The notes under the pieces were generated by a model that saw nothing but the letters and a program-made list of their open reading frames with translations, was not told the origin of the DNA and ran no database searches. From Dysgonomonas mossii DSM 22836 (GTDB lineage Bacteria > Bacteroidota > Bacteroidia > Bacteroidales > Dysgonomonadaceae): a stretch of DNA of 64,000 bases. Positions 1 through 64,000 of the stretch are shown here, piece by piece (positions within the stretch are counted from its first letter, which is position 1; each line of letters begins with the position of its first letter). Made by a program: the position numbers and the translations under genes. The DNA is taken from positions 1 through 64,000 of the forward strand of contig NZ_GL892005.1 in NCBI RefSeq assembly GCF_000213575.1, written 5' to 3'.

Positions 1-492
1 AAGTACCCACGGAAGAAAGTAACCGTTTATCATTGTGCCTACGATAAGCGGACAGGCTTACAGACAGGGTTTAATTTCCTATTATCAAAAGTCGCATCGG
101 CAAAAGCGCAGATAACCAAAGTCGAACGAAAAATAGCGAAATATATCGACTATATGACGCACAACGATTTATTCTTCAATCCCGAAACGGATGAGCCATT
201 ACTCAAAGCCAACGCCAAACTGGAACAGAAAAAGAGAAATTATAATGAAGCCTATGCTATTTTACAGGCGGAAGTAATCAAACACAAAAATAACAAGGAT
301 ATGTATAAACTATTTGTAGGATTTAAGAAATTAGGTGAGTTCAAGAGTATATTGGAAGCCAAACAGTTTGCCGACAAGTGTGGAGAAACGGGAGTGTTTA
401 ATCTGATAGGTCATCTGTATAAGGACAGTTGGTATGTCTTTGAACATCTGAAACCTAAAGAAGATAAAGAGGACAATGATAATGCGGACTGA
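1..492 (+). CDS. Hypothetical protein, 5' end outside window
   Basis: The frame is open from base 1 to a TGA at 490-492, so the gene begins upstream of the window; an internal ATG at 154 is available but the frame and its basic composition continue to the left edge. The visible 163 residues are hydrophilic and Lys-rich, with no signal peptide or membrane segment, and end in an acidic Lys/Glu/Asp tail. I do not recognise a family. It lies beyond the end of the transfer operon and points the other way, in the accessory zone that in CTnDOT-like elements follows traQ. A rho-independent terminator overlaps its stop codon. Confidence 0.6.
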   Translation, partial: KYPRKKVTVYHCAYDKRTGLQTGFNFLLSKVASAKAQITKVERKIAKYIDYMTHNDLFFNPETDEPLLKANAKLEQKKRNYNEAYAILQAEVIKHKNNKDMYKLFVGFKKLGEFKSILEAKQFADKCGETGVFNLIGHLYKDSWYVFEHLKPKEDKEDNDNAD

Positions 493-516
493 AAATTTCA
501 GTCCGTTTCTTTTTTC
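485..516 (+). terminator. Rho-independent terminator of the left-edge gene
   Basis: A 10-bp stem (CGGACTGAAA with TTTCAGTCCG, 485-505) is followed directly by a T-rich run (506-516). The stop codon of the left-edge gene lies in the left arm, so the hairpin would end that plus-strand transcript. Confidence 0.75.
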
Positions 517-565
517 AATGAGCCTGAGCGGATAAAAAAGAAACAAAAAACCGATAGCGAAATTT

Positions 566-1009
566 TCAAATTTGATTATTTATTGCATTTCGAAATTTCA
601 TAGGATTAGCAACAAATCTGAATGTATTGGTAACACCACCGGTTGTAACGAGGATTGAACCAAAGCCGAGAATACGCCCCATAACCCCTTGATTTATACG
701 CAGACCTTCGCATTTTGTCAAAACCAATTCCAAGGCATCTCTACTGAAAACACCGGATTTGAGGATAACCCGTTTATTGGTTACAACATATTCCGTACCC
801 ATCTTTAATAAAATCCTTTTTATTAAACTAAGACCTCCTAACACCAACAATCCTAAGCCTATGTAATGCAGAAATGAGCTTGTTGTAACAGGATAGAAAA
901 TAAGTCCAAGTAATAGTAGAACAGCAGGAAACACAAAAATATACCAGTGTATATTTGCTTTATATACTATAGTTTCTCCTGTTTGTAGATTATTATTTAT
1001 ATAGCTCAT
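566..1009 (-). CDS. PH-domain (bPH2-type) membrane protein
   Basis: 147 residues. Two hydrophobic segments at about residues 25-62 form a membrane hairpin, followed by a bacterial PH-like domain with the typical pattern of a basic stretch, TEYVVTNKRVI (about 72-82), then a strand-rich region ending near the C-terminus. Such proteins (the former DUF304/YdbT type) are small membrane proteins whose exact role is unknown. The gene is on the same strand as the transfer operon but is separated from it by a terminator and has its own promoter-like element, so it is probably a separate unit. Family assignment is firm; function is open. Confidence 0.8.
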   Translation of the reverse strand: MSYINNNLQTGETIVYKANIHWYIFVFPAVLLLLGLIFYPVTTSSFLHYIGLGLLVLGGLSLIKRILLKMGTEYVVTNKRVILKSGVFSRDALELVLTKCEGLRINQGVMGRILGFGSILVTTGGVTNTFRFVANPMKFRNAINNQI

Positions 1010-1032
1010 TGTAGTTTGTTTTTATGTATTCA

Positions 1033-1040
1033 CAAATATA
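1033..1040 (-). promoter_or_regulatory. Promoter -7 element for the PH-domain gene
   Basis: On the minus strand this reads TATATTTG, matching the Bacteroides -7 consensus TAnnTTTG, about 24 bases before the PH gene start and just after the tra terminator. No good -33 TTTG was found. Confidence 0.4.
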
Positions 1041-1043
1041 GTG

Positions 1044-1076
1044 AAAATAAAAATCGGATAAGATTTAATTATCCGA
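1044..1076 (-). terminator. Terminator at the end of the tra operon
   Basis: Minus-strand stem TCGGATAA / TTATCCGA (1054-1061 with 1069-1076) followed by TTTTTATTTT. It lies just after the last small ORF of the transfer operon and before the PH-domain gene. It could also work on the plus strand (five T), but no plus-strand gene enters it. Confidence 0.7.
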
Positions 1077-1092
1077 CTTTTTAACATTTTAT

Positions 1093-1200
1093 TTAATCAA
1101 TCTCCTCACTCCATAATTTAACATCACTTGGAGCCGTTAGATACGAATAAGTCATACTTATCCAGTTGATAATATACAAAATCACCATCATGGTCATCAT
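1093..1200 (-). CDS. Possible 35-residue membrane peptide after traQ
   Basis: A short frame begins ATGATG at 1200, overlapping the TGA stop of traQ in an ATGA arrangement, and ends in TAA at 1093, just before the operon terminator. The peptide begins with about 20 hydrophobic residues (MMTMMVILYIINWISM) and ends in an acidic tail, so it would be a single-pass membrane peptide. The stop-start overlap and its place before the terminator suggest translation coupled to traQ. No family is recognised, and a chance frame of this size is possible. Confidence 0.4.
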   Translation of the reverse strand: MMTMMVILYIINWISMTYSYLTAPSDVKLWSEEID

Positions 1201-1625
1201 ACTTCCTCCTCTCCGTTATCATTATTGAATGTAAAGCTCAGAGTCACATTGTTCCCTCTGTTATCGAAAAAGTAAATATCAATCACCTGTTGCTCATCAG
1301 ACAGAGAAGTATAATAGAATCTGAATGATTCCTTTGTCAAATCATAATAATCATTTGGCAGGAACGGTTCACTTTCATCTATTCTCAACTCCCCTTTCCC
1401 ATCAGGCTGAAAATACCTAAACCGATAAGTCGCTTCATCAAAATAGCCACCTCGTTCCAACTGACATCTGATTTCAGCAGTTTCTCCGACTTTCAGTTTT
1501 TTCGGCACAGGCAAGTGAGTAATCTGGAATTCATAGCCTTGGCGAATATCAATATCATCGCTACAGGCACACGCTATTGCAGCCAGCAATAGCGTAAAGA
1601 TTATATATGATGCACATTTTTTCAT
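1197..1625 (-). CDS. traQ: Conjugative transposon protein TraQ (DUF3872)
   Basis: 142 residues with a lipoprotein-type N-terminus: a hydrophobic segment then a Cys near residue 20-21 (ACACSDD), followed by an Asp-rich patch. The remainder is a strand-rich domain of about 110 residues that matches the DUF3872 family, the TraQ product of CTnDOT-type elements. Function is not defined; as a predicted lipoprotein at the end of the transfer operon it probably belongs to the envelope part of the mating apparatus. It follows the adenine methyltransferase gene and overlaps a micro-ORF at its stop. Confidence 0.75.
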   Translation of the reverse strand: MKKCASYIIFTLLLAAIACACSDDIDIRQGYEFQITHLPVPKKLKVGETAEIRCQLERGGYFDEATYRFRYFQPDGKGELRIDESEPFLPNDYYDLTKESFRFYYTSLSDEQQVIDIYFFDNRGNNVTLSFTFNNDNGEEEV

Positions 1626-1661
1626 TTTATATTTATTTTATATTGTTTTATTTCCAATTAC

Positions 1662-2123
1662 TTACAAGAAAAGGAATTTCCCTTTCAGTGTATTATTCAT
1701 AAGTATTTCCGCATTACTCATACTATAAGCAATCAGCATAGAGCCATTCCTTGGTTGCATTCCTTGTGTTCCATCCGGCTTATAAAATCGGATACGGTTA
1801 TACAAGAACTTAATAGCTGTAGCATATTGGAGAACAATATCATGGAACCACTTGGCTTCAATTTTGGCAAATACCAAAGCAATACCATTGTTATGTTCAG
1901 CCATTTTCATAAGAAATTGTTGGATTAAAGGATTGGAATATGGAGGATTGAGCCACACTCTCCCTTCCCATTCCTGTCTTAAGCCATTTTCCTTTGTTGT
2001 ATATATTTTCCTTGCGGATTTATTCAGTTTGTAAGCCTCTAAAGATGTTGCAGGATCTAAATCAAATTCTCCTAATGATTGAATAATTTCTTTCGGAGTA
2101 TACCATTCGTCATTCTCTTTCAT
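1662..2123 (-). CDS. Phage-type N6-adenine DNA methyltransferase
   Basis: 153 residues of the phage N-6-adenine-methyltransferase family (DNA_N6_adenine_methyltransferase, Dam-like). Visible features are the N-terminal WYTPKEI, the DLDPATS segment (about 22-28) and the catalytic NPPY in VWLNPPYSNP (about 56-65). Proteins of this kind methylate adenine in DNA, often to evade restriction. It lies four bases after the traO stop and before traQ, the place that CTnDOT gives to the primase-like traP, so it may have replaced traP. It is within the usual length for the family, so there is no sign of truncation. Target sequence cannot be read from this. Confidence 0.85.
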   Translation of the reverse strand: MKENDEWYTPKEIIQSLGEFDLDPATSLEAYKLNKSARKIYTTKENGLRQEWEGRVWLNPPYSNPLIQQFLMKMAEHNNGIALVFAKIEAKWFHDIVLQYATAIKFLYNRIRFYKPDGTQGMQPRNGSMLIAYSMSNAEILMNNTLKGKFLFL

Positions 2124-2126
2124 CTG

Positions 2127-2702
2127 CTAATTGATTATTACTTTAAACCCAATTCCGACCTGTGTATGGAATTTATTAATCTCTGAACCAAAGAGTATCC
2201 GTTCACGGGCATTGATAAGCAAAGCGAACCTGTCCGATAAAAATGTTTCAATCTCAAATGACACCGCACCACCATATAAGAAATTGTCTTCATTGATAAT
2301 GGTTGCTCCATCAAACAACAGTTCCTCTCCCCAATTCACAGTTTCATAACCAGCCATAGCAGAAGCTCCAATAGAGAAAAATACTGTTTTATTTGCATCA
2401 GATAAGAATTTCAAATAGTAACCGCCTTCTACTGTTATCTGCGATACAGGAATCAGCATATCTCTATATTCATGTGATTTCTGCATATATTCTGCTCCGA
2501 ATACCCAACGGTTACCATTCTTGGTATAAGTAGATAGAGCCAGACCAGCGAAGAACGCCTGCCCGTCTTTCTTTTCCAACGTAAAACCATCAACAAGACC
2601 ACCCGTTACCTGTATGCCTTTCTGTCCCGGTAGATAGCGTTGAGCCTGAGCCTGTCCTATTAGGGCAAGGCTCAGAATAAAAAATAGTGTTATACGCTTC
2701 AT
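2127..2702 (-). CDS. traO: Conjugal transfer protein TraO
   Basis: 191 residues with a clean signal peptide (MKRITLFFILSLALIGQAQAQ). The mature part is rich in short alternating strands (for example KNGNRWVFGAEYM, HTQVGIGFKVIIN at the end) as in small outer-membrane barrels, and matches TraO of Bacteroides conjugative transposons. It is expected in the outer membrane or periplasm as part of the type IV secretion channel. It sits between traN (one base gap) and the methyltransferase gene (three-base gap), so co-translation is likely. Confidence 0.85.
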   Translation of the reverse strand: MKRITLFFILSLALIGQAQAQRYLPGQKGIQVTGGLVDGFTLEKKDGQAFFAGLALSTYTKNGNRWVFGAEYMQKSHEYRDMLIPVSQITVEGGYYLKFLSDANKTVFFSIGASAMAGYETVNWGEELLFDGATIINEDNFLYGGAVSFEIETFLSDRFALLINARERILFGSEINKFHTQVGIGFKVIIN

Positions 2703-2703
2703 C

Positions 2704-3690
2704 TTATTTGACCTTTAGTTCGTTAATCTCTTCCGCTCTCAACAGATCCTCATTCTCAATCACAAAGGACTGGTTACGTCCGCCATTTTTTTCAAATAGT
2801 TCTATAACCAGCTTCTTATCATTAGGGATCGTTATTTTATCGATTGTAAATACAGTTCGTTCTGTTTGATTACCACCAACTGTTGACATAAAATTGTATG
2901 CACGGAGTGGATAGATGACTGTTTCCTGAATAGCGGTTTGCTTCATCATTTTCTTATCGACAACTTTCATCCGCACAAAGTCAATATCGAAAGGAATATT
3001 TGAAGAGTTCTTGATAGATGTATGCAGATACAACAGGTTATTATGCGAATAGACACCTTTCAACAGATATTGAATACCAAATCGTTTGGACCCGATATGT
3101 TTAACAATCCGTTTATCTGTATTGTATATCGCTCTGTTTATCAAATAGACGATGCGAGGCGATTCGCTTCCCAATTCCTTCAAGTAAATATCCATCGAAT
3201 TATTCGGGCGGTTGGTCGCAATACCATCGTGCATAAAATCTTTCATTTCTATATTGAGCTTCTCCGGCTCATTGGCATACTTTACATTAAAGGTGTAATA
3301 GCTACCTTCTTCGGTTATCACAGCCATATTGGTCTCCGTCTCAAAATTGCGGAGAGCAGCTTTTACCCGAAGGATATTTTCTGATGTTCCCGCTTTACCT
3401 GCAATAATACGGTTTGAACCTAAGTCCACATATTGGATTGCAGCAGGAAATATAATATGTACCGTCTTGTCGAATGTTACCTCTAGTCCGTATGGCGGTA
3501 TCATTCGGTCAAAGGTTATTTTCTTGGATAGACCCTCATAATAATCCCCATAAGTAGGTTTAAGAACCTGTTGCAGATCCTCCTGCATCTGTTCCTGTGT
3601 TTCCATTGTTGCAGGAGTTGTTTCTTCTGTTTGAGCATTAGCTGTCATTGTTATAATAGCTAATGCGAATAATAAAATATATTTCTTCAT
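2704..3690 (-). CDS. traN: Conjugative transposon protein TraN (DUF4138)
   Basis: 328 residues beginning with a signal peptide (MKKYILLFALAIITMTANAQ). A Gln/Glu/Thr-rich linker (about 21-45) leads into a strand-rich domain of the DUF4138 family, TraN of CTnDOT-type elements, thought to be the VirB9-like periplasmic component that binds the TraM (VirB10-like) protein. Length agrees with the family. It follows traM by about 43 bases and abuts traO. Confidence 0.88.
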   Translation of the reverse strand: MKKYILLFALAIITMTANAQTEETTPATMETQEQMQEDLQQVLKPTYGDYYEGLSKKITFDRMIPPYGLEVTFDKTVHIIFPAAIQYVDLGSNRIIAGKAGTSENILRVKAALRNFETETNMAVITEEGSYYTFNVKYANEPEKLNIEMKDFMHDGIATNRPNNSMDIYLKELGSESPRIVYLINRAIYNTDKRIVKHIGSKRFGIQYLLKGVYSHNNLLYLHTSIKNSSNIPFDIDFVRMKVVDKKMMKQTAIQETVIYPLRAYNFMSTVGGNQTERTVFTIDKITIPNDKKLVIELFEKNGGRNQSFVIENEDLLRAEEINELKVK

Positions 3691-3733
3691 TGTTCAATCT
3701 TGTTTTAATTTGATAATAAATAGGTCTGTGACC

Positions 3734-5029
3734 TTAATTGGCTTTCGGCATTAGCATTACCTTATAGCCCGATTTGAGTGTAACCTTTACTTCCTTTATC
3801 TTCTTCTGCATATATGCTGATAGGCCCTGTATAGCACCTTTTGTCAGGTCAGAGGTCAGTTGAGCACCAGTACTCTCAGTCATGGTAAAGCTTGTACCGA
3901 CACTATTTCCCATGTTCGCCATTATTTCTTTAGCAGCGTTCATCTCCAATGAGCCGGGAATATAGATGCCCCGCTGCCCGTCCGAATCATAGGCGGACAT
4001 TTCCACCGGAATAATGGTCCCTTGATATTCAATCGAAGATATTTGTATATCCATCCGTTCGCCTTGAATCTTGGCTACTCCTGTAACTATGGTATTCTCC
4101 GGAATAATCATTGTTCCTGCCATCAATGGCTCTGTCAGCCGCAAGCGGGTAGTCTGCCCATTGATTACCGTCTGATCGTCATGGATGACAGCCGATATGG
4201 TATTTTTCTGCGAAACGCCCATTTCTCCACCCATTGTGTTGAAACTTGTATTTCTGGGTTGGTCATACATGAGAAAATAATCTTCGTCGGATAATCTTTG
4301 GGACAAAGCAGAAACCGTTTGATTCTGTATCTGCCTGATGGGAGTAACTTTTGTCTTACCATTGCTATTTTTCACTGTCCCGTTAGAGATTCGTTTACTC
4401 AGGCTTTCTGAATTGCTGCCATTATCCTGTTGTGCTTGTGGTAAATACTTCGCAGCCATCTCATAGGATTTTTCCATCAGTAGCAACTGTTCGTCCATTG
4501 CACTTTTCGCACTTTCCTTTTCCTCTATACGGGATTCCAGTTCCTCCAGCTTCTTTTTCAGTTCTTCTTTCTCAGGGTCGGTCTTAGGCTTTTCGTAGAA
4601 ACTACCTAATGTTTTATTGATATCCTGATAAGCAGTAACCGAGTTACTTATCGGTGCCTTTTTGTCCTGCTGTTGATTCGGCTGTTGCTCCGGTTCATCA
4701 ACAAGGGAAAGCGTTACTTGTTGCTTATCTTTGGTTTCACCCTCCAGAATATCCATATATCCCTGTAAAGACTGCATCCTGTCTTTCTGCTTGTTTTGCA
4801 TCTGTTCCTGTTCATAGGCATCTTTCTTGTCGCCGATAAGACCGCCACCATCAGGATCAGGTATGTCGGCATTCAGCCCGATACCTTCCTGTTCTTTGGC
4901 TTTATCCGCATCCGAAGGAGCAAATATTAGCCACATACAGCCTGTAAAAACAATCGCCATCAATGCAAATACCGCATACTTTTTAAGCTTTTGTTTTTGC
5001 TCCGAACTTATTCTTGATTGTTCGCTCAT
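3734..5029 (-). CDS. traM: Conjugative transposon protein TraM (VirB10-like)
   Basis: 431 residues. A short cytoplasmic N-terminus rich in Lys/Gln is followed by one membrane segment (about residues 17-36, AVFALMAIVFTGCMWLIFA), then a long Gln/Lys/Glu-rich linker with a predicted coiled coil (about 135-195), and a compact C-terminal strand-rich domain (about 270-431). This layout is that of VirB10-type proteins spanning the envelope, and the sequence matches TraM of Bacteroides elements. It lies between traL (14-base gap) and traN. Confidence 0.88.
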   Translation of the reverse strand: MSEQSRISSEQKQKLKKYAVFALMAIVFTGCMWLIFAPSDADKAKEQEGIGLNADIPDPDGGGLIGDKKDAYEQEQMQNKQKDRMQSLQGYMDILEGETKDKQQVTLSLVDEPEQQPNQQQDKKAPISNSVTAYQDINKTLGSFYEKPKTDPEKEELKKKLEELESRIEEKESAKSAMDEQLLLMEKSYEMAAKYLPQAQQDNGSNSESLSKRISNGTVKNSNGKTKVTPIRQIQNQTVSALSQRLSDEDYFLMYDQPRNTSFNTMGGEMGVSQKNTISAVIHDDQTVINGQTTRLRLTEPLMAGTMIIPENTIVTGVAKIQGERMDIQISSIEYQGTIIPVEMSAYDSDGQRGIYIPGSLEMNAAKEIMANMGNSVGTSFTMTESTGAQLTSDLTKGAIQGLSAYMQKKIKEVKVTLKSGYKVMLMPKAN

Positions 5030-5042
5030 ATTCTTTAAATCT

Positions 5043-5390
5043 CTACTTGTTAATACTTATATTATCAATAGAATCTTGCTTCATTCGTTGTTTTTCCAAA
5101 TCAAGCAAATCTATATCGGTAGGAAAATCCATAAAATCGTAGACATCCTTTCTCTCCTGTTCCAGTTCCAACTGCCTGATATGCTCTATCTCCATCTGTT
5201 CTTTTTTCTCGCTATCTTTTCCCCAATTATAAATTGTGGAGAATGTGAAGTAGAGATTGCCAATTGTTAGTATCAGGAGCATTATCAAGATGATTACTAT
5301 CCGTTTGTCAGGTGTCAGTTCCCCACACAGGTCTTTGAGTTTATCTTCAATCCAATACCGGACCTCTCTCAATCTTTCTTTCATAGGCAT
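5043..5390 (-). CDS. traL: Conjugative transposon protein TraL (DUF3989)
   Basis: 115 residues with one membrane segment at about 31-52 (IVIILIMLLILTIGNLYFTF), an amphipathic N-terminus and a charged coiled-coil-like C-terminus ending in KQDSIDNISINK. It matches the DUF3989/TraL family, a small inner-membrane part of the transfer machine of unknown exact role. ATG codons at 5390 and 5384 (residue 3) are both possible. It starts four bases after the traK stop. Confidence 0.82.
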   Translation of the reverse strand: MPMKERLREVRYWIEDKLKDLCGELTPDKRIVIILIMLLILTIGNLYFTFSTIYNWGKDSEKKEQMEIEHIRQLELEQERKDVYDFMDFPTDIDLLDLEKQRMKQDSIDNISINK

Positions 5391-5394
5391 GGTT

Positions 5395-6018
5395 TTAGCG
5401 AGTAAGCACCCTTATATCTTTATTCTCTTTTACTTCAAATCCTTCGATAGTAAATCCATGCGGATTGTTATCGGAACGGACGGAGTTTAATAACCGGCAA
5501 TAGGTTACCAAAGAACGTTCGGTAATGTTACTCTCGCGGATAATCATCTGTTTACCATAGGTAGCCACCTGATAGGGATAGACATTCAGATTACATACAA
5601 CGCTGTCTATCTGCATCATCTGATTGATATTGCCTGATATAATCCGGTTATAATATCCTTTCTCCGATAAATCCTTATAATAATTGAAAGCTGTTTTATC
5701 GGAAAGGAGTAATGCCCTGTTGATATTGCTTTCGATAGCACTCTTATCAGGAGACAGGGTAAAGAAGAGCTCATGAAAACGCCTGACGTGTTCCCTCGCT
5801 TCTACAGGTCGGTTTTGCGATAAATCCTGCGAAAGAGCGAGCATCAGTGATTTTCCATTGTCCAGTACATATATTTTCTGACGTTGGGCTTCTGCGAAGT
5901 CGTATGCGCTATACACGGAATAACCTGTAATGATAGTACACATACACAGGAACACAATGCCGAAAATGCGGAGTTGCTTAAAGCTTGTTTCTATATTTTT
6001 TAATGATTTAAATTCCAT
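5395..6018 (-). CDS. traK: Conjugative transposon protein TraK (VirB8-like)
   Basis: 207 residues: a short cytoplasmic segment, one membrane helix (about 18-36), then a globular periplasmic domain with the pattern of TraK of Bacteroides elements, the VirB8-like assembly factor (GKSLMLALSQDLSQNRPVEA and a C-terminal GFTIEGFEVKENKD). It would act as an inner-membrane platform for the secretion channel. Placed between traJ and traL in the standard order. Confidence 0.88.
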   Translation of the reverse strand: MEFKSLKNIETSFKQLRIFGIVFLCMCTIITGYSVYSAYDFAEAQRQKIYVLDNGKSLMLALSQDLSQNRPVEAREHVRRFHELFFTLSPDKSAIESNINRALLLSDKTAFNYYKDLSEKGYYNRIISGNINQMMQIDSVVCNLNVYPYQVATYGKQMIIRESNITERSLVTYCRLLNSVRSDNNPHGFTIEGFEVKENKDIRVLTR

Positions 6019-6079
6019 CTTTCAAATTTGTTAATTAGCCTATTTTGTCAGTCTTATAGGAATAATTGGGAGCGGTGGC

Positions 6080-7072
6080 TCACCGCCCTTTTAGGCGACC
6101 AACTATATTCCCCCCGGCAGCTCCCGCAGCACCTCCGGCTATTGCCCCACCTTTAGTTGCTGTTTGATTTATGTTCTTACCGAAATTCCCCATGCCTCCG
6201 GCAGATATTATCCATCCGGCAACAGTCGGAATGGTAAAATACCCGACAATACCTATAATCAGGAATACAATGTAAATGGCATCCGAACTGTCCAGTGAGA
6301 AATTAGGGTCAGCTTGCATCCGTTCAATATCGGCTTGCAGCATTAGTGATTGGAGTCGTGCTAATATCGTACTGAACAGATCCGAGACGGGCAGCCACAG
6401 ATATACGGAAACATACCGTGTTATCCATTGAGTAAGTGTCGATGAGAATCCATCCCAAACAGATATAGCAAAAGCTATAGGTCCGAGTATAGCCAGAACT
6501 ATCAGAAAGAAGGTCCGGATTACATCTATCACCAATGCAGCAGCTTTGAAGATAACCTCCAGTATTTCCCGGAATGCTTCACGTATCCATTTCTTGGCAT
6601 TGTATAATCCCCGCTCGATATACATTCCCGCTATCTGTCCTGCATCGGTAATTCCCAGTTCATCCAGTTGAGCCTCGAATATCTCGTTATCGACTAGATA
6701 AGCCGTTTCGGGATTTCTCCGCATGGCTTCATATTCCAGCTTATCTTTCTGCTCTGCGTATTTTTGCATATCGAATGTTTCTGATTGAAGCATTCCATGT
6801 GTTCCCTGAACGACAGGACTCATTATGCTGTTGATCGTTCCTAATACGACACTTGGGAAAAACATGATGCAAAGACCGATGGCAAAAGGACGAAGCAAGG
6901 GATAGACGTCAATCGGTTCTGCACGGGAAAGGGATTGCCAAACCCGATGGGCAACATAGAATAATGCTCCCAGTCCGGCTATCCCTTTAGCCACCCCGAC
7001 CATGTTGCTGCACAAGGGCATCATCTGGTCATATAGAGTCCGCAGTGTTTCGTGAAATTGGTCAAAATTCAT
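6080..7072 (-). CDS. traJ: Conjugative transposon protein TraJ (VirB6-like)
   Basis: 330 residues with several hydrophobic segments (about 25-48, 66-85, 175-215, 265-295) as in VirB6-like polytopic channel proteins, and a Gly/Ala-rich tail (GGAIAGGAAGAAGGNIVGRL). It matches TraJ of Bacteroides conjugative transposons. The start at 7072 gives the family-typical MNFDQFHETL. Between traI and traK. Confidence 0.88.
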   Translation of the reverse strand: MNFDQFHETLRTLYDQMMPLCSNMVGVAKGIAGLGALFYVAHRVWQSLSRAEPIDVYPLLRPFAIGLCIMFFPSVVLGTINSIMSPVVQGTHGMLQSETFDMQKYAEQKDKLEYEAMRRNPETAYLVDNEIFEAQLDELGITDAGQIAGMYIERGLYNAKKWIREAFREILEVIFKAAALVIDVIRTFFLIVLAILGPIAFAISVWDGFSSTLTQWITRYVSVYLWLPVSDLFSTILARLQSLMLQADIERMQADPNFSLDSSDAIYIVFLIIGIVGYFTIPTVAGWIISAGGMGNFGKNINQTATKGGAIAGGAAGAAGGNIVGRLKGR

Positions 7073-7091
7073 TTTTCAATTATATTATAGA

Positions 7092-7721
7092 TTACCAGTA
7101 ACGTTCGTTTGGATTGCCATACAAGGCATTAACTCGTGCAGTCTCTCCGCTTTTCTTTGCTCTCAGGTATGATACACCGATATTCTTGTTGGTATAGTAG
7201 CGAACGAGATTCCGATAGCTTACCATCGAGTCGTGACAATTATCCACTACTTCCATACGGTCTTTGTCTGTCAGGGAAAGAGTACTGATATTTACAACTC
7301 CTTTCAGTTCGTTCAATATATCATTGCTCTGTTCCAACAGTTTGGCGTATCCTGATGCGATGGCATTCAACTCATCAATGGAGTAATTGGGATCGGACAT
7401 CATCTTTTGGAAATTGTTGACATAGATATCCGAAATCTCACCAACCATCAAAATGGTTTTCTGTACTTTTCTGGCATCTTTTACCAGATTATTCACCGCT
7501 TTCAGCGCATCATAGTATTGTTTTCCCTGGTTATAAACCTTTTGAACTTCCTTGAAATTGTTTATCATATTTGTCGCTGTGGTAGTAGTCTGGGTAACAT
7601 TACGGGTTGTATTGACAATTCCTTGCGCCAGATTTGAAGGGTCTACTACTGTCCATTGGGCACTCATATTCGTTGTGAGAAGTACAAGGCTTACGCACAA
7701 CATGAAAATTTTTGCTTTCAT
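7092..7721 (-). CDS. traI: Conjugative transposon protein TraI (DUF4141)
   Basis: 209 residues with a signal peptide (MKAKIFMLCVSLVLLTTNMSAQ) and a mostly helical mature part, including an Asn/Thr-rich stretch and a long helix (about 45-100). It matches the DUF4141 family, TraI of CTnDOT-type elements, likened to VirB5. A periplasmic location follows from the signal peptide. No traH gene lies between it and traG, unlike the CTnDOT order. Confidence 0.83.
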   Translation of the reverse strand: MKAKIFMLCVSLVLLTTNMSAQWTVVDPSNLAQGIVNTTRNVTQTTTTATNMINNFKEVQKVYNQGKQYYDALKAVNNLVKDARKVQKTILMVGEISDIYVNNFQKMMSDPNYSIDELNAIASGYAKLLEQSNDILNELKGVVNISTLSLTDKDRMEVVDNCHDSMVSYRNLVRYYTNKNIGVSYLRAKKSGETARVNALYGNPNERYW

Positions 7722-7754
7722 ATTGAATTTGTTTTTAATTAAAAAAATGAATGT

Positions 7755-10253
7755 TTACTGACTTCGTTTACTCTCTGCCAGTTGTTTAATAGCCAGTTCT
7801 ATATTCCCGTCCAGTTTATTGGCAAGGTTGAATAGCTCCAGCTTCTCGGTTTCTTCAGTCGTGAACGTAAAATATTCTTCAAGACTTACTTCGGTAGCAT
7901 ACACAGCCGATTGCACTCCACCTAGTCCAATCCAAACTTCCTTATAGAGCCTGTTCGGATTGTTCGCCATATTGATGGAGAGAATCTGTGCTCGTTCTTT
8001 ATCGGTCAGCCCCAGCATCGCTTGTATCGAATCAAACTTGTTCATGTATTTGCGCTGGTCAAGCAGGATTTTACAGTCGGAATTGTTGATAATGGATTCC
8101 TTAACGATGGGAGACGAGATTATATCATCCACTTCCTGCGTTACGACAATGGCTTCTCCGAAGAATTTACGGACAGTTTTAAAAAGATATTTTATATAAT
8201 CTGCCATCCCTTCTTTGGCTATAGCCTTCCACGCCTCTTCTATCAATATCATCTTACGGATACCTTTTAACCGCCTCATTTTGTTGATGAAGGTTTCCAT
8301 AATGATGATGGTAACTATCGGGAACAGGATTTTGTGGTCCTTTATCGCATCTATTTCGAATACGATAAAGCGTTTGTTCAATAAATCCAGTTCCTTGTCC
8401 GAGTTCAGCAGGAAGTCATATTCTCCTCCGGCATAATATGGCTCCAGTACATTCAGAAAATTATCAATGTCAAAATCCTTTTCCCTGACTTTCTTATCAT
8501 CCAATATTTGTCGGTAATCTGTTTTTACAAATTCATAGAACGTATTAAAAGACGGTTTGATAGTATCATTTGATTTGATAAGATCTATATACTGGCTGAC
8601 AGCATTTGATAAGGCAACCTCTTCTGAGCGAGTGGGTGGCTCATCATCCCGCTTCCATAGGGTAAGGATAAGCGTTTTGATAGATTCCCGCTTCTCTATA
8701 TCAAATACATTGTCTTCGGTGAAAAATGGGTTGAAAGCTATCGGGTTCTGTTCGGTATATGTGAAATATACACCATCTTCACCATTTGTCTTGCGGTTTA
8801 TCATCTCACATAGTCCCTGATAAGAATTACCCGTATCTACCAACAAAACATGCGTGCCCTGCTCGAAGTATTGCCTGACCATGTGATTGGTAAAGAAAGA
8901 TTTTCCACTACCTGATGGACCGAGGATAAACTTATTACGATTGGTAATAATTCCCCGCTTCATAGGTAAATCGGAAATATCCAGATGCAGCGGTTTACCT
9001 GTCAGCCTGTCAACCATTTTGATACCGAACGGAGATGGAGAGCTTTGATAATTCGTTTCCTCGATAAAGAAGCACAATGCCTGCTCTATGAAAGTATAAA
9101 ATGATTCCTCCGCAGGAAAATCCCCCGCATTACCTGGAATACCTGCCCAGAACAAGGTCGGGGTATCTACCGTATTGTGACGGGGTTTACATTCCATCAA
9201 TGCCAACTGGCTACCGACATCGTTCTTTACCCGTTTAAGTTCTTCCTTATCATCGCTCCAAGCCATCACATTGACATGACAACGCACTGATGTCAGCCCA
9301 TAGCTATGGGCTTCGTTCAGGTAATCTTCGATCCACTCTTTGTTAATTTGATTGGAACGACTATACTTGGATAAAGAGTGCATATTTCGTGCCTGCTTCT
9401 CAAAGTGTTTGAGGTTTTCCGTATGGTCATCAATAAAAATAAGCTGATTGACGATATGGTTACAGGATAGCAATACACCTATCGGAGCAGCAAAGGACAA
9501 GCGACAATCACTTCTATCTGTTGACAGACGTTCGTAACGAGTATCGGTTTGCACTTGATTCGGCAAATCTTCAGTATCGGACAACGTATGTAAACACAAA
9601 TATTTGTCTCCGATTTTCATTTCACCTGAAGCAAGAGCAATATCCTGTAAACAAGTTGTATTCTCTTGCGATAAGGAAAAATACTTTTCAACCAGACCCG
9701 CTTGATTTTCTGTCCCTACGATCTCATCGGTTGTCAATCGGGTTAGTTTGATAAATCCCGAGTCATTGACTATCCGCTCAAACTGTCCGACCGATTCCAG
9801 AAATTTCAATGCCGTTTCTTTATCCTGCATTTCTTTGGGAATAATGAAACTTCTGGTCAGTGCATTGAAGTTACTTTGTTGTCGTGACCGTTCTTTAGTA
9901 GTCTTTGTCAAATACAGATAACTGGTATGGTTCAGATATGGCCGTTCATTAAAATGTCGCTCGAAACTCCGTGACAGAAAACTGATATCCTCTTTATTCA
10001 ATTCGGGCTTGTAGTTTTCTTCGATGAACCAATCCTGTTTACATACAATCGAATAATTGGGCAACACTTTGATGGCTTTGAGCCATGTAGCGTGTATTGC
10101 TTCATATTCGGAAGAAGTAACAGTAAAGAGTTCGGGTAATTCTACTTTATAAGCTACTGTTATATCCGCATCTTTACTGAGGATACAATCATGCTCTACA
10201 GCCAGTAAAGGGAACTTGCTTTCCAATGTAGCGGCTTTCATTATATTTCTCAT
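7755..10253 (-). CDS. traG: Conjugation ATPase TraG (VirB4-like)
   Basis: 832 residues. Walker A GPSGSGKS lies near residue 445 and Walker B (ILIEEAW) near 671, with an N-terminal domain that carries the family start AATLESKFPLLAVEHDC. It matches the TraG family of Bacteroides conjugative transposons, the VirB4-like ATPase that energises assembly and substrate movement at the inner membrane. The start overlaps the traF stop by four bases (ATGA), pointing to coupled translation. Full length for the family. Confidence 0.92.
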   Translation of the reverse strand: MRNIMKAATLESKFPLLAVEHDCILSKDADITVAYKVELPELFTVTSSEYEAIHATWLKAIKVLPNYSIVCKQDWFIEENYKPELNKEDISFLSRSFERHFNERPYLNHTSYLYLTKTTKERSRQQSNFNALTRSFIIPKEMQDKETALKFLESVGQFERIVNDSGFIKLTRLTTDEIVGTENQAGLVEKYFSLSQENTTCLQDIALASGEMKIGDKYLCLHTLSDTEDLPNQVQTDTRYERLSTDRSDCRLSFAAPIGVLLSCNHIVNQLIFIDDHTENLKHFEKQARNMHSLSKYSRSNQINKEWIEDYLNEAHSYGLTSVRCHVNVMAWSDDKEELKRVKNDVGSQLALMECKPRHNTVDTPTLFWAGIPGNAGDFPAEESFYTFIEQALCFFIEETNYQSSPSPFGIKMVDRLTGKPLHLDISDLPMKRGIITNRNKFILGPSGSGKSFFTNHMVRQYFEQGTHVLLVDTGNSYQGLCEMINRKTNGEDGVYFTYTEQNPIAFNPFFTEDNVFDIEKRESIKTLILTLWKRDDEPPTRSEEVALSNAVSQYIDLIKSNDTIKPSFNTFYEFVKTDYRQILDDKKVREKDFDIDNFLNVLEPYYAGGEYDFLLNSDKELDLLNKRFIVFEIDAIKDHKILFPIVTIIIMETFINKMRRLKGIRKMILIEEAWKAIAKEGMADYIKYLFKTVRKFFGEAIVVTQEVDDIISSPIVKESIINNSDCKILLDQRKYMNKFDSIQAMLGLTDKERAQILSINMANNPNRLYKEVWIGLGGVQSAVYATEVSLEEYFTFTTEETEKLELFNLANKLDGNIELAIKQLAESKRSQ

Positions 10254-10585
10254 TCGTTTCCTCCTTTCTGTTTTATCCGCATAAATAATCTAGGTATCTG
10301 CAACCGGTTGATGATGTACTTGGGAAGGTTAGCGATTGCTTGCACTTTCATCAATCCGAATTCTCCGTATTTATCATTCAGGTGGAAAGTTCCCCAGACC
10401 AGTATGCCGGCGGCAGTTCCTCCAAAACCAATGCAGATAACCTGATCAATACCTATCATGTACATAATCACAAAAACTATGAATACTGACAGCAAGCCAC
10501 CTGCGAAGATGAATAGGTACTGAGATTTGAGTCCCCGAAACTCGGCGGGCTTTCCTATCCCTTTGTTGATTGAGAACTCTGCCAT
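10250..10585 (-). CDS. traF: Conjugative transposon protein TraF (DUF4133, VirB3-like)
   Basis: The open frame extends upstream to 10648, but I place the start at the ATG at 10585. It overlaps the traE stop as TAATG and gives the family-typical N-terminus MAEFSINKGIGKPAEFRG; the upstream extension lies within traE and looks unrelated. The 111-residue protein has two adjacent membrane segments (about residues 24-64) and a basic C-terminal tail, as in DUF4133/VirB3-like proteins of the inner membrane. It overlaps traG by four bases. Confidence 0.87.
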   Translation of the reverse strand: MAEFSINKGIGKPAEFRGLKSQYLFIFAGGLLSVFIVFVIMYMIGIDQVICIGFGGTAAGILVWGTFHLNDKYGEFGLMKVQAIANLPKYIINRLQIPRLFMRIKQKGGNE

Positions 10586-10884
10586 TAGAGGAAAAATGAG
10601 CGAAGTATAGTTGCTGCTACAATCAGGAAGATACAGGCTCCGAACCACGAAGCAGCCGTCTTAGAAGTATCAGGGTCACCACTCGAAAACTTACCATATA
10701 CTTTTACACCACCGATAAGGCCGACTACAGCCCCGATAGCATAGATAAGTTTTGTGCCGGGATCGAAATAGCTGGTCACCATATTGGTGGCATCGTTGAT
10801 ACCTTGCAAACCATTTCCTTGAGCAAAAAGAGTTGAACCTATCGCTAAAAACATAGCCATAGAAAGAAGGATTTTCTTTCTCAT
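10585..10884 (-). CDS. traE: Conjugative transposon protein TraE (DUF4134)
   Basis: 99 residues with a signal peptide (MRKKILLSMAMFLAIGSTLFAQ) and two further hydrophobic segments (about 46-65 and 77-97). This is the layout of VirB2-like pilin precursors and matches DUF4134, TraE of Bacteroides elements. It opens the traE-traF-traG group, with a 131-base leader that holds a hairpin and the recurring GCTAATTATCCAA motif. Confidence 0.87.
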   Translation of the reverse strand: MRKKILLSMAMFLAIGSTLFAQGNGLQGINDATNMVTSYFDPGTKLIYAIGAVVGLIGGVKVYGKFSSGDPDTSKTAASWFGACIFLIVAATILRSFFL

Positions 10885-10933
10885 AAAATCTTGATTTGTT
10901 TTAATTGCCGTGAGGGTGGATAGTCCCCACAGC

Positions 10934-10990
10934 GGGTTAGACTTGAATAATTTTATTTTAATTGGATAATTAGCTTGGTCTGAGACCGTT
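10934..10990 (-). promoter_or_regulatory. traE leader with recurring ICE motif and hairpin
   Basis: In gene sense the order is a small hairpin GGTCTCAGACC (10980-10990), then GCTAATTATCCAA (10962-10974), then GTCTAACCC (10934-10942), about 50 bases before traE. The same two blocks in the same order occur before the DUF1896 gene and topB, and the first block before mobA. Shared regulation or RNA processing is an inference. Confidence 0.5.
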
Positions 10991-11015
10991 TTTAGTTTGT
11001 TCTACATAGGCTGAT

Positions 11016-11732
11016 TCATTTAGGATTTAAAAACTTATTTACATCAAAGCTTTCCAGCTCCTCGGATTCTTTTATCTCTTTGGGCTTACCATGTTCTTGT
11101 TGATGAAGCGTTATATGTAGGTCAATCAGTCCGGATATTATATTTGCTGTTTTCCCTGAAGAAAGTTGCTCCACTATTTCGGTTTCTTTGTTTTCATATA
11201 ATATCCTTCCTGCTTCCTGCCGTTCGCCTTGAGTTACTTTCGAAGATTCAATAACGTGTTTAATTTTTTGCAACTCATCAATTTCCACTCCCGAAGCGTA
11301 ACACACATCTTTTCCGAATATCTCCTTTAGCTCAATAGCTTCTTCATCTTCATTAAGATTGTCCTCATTATCTGGTTCTCTGTCGAAAGAATAATCGATA
11401 TCCATCGGAGCCGGATCACTTTCCGTTGCAAAGGTATGTGCATCGGTTTCGATTACCGGCTCTTTTGCTACAGGGGTGGTAGTGGTTGGCACAGGTTGGC
11501 TTAGAGTAAAGGTACTTTTGCCGACTATCGAGGCTTCTTTTCCTGAAGTTATCGGTTTATCTGAAGCCTTCGTCTTCTCCTTCTCCATCTGTTTTTTGCC
11601 TAAATGGAAAATGTGATATAACCGCATTATCGTTGGATACAGCAGAATCCAAAGTAGTAATAGTGTTGCTGAAATGGTTATTATTAGTGGTAACATATCC
11701 TCCGGTTTATATATTCTTCCGTAAAAGTTCAT
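11016..11732 (-). CDS. TraD-position membrane protein, unassigned
   Basis: One membrane segment at about residues 13-34 (LPLIITISATLLLLWILLY), then a long hydrophilic, acidic, low-complexity cytoplasmic part (about 55-150) and a helical C-terminal part. It occupies the traD slot between the DUF3408 gene and traE, but I cannot place it in a family with confidence. The first ATG overlaps the upstream stop by 26 bases; the ATG at 11696 (residue 13) has GGAGG just upstream and puts the membrane segment at the very N-terminus, so it is an equally good start. Confidence 0.6.
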   Translation of the reverse strand: MNFYGRIYKPEDMLPLIITISATLLLLWILLYPTIMRLYHIFHLGKKQMEKEKTKASDKPITSGKEASIVGKSTFTLSQPVPTTTTPVAKEPVIETDAHTFATESDPAPMDIDYSFDREPDNEDNLNEDEEAIELKEIFGKDVCYASGVEIDELQKIKHVIESSKVTQGERQEAGRILYENKETEIVEQLSSGKTANIISGLIDLHITLHQQEHGKPKEIKESEELESFDVNKFLNPK

Positions 11733-12114
11733 TTATCTCATCTTCATACATATTGAAGTGATTTTCCAATATATTATCAACATAGCCGAAGTAGGACAGC
11801 TCATTATCCGGGATTATGCTGATAATTTTCCTGATTTTATTATGAAATTCCTGACGTATATTTATATTCTTACCATTTCGGGAAGATGTCCTGTTTTCCT
11901 TCAGAAAGGTCGAAACAAAGTTAGGAGCTTTAGCTCTTCGCTTTTTTGATTCTTCTTTTGCCTGTACCGGTTCCTCAAATGTTTGTTCTTGTACTTCGGA
12001 TTGCTTTTTTTCACTTGGAACAGGTTGTTCTATTTCGGGTTTCTTTCCTTTCATTAAGGACCTTAGGATCAAATCTTCATCCGACTCGTCTTGTGTAATT
12101 ATCTTTTTGCCCAT
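11707..12114 (-). CDS. DUF3408 protein, TraB/TraC-like
   Basis: 135 residues: a charged, disordered N-terminal half (Lys/Glu/Gln-rich) and a conserved C-terminal half (about 78-135) with INIRQEFHNKIRKI and YVDNILENHF, the pattern of DUF3408 proteins encoded as traB or traC in CTnDOT-like elements. The C-terminal part resembles a ribbon-helix-helix DNA-binding fold, so a partner role for the ParA-like TraA next door is plausible. It begins four bases after the traA stop. Confidence 0.75.
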   Translation of the reverse strand: MGKKIITQDESDEDLILRSLMKGKKPEIEQPVPSEKKQSEVQEQTFEEPVQAKEESKKRRAKAPNFVSTFLKENRTSSRNGKNINIRQEFHNKIRKIISIIPDNELSYFGYVDNILENHFNMYEDEINELLRKNI

Positions 12115-12118
12115 ACGA

Positions 12119-12880
12119 TTATTGATTTATAATTTGTAGGATTTCTTCAGCGAGCTGGTTCAGCCTCGCCTGTCGTATCATCATCTTATCGGCAGGAAAC
12201 AAGGTAGAGCGGAATATGGTCTTTTGGGAGGATAGTAAATCCTTTCTGAATTTCTTGGTATCTGGCACAAAGCTTTTAAGTAGTTGAAGCCCCAGTTCTC
12301 CAGTTACTTTTTCATAAACATTGTAGATATCTGTCTTTTCCCGTCCGTCTACCATATTCCAGAAGAGGTGCATCCCTTTAATATTGCCTTTCCCGATTGA
12401 TAGGTAGCCTTCATTCATAGCGACAGCAAATTGCAGGGTACTTTCAACAGCCAGCCTGTCCGCAATCATCGGAGGAAAAATATAATCCATATTGGCGATA
12501 AGGGTCAACACTCCTTTTGTGTTGAGTGTCCCAGGTAAATCGAAGAATATTACATCAAATTCTCTGTCGGAAGAATCGATTAATTGCCGTGCTGTAGTTA
12601 TGGCATCCATCGTATTGCTGGGAATCACTGGATAAACTCCTCTGCTGTCAGATTTAAACTGGTTAAGAGCTAATTTCTTGTAATAAGAATCATTCATCAC
12701 AAGTTTGCTTTCCCGCTCCCGTTCTTCATTGATACTGTGCTGCGGGCTATCGCAATCAATAATCGCAACATTCTTTCCCAATACATAATTAAAATAACTC
12801 GCCATTAATACGGTAAATGCACTTTTGCCAACACCACCTTTCTGGTTGCTGAAACTGATAAATAAGGGTTCTTTTTTCAT
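12119..12880 (-). CDS. traA: ParA-family ATPase TraA
   Basis: 253 residues with the deviant Walker A of ParA proteins, KGGVGKS at about residues 13-19, IIDCDSPQ (about 40-47), and a third motif VIFFDLPGT (about 112-120). It is the TraA protein that opens the transfer operon of Bacteroides conjugative transposons. Role in transfer is unclear; ParA proteins bind DNA non-specifically and move cargo. It faces the long non-coding region with TCGATA repeats, possible binding sites for it or its DUF3408 partner. Confidence 0.9.
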   Translation of the reverse strand: MKKEPLFISFSNQKGGVGKSAFTVLMASYFNYVLGKNVAIIDCDSPQHSINEERERESKLVMNDSYYKKLALNQFKSDSRGVYPVIPSNTMDAITTARQLIDSSDREFDVIFFDLPGTLNTKGVLTLIANMDYIFPPMIADRLAVESTLQFAVAMNEGYLSIGKGNIKGMHLFWNMVDGREKTDIYNVYEKVTGELGLQLLKSFVPDTKKFRKDLLSSQKTIFRSTLFPADKMMIRQARLNQLAEEILQIINQ

Positions 12881-13262
12881 GTCGTTTTTCTTTTAGTTTG
12901 ATAAATCTATATTTCTTTCGATAGAGCTATGGATTCTTCTATCGTCTTGAATATTTATAGCTCATTATATCTTTTATTCTATCTATTGATCTGTATATCA
13001 GTCGATAAATATATAGGTGTATGAATCTATAGAGAGATATTTCTTTCTGGATATCTATGTATAGTCCTATCATTCTTTAGTTATATGGATAGATATATTC
13101 TTCGTTCGACTTTTCGATATATCTATAGTTCGATTGTTAGAAAATTCTATCAAAAGAAAGAATCATATATACCCGAATCTATCCATCTGTTTTTATATCT
13201 GTCGATTGATAAACAGATACATTTTCTTTACTATCTATCATTCGATAGAACAAAAGTAGAAT
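12881..13262. other. AT-rich non-coding block with TCGATA-type repeats
   Basis: No gene is seen. The stretch is very A+T-rich and filled with degenerate TCTAT/ATAGA and TCGATA words on both strands (for example at 12918, 13002, 13113 and 13242). Near its right edge the minus strand has TACTTTTG (13251-13258), a plausible -7 element for traA. The repeats could be binding sites for TraA and its partner, or just low-complexity DNA. Confidence 0.45.
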
Positions 13263-13357
13263 AGCATCCTTCTTTAATCATTCATTTTCATAAGGGGTGG
13301 TAGCCGTTGGCAGTTGTTGGCATAGGTAAAGTATTATTTCAGCTCTCTGCAAGCCTC

Positions 13358-13365
13358 TAACTTTG
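13358..13365 (+). promoter_or_regulatory. Promoter -7 element for the mob operon
   Basis: TAACTTTG matches TAnnTTTG exactly and is followed by GCAC, a common context. It is upstream of the hairpin region and mobA. A clear -33 TTTG at the right distance is missing. Confidence 0.45.
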
Positions 13366-13520
13366 CACAGTCGGAGTATAAAGATGCTCTAATCTTGAAA
13401 TTGCTTATTGAAAAGAAGCTGGCTTTTTAAGGATAATAGATGTGCATAACAATGGTAATATTCGGGATAGTTATTCTCATTTTCCATTTGATAGCATCAG
13501 TCATTTTCGAAGCTAACGTT

Positions 13521-13740
13521 AATCCACCCTTTCAAGGTGGATTTTTATTGTCGTCAGACAATAGCAAGGTGGATTTTTATTGTCGTCAGACAATAGCAAG
13601 GTATGTTTTGAGTACACTCAAAACCGTTTTAAGTGCCTTAAAACACCTTGCCCGCTCCTTTGAAAGTAGGGGGGTAATCTTACTCCGAAGTCGTAAGATT
13701 TTGAAGAAACAGTATTAATGAATGGTCGTTTTTTAACGAC
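13521..13740 (+). other. Candidate oriT: series of hairpins before mobA
   Basis: Seven inverted repeats follow each other: AATCCACC/GGTGGATT (13521-13543); TATTGTC/GACAATA twice (13546-13563 and 13578-13595); GTTTTGAGTACACTCAAAAC (13605-13624); GTTTTAAG/CTTAAAAC (13626-13644); AATCTTAC/GTAAGATT (13676-13700); GTCGTT/AACGAC (13725-13740). The origin of transfer of CTnDOT-like elements lies upstream of the mob genes, so this is the best oriT candidate; the nic site cannot be named. Confidence 0.55.
13533..13602 (+). repeat. 32-bp direct tandem repeat, 2.2 copies
   Basis: Two exact copies (13533-13564 and 13565-13596) of a unit starting CAAGGTGGATTTTTATTG, plus six bases of a third. Each holds the hairpin TATTGTC-GTCA-GACAATA. 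Exact identity suggests a recent duplication or selection for repeated protein binding. Confidence 0.85.
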
Positions 13741-13743
13741 AAG

Positions 13744-13756
13744 GCTAATTATCCAA
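13744..13756 (+). promoter_or_regulatory. Recurring ICE motif GCTAATTATCCAA before mobA
   Basis: The 13-base motif ends seven bases before the mobA start and directly follows the hairpin GTCGTT/AACGAC. It is the same motif, in the same orientation to the gene, as before traE, the DUF1896 gene and topB. Confidence 0.45.
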
Positions 13757-13763
13757 ATGTCAT

Positions 13764-14204
13764 ATGAATATGAAAAGAAATGAATCAAGAAAAGGAGGGC
13801 GAATCCCCAAAAGAGATCCAGCGAAGAATCGCCATGTTTTCTATCTGAATGATGAAAAAGAAGCTAAGTTCTTGTCATTGTTTGAGCTGTCGGGAGCAAA
13901 GAACAAGGCTCATTTTATTACATCCTGCATCTTCAATAATCCTGTAAAGGTGGTCAAAATAGACAAAGGACTACATGATTATTATATGCGCCTGACTACT
14001 TTTTTCGGACAATTCCGGGCAATCGGAGTCAATTATAATCAGGTTGTGAAAGCTCTTAATTCCAATTTTTCGGAGAAAAAGGCACTCGCATTTCTCTATA
14101 AACTGGAAAAAGCGACCATTGATTTGGTGGATTTACAGAAAAAGATTGTGACTCTAACCAACGATTTAAAACAAAAAATCAGTAACGATGGTAGCCAAAA
14201 TTAG
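13764..14204 (+). CDS. mobA: Mobilisation accessory protein MobA
   Basis: 146 residues, strongly basic N-terminus followed by a pattern like ribbon-helix-helix relaxosome proteins (HVFYLNDEKEAKFLSLFELSG, with AHFITSCIF), then helices. It matches the relaxosome accessory proteins encoded before the relaxase in Bacteroides elements. It would bind oriT and help the relaxase. It overlaps mobB by 17 bases and follows the hairpin region directly. Confidence 0.82.
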   Translation: MNMKRNESRKGGRIPKRDPAKNRHVFYLNDEKEAKFLSLFELSGAKNKAHFITSCIFNNPVKVVKIDKGLHDYYMRLTTFFGQFRAIGVNYNQVVKALNSNFSEKKALAFLYKLEKATIDLVDLQKKIVTLTNDLKQKISNDGSQN

Positions 14205-15405
14205 CGCAGGAAGTTCATTGTTCGGGGCATTATCCTATAATCAGGAAAAGGTTGAACAGAGAGAAGCAAAGGTCCTTTTCGGCAACCGTATTGTTGAAAA
14301 TATGGATTCCGGATATACAATGCAAAATATGATAGAATCTTTCAAACCTTATCTGGATGCTAACAATAGAACTGAAAAACCTATACTTCATATATCAATC
14401 AATCCTCATCCCGATGATAAACTGACAGATGCGCAACTGTTGGAAATCGGACAAAAGTATATGAATCAGATGGGGTATGGCGACCAGCCTTACCTCATAT
14501 TTAAGCATGAAGATCTGGACAGGCACCACCTACATATTGTGAGCATTAATGTGGATGAAACAGGTAAGAAAATCAGTAACTCCAATGATTTCTATAAGTC
14601 GAAGAAGATTACTAGAGCATTAGAAAAAGAGTATAATCTATTCCCTGCCGAGAAGCAAAAGCAATCGGATAATCTACCTCTCAAACGAGTAAATTATAAA
14701 GCAGGCGATGTCAAAAAACAGCTTTCAAATGTGGCGAAAGCTGTGATGAAAGATTATCGTTTCCAAAGCTTCAACGAATATAAGGCTGTACTTTCAATCT
14801 ATGGAGTGACAGTAGAAGAAGTCAAAGGCGAAGTCAGAGGCAAAACCTATAATGGATTAGTGTATTCTGTACTAAATAAGAAAGGAGAAAATGTTGGTAA
14901 TCCGTTTAAAGCATCATTGATTGGGAAAGCAGTCGGTTATGATGCCCTGCAAAAACGGATTACTTTTTCCAAACAATCGATGAAGGACAAGATTATATAT
15001 AATAGGAGTCGGGATATTATATCTCCACTTCTAGCGAATAAGCCCAACCGAAAGGCTTTTGAGAAAGAGCTGGCTAAGAATGGTATCTCTGTAATATTCC
15101 GCGAGAATGATGAAGGTCGTATCTACGGAGCAACGTTTATCGACCATCAAGAAAAGGCTGTTTTTAATGGTTCCCGTTTAGGTAAAGAGTTTTCAGCGAA
15201 TGTGTTTCATAGCTTGTTTAATGAAAATCATAAAGCGGAAGCCAATTATCTATTGCATGATAATAATTACGCCCAGGAACAAAACAGCGAGATGGAATCT
15301 TTGGGTGGATTACTGGATATGGTACAACATGGTGATAACTATGAAGAAATTGCCTTTACGAATCGGATGAAACGGAAAAAGAAGCGCAGAAATCCCAAGT
15401 TATAA
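14188..15405 (+). CDS. mobB: Relaxase MobB
   Basis: 405 residues of the relaxase/mobilisation nuclease family. The metal-binding histidine triad is seen in KHEDLDRHHLHIV (about residues 107-119), and candidate tyrosines lie in the N-terminal 50 residues (ALSYNQ at about 13-18). It nicks one strand at oriT and leads the DNA into the channel. The C-terminus is strongly basic. Full-length for this family; reads directly from mobA by overlap. Confidence 0.9.
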   Translation: MVAKISAGSSLFGALSYNQEKVEQREAKVLFGNRIVENMDSGYTMQNMIESFKPYLDANNRTEKPILHISINPHPDDKLTDAQLLEIGQKYMNQMGYGDQPYLIFKHEDLDRHHLHIVSINVDETGKKISNSNDFYKSKKITRALEKEYNLFPAEKQKQSDNLPLKRVNYKAGDVKKQLSNVAKAVMKDYRFQSFNEYKAVLSIYGVTVEEVKGEVRGKTYNGLVYSVLNKKGENVGNPFKASLIGKAVGYDALQKRITFSKQSMKDKIIYNRSRDIISPLLANKPNRKAFEKELAKNGISVIFRENDEGRIYGATFIDHQEKAVFNGSRLGKEFSANVFHSLFNENHKAEANYLLHDNNYAQEQNSEMESLGGLLDMVQHGDNYEEIAFTNRMKRKKKRRNPKL

Positions 15406-15463
15406 AATCCATGACAGATTGACTTAACGTTATTCTTGGTTCGATGTTTGATATAGATTTACC

Positions 15464-15781
15464 ATGAATGGAAAAATAGAAATCTTGGAAAATGATAAGA
15501 ATCAACGTATAGATGATTTTTATCTGACTTTTAAAAAGAAACTGGAGGAAATACACACATTTCCTTCTGACTATGTTTTTAAGTTTATTGTATCTGCTGA
15601 ACAGAGCAATATAGCAAAAGTGCATTCTATTTTTGAAAATGCAGATGCAAGTTTCTCTATGAGGGATAGTAAAAACGGTAAATATTCAAGTATTACGGTT
15701 AAAGCTCCTGTCAGTGATGCTGATGATGTTGTAATTTATTACAGGCAGGTTGCAGCCATTGATGGAGTGATGATGCTTTAA
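15464..15781 (+). CDS. DUF493 (YbeD-like) protein
   Basis: 105 residues. The C-terminal 75 match the DUF493 family of Bacteroidota (FPSDYVFKFIV, DSKNGKYSSITV, IYYRQVAAIDGVMML). YbeD-like proteins are small ACT-like-fold proteins of unknown function, normally chromosomal. Its place between mobB and mobC is odd: it is not part of known mob operons, and it carries its own terminator. It may have been picked up as a single-gene insert. Family call is good; a role in transfer is not indicated. Confidence 0.8.
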   Translation: MNGKIEILENDKNQRIDDFYLTFKKKLEEIHTFPSDYVFKFIVSAEQSNIAKVHSIFENADASFSMRDSKNGKYSSITVKAPVSDADDVVIYYRQVAAIDGVMML

Positions 15782-15802
15782 ACTCGAACTACCCAGAATA
15801 AG

Positions 15803-15835
15803 AATCCTCAAACAGATAGTGTTTGGGGATTTTTT
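15803..15835 (+). terminator. Terminator after the DUF493 gene
   Basis: Stem AATCCTCAAAC with GTTTGGGGATT (15803-15813 and 15821-15831, one G-T pair) followed by a run of T. It separates the DUF493 gene from mobC. Confidence 0.8.
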
Positions 15836-15905
15836 CATTGTATAGAATTATCCCATGGCCTAGTGTCGACGGTAAATTGTCTCATTTTTAGAACTGTATG
15901 GATAT

Positions 15906-15913
15906 TAGTTTTG
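15906..15913 (+). promoter_or_regulatory. Promoter -7 element for mobC
   Basis: TAGTTTTG matches TAnnTTTG, 26 bases before the mobC start and after the preceding terminator, so mobC probably has its own promoter. Confidence 0.4.
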
Positions 15914-15939
15914 GACCCAAATTCTAAATTAATAGTATT

Positions 15940-17943
15940 ATGCAACAAGAAGACGATTTAAGAGGGTTAGCTAAAGTGATGGAATTCATGAGAGCTATCA
16001 GTATATTATTTGTAGTAATCCATATTTATTGGTTCTGCTACCAATCAATAAGGGAAACAGGAATTAATATTGGAGTTGTAGATAAAATCCTGTTGAATTT
16101 TCAAAATACTTCCAGGTTGTTTTCTAATATACTTTGGACTAAGTTGTTTGCCTTAGTATTTCTTGGTTTGTCCTGTTTGGGGACAAAAGGAGTCAAAGGA
16201 GAGAAAATCACATGTAATAAGATATGCATATTCCTGTTCTTTGGCTTTATCTTCTTTTTTCTCAACTGGTGGATACTGGCTCTACCTCTGCCATTAATAG
16301 CTAATACTGCTGTCTACATTTTTACAATAACAATTGGTTATATCTTGTTATTAATGGCAGGGTTGTGGATGAGTAGACTATTGAAGAACAACCTGATGGA
16401 GGATATATTCAATTTGGAGAACGAATCCTTTATGCAGGAAACTCGCCTCATTGAGAACGAATATTCGATAAATCTTCCAACCCGCTTCTATTATAAGAAA
16501 AAATGGAATAAGGGCTGGATTAATGTTGTTAATCCATTCCGCGCATCTATTGTGTTAGGAACTCCCGGTAGTGGTAAATCTTATGCAATAGTAAACAACT
16601 ACATCAAACAGCAGATTGCAAAAGGTTTTTCAATGTATATATATGATTATAAGTTCGATGATTTATCAACTATCGCTTATAATGAGTTGCTCAAAAATCT
16701 TGATAAATATGATGTTGCTCCGAAATTCTATGTAATCAATTTCGATAATCCGGCAAAGAGCCACCGATGCAACCCTATTGCTCCCGAATTTATGACGAAT
16801 ATCAGCGATGCATATGAATCAGCTTATACGATAATGCTTAATCTGAATAAAACATGGATTCAGAAGCAAGGGGATTTTTTCGTGGAATCGCCAATTATCC
16901 TGTTAGCTGCTATAATTTGGTATCTCAAAATATATAAGGATGGAAAATATTGTACTTTCCCCCATGCAATCGAATTCCTTAATAAGAAATATGCAGATAT
17001 ATTTCCAATACTGACATCGTACTCTCAATTGGAAAACTATCTTTCTCCTTTTATGGATGCATGGGAAGGTGGGGCGCAAGATCAGCTCCAGGGACAGATA
17101 GCTTCAGCAAAAATACCTTTGTCCAGGATGATTAGTCCTCAACTGTATTGGGTAATGACAGGTAATGATTTTACATTGGATATTAATAATCCGAAAGAAC
17201 CTAAAATCCTTTGTGTCGGGAATAATCCTGACAGGCAAAACATATATTCAGCAGCACTTGGTTTATATAATAGCCGTATAGTGAAATTAATAAACAAAAA
17301 GGGACAGCTTAAATCGTCTGTTATTATCGATGAGTTGCCTACTATTTATTTCCGAGGTTTGGACAACCTGATAGCCACTGCCCGTAGTAATAAAGTAGCT
17401 GTTTGTCTTGGTTTTCAGGATTATAGCCAGTTAAATCGTGATTATGGAGATAAGGAATCGAAAGTGGTGCAAAATACAGTTGGTAATATCTTTTCGGGGC
17501 AGGTCGTGGGAGAATCGGCAAAGACATTATCAGATCGTTTTGGTAAAGTGTTACAAAAACGTCAATCAATGACCATCAACAGACAGGATAAATCGACTTC
17601 TATCAGTACACAGATGGATAGTCTTATTCCTGCCAGCAAAATATCGAATCTTACTCAGGGTATGTTTGTAGGTGCTGTATCGGACAACTTTGATGAACGA
17701 ATCGAGCAAAAGATATTTCATGCTGAAATTGTGGTGGATAATGTTAAAGTTTCAGCAGAGATGAAAAACTATCGAAAAATTCCTATCTTGACCAACTTTA
17801 TTAATACGGAAGGTGTTGATTTAATGGAAGAAGAGATTCAAAAGAATTACTCTCAGATTAAAGCGGATATCGGGCAGATTGTAAAGGAGGAATTGGAACG
17901 GATAAGTAGTGATGAGAATCTAAAGCACCTGATTAAAGGATAA
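15940..17943 (+). CDS. mobC: Type IV coupling protein MobC (TraG/VirD4-like, YWFCY)
   Basis: 667 residues. The N-terminus has the YWFCY signature (HIYWFCYQS, about 27-35) and several membrane segments to about residue 150. Walker A GTPGSGKS is near residue 208 and Walker B (SSVIIDELPT) near 460. It links the relaxosome to the secretion channel and pumps DNA. It is full-length. An imperfect long inverted repeat follows its stop. Confidence 0.92.
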   Translation: MQQEDDLRGLAKVMEFMRAISILFVVIHIYWFCYQSIRETGINIGVVDKILLNFQNTSRLFSNILWTKLFALVFLGLSCLGTKGVKGEKITCNKICIFLFFGFIFFFLNWWILALPLPLIANTAVYIFTITIGYILLLMAGLWMSRLLKNNLMEDIFNLENESFMQETRLIENEYSINLPTRFYYKKKWNKGWINVVNPFRASIVLGTPGSGKSYAIVNNYIKQQIAKGFSMYIYDYKFDDLSTIAYNELLKNLDKYDVAPKFYVINFDNPAKSHRCNPIAPEFMTNISDAYESAYTIMLNLNKTWIQKQGDFFVESPIILLAAIIWYLKIYKDGKYCTFPHAIEFLNKKYADIFPILTSYSQLENYLSPFMDAWEGGAQDQLQGQIASAKIPLSRMISPQLYWVMTGNDFTLDINNPKEPKILCVGNNPDRQNIYSAALGLYNSRIVKLINKKGQLKSSVIIDELPTIYFRGLDNLIATARSNKVAVCLGFQDYSQLNRDYGDKESKVVQNTVGNIFSGQVVGESAKTLSDRFGKVLQKRQSMTINRQDKSTSISTQMDSLIPASKISNLTQGMFVGAVSDNFDERIEQKIFHAEIVVDNVKVSAEMKNYRKIPILTNFINTEGVDLMEEEIQKNYSQIKADIGQIVKEELERISSDENLKHLIKG

Positions 17944-17944
17944 A

Positions 17945-18018
17945 AAAGCATGGATGCATTATCTCCAGCTATAGGGGTACTGGTATACCTTACGAACAGG
18001 AGTAATGCTCCATGCTTT
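17945..18018. repeat. Inverted repeat right after the mobC stop
   Basis: AAAGCATGGATGCATT (17945-17960) pairs with AATGCTCCATGCTTT (18004-18018) with one bulged T, around a 43-base loop that has an inner CTCC/GGAG pair and GGTATACC. It may work as a terminator between the convergent mobC and rteC genes, or be a small structured element. Confidence 0.5.
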
Positions 18019-18109
18019 ATGTGCATGAACATTATTTCCTTTTCTTTTGTTCGTGAATTTTAAATTACCAGTTTTCTATTCGCTAAAGAAAATGAAATAC
18101 AATGATCTA

Positions 18110-18743
18110 TTATTTATCTTTCCTTCTTATTTTTTTCTTTTTAAAAATTCCATTATCCATATTATCCATTCGTTCGTTTAACTTTTCAATCATTTCGTCA
18201 AGAAAGAGGGTGCGGCTTCCGACACGTCGACGGATGGCCCTGAATGTATCATAACAATCTTTTACTTCAAAGGAGAATAGCTGACAGAGGATTTCAACCA
18301 ATAAATTAATGTCAATATCGCCATTCTCAAATTTCTTAGTTTCCAAGGCTCCATATGCAAATTCTACTAAATCGGCTGCTGTTCCGGTCCAATGAAGGTC
18401 TTGTTCTGATTTCTTTTCTTTTTGATTTCCTTTATTACTATTATTCTGTAATTGCCATTGTAAGATTTTAAGTTCTATATCAATAAGAGAGATTGCCTTG
18501 ATTGTATATTTTAAGGCATTTTTTTTCCTCCTTATCGGATAAGCCGTCTCGTATTCCGACAAGTTCCAAACGTACAAAACCAAGATGGTAATAGAGTTTT
18601 GTGATGTTTGATTCAATTTGTAGTCTGTCTAATAACTTTAGTGCAAATTCGTCATAGGCTTCTTCAAGTTTTGTTAGAAAATTGTTACTTTCATCTTGTT
18701 TAGATAAGATAGAAAATAATTTCAAATTCATTAAATTTTTCAT
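18110..18743 (-). pseudogene. rteC: rteC, regulatory gene split by a frameshift
   Basis: Two overlapping minus-strand frames join into one RteC-like protein: the N-terminal part from 18743 (MKNLMNLKLFSIL) and the C-terminal part ending at 18110, which holds the RteC signature LHWTGTAADLVEFAY and a final RTLFLDEMIEKLNERM. The break is at a run of eight A on the coding strand (18519-18526); seven A would give one frame of about 210 residues, close to CTnDOT RteC. RteC regulates excision genes in CTnDOT. The break may be a true mutation, a sequencing error, or a slippage site. The second frame alone can start only inside the N-terminal part. Confidence 0.75.
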
Positions 18744-18826
18744 TTTAAAAAAATTATAATTATTAATTAGTGATACAAAGACTCAATACGTAGAGTCTAC
18801 TTTATTCTAATCTTTTAATTAATTCT

Positions 18827-19999
<1,173 letters not shown>

Positions 20000-22846
20000 T
20001 TATTTATATGTTTGAATAATTCCTGTTTGAATGTTATAACCTTCTGTATATATACCATACAAATTTGCTTTCGGAGAAAGTGTTTGATCAATGATAAGTA
20101 TTCGCTCCTCCTGTGGCATCAGTGTAAAATAACCGTCAGAAACTGAAACAGGGAGAATCTCTTTTTCTGTTTCTATATCTACAACTTTAATTTTTATTCC
20201 TATGGCAGGAGTCGAGGTAGGATTATAAAGTTTAAAATAAATTAGGTTATCGTTTTGATATATAATCTTTGCTTCCAATCCTGTATACGGCAAATCGTTG
20301 AATGATCTGTAAGTTCCGCTTTTACCTGTAAGCCAGTATTCATTCAAAGAAAGTATTTCTTCCTCATCTATCAATTTAAGGCGTAAAAGATAAGGTACAT
20401 TTGTATTCCTTAATTTTTCAATAAACGATAAATGAACACTGTCACGTGAATTTGCATTCAAATCAATATTTGTTCTTTCCGAATAAAGCACTTCATTGGA
20501 TAATGAATATGCTTTCATTTCTATCAAAATATTTTTTCTGTTATGATTTGTCGTATTTACAACAGCAATAGTGTAATCATGTGCATTCATTTGAATATGA
20601 AAAGGCTCACAAGCCTTCTTAGCACCATAATATGCTCCTGTAGTTTCATAATCCCATGAATAAGTTTGCCAAACTGTACTTGGCCAGGCCGGATGCGACA
20701 TCCATAGCAATAGTCCTGATGTATTCTTCCACAGTTTGTTATTCCATGCTTCAAACATGGCACGGTGGCTATTGTAATTTATTAGTTGTGCTTTTTTACA
20801 AAAATCCGGCATGGAAACAGCTTCACCATAAAGGCTATCTATTGTAGCACTATATCCCCATTTACCAAAATAAAAGTCGTGGTAATACCAAACATCACCA
20901 ATAGGCCATAGGTCAGCTTCACTCATCATCTTTTTCATAGAAGAAGCTAGTGGTACAGCCATTGTTCCCAATTCGGTAGAGAATCCCTCCGCTATCTGAG
21001 TAAAGTATACCGATTCATTTGGTTTATAATCCCACAGACCACTCGAACGCAGATTTAAATAACGGGAACTTCCGATATATAATCTTGTTCCATCTATTTT
21101 AGATGTTGCTTCTACCAATTCAGTTTCTAGCTCAGGGCGTGCATATCCTTCATTGCGAGGACACCAGATAATCAAAGAAGGATGATTGCGATACCGTACA
21201 ATCACATCTTTTACATTGTCCATAAATAAATCTTTGTCCTCGGGTTCCAGATTAAATCCAAGTGTTGAATACCAGAAGTCATTCCATACCAAAATTCCAT
21301 ATTCATCACACAAATCAAAAAATACCTTCTCTGTTGATTCTCCAGCCCAGTTACGAATCATATTGAATCCAGCTTCTTTGTGTAATTTAATATATGGTTC
21401 CATTTTCAAACGGGATACCTTTTTCATAGCATCATCCATGCCCCAATTTCCACCTCTGCAAAAGATAGGGACACCATTGACTTTTACAACCAGATAAGGA
21501 TTAGTATTATCTTTTATAACAGGCATTTTTGAACAGAAAGACTTATCTGTAAATGTCGGAATACTTATGCCATCAGATAAATTAACCCGAATGCCATTGT
21601 TCCATGGATAAGGATTATTTTGCAGCCATTGCAAAGGATTATAATCTACCCTTACATGTTTGTCTGAATCAGGGGTTTCTGCAATCAGCATTTCAAATGA
21701 AACCTCACGTATTCCAAAACGCTCTTTTACCTTATCGCTCTGTACTTTATTAACTGAGGCACTCACAGTTGCCTCATACAGATGAGGTTCACCATATCCA
21801 TTAGGCCACCATAGCTTCGGATTATTTAGACATAATTCTGAATAAGTGGAGGAGGTGAATGAAATGGTTTGTTTAGATTGTGGGGACATTTCTACTTGTT
21901 TGGATATCTGCATTCCAGCTATATGTAGTAATAAGGTTGTTTTCTGTCTTTTTGACGATAAATTACTGACGTCTACGTTTACTGTTACCAAAGCTTGAGT
22001 GGTATCAGGTAGATTCAGGTCAGTAATTATCTGCATGTCTGATAACCTAATATCGTCCGTGTAAGATAAAGATACATCCTGCCAGATTCCAATATTGCGG
22101 TCTCGGATACCAGGCATCCAATCCCAGCCTTCGGAGGATATAAACGTTGGTCCGTCAAGACACAGAACACCCCCATTTGGTCCATAAGAGGTGCGGGCAG
22201 ATTGTTCGTGCGGTATACCCGGATTATTGGGAGGGTAAATTATAACCTTAAGTTCATTTTCATCCCTGATGTGAGAAGAAATATTAAAAATACCTTTTTT
22301 AAATGCTCCTTCTATTCTACCGATAGAAATATTATTTAGGAACACATCGGCCATGTAATTAATACCTTGAAAATTGAGGAACACATTTTTACTGCTCTTT
22401 TCTGGTGATTTGAATTTCAATGTATAAATCCAGTTTTTACGGCATAGATCATCCGGGATTTTCATCATATTGAGTCCAAAATAAGGATCTTCATATTCAC
22501 CTTGATTTACCAATGTTGTTAAAACTGTACCCGGAACCGTGGCTTTATATCTTTTTGCATATATTTCGTCGGCTGTTAATACCCATCCTTGATTAAGGCA
22601 GTATTCCTTTTCTGATAATCTTATTGGTTTGTGGTAGGATTGATTATCAATTATAGTATATAAAGAATCGAATCTGGAATAGGGTAATGTTGCAGAATCC
22701 TGAGGGACAGATAGTCCATAATTTTTCCCGATAGGAAATGTATCTGTTTTCTTTATATTATCATTGGTTACAACATTATTTTGTGCTGACAATCCGGTAT
22801 GGGAAATTAGAATAAATATACTGAACAAGAGTATGAAATATTTCAT
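20000..22846 (-). CDS. GH2 glycosidase, exo-glucosaminidase/mannosidase type
   Basis: 948 residues with a signal peptide (to about 21). Domain order is that of GH2: sugar-binding jelly roll (about 85-260), Ig-like, TIM barrel (about 430-720) and C-terminal beta domains. The acid/base Glu lies in WCPRNEG (about 563) and the likely nucleophile Glu in FSTELG (about 625). It resembles the exo-beta-glucosaminidase/mannosidase subgroups rather than beta-galactosidases. In this locus it likely takes beta-linked sugars from oligosaccharide ends in the periplasm. The exact substrate is open. It lies between the carboxylesterase and CE1 genes. Confidence 0.8.
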   Translation of the reverse strand: MKYFILLFSIFILISHTGLSAQNNVVTNDNIKKTDTFPIGKNYGLSVPQDSATLPYSRFDSLYTIIDNQSYHKPIRLSEKEYCLNQGWVLTADEIYAKRYKATVPGTVLTTLVNQGEYEDPYFGLNMMKIPDDLCRKNWIYTLKFKSPEKSSKNVFLNFQGINYMADVFLNNISIGRIEGAFKKGIFNISSHIRDENELKVIIYPPNNPGIPHEQSARTSYGPNGGVLCLDGPTFISSEGWDWMPGIRDRNIGIWQDVSLSYTDDIRLSDMQIITDLNLPDTTQALVTVNVDVSNLSSKRQKTTLLLHIAGMQISKQVEMSPQSKQTISFTSSTYSELCLNNPKLWWPNGYGEPHLYEATVSASVNKVQSDKVKERFGIREVSFEMLIAETPDSDKHVRVDYNPLQWLQNNPYPWNNGIRVNLSDGISIPTFTDKSFCSKMPVIKDNTNPYLVVKVNGVPIFCRGGNWGMDDAMKKVSRLKMEPYIKLHKEAGFNMIRNWAGESTEKVFFDLCDEYGILVWNDFWYSTLGFNLEPEDKDLFMDNVKDVIVRYRNHPSLIIWCPRNEGYARPELETELVEATSKIDGTRLYIGSSRYLNLRSSGLWDYKPNESVYFTQIAEGFSTELGTMAVPLASSMKKMMSEADLWPIGDVWYYHDFYFGKWGYSATIDSLYGEAVSMPDFCKKAQLINYNSHRAMFEAWNNKLWKNTSGLLLWMSHPAWPSTVWQTYSWDYETTGAYYGAKKACEPFHIQMNAHDYTIAVVNTTNHNRKNILIEMKAYSLSNEVLYSERTNIDLNANSRDSVHLSFIEKLRNTNVPYLLRLKLIDEEEILSLNEYWLTGKSGTYRSFNDLPYTGLEAKIIYQNDNLIYFKLYNPTSTPAIGIKIKVVDIETEKEILPVSVSDGYFTLMPQEERILIIDQTLSPKANLYGIYTEGYNIQTGIIQTYK

Positions 22847-22849
22847 TAC

Positions 22850-24508
22850 TTATTTTTTTAGACTCTCTGTTAATACTGCACGTCCCTCTTTATCCGGGTC
22901 GTTTTTTACTTCACAATTATCATTCAATATCATTGTTTCTCCATTCTCCAAGGAAAACTCCGGCCAGTGAGGTAAAGATGCACAATTCGGATTACCTGTA
23001 CGTGCAAAGTTAAGGAGTGAATCCGCCATTTTATACGATAGTTTCCGAGGTCTGGTCCCTCCTCCCGAATGTGTCAGCATCAGGTCAGTATTCAAAAACC
23101 AGAAAGAAATATCAAGACAATGAAAAGCGCGTATACGCCCGTCAAATAAAAAGGGTTCGAATCCAAACCATGCCATATATACAGGTGAATCCTGCTTTTT
23201 CTTAGCAATTGCCGATTCCACTACCGACATACGATTCGAATAAATCAATACAAGAACGTCAAACGGTTTTGCTGAAGGAAAATTACGTGAATATGCATCA
23301 TATATAGCTTGTGCATTCTCTCCATATCGTTCCGAAAGTTTTTGAATCGCTTCTGTTCTGGTTATTTTTTCCTGAGCAGGATTATTTCTCTCCACTCCCC
23401 ACTCGTGAAAAGTAGTACAGAAAATCATGGGTATATCGGGAGAGTCCGGATTGCTGAAAAATTCATCTTCGGGCAAATGAATTCCATCTCCTACGGGACC
23501 GAAACTTCCTCTTGCCATTCCCGCTCCTCCGCTCTCTTTTTCCATACGTGATGCTCCCTGGTAAGCAAGCTCCATATAATCTTTCCACGACATATCCTGT
23601 AATTTATCTACTTCCGATTCAGATAGTCCTGCTTCTTTTACAATATATTCTCCTAAGCGTTTCGAATAATCTTTATTATTAGCACGTATAGCCGAACCAC
23701 TGAGCGAAACACCTTTATGGATAAGACCTTTTGTTTCGGGCATCGTTGCCAGCAAGCAAACCTTAGCTCCTCCACCAGATTGACCGATAATGGTGACATT
23801 GTTGGGATCTCCTCCAAAATTTTCAATATTGTCATGTATCCATTGCAAAGCGAAAACCATGTCCAATAATCCGGCGTTTCCCGAATTTTTATATTTTTCT
23901 CCGAAAGCAGACAAGTCGGTAAAACCAAAAACACCCAACCGATGGTTTATGGAGCAGAAAACAATGTTACCATAGCGAACGATATTTTCACCATGGTAAC
24001 CATCCTGTTCGAAGCCGTTACCCCTTGTATATCCGCCACCGTGCAACCAGACAATCACCGGACGTTTTTTGCCGTCGGCAATTGCATTTGTCCAGATATT
24101 CAGAGCGAGGCAATTCTCGCTGATTTCATCGTAATTCCAATGGTCTACAAACATATCGTACGAAGTAGACGCACGGCTGTACACATCTTGCGGTGCACTG
24201 TTGCCGTAAAATACAGCCGGGCGGATGCCATCCCACTTTTCATGTTTCTGCGGAGGCATAAAACGGTTCTTTCCAGATGTTTCAGAAGCATACGGTATAC
24301 CCAGAAATGTATATACCCCGCGAGAAATATATCCTTTCACTTTGCCGTATTCTGTATCGGCTATAGCGATATTTTCTCCGATTTGAATTTGCGGTTCATC
24401 TTCGGGAATGTTAGTATGATTCTGTGCCGGTAATGGAGACGTAACGGTGATAAATAATGCTGATGCTATCGTAACAGCCTTAATAAATACTTCACTTGTT
24501 TTATTCAT
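22850..24508 (-). CDS. Type-B carboxylesterase
   Basis: 552 residues with a signal peptide (to about 28). It is an alpha/beta hydrolase of the carboxylesterase type B family: oxyanion segment WLHGGGY (about 154-160), nucleophile Ser in GQSGGG (about 242), acid Glu in TFHEWG (about 369), and His in RAFHCLD (about 463). Substrate is not certain; in a mannan locus it may remove acyl groups. It starts 16 bases after the GH30 stop and ends four bases before the GH2 start, so it belongs to the same operon. Confidence 0.85.
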   Translation of the reverse strand: MNKTSEVFIKAVTIASALFITVTSPLPAQNHTNIPEDEPQIQIGENIAIADTEYGKVKGYISRGVYTFLGIPYASETSGKNRFMPPQKHEKWDGIRPAVFYGNSAPQDVYSRASTSYDMFVDHWNYDEISENCLALNIWTNAIADGKKRPVIVWLHGGGYTRGNGFEQDGYHGENIVRYGNIVFCSINHRLGVFGFTDLSAFGEKYKNSGNAGLLDMVFALQWIHDNIENFGGDPNNVTIIGQSGGGAKVCLLATMPETKGLIHKGVSLSGSAIRANNKDYSKRLGEYIVKEAGLSESEVDKLQDMSWKDYMELAYQGASRMEKESGGAGMARGSFGPVGDGIHLPEDEFFSNPDSPDIPMIFCTTFHEWGVERNNPAQEKITRTEAIQKLSERYGENAQAIYDAYSRNFPSAKPFDVLVLIYSNRMSVVESAIAKKKQDSPVYMAWFGFEPFLFDGRIRAFHCLDISFWFLNTDLMLTHSGGGTRPRKLSYKMADSLLNFARTGNPNCASLPHWPEFSLENGETMILNDNCEVKNDPDKEGRAVLTESLKK

Positions 24509-24524
24509 AATTCTATTTGTTTAT

Positions 24525-26003
24525 TTACCAGATGAAGGTTCCCACAGAACCGGGAGCGAGTGGTAGATTAGCGAAACGTCCGTTATATTGTACCTTAACT
24601 TGGTTACGAGACCAACTGTCATTAGCGACAATCAAAACAATCTTGCCTTCGGCAGTTTTAAAAGCTACATTCGGTAATACATCACTATGCTCCACAACCG
24701 TTGTACGACGCACTTCCGCCCGTTCTTCATCCTCAGTAATATCCACACCAGAGTCGAAAGGATGAGTTGATGAAATGCGTACAGAACCCGGGCGAACGAA
24801 TTTGGACGCATGCGCTATTGTATAATAGGCTATATTTCGAGTCACATGGTCTCCATCGATAGTTATTGCACCCTGACACATCGAACAGCCTCCGTTATCG
24901 GTATGCGGGTCGTTTAGCGGGTTGGCTCCATAATTCCAGAGAACAACATTCTTACTCCAATTCCGAGTCACATCAATAAGAAGCCTTTTCACCGATAATG
25001 CAATATTTATTGTTCGGCTATCTGGTCTTTCGGTAAGCATCTGCTCTGTAAAATAAATATTTTTATCTGGTCTTGCCCAGTGTACGATACTCATACCGCT
25101 GAGATATCCCCGATAATGATGAAACGCAGAACCATCGACATATTGCGCTGTGATTGCATCACTTAAAATAGCTAAAGGATAATCGGGGCGGTCGCAATTA
25201 TGGTCGAAAATAACAATCTTGGTCTCTATGCCTGCTTCTTTAAATGCAGGTCCGAGATGGTCCCTTACAAATTCATTATGCTCCTGCCAATACCACGGCA
25301 TACTGGGAGTATTACGCGAGTTTAACGGTTCATTTTGTATAGTAACAGCATCAATATTTATTCCTTCTTTTGCCATTTGTTGAATGTATTTCACAAAATA
25401 TTGTGCATATACATTGTAATATTCTTTCTTTAAAGCTCCTCCCTGTACATTATTATTCGTCTTCATCCATACAGGCGCAGACCAGGGTGATGCCATTATT
25501 TTTATATCAGGTACGATTTTCAATATTTCTTTCATTACAGGAATTACATCATCGTAATCATGTCCAAGATTGAATTTCTTTAATCTGGTATCTTTTTCTC
25601 CATCGGGAAGGTCGTTGTATGAATAGACTAAATTATTCAGGTCGGATGCTCCTAAGGTTAACCGGATATAACTGAATCCGACATTGTTCACATCATTCCT
25701 GAACATTTCTTTGAGAATATTTTCACGAGCATTTGCGCTCATGCGATTCAGATGAAACGCACTTCCTTCGGTCAAAGCGAAACCAAAGCCATCCATTATT
25801 TGATATTCCTGACGGTCATCAATTATGATAGGCAAGCCTTTTCCCTGCTCATCTCCGAAAGTTATCTTTTCGGATTGCTGCTGAAAAAGAGTATTCCGGT
25901 CAGGTGTAGTTATCCACGATTCTATTTGTTGTGCTTGTATGTAAATTGCATGTAGGGCTAATGCCAGTAAAAACAATTTTTTTAACGATATTAGATTTAA
26001 CAT
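24525..26003 (-). CDS. GH30 family glycosidase
   Basis: 492 residues with a signal peptide (to about 24). The TIM barrel carries acid/base Glu in TIQNEP (about 223) and nucleophile Glu in IYFTEQML (about 319), with DGFGFALTEGSAF near the start of the barrel; a small beta domain ends the protein (VGTFIW). GH30 members are beta-glucosidases, beta-1,6-glucanases or xylanases; the subfamily here cannot be set by eye, though a beta-glucosidase/glucanase type is more like it. It is the first gene of the minus-strand operon next to the AraC regulator. Confidence 0.85.
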   Translation of the reverse strand: MLNLISLKKLFLLALALHAIYIQAQQIESWITTPDRNTLFQQQSEKITFGDEQGKGLPIIIDDRQEYQIMDGFGFALTEGSAFHLNRMSANARENILKEMFRNDVNNVGFSYIRLTLGASDLNNLVYSYNDLPDGEKDTRLKKFNLGHDYDDVIPVMKEILKIVPDIKIMASPWSAPVWMKTNNNVQGGALKKEYYNVYAQYFVKYIQQMAKEGINIDAVTIQNEPLNSRNTPSMPWYWQEHNEFVRDHLGPAFKEAGIETKIVIFDHNCDRPDYPLAILSDAITAQYVDGSAFHHYRGYLSGMSIVHWARPDKNIYFTEQMLTERPDSRTINIALSVKRLLIDVTRNWSKNVVLWNYGANPLNDPHTDNGGCSMCQGAITIDGDHVTRNIAYYTIAHASKFVRPGSVRISSTHPFDSGVDITEDEERAEVRRTTVVEHSDVLPNVAFKTAEGKIVLIVANDSWSRNQVKVQYNGRFANLPLAPGSVGTFIW

Positions 26004-26102
26004 TGTATTTATTTATTAAAAGTTTACATACAACAAATTTACTTTGGTAGGCAAACTTATGGTTATACAATGTCGCTGATTTGTTATACTATTATGAATA
26101 TG

Positions 26103-26969
26103 CTAATATTTAATGAGCATTTGTTCAATTAATGTACGGTACTCGCTCGGAGTAGATCCTTTCTTTTTTTTGAAAATACGAATGAAATTGGATAAATTAT
26201 TAAAACCGCAAAGGAAACATATTTCTGCTATGGAGTGCGTTGTTTCCGATAGCATTTGGCAAGCTTTTGCTATTCTCAGATTGATAACATAATCAATAAA
26301 TGTACAACGGGTCTTCTTTTTGAAAAAATGGCTGAATGCAGATTCAGACATATTTACCATTTCAGCTACCTCACTTAACTTAATCTGATTCTCATAATTC
26401 TTTTCAATATAATCACATACTTTAGCGATACGACGGCTTTTAGATACTCTTACGATGGATTGAGAGTCATATATATTATCCATTAATACACTCCTGTCGG
26501 AAATAGAGAGATCATGAAGAATAGAAAAGAACTCCAATACTGTCTGGAAACCCTGCATCTTGGTTAATTTTAATATACGGTCTTTCATCTCCAACTGTGT
26601 TTTTTCTGAAAAACAGATACCTCGTTGAGCTTCATAAAGTAAGGCTTTAATCTGCGAGAATAGTCTTTTTTCTAGCATCGGAAAATTCAGTAGTTTTTCG
26701 GAAAACTGGATAGTCACCACATGATTGCCCTCTACAATTTCCCCTTGCCATGCGTGGGGGATATTCGGTCCTATCATTACCAAATCCAGAGTAGAGAATT
26801 CTTCCTCGGAATCTCCAACTATACGCTTCCCATATGTATCAATTACCAAATTAATTTCATAATCGGAATGATGGTGCACCGGATAATCGAATTTGGCGGA
26901 CGGATGATTCAGAACAATGAACAAATCGTTATCAGACAATGGTGTAATCTCTTTTTGAATCTCTCGCAT
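26103..26969 (-). CDS. AraC-family transcription regulator of the mannan locus
   Basis: 288 residues. An N-terminal cupin-like sensing domain (about 1-100, with HHHSDYEINLV) is followed by a C-terminal double helix-turn-helix of the AraC type (about 188-285: KVCDYIEKNYENQIKLSEVA ... GFNNLSNFIRIFKKKKGSTP). It is divergent from the symporter gene and adjacent to the GH30 operon, so it likely controls both. A hybrid two-component or anti-sigma system, usual in such loci, is not seen. Confidence 0.87.
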   Translation of the reverse strand: MREIQKEITPLSDNDLFIVLNHPSAKFDYPVHHHSDYEINLVIDTYGKRIVGDSEEEFSTLDLVMIGPNIPHAWQGEIVEGNHVVTIQFSEKLLNFPMLEKRLFSQIKALLYEAQRGICFSEKTQLEMKDRILKLTKMQGFQTVLEFFSILHDLSISDRSVLMDNIYDSQSIVRVSKSRRIAKVCDYIEKNYENQIKLSEVAEMVNMSESAFSHFFKKKTRCTFIDYVINLRIAKACQMLSETTHSIAEICFLCGFNNLSNFIRIFKKKKGSTPSEYRTLIEQMLIKY

Positions 26970-27125
26970 AAAGAAAGTTATTATAATGTGATATCATATA
27001 CAAATGTAGAAATAAAATAAAAAAAGCAATAGTTAATTCAAAAAAGTACAACATTTCAATAAGATTGTATAATCATTAATACAACTTAACATATACTTTT
27101 GTAACATGAATATAAATCAATACCC
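26970..27125. promoter_or_regulatory. Divergent promoter region, AraC regulator and symporter
   Basis: TACATTTG on the minus strand (27001-27008, towards the AraC gene) and TACTTTTG on the plus strand (27094-27101, towards the symporter) both fit TAnnTTTG. The AT-rich space between them is the natural place for the regulator's binding site. Confidence 0.5.
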
Positions 27126-28703
27126 ATGGAAAATTTTTCAATCAGTACAGTAGATTTAATTATAGTAGTCTTATACATTATATTTATAATATGGTGGGGG
27201 CTTAAAAATGGGAAAAGTTCGGATTCCCAATCCTATTTTCTTGCCGGGCGGTCGATGCCCTGGTGGATTGTTGGCTTGTCATTATTCGCTGCAAGTATAT
27301 CCAGTACGACATTAATTGGTCAGTCGGGGGATGCTTATGATACAGGGCTTGCTGTTTTCAATTACAATCTGACAGGGATAGTCGTAATGGTATTCTTTGC
27401 AGTATTTTTATTGCCTTTATATATAAGGTCTAAAGTTTTCACAATTCCTGAGTTTTTAGAAAAACGCTTTGATAAACGTTCCCGATTCTATTTTTCAGCA
27501 ATATGCATTATTGGTAATATCTTTTTAGATGCAGCAGGCGCGCTATATGCTGCGGCCTTAATTATCAAATTAATATATCCAGCTGCTGATTTGCAGCTTA
27601 TCATAATTATTTTTGCAGCCATAGCAGCCTCTTATACTATTCCGGGAGGGTTGTCTTCGGTAATAAAAACGGAACTAATACAGGCGATTATATTGATTAT
27701 AGGTTCAATAATACTAACATTCTTCTGTTTCCAACAGGGAGGCGATTATTTTATCGACCTGTATAAGAATGGAGATATTCTGGCAAAACTTATTCGTCCG
27801 ATGGATGATCCTGCCACTCCATGGCTGGGACTAATAGTCGGTATGCCTATCCTGGGTATATATTTCTGGGCGAACAACCAGACAATGGTACAACGCGTAT
27901 TGAGTGCCAAAACGGTTGACGAAGGTCGTAAAGGTGTTATGCTGAACGGATTTCTTACGATGGCAACTCTATTTATAATAGCTATACCCGGACTTATTGC
28001 TAGAGGATTGTTCCCGGGACTCGACCGTCCGGATATGGTATATCCGACCATGGTAATTAACTTAATGCCGATCGGTTTGTTGGCTATTATTTTAGCTGCT
28101 TTGTTATCCGCATTGACATCTGCTCTAAGCGCCATTTTAAATTCGACATCTACCTTATTTACAATGGACTTTTATTCTCACTTCAACAAGAATGCCGATT
28201 CCAAAAAACTGGTAAAAGTGGGAAAAATAGCTTCATTAGTTATCATTGTCTTGGCTGCAATATGGGCTCCACAGATCGGTAAATTCGGCTCATTATTAAA
28301 ATACTACCAGGAGATGCTATCATACATTTCACCTCCAATTGTGGCAGCGTTCCTTCTGGGTATATTCAGTAAAAGGGTAAACGGAAATGGTACTTTCATT
28401 GGGCTGATAAGCGGGTTGGCGATAGCGGTACTGATGCTGTTCTTCCGGCAGGAAATTTTCGGTAACATGCACTTCTTGCTTGTGGTTCCGTTTCTGCTCA
28501 GCGCGAGTATGTTAATTATGTATTTTACAAGCCTGATGAGTCCGGCGCCTGCCTATGGAAAGTTGGTTGATACTACTTTTCGGAAAAATGATCTAGTTGC
28601 GGAGTTCAGAGATCTTAGAGGGAATGCGTGGTATAAAAGTTATTTAGGATGGACAATACTTTTGTTAGGGCTGAGTGCTATTCTTTGGGTCGTATTTTGT
28701 TAG
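27126..28703 (+). CDS. Sodium:solute symporter (SSS family)
   Basis: 525 residues with about 13-14 membrane segments. The N-terminal GLKNGKSSDSQSYFLAGRS and the SISSTTLIGQSG segment are typical of the SSS (SGLT-like) family, in which the latter is near the substrate site. It likely imports a mono- or disaccharide released in the periplasm across the inner membrane using sodium. It reads directly into the GH130 gene (38-base gap), which suggests that the imported sugar is a beta-mannoside cleaved by phosphorolysis. Confidence 0.87.
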   Translation: MENFSISTVDLIIVVLYIIFIIWWGLKNGKSSDSQSYFLAGRSMPWWIVGLSLFAASISSTTLIGQSGDAYDTGLAVFNYNLTGIVVMVFFAVFLLPLYIRSKVFTIPEFLEKRFDKRSRFYFSAICIIGNIFLDAAGALYAAALIIKLIYPAADLQLIIIIFAAIAASYTIPGGLSSVIKTELIQAIILIIGSIILTFFCFQQGGDYFIDLYKNGDILAKLIRPMDDPATPWLGLIVGMPILGIYFWANNQTMVQRVLSAKTVDEGRKGVMLNGFLTMATLFIIAIPGLIARGLFPGLDRPDMVYPTMVINLMPIGLLAIILAALLSALTSALSAILNSTSTLFTMDFYSHFNKNADSKKLVKVGKIASLVIIVLAAIWAPQIGKFGSLLKYYQEMLSYISPPIVAAFLLGIFSKRVNGNGTFIGLISGLAIAVLMLFFRQEIFGNMHFLLVVPFLLSASMLIMYFTSLMSPAPAYGKLVDTTFRKNDLVAEFRDLRGNAWYKSYLGWTILLLGLSAILWVVFC

Positions 28704-28741
28704 TCAATTAATTAAAAATCAATATAATAAAACTTTAATTT

Positions 28742-29758
28742 ATGAAATTGAAAAAATTTCAGGGAAACCCTATTGTGTCTCCCAACGAGAAAAATGACTG
28801 GGAATCATTAGTGACATGCAATCCGGGAGTATACTATGACAACGGAACTTTTTACATGCTCTATCGTGCTGCAGGTAATGATGAAGAACATGTAATCCGA
28901 TTAGGATTGGCGACGAGTAAAGATGGCTTTCATTTCGAAAGAGCTTCGGATGAACCAGTCTTCGGACCTGGAGCAAACAATTTCGACTCAGGTTGTGTGG
29001 AAGATCCGCGTATAGTTAAACTCGATACTGAATATTATGTAACATATGCATACCGCCCCTTTCCTCCAGGGCAATATTGGAAATTTGCTCATGATGTGGT
29101 AAAAGTGCCTAAAGTGGGTGCTAATGCACCTGCAGCAATTGCTAAAAATTTGGGAAATACGGGACTTGCTGTTACTACTGATTTTAAAAGTTTTCGTCGC
29201 TTAGGACGTTTGACCTCCCCGGTTTTGGATGACAGGGATGTAATAATCTTCCCTGAAAAGATAAATGGGCAATATGTATTGATGCATCGGCCAAAGCAAT
29301 ATATAGGAGAAAAATATGGCGTAAAATACCCTTCTATCTGGCTCAAATTTTCTGATGACTTATTAGACTGGGAGGACAAAGAAAGCCATTTGCTCTTAAC
29401 CGGTATTGAAGGCTCATGGGAAGAAAAAATAGGAGGAAGTACCCCGCCTTTGAAAACAGAATATGGTTGGTTGGTTATTTACCATGGTGTTGAAAACGGA
29501 GGTTTGGGTTACTATAGGGCGGGTGCTATCCTTTTAGATTTAGAAAATCCATTGAAGATAATTTCAAAAGCTTCGGATTTCATCCTTGAGCCGGAATACG
29601 ACTACGAGATTGAAGGGTATTACAGAGGGTGCGTATTTCCGACAGGAAATGTAATTGTAGATGACACATTATATGTGTATTACGGAGGTGCAGATAAATA
29701 TGTAGGTGTTGCAACATGCAATATCCATGATTTTATCAAAACATTCAAAAAAGTATAA
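28742..29758 (+). CDS. GH130 beta-mannoside phosphorylase
   Basis: 338 residues without a signal peptide, so cytoplasmic. A five-bladed propeller pattern with the GH130 signature FDSGCVEDPRIV (about 79-90, with the catalytic Asp in EDPR), and DRDVIIFPEK plus HRP (about 160-180). GH130 enzymes split beta-mannosides with phosphate to give mannose-1-phosphate. The short length is more like GH130 subfamily 2 than subfamily 1, but this is by eye. Its substrate is probably a beta-mannosyl disaccharide brought by the symporter. Confidence 0.88.
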   Translation: MKLKKFQGNPIVSPNEKNDWESLVTCNPGVYYDNGTFYMLYRAAGNDEEHVIRLGLATSKDGFHFERASDEPVFGPGANNFDSGCVEDPRIVKLDTEYYVTYAYRPFPPGQYWKFAHDVVKVPKVGANAPAAIAKNLGNTGLAVTTDFKSFRRLGRLTSPVLDDRDVIIFPEKINGQYVLMHRPKQYIGEKYGVKYPSIWLKFSDDLLDWEDKESHLLLTGIEGSWEEKIGGSTPPLKTEYGWLVIYHGVENGGLGYYRAGAILLDLENPLKIISKASDFILEPEYDYEIEGYYRGCVFPTGNVIVDDTLYVYYGGADKYVGVATCNIHDFIKTFKKV

Positions 29759-29800
29759 CAAATCAGCAGGATTGGTAAATTTTTATTCATTGTTTCCCTA

Positions 29801-29808
29801 TACTTTTG
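29801..29808 (+). promoter_or_regulatory. Promoter -7 element for susC
   Basis: TACTTTTG matches TAnnTTTG, 43 bases before the susC start, in the AT-rich gap after GH130. No clear -33 box at the usual distance. Confidence 0.45.
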
Positions 29809-29851
29809 TTTTGTTAACTAGTTATAAATAATATTTAATAAAACTAATCAC

Positions 29852-32800
29852 ATGAAGAAACCTAAAGCCCAAAAAATGTCTATGGGTCTTCTATCCCTTA
29901 AAATGTTTTTTATATGTTTTTTGTTGGGTAGTTTTTGTACGGTACAGAGTGCCGTAAATCAAGATCCTGGAAAAATAACAGTCTCCGGTACTGTTATAGA
30001 TACTAAAGGAGAGCCTCTTATCGGGGTGTCTGTCGTACTGAAGAATGCTGCTGCACATACTGGGACTATTACAGATATAGATGGTAAGTATTCTTTACCC
30101 AATATTCTGTCAAATGGAACATTGGAGTTCTCCAGTATTGGAATGACGAAGCAGGAAATCGCTATTAATAACCGAACAACGATTGATGTAACTATGCAAG
30201 ATGATGCTATTTTGCTCGGAGAAACAGTGGTAATCGGTTATGGTTCGGTAAAGAAAAGCGATTTGACCGGATCTGTAGCTAGTATTAAAACCAATGTTAT
30301 AAGTGATATTCCAGCTAATTCTGTGGAGGGTCTTTTACAAGGACGTGCTGCCGGTGTACAGGTAATCAACTCTTCTCAAGATCCGGGTTCGGGATCGACT
30401 GTGCGCATCCGAGGAAATAGCTCATTACGCGGATCTAATTCTCCTCTGATTGTTGTTGACGGCTTCCCATTGGGTGATGCCGGAGACCTAAAACAGATCA
30501 ATACAGATGATATCGTTTCAATGGAAGTATTAAAAGATGCTTCTGCATCAGCTATATATGGATCTCGAGGAGCAAACGGTGTAATTATAGTTACTACAAG
30601 AAGAGCAAAAAAAGGAACCACAGCGGTTTCAGTAAAACAGCAGCTAACTTTTTCTGAGTTTTCTTCAAAACTAGATTTATGGAGAGATCCCGTACTAATG
30701 GCGATGTTGAATAACGAGAGCCGTATTAATGGCGGTGAACAACCTCTTTATATCGGCGCAGTGAATTCGGCCGGGGTTTATTATCCTTCAATAGAAGAGT
30801 TGCAAACTACATGGACTACCAATACGCGTTGGGATGATCTTGTATTCAGAAATCCAGTGTCAAATAATACTACAATTTCTGTAGCCAGTTCGAACGAAAA
30901 GACAAGTTTCAACTTGAGTGCTAATTACTATACTGATCAGGGTATGTATAAAAAAGATGACTATTCGAAGGGCGGATATAATCTGAATGTCGAACATTAT
31001 ATTTACAGTAATTTTAAAATACGTGCTTCTAATATCCTATACTCGGGAAATAGAGACAATCATGGTGGGCTTGCCTATTGGAGAAATCCGATCTATCCTG
31101 TTTATAACGAAGATGGAACATACTACCAAACTACAGCTACGGACTACGATCATCCTATTGCCCTGCGTGAACTTAGAAAAAATAAAACAAAGATGTTAGA
31201 TGTTATTTCATCGGCAGCATTAGAGTGGCAGATTCTTCCCGAACTTAAATTAACCAGCCAGATAAACTATAAATATGGAAAGTCTACTAACGACCAATAT
31301 TTACCAAAAAAATACACACAGGCCGGAAATGAAAATAAAGGAAGAGGAATTATAGGGAATACAGAAGGACAGAATTTTGTTTCTGAGACATTTGCCAACT
31401 ATTCCAAAATATTCAATGATAAACATGAATTTGACGTTATGGCAGGTCATTCTTTCGAATGGTATCAATATAGAGATTCCTATCTGACAGCCAGTGGTTT
31501 TGTCAACGAGTCTTTAGGAAATGAAAACATGGGAGCAGGTGAACAAGCTAAAAACTTATTATCAAATGGATATTCTAAGAGTAAGCTCCTTTCTTATATG
31601 GGACGCCTTAACTATACTCTTGACAATAAATACTTGGCCACTCTAACTTTCCGTGCCGATGGCTCGTCCAAATTCGGTAAAAATAATAAATGGGCTTATT
31701 TCCCATCAGGAGCATTAAGCTGGAAAGCACACGAAGAAGATTTTGTGAAGAACTGGAAACTATTCGATGAATTGAAATTCCGTCTAAGTTATGGTATATC
31801 GGGTAATCAGGGTATCAGCCCTTACCAAACATTAAGCCGTTATGGAACAACCAAATATTACAATGAAGGAGAATGGCTGACAGCTATCGGTCCTGGTTAT
31901 GTATCGGGAAGTGCAGGACAAGATGGTATTTATAAAGTCTGGAGCGGTATTCCCAATCCTGATCTGAAATGGGAAACAACATCCCAGTGGGATCTTGGTA
32001 TCGATATGGCTTTCTTCAATAGAAGATTAACGGCTACCTTTGATATTTATAATAAAGAAACATCAGACTTACTACGAGAAAGAAACCTTGCATTATCTTC
32101 AGGATATGACCGTATGTGGGTAAATGATGGCAAAATACGCAACCGTGGGTTTGAAGCAACATTCAATGGTATCATAGTGGATACAAAGGATTGGGGATTC
32201 GATGCGACATTTATCTTCTCAATGAATCGCAATAAAGTTTTGGATTTGGGTAGTAGCCTCGAATCTGGATTGATAACCGATCCTCGTACAGGAATGCAAT
32301 ATGAGGTGATTGGAAACCTCCGTGAACAATATCGTGCGTATACCAATATCCTGGCTATCGGGCAACCTATCAATGTTTTCTACGGATACAAAACAAATGG
32401 CATTATACAAACCTTACAAGAAGGGCTTGATGCAGGACTTACAGGAGATTATGCACAACCTGGAGAATTCAAATATCTTAACATCTATGACGGGGATGGC
32501 ACAAAAGGTGTTATAAATGAGAATGATAAATGTATTATTGGAGATCCTAATCCTGATTTTACGGCCAGCCTAAACCTTGCTTTCCGCTGGAAAAATTTTG
32601 ATGCCAGTATATTTCTGAATGGTGTTTTTGGCAACGATGTATTGAATACAAAAATGTTTGGAGATCCGCATAATGCAGCCTTCCGTTGGACACTTGATAA
32701 TCCGACCAATAAATACCCAAGACTAAGAAGTAACCGTCAAACAATGTTATCAGATTATTGGATAGAAGATGGTTCTTTTGTAAGAATACAAAATCTCACA

Positions 32801-32992
32801 GTAGGGTATACATTTAAATTACCAAAACAAAAAGTTTTTGCTGAAAGAGCTCGTCTATATATGAATGCTTCCAATTTATATACATTTAGCAAATTCGACG
32901 GATATGATCCGGAAGTAGATCAAACCGGTATATACGCAGGTGGTTATCCTCGTCTGAGAAAATGGACTGTTGGTATTGATATAACATTCTAA
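29852..32992 (+). CDS. SusC-like TonB-dependent outer-membrane transporter
   Basis: 1046 residues: a signal peptide, a carboxypeptidase-D-like regulatory domain (about 44-125, VSGTVIDTKGEPLIGVSVVLKN), the plug (about 130-250 with IYGSRGANGVIIVTTR), and a 22-strand barrel ending in a beta strand (RKWTVGIDITF). This is a SusC protein: it imports large oligosaccharides across the outer membrane with TonB energy, with the SusD protein as the lid. It is the first gene of the large plus-strand operon and is followed by susD at a gap of 11 bases. Confidence 0.93.
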   Translation: MKKPKAQKMSMGLLSLKMFFICFLLGSFCTVQSAVNQDPGKITVSGTVIDTKGEPLIGVSVVLKNAAAHTGTITDIDGKYSLPNILSNGTLEFSSIGMTKQEIAINNRTTIDVTMQDDAILLGETVVIGYGSVKKSDLTGSVASIKTNVISDIPANSVEGLLQGRAAGVQVINSSQDPGSGSTVRIRGNSSLRGSNSPLIVVDGFPLGDAGDLKQINTDDIVSMEVLKDASASAIYGSRGANGVIIVTTRRAKKGTTAVSVKQQLTFSEFSSKLDLWRDPVLMAMLNNESRINGGEQPLYIGAVNSAGVYYPSIEELQTTWTTNTRWDDLVFRNPVSNNTTISVASSNEKTSFNLSANYYTDQGMYKKDDYSKGGYNLNVEHYIYSNFKIRASNILYSGNRDNHGGLAYWRNPIYPVYNEDGTYYQTTATDYDHPIALRELRKNKTKMLDVISSAALEWQILPELKLTSQINYKYGKSTNDQYLPKKYTQAGNENKGRGIIGNTEGQNFVSETFANYSKIFNDKHEFDVMAGHSFEWYQYRDSYLTASGFVNESLGNENMGAGEQAKNLLSNGYSKSKLLSYMGRLNYTLDNKYLATLTFRADGSSKFGKNNKWAYFPSGALSWKAHEEDFVKNWKLFDELKFRLSYGISGNQGISPYQTLSRYGTTKYYNEGEWLTAIGPGYVSGSAGQDGIYKVWSGIPNPDLKWETTSQWDLGIDMAFFNRRLTATFDIYNKETSDLLRERNLALSSGYDRMWVNDGKIRNRGFEATFNGIIVDTKDWGFDATFIFSMNRNKVLDLGSSLESGLITDPRTGMQYEVIGNLREQYRAYTNILAIGQPINVFYGYKTNGIIQTLQEGLDAGLTGDYAQPGEFKYLNIYDGDGTKGVINENDKCIIGDPNPDFTASLNLAFRWKNFDASIFLNGVFGNDVLNTKMFGDPHNAAFRWTLDNPTNKYPRLRSNRQTMLSDYWIEDGSFVRIQNLTVGYTFKLPKQKVFAERARLYMNASNLYTFSKFDGYDPEVDQTGIYAGGYPRLRKWTVGIDITF

Positions 32993-33003
32993 AACTAATA
33001 ATC

Positions 33004-34542
33004 ATGAAAACAAAAATAAAATTTTTATTAATGTTCTGCTTCATTATGGGCTTTACAGCCTGTAATCTGGATGAAGATCCTTACGGATTCTATTCTGAAG
33101 ATAACTTCTACAAAAGTTCAGAAGATGCAAAAGCTGCTATCAATTATGCATATGCAACACTTACATATTTGGAATATTCTCGAGCACTAGTTTTTCTCGG
33201 GGATATGCCTACCGAAATTATGACGACAAAATCCGATGCTGCAACAGACAATCAATCCTTGAATTTGTGGAAAACAGACAATTTCAATACTAATGGCACT
33301 TTGATGAATTTCTTCAAATATTCATATATTGCTATCAACCGTGCGAATGCGGTTATAAAAAAGCTTCCTGGTACTGATATGCCGGATGATTTAAGAAACC
33401 AATATATGGGAGAGGCTTACTTTTTAAGAGCTTATAATTACTATTATTTGTCATGCAACTTTGGGTTAGTTCCTATTCACAAAGGAGTAGTAGAGACTTT
33501 GGACCAGACTTCAGCTCCACTAGCTGCTAGTATGGATGAATTATATGATTTCATAATAGAAGATTTAAAGTTGGCAGAAGAGTTGATGCCTGTGTATTCT
33601 ACTCCAACTATGGGACGTGTAGATAAGGTTGCAGCACAGGCTTTATTAGCAAAGACATATCTTACTATTGCTTCGGGCAAAGAAAATGGTGTATTGCTTT
33701 TTAAAGACATGAACAAGGATGTAAACTCTATGTACGAAGAAGCCAAAAAGTATGCAGGACGCGTCATGGGATTTGATCCGGCTTATCCTCAACACACTTA
33801 TGGATTCGAAAATGATTTACTGAAAATTTATGATATAGATAATTTTAACGGTAAAGAAAACATTTTCCTAATGTCAATGGATCGGACGGGAGAAAGTGAA
33901 GGACAATATTCCAAAATATCGAAAATGTATATTCCTTATATTGATGGCGCAACGATCTGGCTGAAACAGGGTGATTCAAATGAATATATTAAATCGCATG
34001 ACGGATGGGGCGAATATCGTACCGAAATAGGATTTTACAATAGTTATGATAATGATGACAAGCGTAAGACAGACCTTATCGTTAATAAGATTTATAGTGA
34101 AGATGGAACACTGAAAGCGGAGTGGACTCCGACAGGTGGAAAAATTCCATATCCTTTCTGCCGTAAATTTATCGACCCCAAATTTGACGGAGATAAAACG
34201 AGCACACGTCCCTATCTAATTCGTTATTCTGAGATAGCGTTAGCCTATGCAGAAGCTGCCGGGCCAACATCGGAGGCTTATAGCGCTGTTAATTTTATAC
34301 GTAATCGCGCCGGACTTGGAAACTTAATTTCTGGACTTAACACTAGTGATTTCAGAGAGGCTGTGTACAAAGAACGTAAATATGAGTTGGCTTTCGAAGG
34401 TGCATATTTATACGACTTAAGGCGCCTTAACCGTATAAAAGATATTCAGGAAGTGAAGAATATGGGATTGAATGAAAGCCAATATACTTTTTACCCTATT
34501 CCTCAATCTGAGATTAATTTGAATCCAAGTTTAAGACCTTAA
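33004..34542 (+). CDS. SusD-like surface glycan-binding lipoprotein
   Basis: 512 residues with a lipoprotein signal (lipobox Cys near residue 20, FTACNLDEDP, acidic residues after the Cys as in surface-exposed lipoproteins). The helical tetratricopeptide-like scaffold and C-terminal FYPIPQSEINLNPSL are typical of RagB/SusD. It binds the glycan on the surface and delivers it to SusC. Forms the usual pair with the SusC gene just upstream. Confidence 0.93.
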   Translation: MKTKIKFLLMFCFIMGFTACNLDEDPYGFYSEDNFYKSSEDAKAAINYAYATLTYLEYSRALVFLGDMPTEIMTTKSDAATDNQSLNLWKTDNFNTNGTLMNFFKYSYIAINRANAVIKKLPGTDMPDDLRNQYMGEAYFLRAYNYYYLSCNFGLVPIHKGVVETLDQTSAPLAASMDELYDFIIEDLKLAEELMPVYSTPTMGRVDKVAAQALLAKTYLTIASGKENGVLLFKDMNKDVNSMYEEAKKYAGRVMGFDPAYPQHTYGFENDLLKIYDIDNFNGKENIFLMSMDRTGESEGQYSKISKMYIPYIDGATIWLKQGDSNEYIKSHDGWGEYRTEIGFYNSYDNDDKRKTDLIVNKIYSEDGTLKAEWTPTGGKIPYPFCRKFIDPKFDGDKTSTRPYLIRYSEIALAYAEAAGPTSEAYSAVNFIRNRAGLGNLISGLNTSDFREAVYKERKYELAFEGAYLYDLRRLNRIKDIQEVKNMGLNESQYTFYPIPQSEINLNPSLRP

Positions 34543-34557
34543 TTAAATTTAGAGATC

Positions 34558-35520
34558 ATGAACAAAGTATTAAAATATAGTTTATTTGTAATTTTTGCTA
34601 TCCTTACCCAATCTTGTGTAAAGGATATGCAGGACGACTTGAATGAGGGTGGCTGGAGCAATGACCGAATGGTTTTGGATATAAAATTAAAAAATCAAGT
34701 TGGAAAAGCCGAGATAGCCAGAATAGACGATGCTTCGGGCGAAATAGGATTGTCGTTAAATATAGATGCAATTGAAGATCTTTCTAAAGTAGAGCTAGAA
34801 AAATTACAACTATCGTATGATGCCAAAGCATCAATAAATATTGGTGGCTCATTAGATTTTAGCAATGCTGAAAGAAGTACAATTCTTACAATAACTTCTG
34901 CTACAGGGCTAGTACGTGAGTATAAAATATATGCAACTGAATTCAGGGAAACTGTAATAGGCACCTGGGCTATCAACGATCTAATTGTTTACGGAGGAAC
35001 AGGTCCGGAATATGGAGGAGGAGCAGTTCTCCAACTACAAAGTAAATCGTGGTGCTGGTCTGATAATTATGCACCTAAAACAGAATGCGACAATATCCTG
35101 ACTTTCACAATGGATCAAATTACAGATGAGGGTAATACTTCGGGGATTTGTATCAATAATGCAGGATCGGATGGAAAATATGCAGACTTTATTTTCCAAG
35201 GTTCCCAGAACAAAGATAATCCCGGTGTTGATTTAGACCTGAAACATTTTTATCGTCAAATACCGGAAGGCGAGAGTCGTTGGACACGCAACTATGCACT
35301 TGGAACTATTTCATTTACTGCTGAAGATGGAACAGTAACCACCGGAGTATTGGAAAACGCGGGAACATATGATTTAGGAAATGGAAAATCTGTAACTGTT
35401 AATAATAATGCTTTTTCATTTAACCTGAATGGTACGGATGACTGGGATAATATTTACAGCGATTTTGATAAATTTGCCAAGAAAGCACGTAAATATTACA
35501 TAATGATAACTAAACAATAA
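34558..35520 (+). CDS. Putative surface glycan-binding lipoprotein (SusE position)
   Basis: 320 residues with a lipoprotein signal (TQSCVKDMQDD, Cys near residue 21). An Ig-like domain (about 38-128, ending EYKIYATEF) is followed by a unique beta-rich C-terminal domain with several Trp and Cys (KSWCWSDNYAPKTEC). It sits right after susD, where surface glycan-binding proteins are usually encoded. No enzyme motif is seen. Binding of mannan is an inference from place and fold pattern. Confidence 0.65.
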   Translation: MNKVLKYSLFVIFAILTQSCVKDMQDDLNEGGWSNDRMVLDIKLKNQVGKAEIARIDDASGEIGLSLNIDAIEDLSKVELEKLQLSYDAKASINIGGSLDFSNAERSTILTITSATGLVREYKIYATEFRETVIGTWAINDLIVYGGTGPEYGGGAVLQLQSKSWCWSDNYAPKTECDNILTFTMDQITDEGNTSGICINNAGSDGKYADFIFQGSQNKDNPGVDLDLKHFYRQIPEGESRWTRNYALGTISFTAEDGTVTTGVLENAGTYDLGNGKSVTVNNNAFSFNLNGTDDWDNIYSDFDKFAKKARKYYIMITKQ

Positions 35521-35570
35521 TCATACGGGCAGATAAGCCTTCGGGTTTATCTGTCCATATTTTATAAACA

Positions 35571-37034
35571 ATGAAAAAAGGTTTGTTTTTATTTCTCTCA
35601 GTTCTCGTTCTATCTTGTTCCCAGAAAGAGCCGGATGCAGTAATTTCCATTGATATAAATACCCTCATAAACGATTCTTATATAGGGAATGGAGCACAAT
35701 GGGACCCATACCAACTGGATTACGGTAACGGCAGGCTGGAAATATCCGAAGCCGACTGGAAAAAGCTGTATGACAGGCTCGACTTTATGCGTCCGCAGTT
35801 TATCCGCATTATGGTAAATACCTCTTCATTTCTGGATGACGGAGAATTTACTCCCGGAAAAGGTATGGAAACATTATCGAAAATGCTGGATTACTGCCAG
35901 AGTCGAAATGTAACAGTAATGTTCGGGGATTGGGGATGGAGTGTAATCAATACCCGTGAAGCAAAGATTAACGATAAGAACATGAAACATGCGGCCGAAC
36001 TAGTCGACTACCTTATCAATGAAAAGGGTTATACATGCATCAAATACTACAATCTGATAAACGAACCAAACGGCGACTGGTCATCAACAAATACAAGCTA
36101 TTCCTTATGGGCTTCAGCTATAAAGCAACTTCATAAGAATATGGAAACTTTAAAGTTGAATGACAAAGTTGACATTGTAGGACCCGATGTCGCTATATGG
36201 GGTAAGGACGAAGCATGGTGGATAGACAGCACAGCCGTACAGCTAGGCGATATGGTCGGACTGTATGATATTCATACTTACCCATCTAAGATAACCGTTA
36301 ATTCAGGAGAATATACGGATATTATCAAAGCTTATAAAAACAGTGTACCGGAGGGGAAAAAGATAGTAATGGGAGAAATCGGCTTCAAATTTGTCGAAGA
36401 AGCCGATTCACTTTACAATCAGGATAATATCCGCCGTGCAAAAGCCAAAAAACATGCTTCACTTGAAGATTCACAGATGTTCGTTTACGATTATATGTAC
36501 GGAACGGATATGGCAGATGCCTTATTCCAGACTATCAACAGCGGATATTCGGGTTCAGTGGTATGGATGCTCGACGATGCCATGCACTCCAATGAAGCTC
36601 CCGATAAATTGAAAATATGGGGATTCTGGAATATATTTGGAGAAGAACAGTTTGGAGCTGAGGAAGAGAATGTACGTCCATGGTATTATGCTTGGTCGTT
36701 GTTGAGCAAATATATTCCTGCTAAATCTAAAATCTATATGAGTGATATTATGGGTGATAACAACGTAAAATCGGTAATATCGGGAAAAGACGGTAAATAT
36801 ATGCTCGCCATAGTAAATGTTTCAAAAGAAAAGAAAGAGATAAAGCTGGAAAGTTCGAATATGCCTGAATTAACGGGTTGCAAGAAGTTCGTTTATGCTG
36901 ATGGTACATTGAAAACAGAAGGTGACTATTTACTTTTACCGAATGAAGAGAATCTGAAATTGAATCTCTCAAAAGGAGAACAGTTCACAATGCCTGCTGA
37001 ATCACTCATTGTTTATACAAATTTTGATTATTAA
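35571..37034 (+). CDS. Clan GH-A glycosidase lipoprotein, copy 1
   Basis: 487 residues with lipobox LVLSCSQKEPD (Cys near 17). A TIM barrel with acid/base Glu in INEPNGDW (about 164) and nucleophile Glu in VMGEIGF (about 267), followed by a small C-terminal beta domain, puts it in clan GH-A, GH5-like; I cannot name the family. The SusCD setting suggests a surface endo-acting beta-mannanase or related enzyme. It is a clear paralogue of the next gene (about the same length, same motif spacing), so a tandem duplication. Confidence 0.7.
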   Translation: MKKGLFLFLSVLVLSCSQKEPDAVISIDINTLINDSYIGNGAQWDPYQLDYGNGRLEISEADWKKLYDRLDFMRPQFIRIMVNTSSFLDDGEFTPGKGMETLSKMLDYCQSRNVTVMFGDWGWSVINTREAKINDKNMKHAAELVDYLINEKGYTCIKYYNLINEPNGDWSSTNTSYSLWASAIKQLHKNMETLKLNDKVDIVGPDVAIWGKDEAWWIDSTAVQLGDMVGLYDIHTYPSKITVNSGEYTDIIKAYKNSVPEGKKIVMGEIGFKFVEEADSLYNQDNIRRAKAKKHASLEDSQMFVYDYMYGTDMADALFQTINSGYSGSVVWMLDDAMHSNEAPDKLKIWGFWNIFGEEQFGAEEENVRPWYYAWSLLSKYIPAKSKIYMSDIMGDNNVKSVISGKDGKYMLAIVNVSKEKKEIKLESSNMPELTGCKKFVYADGTLKTEGDYLLLPNEENLKLNLSKGEQFTMPAESLIVYTNFDY

Positions 37035-37037
37035 TAG

Positions 37038-38531
37038 ATGACCGATATGAAAATAAAAAATATAATAAAGGCTATTGCATTAAGTATGGTTGTTTTGTCC
37101 TGCTCCGCACCCAAAGAGGAATTACAGATTACGGTTAGTTCCGATATTATCAATGCTGACTATATCGGAAACGGAGTCGAATGGGACCCGTATGATGAAG
37201 CTGAAGCATGGGGTTCATCCATATCCGAAGCAGATTGGCAAAAGCTTTTCAAACGGCTAGATTTCATGCGGATGGGATATGTGCGGTGTATGATAAACAG
37301 CCCTTTCCGTTATTATGATGCAGAAACAGGCAAATATGATAAAACACGGAATATAGAATCGCTTTCGCGCGTATTGAAATATTGTACCGATAATAACATT
37401 ACCGTTATGTATGGAGAATACAATCCTCCGACATGGGATATGAAAGTCGACCAAAAATGGGTGGATATGTCTGTCGATTACCTCAATTATCTGGTCAATG
37501 ACCTTGGATTTTCATGTATCAAATATTTCGTGATTTTCAACGAACCCGATGGTGACTGGGCCTCTACGAACGGCGATTATGAATTATGGAAATCTATGTT
37601 GCTCCGTTTTCATACTAAGATGAAAGAATTCCCCGGATTGAGTGAGAAAGTGAAATTTGCAGCACCAGACGCTGTCATGGATTTTAAAAATCCGGCATCT
37701 GCTTATGACGCTATAGGCTGGGTAAAGCAAACAGCTAACGATGTAGACTCTATTGTCGGTTTGTATGACTTACATGCTTATCCGGGGCAATACGAAGTGC
37801 GTTCGGGTAAATATGTCGATATTCTGGCACGGCACAAAGAATTTGTTCCGAAGGATAAAAAAATCGTTTTAGGTGAAGCGGGATATAAATACTGGCGTGA
37901 GGCAGACTCTTTACTGATGAAAGAATATAACCGCCGAACAGAAGGGCACCCGTTTACGAAAGGAAGCGATTCTAACATGCTGGTCTACGATTACTTCTAT
38001 GGGCTGGATATGCCTCTTCTCTGTATGGAGGTAATGAACGGCGGTTATTCGGGTATTGCAGCATGGATGCTGGATGATGCTATGCACAGCAGTGGCGATT
38101 CAGGCAAAACGGAAGATATCAAATTGTGGGGAATGTGGAATATTCTGGGAGAAGAGGTATTCAACGATCCATCTCAAGAAGAAATCCGTCCGTGGTATTA
38201 TACATGGTCGCTTATGTGCCGCTATTTCCCTTCCGGAACTAATATTCTGAAAACAACAATAGACCGCACTCAAGGAATCTATATGGTTGCTGGCGAACAT
38301 AATGGAAAGCATGTCTTGGCTGCTGTAAATATTGGAGAAACTGATAAGAATCTGAGTATATCTTTACCGGTGGAACTCCAAGATGTTTCAAAATATTTAT
38401 ACGAAGAAAACAATATGAAGAAGAATGAAGATGGACATCCGGTTCCGAGTGAAACTCGTTTAAATATTGGTAAAGAATACAAAACAATTCTTAAAGCACA
38501 AAGCTTTATTTTATTAACGAATATGGACTAA
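37038..38531 (+). CDS. Clan GH-A glycosidase lipoprotein, copy 2
   Basis: 497 residues, a diverged tandem copy of the previous gene. Acid/base Glu in FNEPDGDW (about 168), nucleophile Glu in VLGEAGY (about 278). A lipoprotein signal (VVLSCSAPKEE) works best from the second ATG at 37047, so the start may be three codons further in. It differs from copy 1 by a few insertions in loops near the active site (for example PFRYYDAETG), which may change specificity. Same operon, three-base gap. Confidence 0.7.
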   Translation: MTDMKIKNIIKAIALSMVVLSCSAPKEELQITVSSDIINADYIGNGVEWDPYDEAEAWGSSISEADWQKLFKRLDFMRMGYVRCMINSPFRYYDAETGKYDKTRNIESLSRVLKYCTDNNITVMYGEYNPPTWDMKVDQKWVDMSVDYLNYLVNDLGFSCIKYFVIFNEPDGDWASTNGDYELWKSMLLRFHTKMKEFPGLSEKVKFAAPDAVMDFKNPASAYDAIGWVKQTANDVDSIVGLYDLHAYPGQYEVRSGKYVDILARHKEFVPKDKKIVLGEAGYKYWREADSLLMKEYNRRTEGHPFTKGSDSNMLVYDYFYGLDMPLLCMEVMNGGYSGIAAWMLDDAMHSSGDSGKTEDIKLWGMWNILGEEVFNDPSQEEIRPWYYTWSLMCRYFPSGTNILKTTIDRTQGIYMVAGEHNGKHVLAAVNIGETDKNLSISLPVELQDVSKYLYEENNMKKNEDGHPVPSETRLNIGKEYKTILKAQSFILLTNMD

Positions 38532-38533
38532 AA

Positions 38534-39727
38534 ATGAATATTATGAAACAAAAATATAGTTTATTATTTGCACTGGTTGCGATTCTGTTTACAAATTGTA
38601 CAGATGTGGATGATGTTCCGGCTCTGTATCCGGAATATGAAGAAGTAAAAGAGCTTTCAATAGTTGACAAAAATGCCACAACCGAAACTAAAGCTTTATA
38701 TTCTAATTTATGGGCTATACAGTCCAAAGGTTTTATGTTCGGTCATCATGATGACCTGTGGTATGGTCGCAAATGGTATAATGAAGAAGGTCGTTCGGAT
38801 ACTAAAGATGTGTGTGGTGATTATCCGGCAGTTTTCAGTTTCGATGTTTCGGAAATAATGGATGACCGCTATCAGAACGCAGCAAACGCTATCCGCAGAA
38901 AAGTTGCTATCGAAGCATATAATAGAGGTGAAGTATTGACAGCATCTATGCACCTAAATAATCCATTGACAGGAGGTGATTCATGGGACAATTCTAATAA
39001 AAATGTAGCTAAAGAGATACTTACAGAAGGTAGTGAAACAAATGTGAAATTCAAACTGTGGCTTGACCGCTTGGCTGATTTTGCTTTAAACCTGAAAGGT
39101 TCCGACGGTAAGAATATTCCCGTTATTTTCCGTCCGTTCCACGAACACACACAAGGCTGGTCATGGTGGGGAAGTTCCTGCACTACACAGGAGGAATTTA
39201 TCGCCTTATGGAAATTTACCGTAAACTATCTTCGCGACACGAAAGGCGTACATAATTTCATCTACGCAATTTCTCCTCAGATAGATTCTGTTCAGGGACG
39301 TGATAACTTCCTATTCAGATGGCCGGGCAATGATTATGTGGACTTTTTGGGAATGGATGCCTATCATGGACTCAATCCAAATACATTCACCTCAAATCTG
39401 TTTACTTTGTCACGCCTTTCGAAAGAATTGAAAAAACCTTGCGGAGTTACTGAAACAGGAGTTGAAGGAATACAACGCGGAGGTGTACCTGAAAAGAATT
39501 ATTGGACACAACAGATACTTACTCCAGCATCAGGACAATTTATCAGCTTGATTGTTATGTGGCGTAACGCTTATGATCCGGGTGAGAGTGGAAAACATTT
39601 CTATTCAGCGTTTAAAGGGCATGCTTCAGAGAAGAACTTTATAAAAATGTATGATAGCCCGGTTTCGTTCTTTTCAGGAGATTTACCCAATATGTATCAG
39701 ATGGCAGAGGGGTTGACAGTGAATTAA
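38534..39727 (+). CDS. GH26 beta-mannanase lipoprotein
   Basis: 397 residues with lipobox ILFTNCTDVDD. It has the GH26 features GHHDDLWYGRKW (about 70-81), the acid/base Glu in RPFHEH (about 204) and nucleophile Glu in GVTETGVEG (about 305), and the WSWWG motif between. GH26 enzymes of this kind are endo-beta-1,4-mannanases (or mannobiohydrolases). As a surface lipoprotein it would cut mannan before import. This is the firmest evidence for a mannan locus. The second ATG at 38543 is an alternative start. Confidence 0.9.
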   Translation: MNIMKQKYSLLFALVAILFTNCTDVDDVPALYPEYEEVKELSIVDKNATTETKALYSNLWAIQSKGFMFGHHDDLWYGRKWYNEEGRSDTKDVCGDYPAVFSFDVSEIMDDRYQNAANAIRRKVAIEAYNRGEVLTASMHLNNPLTGGDSWDNSNKNVAKEILTEGSETNVKFKLWLDRLADFALNLKGSDGKNIPVIFRPFHEHTQGWSWWGSSCTTQEEFIALWKFTVNYLRDTKGVHNFIYAISPQIDSVQGRDNFLFRWPGNDYVDFLGMDAYHGLNPNTFTSNLFTLSRLSKELKKPCGVTETGVEGIQRGGVPEKNYWTQQILTPASGQFISLIVMWRNAYDPGESGKHFYSAFKGHASEKNFIKMYDSPVSFFSGDLPNMYQMAEGLTVN

Positions 39728-39818
39728 TTCCCATTATTACAGATTCTTGAAAATATTCTTAAGTTTGCACAACATTTTTTGTTATGCAAACTTTTTTCAT
39801 ACATCATAATAAATCACA

Positions 39819-40622
39819 ATGAGAAAAACCATTATCATTATTGCTTTTCTGGGCTTGTTTTTAGCTGATGTATACAGCCAAAATTACATACTGAAAGAAA
39901 ATATTTCCTATATCTCATCGGACGAGAAGGATGAATATCGGAGAGAACGTTGTAAACTGGATGTATATTATCCTGAGGGAGAGACAGATTATCCGACTAT
40001 AATATGGTTTCACGGCGGTGGATTGGAAGGTGGCGAAAAAGGTATTCCCCTCGAATTGAAAGAAACGGGTGTAGCCGTGGTTGCAGTAAACTACCGTCTC
40101 AGTCCGAAAACTAAAAATCCGGCTTACACAGAAGATGCTTCGGAGTCTGTCGCATGGGTTTTTAATCATATTGCGTCCTATGGCGGAAACACGGACAAGA
40201 TATTTGTATCGGGACATTCTGCCGGAGGTTATCTAGCACTAATGGTTGCGCTGGATAAATCTTATCTGCAAAAATTAGGTATCGATGCGGATAAAATTAA
40301 AGGGGTGATTCCGATAAGCGGACAAACAAATACGCACTATACAATCAAGAAAGAAAGGGGACTTTCGTTCGATATTCCTTATATGGACGAATATGCACCC
40401 ATTACACATGCGCGGAAAGATGCTCCACCCATACTGTTAATCACAGGGGATAGAAACATGGAACTTCCTGCTCGTTATGAAGAGAATGCACACTTAGATG
40501 CTATATTAAGGTCAGTAGGAAACAAAGATGTAAAACTTTACGAATTACAGGGTTTTGACCATGGAAATGTGTATGCCCCGGGTTGTCTGCTAATGCTGAA
40601 CTGGATAAATAAAATGAATTAA
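39819..40622 (+). CDS. Secreted alpha/beta-hydrolase esterase
   Basis: 267 residues with a signal peptide (MRKTIIIIAFLGLFLADVYSQ). It has HGGGLEGG (oxyanion), nucleophile Ser in GHSAGGYL (about 133), Asp in LITGDRN and His in GFDHGN near the C-terminus, as in acetyl-esterase-like (BD-FAE/lipase_3 type) proteins. In a mannan locus an acetyl-mannan esterase function is likely. Last plus-strand gene of the operon; the inverted repeat after it may be a terminator. Confidence 0.78.
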   Translation: MRKTIIIIAFLGLFLADVYSQNYILKENISYISSDEKDEYRRERCKLDVYYPEGETDYPTIIWFHGGGLEGGEKGIPLELKETGVAVVAVNYRLSPKTKNPAYTEDASESVAWVFNHIASYGGNTDKIFVSGHSAGGYLALMVALDKSYLQKLGIDADKIKGVIPISGQTNTHYTIKKERGLSFDIPYMDEYAPITHARKDAPPILLITGDRNMELPARYEENAHLDAILRSVGNKDVKLYELQGFDHGNVYAPGCLLMLNWINKMN

Positions 40623-40641
40623 GACAAGTTATAAAAAAACG

Positions 40642-40768
40642 AAAAGAGGCTGTCCCAAAAGCATTTTTATCTCTCTGAGATTTGAGTATTTGAAAACAGT
40701 CTCAGATACAGACCCGAAGAAAAACGTATAAAAAAGAGGATGTTCTGACTTTTGGGACAGCCTCTTTT
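40642..40768. repeat. 127-bp element with perfect 20-bp inverted ends
   Basis: AAAAGAGGCTGTCCCAAAAG (40642-40661) and its exact complement (40749-40768) flank 87 bases, between two convergent genes. The ends are GC-rich and each is followed by a T or A run, so it can end transcripts on both strands. The long spacing and perfect ends also fit a MITE-like non-autonomous element. No target duplication was seen. Confidence 0.7.
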
Positions 40769-40782
40769 ACATTTATGAAAAG

Positions 40783-43368
40783 TTAATGTAGGCAATCTTT
40801 CAGAGAAATGACTTTTATTTGGTTCTTAAAATCTTCCATTGATAATTCTGTTTTTACACTAATTGGTTTTTCCTTATTCGGCAACAAATCAAAATAGTTG
40901 TCTTCAAAGAAATTGTCGATTCCATCCACTGATAAATATACTGCTCTTGCGAACTTATCACTATTCAAGGTTATTTCATACCCATTGTCTATGGCTTGTA
41001 TTTTGTATGTGATATTTGCTTCAGGCAGGTTTATCTCTTTCTGATTGAGAAGAAAATAATTATTGCTGTATTGCTTATTGTTATCATCGATGAAATCCGC
41101 TACTACGACAATTTCATTTTTAGCTTTACCTTTCATCAGTTTAACTATTGTTTCCGAATAAACCTTAGTACTTGCATTTGCAGGTATATTGATGGATTTA
41201 ATCTCTTCTGAAATTACACGACCATCCAATGTCATCACGGAAATATGCAATTTACCTTTGGTATTTTTCAGCCTGTCTGAAACAATGTATATATCCAGAT
41301 TATCGTCTTTTAAAATAGGCGAAACAAGTATATCTTTAAACGCTTCACGGGTAAAATAATGCTGGGCTTTCCAACGGCCATAATAATCCCGGCTTGCCCA
41401 TGAAGCCACAGGCCAGCAATCGTTATGTTGCCAGAACAATGAGCCCATGCAATATCCCATATCACGGCGGTGCGCTTCCATGGCTATTTTCATGGCATCT
41501 CCCTGCAAAACCTGACTCATATAAAGGAAAGACTGAAAATCCTTTGGTTGTCCATATTCATTTATCAGGCATTTTTCAATGGTCTGATTGGCATGTGCCC
41601 CGCCCCTTTGATGCGACATCATCACTTCAGAAGTGATATTCCAATCCTTTTCTTCGGGAGCATACAGTTTTACAGTAGCCCATTCGGGGAACGACTGAAA
41701 ACCATATTCGCTGAAATAACGGCTCTTTTCGTCATTATAAGTGCTTATAGGAAGCCCTTTCTGCCATGTATCCCAATAATGCATATCGCCATCGGTCTTG
41801 TCCCTTCTTCCGTCTATATCGGTAAACGGAGAAGAAGGCGTATAGCTTGACATCGGGTCGTATTCTTTTACGACATCGGGCAGAACGACAAAATACTGGT
41901 CATAAAACTGCTTCCATATAGTTTCCGCAATTTTTGGGTCTTTTGCTGTATAATTCCTTTCCCACCCCCAAATTTTCCATGCATCGAGACATTCGTTGTT
42001 CCCGCACCAGATGGCTATGGAAGGATGGTTACGTAATCTCTTTACGTTGTCTATCGCTTCCTGCCGGATATTTTCCAATAATTCGCCCTCAGCAGGGTAA
42101 AGACTGCAAGCAAACATAAAGTCCTGCCAGACCATGATACCGTATTCATCGCAAAGTTCATAGAAGTAATCGTCTTCATAAATACCGCCTCCCCATACGC
42201 GGAGCATATTCATATTGGCATCTACTGCATCCAGAATAGTCTTCTGGTATATATCTTTTGTAACCCGCGGAAGGAAAATATCACAGGGTATATAGTTCGC
42301 TCCTTTCGAGAAAACAGGGACACCATTCAATTCGAAATAAAAGCTTTTACCGAATTTATCCGGCTGTCTAACAAGCATAACAGAACGTATTCCTATTTTT
42401 TCACTTTTATTGTCAATCGTCCTGTTGTCTATCGATACCTTTACATTGAAAGTGTAGAGATGAGGTTTGCCTAATCCGTTCGACCACCATAATTCAGGGT
42501 TTTTCATAGTGAAGTTCAACTTCACTTTATTTATCCCTTTTTGGATATTTACGACTTCAGAAGACAATACTTTTCCCGACTGCTCATCTGTTATTTCCAC
42601 TTTTGCGGAAGCTATGTCTTTGTCTCCTACTATTTCCAATACGGTTTCGATATCCGCATTCTTAGCAGAAACATTTTTCTGGATATAATGAACGTTATCA
42701 ATACGAAGTCCGTCCCATGCCTCCACAAATACAGGACGCCAGATGCCGGAAGTAACAAGACGGGGCCCCCAGTCCCATCCATAATGATATCCTGCTTTGC
42801 GGGCAAATACGCTTAATCTCCGGTCGAAAAGTCCGCCGTTCTCTGATTGGTCGTTTATAGCTTCATACTGAAAAGGCAAAGCTTCCCATTTTGGCATATC
42901 GACCTTTATAGGTGAATGAAAGTATATCTTAAGCTTATTATCTTTTGGGTGGATTATATTTTTCACATCCACACGCCATTCCCGAAACATATTATTTGCT
43001 TCGAGTATCTTGGTTTCGTTGAGATAAACATCGGCATAAGTATCCAATCCTTTAAAGTACAAATCAATATTCTCTTTTCGGAAAGTCTCATCATCTATAT
43101 GGAAGGTGGTTTCATAAATCCAGTCTTCCTTATCCACCCATTGTGCTCCTCTCTCATTCAAGCGAAAAAAAGGGTCTTCCAGGATACCGTTATCCATCAG
43201 GTCGGTATGCACAACACCGGGAACAGTAGCAGGATACCAGTTGTTTAATCTTGCCTGTTTAAATTTCCATTCCGATTTTATCTCCGTTAAAATCGGAGAA
43301 GCTTGCAGATTATTTAAAATTAATATCGTTGACATAATCATAAGTAGTATTGTTGTTATTCTTTTCAT
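40783..43368 (-). CDS. GH2 beta-mannosidase
   Basis: 861 residues with a signal peptide (to about 23). It is a full GH2 beta-mannosidase: jelly roll with WDWGPRLVTSGIWRPV (about 198-213), acid/base Glu in WCGNNECLDAW (about 459) and nucleophile Glu in YFSEYGFQS (about 552). It releases mannose from the non-reducing ends of manno-oligosaccharides in the periplasm. It follows the GH3 gene closely (about 10 bases), so the two are co-transcribed. Confidence 0.9.
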   Translation of the reverse strand: MKRITTILLMIMSTILILNNLQASPILTEIKSEWKFKQARLNNWYPATVPGVVHTDLMDNGILEDPFFRLNERGAQWVDKEDWIYETTFHIDDETFRKENIDLYFKGLDTYADVYLNETKILEANNMFREWRVDVKNIIHPKDNKLKIYFHSPIKVDMPKWEALPFQYEAINDQSENGGLFDRRLSVFARKAGYHYGWDWGPRLVTSGIWRPVFVEAWDGLRIDNVHYIQKNVSAKNADIETVLEIVGDKDIASAKVEITDEQSGKVLSSEVVNIQKGINKVKLNFTMKNPELWWSNGLGKPHLYTFNVKVSIDNRTIDNKSEKIGIRSVMLVRQPDKFGKSFYFELNGVPVFSKGANYIPCDIFLPRVTKDIYQKTILDAVDANMNMLRVWGGGIYEDDYFYELCDEYGIMVWQDFMFACSLYPAEGELLENIRQEAIDNVKRLRNHPSIAIWCGNNECLDAWKIWGWERNYTAKDPKIAETIWKQFYDQYFVVLPDVVKEYDPMSSYTPSSPFTDIDGRRDKTDGDMHYWDTWQKGLPISTYNDEKSRYFSEYGFQSFPEWATVKLYAPEEKDWNITSEVMMSHQRGGAHANQTIEKCLINEYGQPKDFQSFLYMSQVLQGDAMKIAMEAHRRDMGYCMGSLFWQHNDCWPVASWASRDYYGRWKAQHYFTREAFKDILVSPILKDDNLDIYIVSDRLKNTKGKLHISVMTLDGRVISEEIKSINIPANASTKVYSETIVKLMKGKAKNEIVVVADFIDDNNKQYSNNYFLLNQKEINLPEANITYKIQAIDNGYEITLNSDKFARAVYLSVDGIDNFFEDNYFDLLPNKEKPISVKTELSMEDFKNQIKVISLKDCLH

Positions 43369-43378
43369 ATGTATATAT

Positions 43379-45610
43379 TTAGTTGATTATTTCAAATTTA
43401 GTATTGATAACATTTTCACTGCTTCCCCCTACAAATAATTCGAATTGTCCAGATTCAACAACCTTTTGCATATCTATATTCCAAAAAGCAAGTTTGGATA
43501 CAGGGATTTCAACTTTAACTTTCATTGTTTTTCCAGCTTGAAGATTTATACGGTCAAAATGTACTAGTTCTTTTACTGGTCTTATAATATTTGCTACTAT
43601 ATCACGGAAATAAATCTGTATAACTTCAGTAGCATCATATTTCCCCGTATTGGATAAATCAAAAGAAACTTCCAGAGTATCATCTTTTTTGATCTTATTG
43701 TGTGACAATTGGAGGTTGGAATAAATAAATGTAGTATAAGACAATCCATATCCGAATGGATATAAAGGGTCTTTTCCTGCATCCAGATAGTAAGATTTGT
43801 TACCCAATGAGGTTTGTTCAGCTTCTATAGGTATTTGGTATAATGTTGTTTCATTGCCATCGGCAGGTCTTCCGGTATTGTTATGATTATAATATATTGG
43901 TATCTGCCCCACATTTTTAGGAAATGTTACAGGTAATTTTCCTGATGGAATAACTTTTCCTGTCAATAGACTAACTAATGCCGGTCCTCCCATCGTTCCC
44001 GGATGGAAAGAGTATAATACAGCATCAGATAGAGCAACTTCTTTTCCTATTGATAAAGGACGCCCCGCCATAAAAGTCGTTACAAGAGGTTTTCCTGTAT
44101 TCGCCAGTTCTTCAATGAGTGCTGATTGGGCTCCTAGTAAATTTAAAGTTGTCAACGAATGAGCTTCGCCGGAAAGTATAGCTTCTTCACCTACAAAAGC
44201 TAATATTACATCAACCTTTTTGGCTAATTCAACGACTTTACTAAAATTGTATTTACTTGTATCGCGGGAGATAGACAGCGCAGGTTCGTATATTATTTCT
44301 ATTATATGTCCGGACTGTTCTTGTAACGATATTAATGGAGTTCTTGTATATTTTTTGTCTCCGTCGAATACCCATGTTCCCAATTGATCATGTGGTGCAT
44401 TTGCCATTGGACCTGTAACAAGAATCCTCTTAATATTATTCATATTCAATGGCAAAACATTATTTTCATTCTTCAGTAAAATTGTACTTTGCTCGACTGC
44501 CTCCTGTGCAGCTTCTAAATGAGATTCAGCATAGTATATTTCTTCTCTTTCATCTTGTATGTACGGCTGTTCAAAAATACCTAATTCAAATTTTATCCTT
44601 AGTATATTTCTTACAGCATTATCTATGTCTGAAAGGGATACTTCTCCCTCTTTTAATAATTGAGGTAGATGATTGATATATGTTTCACTGACCATTTCCA
44701 TATCTAATCCCGCATTAACGGCTTTCATTGCGGCTTCTTTCCCGTTTTTGCAATAACCATGCTTTGCCATTTCAATGACTGATGCCCAATCAGATATAAC
44801 AAAACCATTGAATTCCCATTCATTCCTTAAAATATCAGTTAATAAGAACTTACTGCCCGATGCCGGAATCCCATCATTATCATTGAATGAAGTCATTATT
44901 GTGGCCACTCCGGATTGGACTGCTTCTTCGAAAGGACGCAGATATAGATTTCGCAATCTTCTTTCCGACACAAAAGTTGAATTATAGTCTCTTCCTCCTT
45001 CAGCAGCACCATAAGCGACAAAATGTTTTGCACATGCCAAAATACTACGAGGATTATGAAGACTGCGACCCTGAAATCCTCTGATAGATGCTTTACCCAT
45101 TTCTGAGACTAAATAAGGATCTTCTCCAAAACCTTCAGCTATTCTTCCCCAACGTGGATCGTGAGTAATATCAATCATTGGGGCAAATGTCCATCTTATT
45201 CCTGCTGCAGAAGCTTCTGTCGCAGCTATCTGCGAACTTTTCTCAACAATTTCCGGATTGAATGTAGCAGCTTGACCTAATGGTATAGGAAATATAGTTT
45301 TAAATCCATGTATTACATCTCGTGCATTAATTAATGGGATGCCGAGACGTGATTCTTCAACAGCTATTTTTTGTATTTCGTTAAAAAGATTGGGATCAGT
45401 TATACTCATTACTGATCCGACATGACCTTTTTCAGTTTCTTCTTTTAGCTTATTCCAGTCTTCACAATGCAACTGGTTCATCTGACCTATTTTTTCTTCC
45501 AAGGTCATTTGTTTTAATAAAGCCTCTATTCTGTATTCTATATTAACTTGAGCAAATAAGTTACCGAATAAGAAATAAGTAGCAATAATGGTAAAAAGTT
45601 TCTTTTTCAT
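43379..45610 (-). CDS. GH3 beta-glucosidase-type enzyme
   Basis: 743 residues with a signal peptide (to about 20). It has the GH3 barrel with nucleophile Asp in GFVISDWAS (about 274), the RWGRIAEGFGEDP signature (about 152-164), the second alpha/beta domain and a C-terminal fibronectin-like domain. It likely removes beta-glucose from glucomannan oligosaccharides. It heads a two-gene unit with the beta-mannosidase; TAGATTTG on the minus strand (45632-45639) is a plausible -7 element. Confidence 0.9.
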   Translation of the reverse strand: MKKKLFTIIATYFLFGNLFAQVNIEYRIEALLKQMTLEEKIGQMNQLHCEDWNKLKEETEKGHVGSVMSITDPNLFNEIQKIAVEESRLGIPLINARDVIHGFKTIFPIPLGQAATFNPEIVEKSSQIAATEASAAGIRWTFAPMIDITHDPRWGRIAEGFGEDPYLVSEMGKASIRGFQGRSLHNPRSILACAKHFVAYGAAEGGRDYNSTFVSERRLRNLYLRPFEEAVQSGVATIMTSFNDNDGIPASGSKFLLTDILRNEWEFNGFVISDWASVIEMAKHGYCKNGKEAAMKAVNAGLDMEMVSETYINHLPQLLKEGEVSLSDIDNAVRNILRIKFELGIFEQPYIQDEREEIYYAESHLEAAQEAVEQSTILLKNENNVLPLNMNNIKRILVTGPMANAPHDQLGTWVFDGDKKYTRTPLISLQEQSGHIIEIIYEPALSISRDTSKYNFSKVVELAKKVDVILAFVGEEAILSGEAHSLTTLNLLGAQSALIEELANTGKPLVTTFMAGRPLSIGKEVALSDAVLYSFHPGTMGGPALVSLLTGKVIPSGKLPVTFPKNVGQIPIYYNHNNTGRPADGNETTLYQIPIEAEQTSLGNKSYYLDAGKDPLYPFGYGLSYTTFIYSNLQLSHNKIKKDDTLEVSFDLSNTGKYDATEVIQIYFRDIVANIIRPVKELVHFDRINLQAGKTMKVKVEIPVSKLAFWNIDMQKVVESGQFELFVGGSSENVINTKFEIIN

Positions 45611-45631
45611 AATACTTATATAAATAGTACA

Positions 45632-45639
45632 AATCTATT
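45632..45639 (-). promoter_or_regulatory. Promoter -7 element for GH3-beta-mannosidase
   Basis: Minus strand TAGATTTG fits TAnnTTTG, 21 bases before the GH3 start. No clear -33. Confidence 0.35.
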
Positions 45640-45714
45640 AATAACTTAGATTTAAGAATTATACAATATAATTGAAGGATTATACTATTTTGAAATAACT
45701 CTTCTTTAACATAA

Positions 45715-45744
45715 AGAGCAAAGCTGATATTTCGGCTTTGCTCT
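45715..45744 (-). terminator. Terminator after the GH5 mannanase gene
   Basis: A perfect 10-bp stem AGAGCAAAGC / GCTTTGCTCT with a 10-base loop lies 25 bases after the GH5 stop. The T-run on the minus strand is short, so termination may be only moderate. Confidence 0.65.
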
Positions 45745-45768
45745 TATATTTTTGCAATTAGGATGTAA

Positions 45769-47658
45769 TTACTTTATGAAAAACTTTTTTGAAACTATAT
45801 CGTTGCCTCGTACGACCTGAACTCCTATTATTTTATTACTACCAAGATGGTCGAGGTTAAATTCTGTGTTTTGATTTTTTATTTTCTGATTGGATAATAT
45901 ACGACTTGTCGATACATCAACTATTTGCATAGTTGCATTTTTGTATTCATTTTTTATGTTAACTTTCAGTATACCTCCGCTAACAACAGTTATTTCAATA
46001 TCATCTACTATTTTTTTACTTTCTACAAGGTGATTATCGGTTAGGGAATAATCAGATGCCATAAATGTCTGTCGTTTTCCATTAGGATAAACTAATTGTG
46101 GATAATTCTGATAAAAATTATTTGTTGCCGGTGTTATTCCTGCAAAAGTGCCGTATCCGTCATTTTCCCAAGGGCTTTTCCATGCACATACTCCGCTGTA
46201 ACCATTCCAATATGCATTCAGGTAAGCATTAGCCAAAGTCATATTCCAGCCCGATTCATTTACATTATATCCGGGTGTTTCACCGATAACTACGGCTTTG
46301 TATCCGTCATCCATCCATTCTCCGATAGTTTTATTAAAGAAAGCTCCTGACGATTGCCACTGATACCAGTGCGGAGAATAGAAGTCAAGAAATGCATCAA
46401 GGTCATTGTATCGTGCTCTCAAAGATGCTTCACTATAATTATTGCCTGCATAGGTATCTGCCCATGTCCAACTATTGTATTTGTTGCTATTGCATATAAT
46501 CCACATAGAACCTGATGTAACAGGTTTATTGGTATGTTTATGTATGTAGGAAGCACAGATAGCTATAAATCGTATAACATTATCACGGGATAAATTACCA
46601 CAACTGGCATCCCTCCACATATGTTCTATTTCATTACATATATCATAGCCCATCACATATGGTTCGTCATTATATCGTTTTACAAACGGAACAAGAAAAT
46701 ATTCACAATACCATTTTGTTTTGTTTTCATCATTGATTATTTGCCGGAACTGGCTCCAGCGGGTTGCATTGTAATTGTTAATTACCATATCGAAAGACCA
46801 GAAAGTGGGCATAATATATATTTGTCTTTCTCTGGACAATGCCACAAGCTTGTCCATATCGGTCCAGAACTGTGAGGTAGCGCCTGTAACCAGTCCATCC
46901 CCATTCAACGATGGGCTTGTGTTACCTCCTCCATGTACCCATATCCGAGCCAGATTGATATTGTTTTGTTCGTAACGGCTGAATTCTTCCTGCCACCATT
47001 GGTGGTTATAATTCCTTCCTAAAAAATCGAGACGATAATCATTGTTCCATTGCCATGCAGTATTTATACCGTTGAAGAAAATTTGCTTACCATAGGCATA
47101 GAACTTATTACCGCTGATGGTTACAGTAGGACTGCTAGAATTCACGTTTTTATTAACAAGAGCAATTTCGTCGATATAGAATGAAAAGGCCGGTTTGGAT
47201 TCATAGGCTCCCGGAACTAAACTAATCCTGTTGAATTGCCCGTCCGAAAGCCTGTCTAAAGGTAATATCACATCCTGCCATTGCCCGTTTGCATTGTATT
47301 TTGGATAGGTTTCCCAATCCGACACGGAAGTTCCGGTGGAAGTATTTTCGAGTTTATACACAAATGAGAAGGTTCCTATATTAGCAGACTTTACCCGTAT
47401 TTTAATTCCCGAATAATTAGATTTTGTAAATGTGTTATTCAGGTTAAAATAAATTCCGTTTCCTTCATTATTTGCAGGAACAGAAACAAGACCTGCTTTA
47501 CCAAGACTGCCGTCCGTAGATGTTAGGACATTGATTGACACATTTCCCCACGTATCAAAATTAGACGAAAGATAATTAAAGTTAGATACAATTTTGTTTT
47601 GAGAGCTACTAGTAATTGCAATTAGCAGTAAAATTAAATTAAATATTAGTTTTCTCAT
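45769..47658 (-). CDS. GH5 endo-beta-mannanase with type IX secretion tail
   Basis: 629 residues: signal peptide (to about 20), an N-terminal carbohydrate-binding-like beta domain (about 22-172), a GH5 barrel (about 180-545) with acid/base Glu in DICNEIEH (about 342) and nucleophile Glu in VIGETPGY (about 459), and a C-terminal type-A sorting domain (about 560-629, ending VRGNDIVSKKFFIK). The barrel has the pattern of GH5 subfamily 7 mannanases (IWVHGGGN, WSFDMV). It would be exported by the type IX system to the surface or outside, unlike the lipoprotein enzymes. It lies directly downstream of the methylase-helicase gene. Confidence 0.85.
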   Translation of the reverse strand: MRKLIFNLILLLIAITSSSQNKIVSNFNYLSSNFDTWGNVSINVLTSTDGSLGKAGLVSVPANNEGNGIYFNLNNTFTKSNYSGIKIRVKSANIGTFSFVYKLENTSTGTSVSDWETYPKYNANGQWQDVILPLDRLSDGQFNRISLVPGAYESKPAFSFYIDEIALVNKNVNSSSPTVTISGNKFYAYGKQIFFNGINTAWQWNNDYRLDFLGRNYNHQWWQEEFSRYEQNNINLARIWVHGGGNTSPSLNGDGLVTGATSQFWTDMDKLVALSRERQIYIMPTFWSFDMVINNYNATRWSQFRQIINDENKTKWYCEYFLVPFVKRYNDEPYVMGYDICNEIEHMWRDASCGNLSRDNVIRFIAICASYIHKHTNKPVTSGSMWIICNSNKYNSWTWADTYAGNNYSEASLRARYNDLDAFLDFYSPHWYQWQSSGAFFNKTIGEWMDDGYKAVVIGETPGYNVNESGWNMTLANAYLNAYWNGYSGVCAWKSPWENDGYGTFAGITPATNNFYQNYPQLVYPNGKRQTFMASDYSLTDNHLVESKKIVDDIEITVVSGGILKVNIKNEYKNATMQIVDVSTSRILSNQKIKNQNTEFNLDHLGSNKIIGVQVVRGNDIVSKKFFIK

Positions 47659-47686
47659 GATGATAATGGTTAAAATTAGTATAATG

Positions 47687-47694
47687 CAAACCTA
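47687..47694 (-). promoter_or_regulatory. Promoter -7 element for the GH5 gene
   Basis: Minus strand TAGGTTTG fits TAnnTTTG, 28 bases before the GH5 start, with a TTTG 14 bases further up (47709-47712), closer than usual for -33. Confidence 0.45.
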
Positions 47695-47765
47695 AACACA
47701 CTAATTGACAAACAATTATACTATATAACTAAATGTTAATACTTTTCTGAAAATTAATTTTATAA

Positions 47766-50700
47766 TTATATTTTTATACCTCTTGATTTATTTTGATTCC
47801 CAGTATCAGGCTTTGCCATAATTATCCTATCAGGATTAGCATCTATTATATCTTTGATAGATAATATTTTTCCTGAATGTCTATCAGGTTCTTCACTATT
47901 CATTTTTAAAGCAGACAATTCTAGTTTCCTTTCAGGGATTGTTGTATTGGTTATTAATTCCTGATTCCTATTCTCCAAGCTTAAATTAATCTGCCTGCTC
48001 AATGAATCAAGTTGCGATTTCAAGTCCTTCAATTCTGGCTCTTTCTTCCAAGTTGCCATCATCACCTCTTTCAATACAGGTAAATCCTTTTCCAATTTTT
48101 GATTGTCCGATTGGTATTTCTCAATCAAAGCAGGTATTCGATCCAAAGCTTTCAGGAAGTTGGTTGAAGCCAATATCGGATCAGTAGCAATATGCCCATT
48201 GTTGTACGAATACTTGATATTTCCCTCTCCCTCGATAAAGAAGCGGTTATCCTTAAACATCGAGCCTTCCTTCTGGCTATCCTCCGTTTTGACAAGTATT
48301 TTAAAGTCATACAATTCTCCGATTTTAAAGTATTCGCCATTGGTTCGGGCATTATTGGCCAGTTGATTGAGTTTATCTCCGATAGCATTCAGATCAGTAG
48401 TGTTCAGATTATCCAATTTTATCGGATTGAGTTTATTGCCCTCCTTGTCCATCTGTACCTTTTCATTGAATTGTTTCAGGTCTTTTGTCATCCTTGCTAC
48501 CATTTCAGAGTTACTGTCTACTGTACGGGTAATATCCTCAAACTTATAAATAGCCGAAGACTTGCTGCGGTTAAATGCCTGCCGTTCGCTTTCCAACGAT
48601 GCTATTTTCTTTTCCAACTTGGCTTTTTCCAACAGGTCAGTATTACCTGATAATACAGCCACATACTCCGAAAAGTTCATACCCGAACCTTCGTCCAAAC
48701 TACCTTCGTCAATGGTACGGGTAGCCATATTGTTTGTCTTTAGCTGATTGATAAACAACTGTTTGTTTTGTAATAGATTGAACTTATATGAATCGAGGCT
48801 TTTTTCAACCGCATAAATCAATACATCCACTTTATTATCTGCATACAGCTTGGCTATCTCATTACCTTTACGAATAGCCCGTCCATCCCGTTGATTGAGG
48901 TCAGACGGTCTCCACGGCGTATCTAAATGATGGATTGCGACAGCCCGCCTTTGTGCATTCACTCCCGTTCCCAGCATAGAGGTAGAGCCAAACAATACCC
49001 TGATACGTCCTGCGTTCATCGCTTCTATCATCGTTTTTCTGGCATTATCTGTCTTAGCTTCCTGTATAAAGCGTATCTCATGGGCAGGAATTTTGTGATC
49101 CTCAATGAGCTTGCGTTTTATCTCTGAATATGGATTCCATTCATTGGGCTTATAGGTCCCTAAATCAGAGAATACAAACTGTGTCCCTTTTTCTTTTGCG
49201 TATTTATTATAATACTCCGCTATCTTAGCTGCACAATGGGATGCTTTATTATCGACATGGTCCCCATAAGACATATCTATCATACGCATATCTAACGACA
49301 TCTTTCGGGCATAATCTGTTGCTATCAACATTTTTGCCTTTTCTTCTTTTTCAGATAGAGGTTGCCTACCTAGTATCGTAGCGTCTCCTGTTTCAGCAAA
49401 GCGCATCAGTTTCTCTATAAAGATTTCCTGTTGTGGTGTAGGAGGAATATTATACAATACTTCATTCTTTTCGGGTCTGTCTATCCCTATATCCCTTGCT
49501 GTACGGAAGTCTGTTATCTCCGAATAGAAGGATGCCAGTTCAGGCACTTTAATAAAATACCGGAATCGTTCTTTCTGTACTATCTGGTTGGTAACAGAAA
49601 ACTCATAGTCCGTTGTTTTCTTGGCAAAGACAGCTGCCCATGCATCAAAGGAATTGATGCCCTGCTTTTCCAGTTCCTTTGGACGCAGGTATTTGAAAAG
49701 AAGATATAATTCCGTTAAGGAGTTTGATATTGTTGTTCCCGATAAAAATGTTGCTCCTAAATCTTTATCCCTTCTTTCCTGTATGGTACGGATAGCAAAG
49801 AGCATATTCATGGCCCGCTGGCTTCCTTCGGGATTGCCTAATCCTGCTACACGGTCATGCCTTGTGGTAAAGGTGAGGTTCTTGAACTGGTGGCTTTCAT
49901 CTATAAAGAGATGGTCTATACCCATCATCTTAAAGTCTACGACATCATCGGTCCTGTCTTTAATCTGTTCGGCCAGGTTGCTTAGCTTTACTTCCAGATT
50001 GGCCTTTCGTTTTTCCAATCCCCGGAGCATCATTTTGGATATATCTTTTCCCTGACTACGTAATACATTCAGGTTTTCTTCTACCGAATCCAGCTCTGCC
50101 TGAAATATCTCCTGCTGCATTTCCGGTGATTGGGGTATCTTTCCGAACTGGTCATGGGTAAGGATAACTGCATCCCAAGAGTTATTCTTTATATCATTGA
50201 ATATCTTTACCCTTTTCTGTGGAGTAAAGTCTTCTTTCCCGGGATAGAGTATCTTAGCATTGGGATATGCTGTGCGGAAGGTAGAAGCTATTTCATGTAC
50301 ATTGGCTTTCAATCCTATAATCATGGGTTTATTAGCCTGTCCTAATCGCTTCATCTCATAAGCAGCTGTACACATGATGAGTGTTTTTCCTGCACCAACC
50401 TCGTGGTCACAGATTCCTCCTCCGTTTTGCTTGAGCATCCATACACAATCCTTTTGGGACTGGTATAGGTCAGGAATACCCAAGCCCTTCAAATCCAGCC
50501 CGGGAAAGGTTTGGTGTGAACCTTCATATTGGGGACGTACAAAGCAGTTGAACTTGCGGTTATAGGAATCAGCCAGTTTATTTTTAAATTCGGGTGATTG
50601 CTGGTCTAGCCAGTCGGTGAAGCCGTTGCGGATTTCATCGATCTTGGTATTGGCCATCTGTATGGCTTGCCCGTCCGGCACTTTTACATCTTTATCTTCT

Positions 50701-53360
50701 CCCGTATCGGGGTCCGTAACTTTGATTGTTTTAGTAATATTAGGTGTTGTATTGAGCAGGGCGTGCGTTAAGAGATGAATACCTGTATATAACCTGTTCT
50801 CACTCTGTACGGCAAACTTTTCATTGATAATCATATTACTCCTGTCCGCTTTGACAGTAAAGTCATCACGGGAAGCATAATAGGATATATTGACATCCGT
50901 TTCAAAGAGTTTACCCATATAGTCTTCATAGACTCCCGTATCAATCCAACGCTCCCCGAAATTGAAGTCCAGTTCTTCAAAACGTATCGGTTGCGGTATA
51001 GCTTCCTGTAATGCTTTTAGTGATGTTTGTGAAGGAATATCATCGGGATGATTTTGCAGATAGTGTTCAATGGCTTCTGATTTTTCTATAACATTGCCTG
51101 CAATAAACCTGTCGCTGACTTCATAATTTTGAACTAAGGGATTAAAATAGATACGTCCTTGCAAGTCTGAAACGATTTCTTCCTGTTGTTTTCCATCCAT
51201 CAGGGATAGCATATAATCGATATCCACTTCCCCATACTTATTCAAAGAAGCTATCAGGGCTTCATCTGAAGTGTCGGCAACAGTAATTTCATTGGGATTG
51301 AAGGCCACAGGCATAGAAAAGATATCGGCTTTAATGAAGGCCCCTCCAACCTCCCCAAAGGGGAGGCTCTGTTTCCCCACTTCGGGGGAGTAGGGGGCGC
51401 GTCTTTCTAATGATAGTATCTCCCTGCCTCCGGCATCCATCTTGATAACATCGAGGTTCTTCTTATCATTGAGATGCCCATAACGGCGTACAAAAGAATC
51501 ATAGTACAGGTTCAGGTTGCCACGCAGAGAAGCGTGTTCGGTCAGATGCTCGGCTTCATGATTGTATAGTTTATGATAAGTATCGCGTATCTCTATATAG
51601 CGACTAATCTTAGTTCGTTGGTCAAATGCAACATCCAGTGCCTGAAACTCGGCATCGTCCCGGTAGCGTTCTTTTAAGAAGCCTACTTGTCCATTATCTT
51701 CAACCAGAGAGCCTCTTTTGTGGAACTCAAAAAGTTCGCCCGAATAAGGACGAGGTTCAAAAGAGCGTTTGCGTTCTTCCTGCCGTTTTTGTTCTTGTCG
51801 AAGCCTTTCCTGCTGTTCGGCTATTCGTGCATCGGCTATGGGATAAAGCCCCTCCTGACCTCCCCGAGGGGGAGGAGCAGAATTTCCCTTTGGTGGATTC
51901 TGGGAATTTTCTTTGGAAAACATACTAAGCTGTACAGGTTTTCCTTTCGATACAGGTTTCTTTCTGTTTCTGACAGGTTTTACCTGTGTCCGTTCTTCCT
52001 GTGTAAAACCGAATAAATCATATAAGGAAATAACCGGATCGGAAACATTGACTTCCAATGCCTGATAGCTCGTTTTCTCTTTTTTTACATCTGTTTCGAT
52101 ACCTAAATCTTCAGGGCTGGGTTGCTCATCCCATAATTGCCGTTCTTTTTCTGCGGTATATGCTCCGAACTCCCTTATATCTTCTGCATTGGGCAGGTTA
52201 TTCTTAACTGCATGAGTATTGTATAAATCAAGATTGAGGTTATCTCTCAAATCGGCATTCAGCATTTTTTGCATAGTTTCGGCTATACCGTCCATTCCTC
52301 CTTCATGGATAAATACCTGTGCCGGTTTCCCATATGGGTCGGTATCTATAAATGCTTTTGTTTGTACTACCCGAACATGATTATAGAAGTAATCGTTGTT
52401 GTATATACCGGTTATTGGTAATGGTGTACTTCGGACAAATAATTTTTCTCCGAAATTCAATTCTTCTTTAGCTGTATTCTTTTGCAATAAAATCAGGTCA
52501 CTTCCAACTTCTGTTCCCGCATAATCGGTAAAGAGGTTATTGGGCAGACGTATAGCTGATACAAGGTTTGTATTTTCCATCAACCACTTGCGTACTGGCT
52601 CGTTATTGGGAGAATTCATTACTCCCTGAGAGGTGATAAATGCCATAATACCACCTTCCCGCAACGATTCCACTCCTTTTACAAAGAAATAATTGTGTAT
52701 AGCTCTGGTAGAATCACGATGCAGTGCATCCTGTTTCATAAAGCTGGCATCAAAAACACTCATATCTCCGAATGGAATATTGGAGGAAACTACATCGAAG
52801 TAGTTATTGTATCTGCTCTCGATAGTTTCAAAGCCTTCAATCTTTACTTTGTCTTCCGGTTGGAGATGCGATAGAAGTTTTCCGGTCAGCAGGTCTTTTT
52901 CAAAACAGAATTTCTCCGTATCATCATTAGAAAATGCTTTTGGAAACTCGCCCATTCCGGCAGAAGGATCAAGAAAACGGTTTACTTCTATCCCTGCATC
53001 TTTTAGTGTACCGGCTATTGTTTGTACTACTTCGGGAGGTGTATAGAATGCAGTAAGCACCGAATTCTTGATGCTATTGAAGTATTGCTTATATTCCTTT
53101 TCTGATGAGGCGTTATCCCTGATAACCCGGTGTAGTTCAGCAACCATTGGGAACAGTTCCAGTTCTGATTTTGCCCATGCAGAAGTATCAGCTAGAGAGT
53201 TTGCAGGATTGAGGACACATTTAAGTCCTCCGAATCCCGAATAGCCCTGCATTATTGCTCTTTCCTCATCGGTAGCTGTCCTATGCTCTCTTTCGATAGC
53301 AAAGACAGTACGGATGGCTTCGATATTGGCACGAAGGTGAGTCTTCTTATTATAACTCAT
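47766..53360 (-). CDS. ICE methylase-helicase (N6 DNA methylase plus SNF2-like)
   Basis: About 1864 residues. The frame opens at 53381, but the ATG at 53360 gives the family-typical [20 protein letters not shown]. An N-terminal N6 methylase domain has motif I DPSAGMGE (about 131) and NIPFG (about 200); a SNF2-type helicase has GAGKT (about 990), DESH (about 1153) and GTGVNAQRR with the arginine motif QRDGRAIR near 1510. It matches the large BmhA-like proteins of Bacteroides ICEs, of uncertain role (maintenance, defence evasion). Two Pro/Gly-rich inserts encoded by a palindromic repeat interrupt the middle region. Its start overlaps the DUF1896 gene end by 11 bases. Confidence 0.88.
51340..51400. 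repeat. Palindromic repeat within the methylase-helicase, copy A
   Basis: GCCCCTCC, two bases, then CCTCCCC-AAA-GGGGAGG (51350-51366), followed by a second G/C palindromic part (CCCCACTTCGGGGG). It is much more G+C-rich than its surroundings and is read in frame as an insert around [19 protein letters not shown]. Confidence 0.65.
51847..51880. repeat. Palindromic repeat within the methylase-helicase, copy B
   Basis: GCCCCTCC, three bases, then CCTCCCC-GAG-GGGGAGG (51859-51875): same arms and order as copy A. In frame it encodes the insert around [13 protein letters not shown]. These two copies are the only ones noticed in the window. Confidence 0.65.
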
Positions 53361-53799
53361 TTTCTTCCAGCCATAAGTCAATAAATCCTGTTAATTCAGT
53401 ATAGAGTTCATCATATTCGGGAGAATAAGCGAACTCATCGGAGATAGGATATTGTAGGAACAGGAACTCACATTGTGATAGAATACATATGGCATAATCT
53501 TTTGCCTCGCTTTGCGGAACAATATCGGAGAACTCATTCCACAATACATTGACAATAGTATCATGCTTGGAGAATAGTAGTCCTTTGAACAATGTCAGAT
53601 TTGCCAGTTCTTCAGCTTCGGCCTGCGATAGTCTTTCTTTTATCGCATTGGAATAGGCTTCGGATGCTTCATCAGCTCTGGTTTTGATAAATTCTGTATC
53701 GGATGCCAGATGCGGATGACATTCTTTGAGATAGGAAAGAAGAGTTAATCTGTAATAGGATAACTCCATGGTGTTATTCTGATTCTTATTCTGTATCAT
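53350..53799 (-). CDS. DUF1896 protein
   Basis: 149 residues (139 if the second ATG at 53769, giving [14 protein letters not shown], is used, which better fits the family). It matches DUF1896 ([53 protein letters not shown]), a protein of unknown function always found next to the methylase-helicase in these ICEs. Overlap with the methylase-helicase start points to joint expression. Confidence 0.85.
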
Positions 53800-53898
53800 A
53801 ATTATATTTTTTTGATTGTTGGAGAATTGGAATTATGCCTACCTTTGTTTTATTCAGGTTATTTACTCCGTTTTCGGATATATGTCGGGAGGCATATC

Positions 53899-53957
53899 GG
53901 GTTAGACCGGATAGCTTGGATAATTAGCTAGGCACTTGGGATGGATACCCAAGTGCC
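53899..53957 (-). promoter_or_regulatory. Leader of DUF1896/methylase-helicase: hairpin and ICE motif
   Basis: In gene sense: a perfect 10-bp hairpin GGCACTTGGG/CCCAAGTGCC (53931-53957), then GCTAATTATCCAA (53916-53928), then GTCTAACCC (53899-53907). The hairpin lies after the topB stop and may weaken read-through. The motif order is that of the traE leader. Confidence 0.55.
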
Positions 53958-53987
53958 GTTTGTTTGGAGGGAGTCACAGGCCCTTTG

Positions 53988-56123
53988 TTACTGCTTTTTC
54001 TTCGATTTATTACTTCTTTGCTTATTGTCAGCAAAGATGAATTTTACATTATACTCTTCATCTAATACCAAAGAAGCATCGAAGTCTTTCCCCGCCTTGC
54101 TTTTGAACCCTTTTATCGGTCCAATCTTTTGACCTTTACATAATTCGGTAACCTGAGTATCATTCAGTGTTTTCCCCGATTTGTTCCTGAAAAGTACAAA
54201 ATCGCAGTTTTCATTCTTGCATCGGGCAACCATCGGATAGATTCGGATATTTCCTTCTTTACATTTCGGGCAGGATATTTCCGATTGCTTTTCCCGGAAT
54301 ACAATATTGGAGGATAACAATTCTCCCGTTACCTGCGAGGTATAGACACCAATGCTCTTCATAAAAGTATCTGCATCAAACTCGCCTCTTTCTATTTTAG
54401 CCAGTGTTTCCTCCCACATCCCTGTCATTTCCACATCGGCTATTTTCATCGATTTGACAATCCCATAGATAGCCAGTCCTTTCTCTGTCGGCATAAGGGA
54501 TTTTTCTTTTCGGAAGATATATCCTCTTGTTATCAGTGTTTCGATGATAGATGCACGGGTAGCAGGTGTTCCCAAACCACAATCCTTCATGGATTTTCGT
54601 TGTGCCTCATCATCCAGCTCTTTTCCTGCATTTTCCATTGCCGTCAATAAGGAACTTTCGGTATATAGCTGTTTCGGCTTGGTTTGTTTCTCAATCAATA
54701 CACTTGACGTAGCCAGTATGTTATCTCCTTCATTAAATGCAGGTAAACGGACAGAAGTGTTTTCTTCTGAATCTGTTTGCTTTTCTCCGTTATCCTTTGC
54801 CGGTTGTTCGGAAAGAATAGCACGCCATCCGGCTTTAATAATCACCGAGCCTTTGGCTTCGAAATCCAAGTTGTTTGATGTGAATATAATTCTTACCTGT
54901 TCCTTACTGCATTTTGGAGAAATGGCTTCCAGCATACGTCCTGCAATCAGGTCATATATTTTACGTTCATCCTTTACTATATCATGGGCATAGGTTTCTG
55001 TGATAAGCAGGGCATGATGATCTGTTACTTTCTTATCATTGACTCCCTGTTTATTCAGGTTGCCTTTTTGCAGTTCTGTTGCATAGGTTACAAATAAAGG
55101 ATGTATTTTCAGGCATCGAAGTAACTCGGGTATTTGCTCAAATACATCTTCAGAGATATAACGGCTTCCTGTTCGGGGATAAGTAATCAGTTTCTTTTCA
55201 TAAAGAGTCTGAGCCAGACTTAGTGTTTTGTCTGCCGAGAAACCATATAATTGGTTGGCTTTCTTTTGTAAGCCTGTCAGGTCGAAGAACAGGGGAGCTT
55301 CTTCTGTTACATTCTTTCGTTCAACCGATTTTACCTCAGCCTGTGGATTACTCTTCAATAATTCATAGAGCTGGTCGGCATCTTTTTTCTTGTCAAATTT
55401 ATCTTTGGAATAGGCTTTAAATGTGATATTGTCTTTCTCTATTCCTAATGCCAGTTGCCAGTAGGTCTGAGGCACGAATTGTTTGTTTTCCTTATAGCGG
55501 GAACATATCATGGCTAATGTTGGTGCCTGTACCCGCCCCAGTGAATAGATACCTTCTCCGACAGTAATACTTAATGCCTGGCTGGCATTGATGCCAACAA
55601 GCCAATCGGCTTCACTCCGAGATTTGGCTGCTTTGTACAAATTATCATAATCAGTTCCGGTTTTCAGATTCTTTAATCCTTCACGAATAGCCTCTTCAGT
55701 CAAAGAACTTATCCATAAACGGTCAAAAGGTTTGGTTGATCCTAAGTAAGAATAGATGAGCCTAAAGATAAGCTCCCCTTCACGTCCGGCGTCAGTGGCG
55801 ACGATTATCTTATCGCATTCATCAAAGACATTCTTTACAATTTTAAGTTGCTTTAATGCACCGGGATCGGCTTTATAGCCTTTTTCTCCTTTTACCTGAC
55901 GGGGTTGGAGGGTAAATGTTTCGGGAATAATCGGAAGATTCTCCCTTTTGAATCCTTTGAATCCGTAACCTTCGGGCATGGATAGTCCTACGAGATGTCC
56001 CAATGCCCATGTTACAAGATAGCCGTTACCATACAAGTAACCGTCTTTTTTTTCGTTTGCCCCAACGATAGCCGCTATTTCACGGGCTACGCTTGGTTTT
56101 TCTGCTATTATAGCTGTTTTCAT
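53988..56123 (-). CDS. topB: DNA topoisomerase III
   Basis: 711 residues of type IA topoisomerase: Toprim start AIIAEKPSVAREIA (about 3-16), DAGREGE (about 104), the catalytic Tyr in ITYPRTGSRY (about 314), and a C-terminal zinc-ribbon-like part CPKC...CKNENC (about 617-645), with a last domain like the C-terminal repeats in DUF3945 proteins (GFKSKAGKDFDASLVLDEEY). It relaxes and decatenates DNA and is a standard part of the ICE maintenance block. The gene is preceded by a leader with the recurring motif. Confidence 0.92.
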   Translation of the reverse strand: MKTAIIAEKPSVAREIAAIVGANEKKDGYLYGNGYLVTWALGHLVGLSMPEGYGFKGFKRENLPIIPETFTLQPRQVKGEKGYKADPGALKQLKIVKNVFDECDKIIVATDAGREGELIFRLIYSYLGSTKPFDRLWISSLTEEAIREGLKNLKTGTDYDNLYKAAKSRSEADWLVGINASQALSITVGEGIYSLGRVQAPTLAMICSRYKENKQFVPQTYWQLALGIEKDNITFKAYSKDKFDKKKDADQLYELLKSNPQAEVKSVERKNVTEEAPLFFDLTGLQKKANQLYGFSADKTLSLAQTLYEKKLITYPRTGSRYISEDVFEQIPELLRCLKIHPLFVTYATELQKGNLNKQGVNDKKVTDHHALLITETYAHDIVKDERKIYDLIAGRMLEAISPKCSKEQVRIIFTSNNLDFEAKGSVIIKAGWRAILSEQPAKDNGEKQTDSEENTSVRLPAFNEGDNILATSSVLIEKQTKPKQLYTESSLLTAMENAGKELDDEAQRKSMKDCGLGTPATRASIIETLITRGYIFRKEKSLMPTEKGLAIYGIVKSMKIADVEMTGMWEETLAKIERGEFDADTFMKSIGVYTSQVTGELLSSNIVFREKQSEISCPKCKEGNIRIYPMVARCKNENCDFVLFRNKSGKTLNDTQVTELCKGQKIGPIKGFKSKAGKDFDASLVLDEEYNVKFIFADNKQRSNKSKKKQ

Positions 56124-56187
56124 ATTTGTTTTTTGTTAGAATGGATAAGTTTTACTGGATAAGATATTTATCGCGACTCGGCATAGT

Positions 56188-56238
56188 TCAAACAGGGTTT
56201 GACTCTGCTCTCGCTGCTCTAAATATTGGATAATTAGC
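56188..56238 (-). promoter_or_regulatory. topB leader with recurring ICE motif and hairpin
   Basis: GCTAATTATCCAA (56226-56238), then GTCAAACCC (56195-56203; one change from GTCTAACCC) within a small hairpin TCAAAC/GTTTGA (56188-56202), about 65 bases before topB. It begins just after the DUF3945 stop. Confidence 0.5.
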
Positions 56239-56253
56239 CTGAAATAGAGGGAA

Positions 56254-57660
56254 CTACATTTTTACTCCTCGTGATTTGGTCTGTTGTTGCTCTTTTTTCT
56301 CTTCCTGCTTCTCCTGTTGTTTTTCAGAAGGCTGAGTTTGTCCCTGTTTGAGAGGTTCTTCATTCTTCTTGGTTGCTTCATTGGTTTTGCCTTCGGAGTT
56401 GACAGCAACTTGAGTCTTACTATTGTTGTCGGGAGTAACTTTTTGTGCTTTATCGGGATTCCATTTGAAAAAATCCAGTTTTTCTTTCTCTGTATTCACT
56501 TTGATATAGGCATTGAAAGTTTCACCTTTTTTATCGAGCATGCCTGTTACATAGATAGTTTTGTTCTCTTTCAGTTTATCCTGTTGTTCCTGAGATAATT
56601 CGACACCCAACAATTTGGTCGGAATACGGAACTTTTTTTCCTGCGGCTGGGACTGGTCCTGTTTATTCGCATTCGATTGCTGTTGGTCTTGGGAGAGTTT
56701 ATTGGCATTGTCGAATTTGAACTCCAGACCTCTGCGGTCGGCATTAATCTGTACGGTGGCATTGAATTCTTTTCCGTTTTTACCTGTCATTCCTCCGATA
56801 TAGACTCCTTTTCCTTCGGCTAAATCTTTTTTTTGCTGTTCGTTCAAAGCAACTCCTTTGATTTCATTGGGTATTTTTATTCTGTCGGCACGGACAGCAA
56901 CCAGTTCATTAGTCATTTTGTCGATAGACACAAAGGCTTTCATCTTCTCGCCTTTGGCGGGTTCTATCTCAACTAACCGTCCAGCATGCCCTGTCTGGCG
57001 AAGATTTTGTTTGTCATCTTCATTCAGGCGTGTTCCGTAAAACGGCCTGTCCAGTTCGGGTTCTTTCCGCAGGGCATGAATGGCCACAGTTAAATTACCT
57101 TCTGCTGTTTCCCGAAGTGAGAGGCGAGCATCGGTTCGGATAGTCATCCCGTCGATTTCAACTTTAATAGGTATGAGTCCGGGAGATTTTTGCCAGTTGA
57201 GCATTTTATCCATGCTCTTGGTCTGCTCCAACATTTCTTTGGTTACACCCAGTTTTTCAAATTGGGACCAGTCAATACGGGATTCATCGATTGCCTGATA
57301 TTGTTTCTTGGCAAATTCTTCGGGTAATACCCTGTGTTCATTTAGGAACTTTTTATTAGAAGGGTTCTCTGGGTCTTTGAGCATTGTTTCTAATACGTTT
57401 ACAACATTTTCAAGTGCATTGAGTGGCACTTTGAAGAAATGGAAATGTGTCGGTTCCTTACATTGACGTAAGAAATTGGACATAAAGTTTTCCAAAGCAT
57501 CGCCGTGCTTATTGATCTTCAGGAATTCAGGTTCATTCTTTTGCTCAGGCTTAACGGTTTTCGGTGTGCCGTCTTCATTTATACCTGAAACAACATTCAG
57601 TTTATTGCTGTCCTTTTCTTTTACCAGCAGGACATCCTGGCTTTTTAGCTTTTCGTTCAT
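56254..57660 (-). CDS. DUF4099/DUF3945 protein
   Basis: 468 residues. The N-terminal part (about 1-190, QDVLLVKEKDSNKLNVVSG) matches DUF4099, the middle matches DUF3945, with three copies of a 50-60-residue repeat (GVALNEQQKKDLAEGKGVYIGGM and GVELSQEQQDKLKENKTIYV type) and a disordered Lys/Gln/Glu-rich tail ending KSRGVKM. The same end (KSRGIKI) is seen in the methylase-helicase. Function is unknown; it is always in this ICE block. The ATG at 57660 is close to a partial copy of the recurring motif (57668-57680). Confidence 0.85.
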   Translation of the reverse strand: MNEKLKSQDVLLVKEKDSNKLNVVSGINEDGTPKTVKPEQKNEPEFLKINKHGDALENFMSNFLRQCKEPTHFHFFKVPLNALENVVNVLETMLKDPENPSNKKFLNEHRVLPEEFAKKQYQAIDESRIDWSQFEKLGVTKEMLEQTKSMDKMLNWQKSPGLIPIKVEIDGMTIRTDARLSLRETAEGNLTVAIHALRKEPELDRPFYGTRLNEDDKQNLRQTGHAGRLVEIEPAKGEKMKAFVSIDKMTNELVAVRADRIKIPNEIKGVALNEQQKKDLAEGKGVYIGGMTGKNGKEFNATVQINADRRGLEFKFDNANKLSQDQQQSNANKQDQSQPQEKKFRIPTKLLGVELSQEQQDKLKENKTIYVTGMLDKKGETFNAYIKVNTEKEKLDFFKWNPDKAQKVTPDNNSKTQVAVNSEGKTNEATKKNEEPLKQGQTQPSEKQQEKQEEKKEQQQTKSRGVKM

Positions 57661-57682
57661 AATAATTGTGGATAATTAGTGA

Positions 57683-57994
57683 TTATTCTTCTGAGGTGTT
57701 TTCTTCCCTGTCTTTATCTATTTCCTGCATATATTTTCGAAGGAATTCTTCGATATCTGACTTATAGTAATAGGTTTTCTGTTCAATCTGTTTGTATTTG
57801 AGCTTACCTTCACTACGGTAGCGTTGGAGGCTTCGTTTGCTTACTTTGAGTTGAAAACAGAGGTCTTGGTTATCAAGCAGTATTTCTCCGCTCAAAACAT
57901 TCTGACGATTGAGCATCTGATCTATCCGCTTTTCCAAACTTTCAATCTTCGCCCACAGCCTGTTCATCCATTGTTCAAACTCTTCATCTGACAT
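57683..57994 (-). CDS. Helix-turn-helix protein (excisionase-like), second copy
   Basis: 103 residues with an HTH_17-type DNA-binding domain (about 40-90: DLCFQLKVSKRSLQRYRSEGK) and an N-terminal coiled coil. Small proteins of this type in ICEs act as excisionases or regulators. It overlaps the previous HTH gene by 11 bases, and is followed 22 bases later by the DUF4099 gene. Paralogue of the upstream gene. Confidence 0.8.
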   Translation of the reverse strand: MSDEEFEQWMNRLWAKIESLEKRIDQMLNRQNVLSGEILLDNQDLCFQLKVSKRSLQRYRSEGKLKYKQIEQKTYYYKSDIEEFLRKYMQEIDKDREENTSEE

Positions 57995-58325
57995 ATTCCA
58001 GATAGGCTTTTCGGAATTCTTGATAGGACTTGATATGTGTAGGGAATATTTTTTCTTTTACAAGTTGTTCTACATCTTCGAATTTGTAGATGCACTTCCC
58101 TTTTTCGATGTAATAGAAAAGCCTTCCTTCTTTACGGATGCGCTGGAGGGTGCGGGAACTGACATCCAGAATATCGCAAATTTCTTCTGATTCCAACCGG
58201 ATAGCGCTCCAATCGGGGTCTTTGTTGTTGGGCGTAGCTTCAATGTTTGTTACAAACCCGGCAATGCGGTCAATCTTCTTTTCCAGTTGTTTAAAGGCAT
58301 CACTCTCGAATGTTATTACTTCCAT
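57984..58325 (-). CDS. Helix-turn-helix protein (excisionase-like), first copy
   Basis: 113 residues with the same HTH_17 pattern (about 45-90: EICDILDVSSRTLQRIRKEGR) and an N-terminal helical part. It opens the minus-strand group of HTH, HTH and DUF4099. In CTnDOT-type elements genes like this are part of the excision/regulation block. It faces the divergent defence operon. Confidence 0.8.
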   Translation of the reverse strand: MEVITFESDAFKQLEKKIDRIAGFVTNIEATPNNKDPDWSAIRLESEEICDILDVSSRTLQRIRKEGRLFYYIEKGKCIYKFEDVEQLVKEKIFPTHIKSYQEFRKAYLEYVR

Positions 58326-58498
58326 ATCTGATTTTTTATTGGTTTGGGGACAAATTTCAGATATGTTAATTCGAAGAATATACCAGTCTTATACGGGGTG
58401 GATAAAGAAATTCATATTTAAAACAGATTGTTTAGAATGGAATTGTTCATTAAGATTTTATATCTAAAAAATTACGCTCTAGTCTCTCAATTTTTCAT

Positions 58499-58506
58499 TA
58501 CATTTG
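58499..58506 (+). promoter_or_regulatory. Promoter -7 element for the ssp operon
   Basis: TACATTTG fits TAnnTTTG, 100 bases before sspB, in a very AT-rich gap. A -33 TTTG at the right distance was not found. Confidence 0.4.
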
Positions 58507-58550
58507 TGTTTGTTTATAGAAAAAATAATAATAAAATAATCTCATTTAAC

Positions 58551-58580
58551 AATCTTGCTTACAGTATATTAAGCAAGGAT
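58551..58580 (+). promoter_or_regulatory. Imperfect inverted repeat in the ssp leader
   Basis: AATCTTGCTTA and TAAGCAAGGATT form an imperfect repeat of about 11-12 bp with one bulged G, 25 bases before the sspB start and after the likely promoter. It may be an operator or an RNA hairpin controlling translation. Confidence 0.45.
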
Positions 58581-58605
58581 TGCGCAAAAAGACATTAGTA
58601 ATAAA

Positions 58606-59463
58606 ATGATTAAATACACTTTTTCAGGACACGATAGCTTCCATTGCAAAGATCTATGGCTGAAAAAAGGCTATGATTTCGTAAATGCAGAAAAAAACTT
58701 CAATGACGACGATGCTGTGGTTGATTTGGGAGTCGGAAAAAACATGGTAACTGCAATAAGATATTGGATAAAAGCCTTTGACGTAGTTGATGATAGTATG
58801 AAAATTACTGAATGGGCTGATAGAATTTTTGCAAATAATGGTTATGATCCTTATATTGAAAACATTGGTACTTTATGGATTTTACACTATAAACTATTAA
58901 AAACAAGATTAGCATCAATTTATCATTTGACATTTTTCGATTTTCAAAAAGAATACAGAGAATTCACATCAGAGCAATTGTTAGGCTTTATTAAAAGAAA
59001 TTGTTCGGAAACAGACTTACTATATCCATTTAATGAAAATACAGTAAAAAGAGATATTAATGTTTTCTTACATAATTATGTAAGACCAATGAATGATGGA
59101 AAATCTATCGAAGATTTTTCTTCTCTATTAATTGATTTAAATTTGATATATGCATCTAGTACGGAAAACCGACGATTTAGGTTTGGTTATAATACTAAAA
59201 GTTATCTTGCTCCTGAAATCGCATTATTTATTATTTTAGATATGTTTGAAGAAGATAAAATAATTGATTTCCATTCTCTATCAAATTTATTTTTTTCACT
59301 CTGCATTACATCTGATGAATTGATGCAAATACTAGAGGATATCAAAGAAAAATATCCAGAAGTTATATTTTCTGATGATTCTGGCATAAAGCAAATTCAA
59401 CTTCGAGCTGCATTTGATAAATGGGAACTTCTTCATGATTATTACAATTTAACAAATAATTAA
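58606..59463 (+). CDS. sspB: SspB-like DUF4007 protein
   Basis: 285 residues. The N-terminus FSGHDSFHCKDLWLKKGYDF and LGVGKNMVTAIRYWIKAF match the DUF4007 family. From memory of the SspABCD-SspE literature, the DUF4007 component (SspB) is a nicking nuclease that makes single-strand phosphorothioate placement possible. No signal peptide, so cytoplasmic. It is directly followed by sspC (stop and start adjoin). The whole operon is clearly more A+T-rich than the transfer genes. The alternative (a BREX component) is less likely as no PglZ is seen. Confidence 0.75.
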   Translation: MIKYTFSGHDSFHCKDLWLKKGYDFVNAEKNFNDDDAVVDLGVGKNMVTAIRYWIKAFDVVDDSMKITEWADRIFANNGYDPYIENIGTLWILHYKLLKTRLASIYHLTFFDFQKEYREFTSEQLLGFIKRNCSETDLLYPFNENTVKRDINVFLHNYVRPMNDGKSIEDFSSLLIDLNLIYASSTENRRFRFGYNTKSYLAPEIALFIILDMFEEDKIIDFHSLSNLFFSLCITSDELMQILEDIKEKYPEVIFSDDSGIKQIQLRAAFDKWELLHDYYNLTNN

Positions 59464-62400
59464 ATGAAATTCACAACATCTATAAATATTGAGAGAGATA
59501 AAGAAAGTGTATTTCACTATATACCAACAAGTAATGGAGAAAATGTTGTTAGGCAAATAGTCAATGACTTTAATTCAGGTATCCATTCTTTTAATATTAT
59601 TGGTTCTTTTGGAACTGGTAAATCTAGCCTTTTGCTAGCTCTACAACATGACTTAAATGCTAAGACTAACTTTCTTATTAAAAACAATGGGCAGTTTAAT
59701 GGATACAAATTATTTGAATTTGTTAATATTGTTGGGGAGTATCAACAATTAAAAGAGTGTCTTAATTCAAAATTAGGACTTGAGAAATATAACAAAAAAA
59801 ACTTCTTTGAGGCTTTTGAATGCTTTTATCAAGATATTCTGAAAGAGGATAAATTTCTTTTTATTCTAATTGATGAATTTGGCAAAATATTAGAACATGC
59901 AGCAAAAAATAATCCTGAATCTGAATTATATTTCTTGCAAGAGTTTGCAGAATATATAAATAATCCCAAAAAGAATATCGTTTTATTGACAACATTGCAT
60001 CAATCATTTAATGCATATTCTAATAGGTTAAGTCAAATACAGAGAAATGAATGGGAAAAAGTGAAAGGGCGATTTAAAGAAGTTGTATTTAATGAACCTA
60101 TTGAACAATTATTGTTTTTGGCCGCCTCAGATATAAACGGAGCAGATGTTTCAAAATTAAATGAGAATCATATTGGTGCTTTATATGAAGAAGCTCTTAA
60201 AGCGAAATTTATTGATGGCAGAATATTTTCAAAAGAACTTGCTACTCAACTTTATCCTCTTGACATTTTTGCCGCAAAGACTCTTACATTAGCGATACAA
60301 AAATATGGACAAAATGAGAGGTCCTTATTTTCATTTTTAGTTTCTTCTGATTTTAAAGACTTTAATACTAGGGGGCAACTATATAGTTTACCTAAAACTT
60401 ATGACTATATTGTTAATAATTTCCATAGTCATATCTACGAAACACATAGTGGGTCTGCAAATTGGACTGCAATACAAGTTGCATTAGAAAGAATTGAAGC
60501 TTTCTTTGAGAATGAGATTCAAACTGTAAGCCAACTAATCAAAACAATAGGTCTTTTAAATATTTTTGCTCCAAAAGGAAGCTCTTTCGATATAAATTTT
60601 CTATCTCAATATGCAAAATTATCATTAGGTATATCAAATGCAAGGAAATTAATAGAAAGGCTAGAAAAAACGAAGATCATAAGATATGCAAAATATAAAT
60701 CACAATATATTCTTTTTGAAGGTACTGACATTGATATTGAAGCTGAACTTATCAAAGCAGGGTCTATTATTCCTAAGTCTGAAGACTTTGTTACAAAATT
60801 AAATAAGCATTTTGATTTTAATATTATTCCAGCTAAGTCTTACCAATATGAGACTGGAGCTCCTCGATACTTTCAATTTATCATTAGCGATATTCCATAT
60901 GAAAAAGAGCCAAAAGGAGATATTGATGGTTATATAAATTTAATTTTTTCCAAAGATTTAAATACCAATGATGTTCAAAATAAATCTCAAGATATTAATT
61001 CTGCTATAATTTATGCTTATTTCAATAACACAGACGCGATACTAAATCAAATATTTGAAATTGATAAATATCTATATGTTTTAGAGAGAGTACTTATTGA
61101 TAGAGAGGATAAGGTTGCTTTTAGAGAATTTGAGAAAGGATTACAACATGAAGAATCTTTATTGAATCAAATAGTTCTAAATGATTTATTCTCTAATGAT
61201 GGAACTGTAGATTGGTATTTTAGTGGAGAGAAACTTGATATTTCAAATAAGACAGTTTTCAATAAGAAAATATCAGAAATATGCAATATTATCTATGATG
61301 CCACACCTGTATTTAAAAATGAATTAGTAAATAAACATAAGGTTAGTGGCGCCATTTCTCTAGCAAGAAATAATTTACTAATTGCTTTGTTAGAAAATAG
61401 TGGCCTCAAAGATCTAGATTTTCCTGATAATAAATTTCCTCCTGAAAAATCTATTTATCTTTCGTTAATAAAGAATATTGGAATACACCGTAATGAAAAC
61501 GAATATTTCTATTTAGCAGCTCCTATAGAACCTTCGTTTATCCGATTATGGCAACTATGTGAATCTTTTTTAGAAAGTGCGATAGAAAAAAAACGTAATT
61601 TAAAAGATTTGATCAATCTACTTCAGGATAAACCGTTTAAATTAAAACAAGGGTTAATTGATTTTTGGATCCCAATTTTCTTAATAATCAAAAAGGAAGA
61701 TTATGCTTTATATAGTAACGAGACTTATATTCCTAATCTTAATAAAGAAGTATTGGATCTGCTACAAAGGAATCCATCTGATTTTCAGATTAGGACATTC
61801 GCTGTTGAAGGAATTAGACTAGATTTGTTTAATAAATATAGAGAAGCGATTAATTTAAAAAGGGAAGATAAAATAGAAGGTTCTTCTTTTATTGAAACAA
61901 TCAAGCCATTTCTTACATTCTATAACCGTTCTCTAAATGAATATGCAAGGAATACGCATAAGTTGCAAAAGCAATCTATAGACTTTAGAGATGTTTTAGC
62001 TAATGCTACCGATCCCGAAAAAACATTTTTTGAAGATCTTCCAAGAGTACTTGGCTATAAAGACATAGATCTAATAGACAACCCTGATTATTTACATAAC
62101 TTTGTAGACTCTCTTCAAAATTCTATTAGAGAATTAAGAACATGTTATTCAGAATTATTAAACAGAATAGAATCATACTTGTTGAAATCCTTAGGCATAA
62201 AAGAGAAGGATTTTGAGCTATACAAAAAAAATATCGAAAAGAGATATCAAAACGTAAAAGAATATCTTTTACCTACAAGACAAAAAGCATTTTATTCCAG
62301 GGTAATGGCTCCTTTAAAGGATCGTTCAGCATGGCTTAATTCTATATCATATGTAATAATAAATAAATCATTAGAAAATTTACTTGATAATGAGGAAGAG

Positions 62401-62673
62401 TATTTATTAGAAAGGCTTACATATTCTTTTTCAGAATTATCAGACTTTGTCGACTTACATAAAAACGCAAATACTGTAGACAGCTTAGCACTCAAAGTCG
62501 ATATTACAACCTTAAATAAAGGAAAAAGTACCAAACAAATAATTTTACCTGATAATAAAAAAGAAGAAAGTCAAGAATTAGAAGAATTATTAAAGAAATA
62601 TTTATCTGATGATGACAATGTAAATATATATACACTTTGTCAGATACTAAACAATAAATTAAAGAATGAGTAA
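59464..62673 (+). CDS. sspC: SspC-like P-loop ATPase
   Basis: 1069 residues. Walker A GSFGTGKSS is at about 47-55 and Walker B with FLFILIDEFGK at about 130-140, close to the N-terminus; the rest is a long helical region without a known catalytic motif. It fits the large ATPase of the Ssp system, which powers modification, and is also distantly like BrxC-type ATPases. It begins right after the sspB stop and overlaps sspD by eight bases. Only its order and partner genes point to SspC, so the name is inferred. Confidence 0.7.
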   Translation: MKFTTSINIERDKESVFHYIPTSNGENVVRQIVNDFNSGIHSFNIIGSFGTGKSSLLLALQHDLNAKTNFLIKNNGQFNGYKLFEFVNIVGEYQQLKECLNSKLGLEKYNKKNFFEAFECFYQDILKEDKFLFILIDEFGKILEHAAKNNPESELYFLQEFAEYINNPKKNIVLLTTLHQSFNAYSNRLSQIQRNEWEKVKGRFKEVVFNEPIEQLLFLAASDINGADVSKLNENHIGALYEEALKAKFIDGRIFSKELATQLYPLDIFAAKTLTLAIQKYGQNERSLFSFLVSSDFKDFNTRGQLYSLPKTYDYIVNNFHSHIYETHSGSANWTAIQVALERIEAFFENEIQTVSQLIKTIGLLNIFAPKGSSFDINFLSQYAKLSLGISNARKLIERLEKTKIIRYAKYKSQYILFEGTDIDIEAELIKAGSIIPKSEDFVTKLNKHFDFNIIPAKSYQYETGAPRYFQFIISDIPYEKEPKGDIDGYINLIFSKDLNTNDVQNKSQDINSAIIYAYFNNTDAILNQIFEIDKYLYVLERVLIDREDKVAFREFEKGLQHEESLLNQIVLNDLFSNDGTVDWYFSGEKLDISNKTVFNKKISEICNIIYDATPVFKNELVNKHKVSGAISLARNNLLIALLENSGLKDLDFPDNKFPPEKSIYLSLIKNIGIHRNENEYFYLAAPIEPSFIRLWQLCESFLESAIEKKRNLKDLINLLQDKPFKLKQGLIDFWIPIFLIIKKEDYALYSNETYIPNLNKEVLDLLQRNPSDFQIRTFAVEGIRLDLFNKYREAINLKREDKIEGSSFIETIKPFLTFYNRSLNEYARNTHKLQKQSIDFRDVLANATDPEKTFFEDLPRVLGYKDIDLIDNPDYLHNFVDSLQNSIRELRTCYSELLNRIESYLLKSLGIKEKDFELYKKNIEKRYQNVKEYLLPTRQKAFYSRVMAPLKDRSAWLNSISYVIINKSLENLLDNEEEYLLERLTYSFSELSDFVDLHKNANTVDSLALKVDITTLNKGKSTKQIILPDNKKEESQELEELLKKYLSDDDNVNIYTLCQILNNKLKNE

Positions 62674-63769
62674 AGTTAGACATGTATTAGGTATATCAGG
62701 GGGGAAGGATAGTGCTGCCCTGGCTATATATATGAAGAATAAACACTCTGATATTCCAATTGAATATTATAATTCAGATACTGGTTGTGAACTAGAAGAA
62801 ACAATCGAATTTGTTAAACAATTAAAAGGTTTTTTAGGGCATATTGAAATGCTTGTTGCAGCAAAAGATAGTCCTGAGCCTACTCCTTTTGATCATTTTC
62901 TTAAAGCTAATGGAGGATATCTTCCTTCTCCCCAAGCAAGATGGTGCACTCAGAAAATGAAATTAGCAGAATTTGAGGATTTTGTTAAGGATGATTATGC
63001 AATTTCCTATGTTGGTATTCGAGGAGATGAACAAAGAGAGGGATATGTGTCTACAAAGTCTAATATTCAATCAATCTTTCCTTTTAGGAAGAATATTTGG
63101 AGTTTAGATGTCATTACAAAGGTTTTAAATGATGATAATATCGACCAATTTAGCAAATACTATAAAGAGATTGCTAATAAGAAAACTTTTGATGAGGTAA
63201 GAAATATATTATTGCAGCCTCTAACGAAATCTTTCTTTTATTCCAAAAAACTTAATTATTTACTGGACACAAATATTGTATATTTTAATAAAGCTGTTTT
63301 TGAATGGTTAAAAACTACTGATTATCCTGTAGGTAAATTAGATTCTTTTCCTTTGGTAGAAAATACTGATAATTTAAATGTTGATGACATAAAAAAAATA
63401 TTAATTGATAGTGGTATTGGAATGCCAGCATATTATGATCCTATAATGTTTGAAGTTGACGGAGAGGTTGGCTATTATAATAGAAGCAGATCTGGATGTT
63501 ATTTTTGTTTTTACCAACAAAAGATAGAATGGATTTGGTTATATGAGCAACATCCAAAACTATTTGAACAAGCAATGGAATATGAGAAAAGTGGTTATAC
63601 TTGGATACAAGGGGAACGTTTAAGTGATCTTATTCATCCAGAGAGAATAAGGCAAATAAAATTAGACTTTATTAAACGCTCGAAGCAAATTTCTTCAAAG
63701 AAAAAGGATTCACGCCTTGTAAATATGTTCGAGGATGACAACATAAATTGTGCTAATTGTTTTATCTAA
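62666..63769 (+). CDS. sspD: SspD-like PP-loop sulfur-transfer protein (DndC-like)
   Basis: 367 residues. It has the PP-loop SGGKDS (about 11-16) of the PAPS reductase/ATP pyrophosphatase fold and Cys residues in RWCTQK (about 93), GCYFCF (about 277-280) and the terminal NCANCF, which fit an Fe-S cluster as in DndC/SspD. It is expected to activate and put sulfur onto the DNA backbone. A cysteine desulfurase (SspA) is not in the window, so sulfur may come from a host enzyme. It overlaps sspC by eight bases. Confidence 0.82.
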   Translation: MSKVRHVLGISGGKDSAALAIYMKNKHSDIPIEYYNSDTGCELEETIEFVKQLKGFLGHIEMLVAAKDSPEPTPFDHFLKANGGYLPSPQARWCTQKMKLAEFEDFVKDDYAISYVGIRGDEQREGYVSTKSNIQSIFPFRKNIWSLDVITKVLNDDNIDQFSKYYKEIANKKTFDEVRNILLQPLTKSFFYSKKLNYLLDTNIVYFNKAVFEWLKTTDYPVGKLDSFPLVENTDNLNVDDIKKILIDSGIGMPAYYDPIMFEVDGEVGYYNRSRSGCYFCFYQQKIEWIWLYEQHPKLFEQAMEYEKSGYTWIQGERLSDLIHPERIRQIKLDFIKRSKQISSKKKDSRLVNMFEDDNINCANCFI

Positions 63770-63783
63770 TACTTAAAGTTATT

Positions 63784-64000
63784 ATGTCCGTTATTAATAT
63801 TGAAAGTGCCTTTAATACAGAAAATAGGAGTGTAGATGACTTCTTTAATCAAACAGGTCAAGGATTATATATTCCATTTTACCAACGAGAATATAGTTGG
63901 GATCAAGATAATATAGAACAATTACTAGAAGATATTTCAAAAGGAGTTCTTCGTGTAATTGATGATAAAAGCAGTAATAACAAAGAGATAAGATTTCTTG
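63784..64000 (+). CDS. sspE: SspE-like DUF262 protein, 3' end outside window
   Basis: 72 residues are visible. The signature YIPFYQREYSWDQDNIEQLL (about 27-46) is the N-terminal GmrSD/DUF262 type NTPase motif. In Ssp systems SspE senses phosphorothioation and nicks unmodified DNA with a DUF1524 nuclease domain, which would be beyond the window. It begins 14 bases after the sspD stop. Confidence 0.72.
   Translation, partial: MSVINIESAFNTENRSVDDFFNQTGQGLYIPFYQREYSWDQDNIEQLLEDISKGVLRVIDDKSSNNKEIRFL

What the first reader, a model, noticed from the sequence alone, without database searches (positions are those of the whole stretch)
58606..64000. Ssp-type phosphorothioation defence operon carried on an ICE, without local sspA
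Four adjoining genes (DUF4007, P-loop ATPase, DndC-like PP-loop, DUF262) match the SspB-C-D-E order. The DUF4007 plus DndC-like pair is the diagnostic part. They adjoin the ICE's HTH genes and are very A+T-rich, so they look like a recently acquired cargo. No cysteine desulfurase is in view, so the system may use the host IscS/NifS.
Basis: partly seen in the sequence, partly recalled or inferred. Interest (0 to 1): 0.8.

Follow-up and report, generated by a model that had tools for sequence, protein, structure and literature searches.

The report
Mobile DNA-sulfur phage-defence operon lacking sspA
This Bacteroidales bacterium carries, at the very end of a conjugative element in a lysine-tRNA gene, a known four-gene defence system that puts sulfur on DNA and nicks unmarked phage DNA, but its genome lacks the usual sulfur-donor enzyme, so the sulfur must come from a different housekeeping enzyme or from sulfide.

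Summary
Window 58606-63769 encodes SspB, SspC and SspD. SspE starts at 63784 and runs past the window to contig position 66081, with DUF262 and DUF1524 domains and the published PT-sensing, GTPase and nickase residues. It is an SspBCD-SspE phosphorothioation (PT) defence operon, a known kind.

It is mobile-element cargo. CTnDOT-type tra/mob genes lie on the same contig, and an att core matching the 3' end of tRNA-Lys(CTT) starts 218 bp after sspE. The core occurs four times in the genome; a sister species carries a prophage at that tRNA.

The missing local sspA is not special: 91 of 93 distinct relatives' loci show no cysteine desulfurase in the stretch read, and E. coli 3234/A is a published case.

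In this 99.99%-complete genome the only cysteine desulfurase found is SufS; by score bands 10 of 19 ssp-bearing Bacteroidales genomes have no IscS/NifS-type gene either. In E. coli, SufS did not replace IscS for the related Dnd system. What feeds sulfur to SspD in such hosts is the open, testable question.

Low G+C is common for these operons and does not by itself date acquisition.

The parts
58606..59463 (+). sspB (DUF4007), 285 aa
   Evidence: PF13182 E 1.5e-72; PADLOC SspB 1.1e-93; PDB SspB 6juf/6lb9 E 8.7e-16
59464..62673 (+). sspC (P-loop ATPase), 1069 aa, starts on the base after the sspB stop
   Evidence: PADLOC SspC 1379 bits over 11-1043; best BrxC model 233 bits
62666..63769 (+). 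sspD (PP-loop ATP pyrophosphatase, sulfur insertion), 367 aa, overlaps sspC by 8 bp
   Evidence: PADLOC SspD 8.9e-88; PP-loop SGGxDS and Cys94, 278, 281, 362, 365 at 99-100% in 136 SspD; AlphaFold model mean pLDDT 83 with PP-loop fold
63784..64000 (+). sspE, first 72 codons; the gene continues to contig position C2:66081 (765 aa in all)
   Evidence: GmrSD_N 1.3e-25 and GmrSD_C 9.9e-13; PADLOC SspE 1033 bits; PDB SspE 20yv E 3.9e-96 and 6jiv 1.8e-80
57683..58325 (-). two HTH_17 (perhaps excisionase-like) genes of the element, 57683-57994 and 57984-58325
   Evidence: PF12728 2.1e-9 and 1.3e-7; NCBIfam Xis match for the first, far below its cut-off
47766..57660 (-). element backbone: methylase/helicase 47766-53381, DUF1896 53350-53799, topoisomerase 53988-56123, DUF4099/DUF3945 56254-57660
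   Evidence: Pfam; methylase/helicase, topoisomerase and DUF3945 relatives also precede sspB in L039 and L069
2127..17943 (.). conjugation genes: TraO, DUF4138 (TraN-type), TraM, TraJ, TraG ATPase, relaxase, coupling protein
   Evidence: Pfam
18110..18616 (-). rteC-like regulator of the element
   Evidence: PF09357 1.2e-24

Best explanation
An SspBCD-SspE phosphorothioation (PT) defence operon, the last cargo of a CTnDOT-type integrative conjugative element that ends in an att core derived from tRNA-Lys(CTT). Shown here: gene content, order, open frames, key residues, the element's right end, and no SspA/IscS/NifS-type gene found in the genome. Inferred from studied relatives: SspB, SspC and SspD put a single-strand phosphorothioate into host DNA (5'-CCA-3' in relatives). 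SspE reads that mark through its YQR pocket, hydrolyses GTP through DGQQR and licenses its HNH domain to nick unmarked phage DNA. Inferred from the genome: sulfur for SspD most likely comes from the housekeeping SufS, perhaps through SufE, because no SspA, IscS or NifS was found.
For: Domain and family matches for all four proteins. SspE Y33, Q34, D103-R107 and N675 align with StSspE Y30, Q31, D96-R100 and N676 (counted by hand on the alignment) and are kept in 9 of 9 Bacteroidales SspE; those residues were tested in PMC9646914 (passages). SspD PP-loop and cysteines are kept in 136 sequences. tra/mob genes. The att core CCCCTCCGRRGTCAC occurs 4 times in the genome, 0 in the reversed-pattern control: at the end of tRNA-Lys(CTT), before an integrase gene on C9, at C2:66299 and at C2:83616. 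In sister species G410 the same tRNA and right flank lie on one contig with a prophage between. SufS is the only cysteine desulfurase found; SufE is present.
Against: PT was not measured. In E. coli only IscS, not SufS or CsdA, supported Dnd phosphorothioation (PMC3519819, passages), and in V. cyclitrophicus loss of sspA abolished PT despite a chromosomal iscS (PMC7188994, passages), so a SufS donor is not a safe guess. StSspE K40, whose change to Ala made that enzyme unresponsive to PT and constitutively active, is Asn in all 9 Bacteroidales SspE, so gating may differ. C9 and C2 are not joined in the assembly, so the integrase on C9 is not proven to belong to this element, and no integrase gene lies beside the HTH_17 genes.
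Confidence: 0.85

Rival explanations
1. Same Ssp operon, but SspD takes sulfur from free sulfide (or another carrier) bound to a [4Fe-4S] cluster, as I recall for some PP-loop sulfur transferases, so no dedicated desulfurase is needed in an anaerobe.
For: No class I desulfurase found; SspD keeps five cysteines at 99-100% in 136 sequences; its model aligns with [4Fe-4S] LarE (8cp4, Z 12.2, rmsd 3.2, 145 aligned), TtuA (5mkq, Z 10.9, rmsd 3.2, 150) and NcsA (6scy, Z 10.9, rmsd 3.5, 147), though also, as well or better, with PP-loop enzymes that do not handle sulfur, GMP synthetases on top.
Against: A shared fold shows no chemistry; no cluster or sulfide use was tested; SufS and SufE are present.
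Confidence: 0.15
2. The operon is an unexpressed or inactive passenger, stranded in a host without SspA or IscS.
For: No cognate desulfurase found; the required desulfurase can be specific (PMC7188994, PMC3519819, passages).
Against: All four frames are open with conserved residues; 10 of 19 ssp-bearing Bacteroidales genomes lack an IscS/NifS-type match by score band, so the combination recurs.
Confidence: 0.12
3. A class I desulfurase exists but was missed, in assembly gaps or on a lost plasmid.
For: 28 contigs, and the element's left part is not assembled onto C2.
Against: 99.99% completeness; the same lack, by score band, in 9 other ssp-bearing genomes.
Confidence: 0.05
4. Another system, such as BREX type 4 or Dnd, built on shared parts.
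For: SspB has a marginal BrxP match, SspC weaker BrxC matches and SspD weak DndC matches.
Against: Ssp models win clearly for all four proteins; SspE has DUF1524; the next genes are GH65 and GH97.
Confidence: 0.01

Closest known systems
E. coli 3234/A SspBCDE
   Same: sspB-C-D-E cluster without sspA; its SspE (PDB 20yv) is the best PDB match, E 3.9e-96; the PT-sensing Tyr/Gln and DGQQR motif align.
   Different: Its host IscS supplies sulfur (PMC13251355, passages); here only SufS was found. The Lys at the StSspE K40 position is Asn here.
SspABCD-SspE of Vibrio cyclitrophicus FF75 and Streptomyces yokosukanensis
   Same: Same B, C, D, E families; the Streptomyces SspE structure 6jiv matches at 1.8e-80.
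   Different: V. cyclitrophicus has and needs its own sspA (PMC7188994, passages); none here.
SspABCD-SspFGH
   Same: Same modification module SspBCD.
   Different: SspE follows sspD here; PMC8092258 (passages) describes sspFGH as sharing no homology with SspE. SspFGH was not searched for here.
CTnDOT-type conjugative transposons of Bacteroidales
   Same: TraO, TraM, CtnDOT TraJ, TraG, relaxase, YWFCY coupling protein, RteC.
   Different: No integrase gene beside the HTH_17 genes; sspB-E lie there, up to the att core. That an integrase usually sits there is recalled, not looked up.

Membership tests
SspBCD-SspE PT defence system | SspB with DUF4007 | tested here: met
   PF13182 1.5e-72, PADLOC SspB 1.1e-93
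SspBCD-SspE PT defence system | SspC ATPase adjacent to sspB | tested here: met
   PADLOC SspC 1379 bits
SspBCD-SspE PT defence system | SspD PP-loop ATP pyrophosphatase adjacent to sspC | tested here: met
   PADLOC 8.9e-88; SGGxDS and cysteines kept; PP-loop fold
SspBCD-SspE PT defence system | SspE with DUF262 and DUF1524, PT-sensing Y/Q, DGQQR, nickase Asn | tested here: met
   Pfam, residues
SspBCD-SspE PT defence system | some cysteine desulfurase in the genome | tested here: met
   SufS C6:176117-177226, TIGR01979 573 bits over the cut-off of 475; whether it serves SspD is untested
SspBCD-SspE PT defence system | phosphorothioate in DNA, PT-dependent phage restriction | not testable with these tools
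   needs LC-MS, iodine cleavage and plaque assays
SspABCD subtype with its own sspA (Vibrio type) | sspA adjoining sspBCD | tested here: not met
   no PF00266 hit near; the only one on C2 is at 603 kb and is a glycine C-acetyltransferase
IscS-served SspBCDE (E. coli 3234/A type) | IscS-type (class I) desulfurase elsewhere in the genome | tested here: not met
   the six genome-wide PF00266 matches are SufS and five other enzymes
BREX type 4 | PglZ and BrxL adjoining BrxP/BrxC-like genes | tested here: not met
   adjoining genes are HTH_17 upstream, GH65 and GH97 downstream; the rest of the genome was not searched for PglZ or BrxL
Dnd (DndBCDE) | DndD and DndE next to DndC | tested here: not met
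   SspB and SspC lie there instead
CTnDOT-type ICE | tra, relaxase and coupling protein genes | tested here: met
   Pfam
CTnDOT-type ICE | own integrase and two att ends | tested here: inconclusive
   right end at C2:66299; candidate left end and integrase on C9, not joined to C2

The most novel reading that the evidence does not exclude
In Bacteroidota hosts that have only SufS, DNA backbone phosphorothioation runs without any SspA/DndA/IscS-type desulfurase: SspD is fed by the group II enzyme SufS (with SufE) or directly by sulfide, a route that I did not see demonstrated for PT systems in the passages read, and the roughly 92-residue helical insert found in most Bacteroidota SspD examined may be part of it.
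Probability: 0.55. Interest if true: 0.55.

Novelty: new member of a known kind. Interest (0 to 1): 0.4.

Why it matters
It gives a clean case in which the accepted sulfur donor for PT is absent, so one simple experiment can settle whether SufS or sulfide can serve. PT-seq of one donor found Bacteroidota to be the dominant PT-bearing phylum (PMC11931770, passages), so the answer would bear on much of the gut's PT DNA. It also shows a PT defence module travelling as terminal cargo of a conjugative element in a tRNA-Lys integration site.

Tried and rejected
Insert hypothesis. The window's SspD is about 90 aa longer than the Proteobacterial and Cyanobacterial ones fetched (main insert at residues 142-233). 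I asked whether the insert goes with absence of sspA. It does not: short SspD without a local desulfurase is common (L150, L154, L155, L156, L158, L161, L162, L178-L180, L182, L183, L185, L186), and one long SspD (L169) has a desulfurase about 1 kb downstream on the same strand, another (L168) one about 4.6 kb away on the other strand. Rejected as a strict link.

Low G+C as a sign of recent arrival: weakened, because 58 of 78 relatives' loci with over 3 kb of flank show the same trend and 17 of 78 at least as strongly as here.

The tRNA search in the window and in C2:58001-78000 found nothing, nor did Rfam on the latter; the tRNA-derived att core came from comparison with C9. PDB sequence searches with SspC and SspD found nothing at E 0.001. 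The fold search of SspD barely tested residues after 284, and the insert was not searched alone; I do not claim that it has no known fold. The host genus could not be named with these tools.

Rows dropped before counts: 98 loci (18 from the order search, 80 from genome contigs) were collapsed to 93 by identical SspD DNA; record titles are nearly all Bacteroidota, but four are MAGs labelled Bacilli, Clostridia, Clostridium and Erysipelotrichaceae (L051, L066, L078, L099). Of 22 order genomes with a match, 3 with weak matches only were left out of the desulfurase count. The long/short SspD split leaves out 1 of 136, 109 long and 26 short. 15 of 93 loci lacked 3 kb of flank for the G+C test. The tool kept 80 of 178 genome contigs relatives. 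The structure alignment used the window's SspD and 48 of those 80 loci. Of the downstream gene clusters one representative each was scanned, for 9 clusters.
Full report
What is there. The window is positions 1-64000 of an 804-kb contig (C2) of a 3.95-Mb genome in 28 contigs, 99.99% complete; its relatives place it in the Bacteroidales. At 58606-63769 three abutting or overlapping genes encode SspB, SspC and SspD, and sspE starts at 63784, 14 bases after the sspD stop. Pfam and PADLOC agree: DUF4007 1.5e-72 and SspB 1.1e-93; SspC 1379 bits; SspD 8.9e-88. Past the window, sspE ends at C2:66081, carries GmrSD_N/DUF262 and GmrSD_C/DUF1524 and scores 1033 bits to PADLOC SspE. Its best PDB matches are E. 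coli SspE 20yv (3.9e-96) and Streptomyces SspE 6jiv (1.8e-80).

Is it intact? The PT-sensing residues Y30 and Q31, the GTPase motif D96GQQR100 and the nickase residue N676 of Streptomyces SspE (PMC9646914, passages) align with Y33, Q34, D103-R107 and N675 here (counted by hand on the alignment), and all are kept in the 9 SspE compared, the window's and 8 relatives. K40, whose change to Ala made the Streptomyces enzyme unresponsive to PT and constitutively active, is Asn in all 9. In SspD, the PP-loop SGGxDS and cysteines 94, 278, 281, 362 and 365 are at 99-100% in 136 sequences. An AlphaFold model (mean pLDDT 83) aligns with PP-loop enzymes: GMP synthetases on top (2ywb, Z 13.1, rmsd 4.1, 186 aligned), [4Fe-4S] LarE (8cp4, Z 12.2, rmsd 3.2, 145 aligned) and a PAPS reductase (7rge, Z 12.0, rmsd 3.7, 165 aligned) among them.

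Is it on a mobile element? The same contig carries TraO, DUF4138 (TraN-type), TraM, TraJ, TraG, a relaxase, a YWFCY coupling protein, RteC, topoisomerase and DUF3945/DUF4099 genes. Two other loci, L039 and L069, have relatives of the methylase/helicase, topoisomerase and DUF3945 genes just before sspB, and L038 and L061 have HTH_17- and relaxase-like genes before it. The right end can be placed. A 15-bp core, CCCCTCCGRRGTCAC, occurs exactly four times in the genome, 0 in the reversed-pattern control: as the last 15 bases of tRNA-Lys(CTT) at C9:98995, at C9:99183 before a tyrosine-integrase gene (99459-100682; PF00589 and Arm-DNA-bind_5), at C2:66299, 218 bp after the sspE stop, and at C2:83616. 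All four are on the + strand, and TAAATCRTTACT repeats lie near the C9:99183 copy and both C2 copies. From C2:66472 on, the sequence is collinear at 92% with another species of the genus (G019), which has unrelated genes to the left. No integrase gene lies beside the HTH_17 genes.

The tRNA-Lys hotspot. In the closest relative met, G410, the genes before the tRNA (94%), the tRNA itself (100% over 121 bp) and the right flank of the array (own C2:92934-98000, 93%) lie on one contig in one direction. Between tRNA and flank G410 has about 40 kb with portal, capsid, tape-measure and integrase genes, a prophage. Own C2:83617-83680 matches the right junction there. Own has a further 9.2 kb between that point and the flank which G410 lacks, so the site is not a simple one-for-one exchange. 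Own C9 and C2 thus flank one integration array at tRNA-Lys(CTT), and the ssp operon is the last cargo of the segment that ends at the core at C2:66299. Not shown: the join of C9 to C2, and hence that the C9 integrase is this element's own.

The missing sspA. A genome-wide PF00266 search gives six matches. NCBIfam identifies them as SufS (TIGR01979, 573 bits, cut-off 475), SerC, serine palmitoyltransferase, glycine C-acetyltransferase and two aminotransferases; the gene beside sufS is SufD (one aminotransferase stays below its model cut-off). SufE is present. No SspA, IscS or NifS was found. The same PF00266 search in 19 ssp-bearing Bacteroidales genomes (the window's and the 18 others with strong SspD matches) gives a SufS-level match (470-508 bits) in 18 of 19 and a second band of matches at about 190-300 bits, read as IscS/NifS-type, in 9 of 19; 10 of 19 have none in that band. 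These are score bands: one band member (L046) was checked and is IscS/NifS-type (440 bits, below the equivalog cut-offs); two of the ten (G176, G379) have a match of about 135 bits in a frame of about 500 codons that I did not classify. Among 93 distinct relatives' loci, 2 have a desulfurase in the stretch read (L042, L046), 4 to 8 kb from sspD; only 57 of 93 stretches reach at least 7 kb before and 4 kb after sspD. In contrast all 9 Alphaproteobacterial plasmid loci fetched have a desulfurase gene next to sspB, whereas the Cyanobacterial and Betaproteobacterial ones fetched do not.

What that means. Absence of a local sspA is known: sspBCD is typically a three-gene operon, with IscS able to serve (PMC8092258, passages), and E. 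coli 3234/A sspBCDE is a worked case (PMC13251355, passages). ssp genes in gut Bacteroidales are also known (PMC7464106, passages). But IscS is missing here too. In E. coli, SufS did not support Dnd phosphorothioation (PMC3519819, passages), and in V. cyclitrophicus a chromosomal iscS could not replace sspA (PMC7188994, passages). One comparative paper names SufS among possible stand-ins for DndA, as a suggestion (PMC10853773, passages). A search for papers holding SufS, phosphorothioation and cysteine desulfurase found 10 (listing); in the passages that I read of three of them I saw no demonstration of SufS serving a PT system. If the operon works here, sulfur comes from SufS (perhaps with SufE) or from another route such as sulfide. 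This is inference.

How it most likely works. SspB, SspC and SspD mark host DNA with phosphorothioate; SspE senses the mark, hydrolyses GTP and nicks unmarked phage DNA. This is carried over from the studied relatives because the residues that matter are kept; nothing was measured here.

Neighbours in relatives. In 73 of 93 distinct loci a gene of one cluster, whose scanned representative is PbeA-like (PADLOC PbeA 1104 bits), follows sspD within six genes, in 58 of 93 with two further conserved genes; SspE occurs in 8 of 93. Other modules sit between: GHKL/response-regulator-like, DndB-like, BrxC/D-like ATPase, short DUF262. The window's operon is thus of the minority SspE type.

Verdict. A real, intact-looking, known defence system, correctly spotted; a new member of a known kind. 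The part worth following is the sulfur donor in hosts that have only SufS.

Noticed in passing
L033-L130 (93 distinct SspD loci), genes after sspD: In these relatives SspBCD is usually followed by a gene of a PbeA-like PLD-helicase cluster (73 of 93), often with an SMC-type ATPase and a ~190-aa protein, with swappable modules in between (GHKL/response regulator-like, DndB-like plus a small protein, BrxC/D-like ATPase set, short DUF262 plus kinase-like). One representative per cluster was scanned. It looks like a large set of poorly described PT-linked effectors.
   Followed up: partly
own C9:98936-99009 and C2:66299-83630; G410 C1:98278-139218: tRNA-Lys(CTT) is an integration hotspot: an array with repeated att cores here, a prophage in the sister species at the same site.
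   Followed up: yes
contig C2:66472-83554 (beyond the window): A 17-kb polysaccharide-utilisation locus (GH65 kojibiose hydrolase, GH97; GH31-like and SusE/SusD-like by reading) flanked by copies of the att core, which lie within a 148-bp direct repeat (86%); shared at 92% with G019.
   Followed up: partly
contig C2:about 68670 (L002 about 10673), - strand: In-frame stop codon near the end of the signal-peptide-like start of the GH65 gene; the longest downstream ORF lacks the first 46 positions of the NCBIfam model.
   Followed up: no
window 63910-63912 (SspE residue 43): The lysine whose change makes Streptomyces SspE unresponsive to PT (K40) is asparagine in all 9 Bacteroidales SspE compared.
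   Followed up: partly
window 63089-63364 (SspD residues 142-233): A mostly helical insert of about 92 residues in most Bacteroidota SspD examined, largely absent from the Proteobacterial and Cyanobacterial SspD fetched and from the 9 shorter Bacteroidota SspD L178-L186.
   Followed up: partly
window 18827-47658: The element carries a large glycan-degradation cargo between rteC and the methylase/helicase gene: esterase, glycoside-hydrolase-like and SusC/SusD-like genes by reading; one NCBIfam match to xylanase/feruloyl esterase below cut-off.
   Followed up: no
L144, L145 (IMG/VR contigs): Two viral-collection contigs encode a full-length SspC relative (41%), perhaps a prophage or other element carrying ssp.
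   Followed up: no
L036/L124 (Xylanibacter muris): SspC matches in two pieces, with a separate ORF of about 255 aa for its start, so this copy may be broken or misassembled.
   Followed up: no
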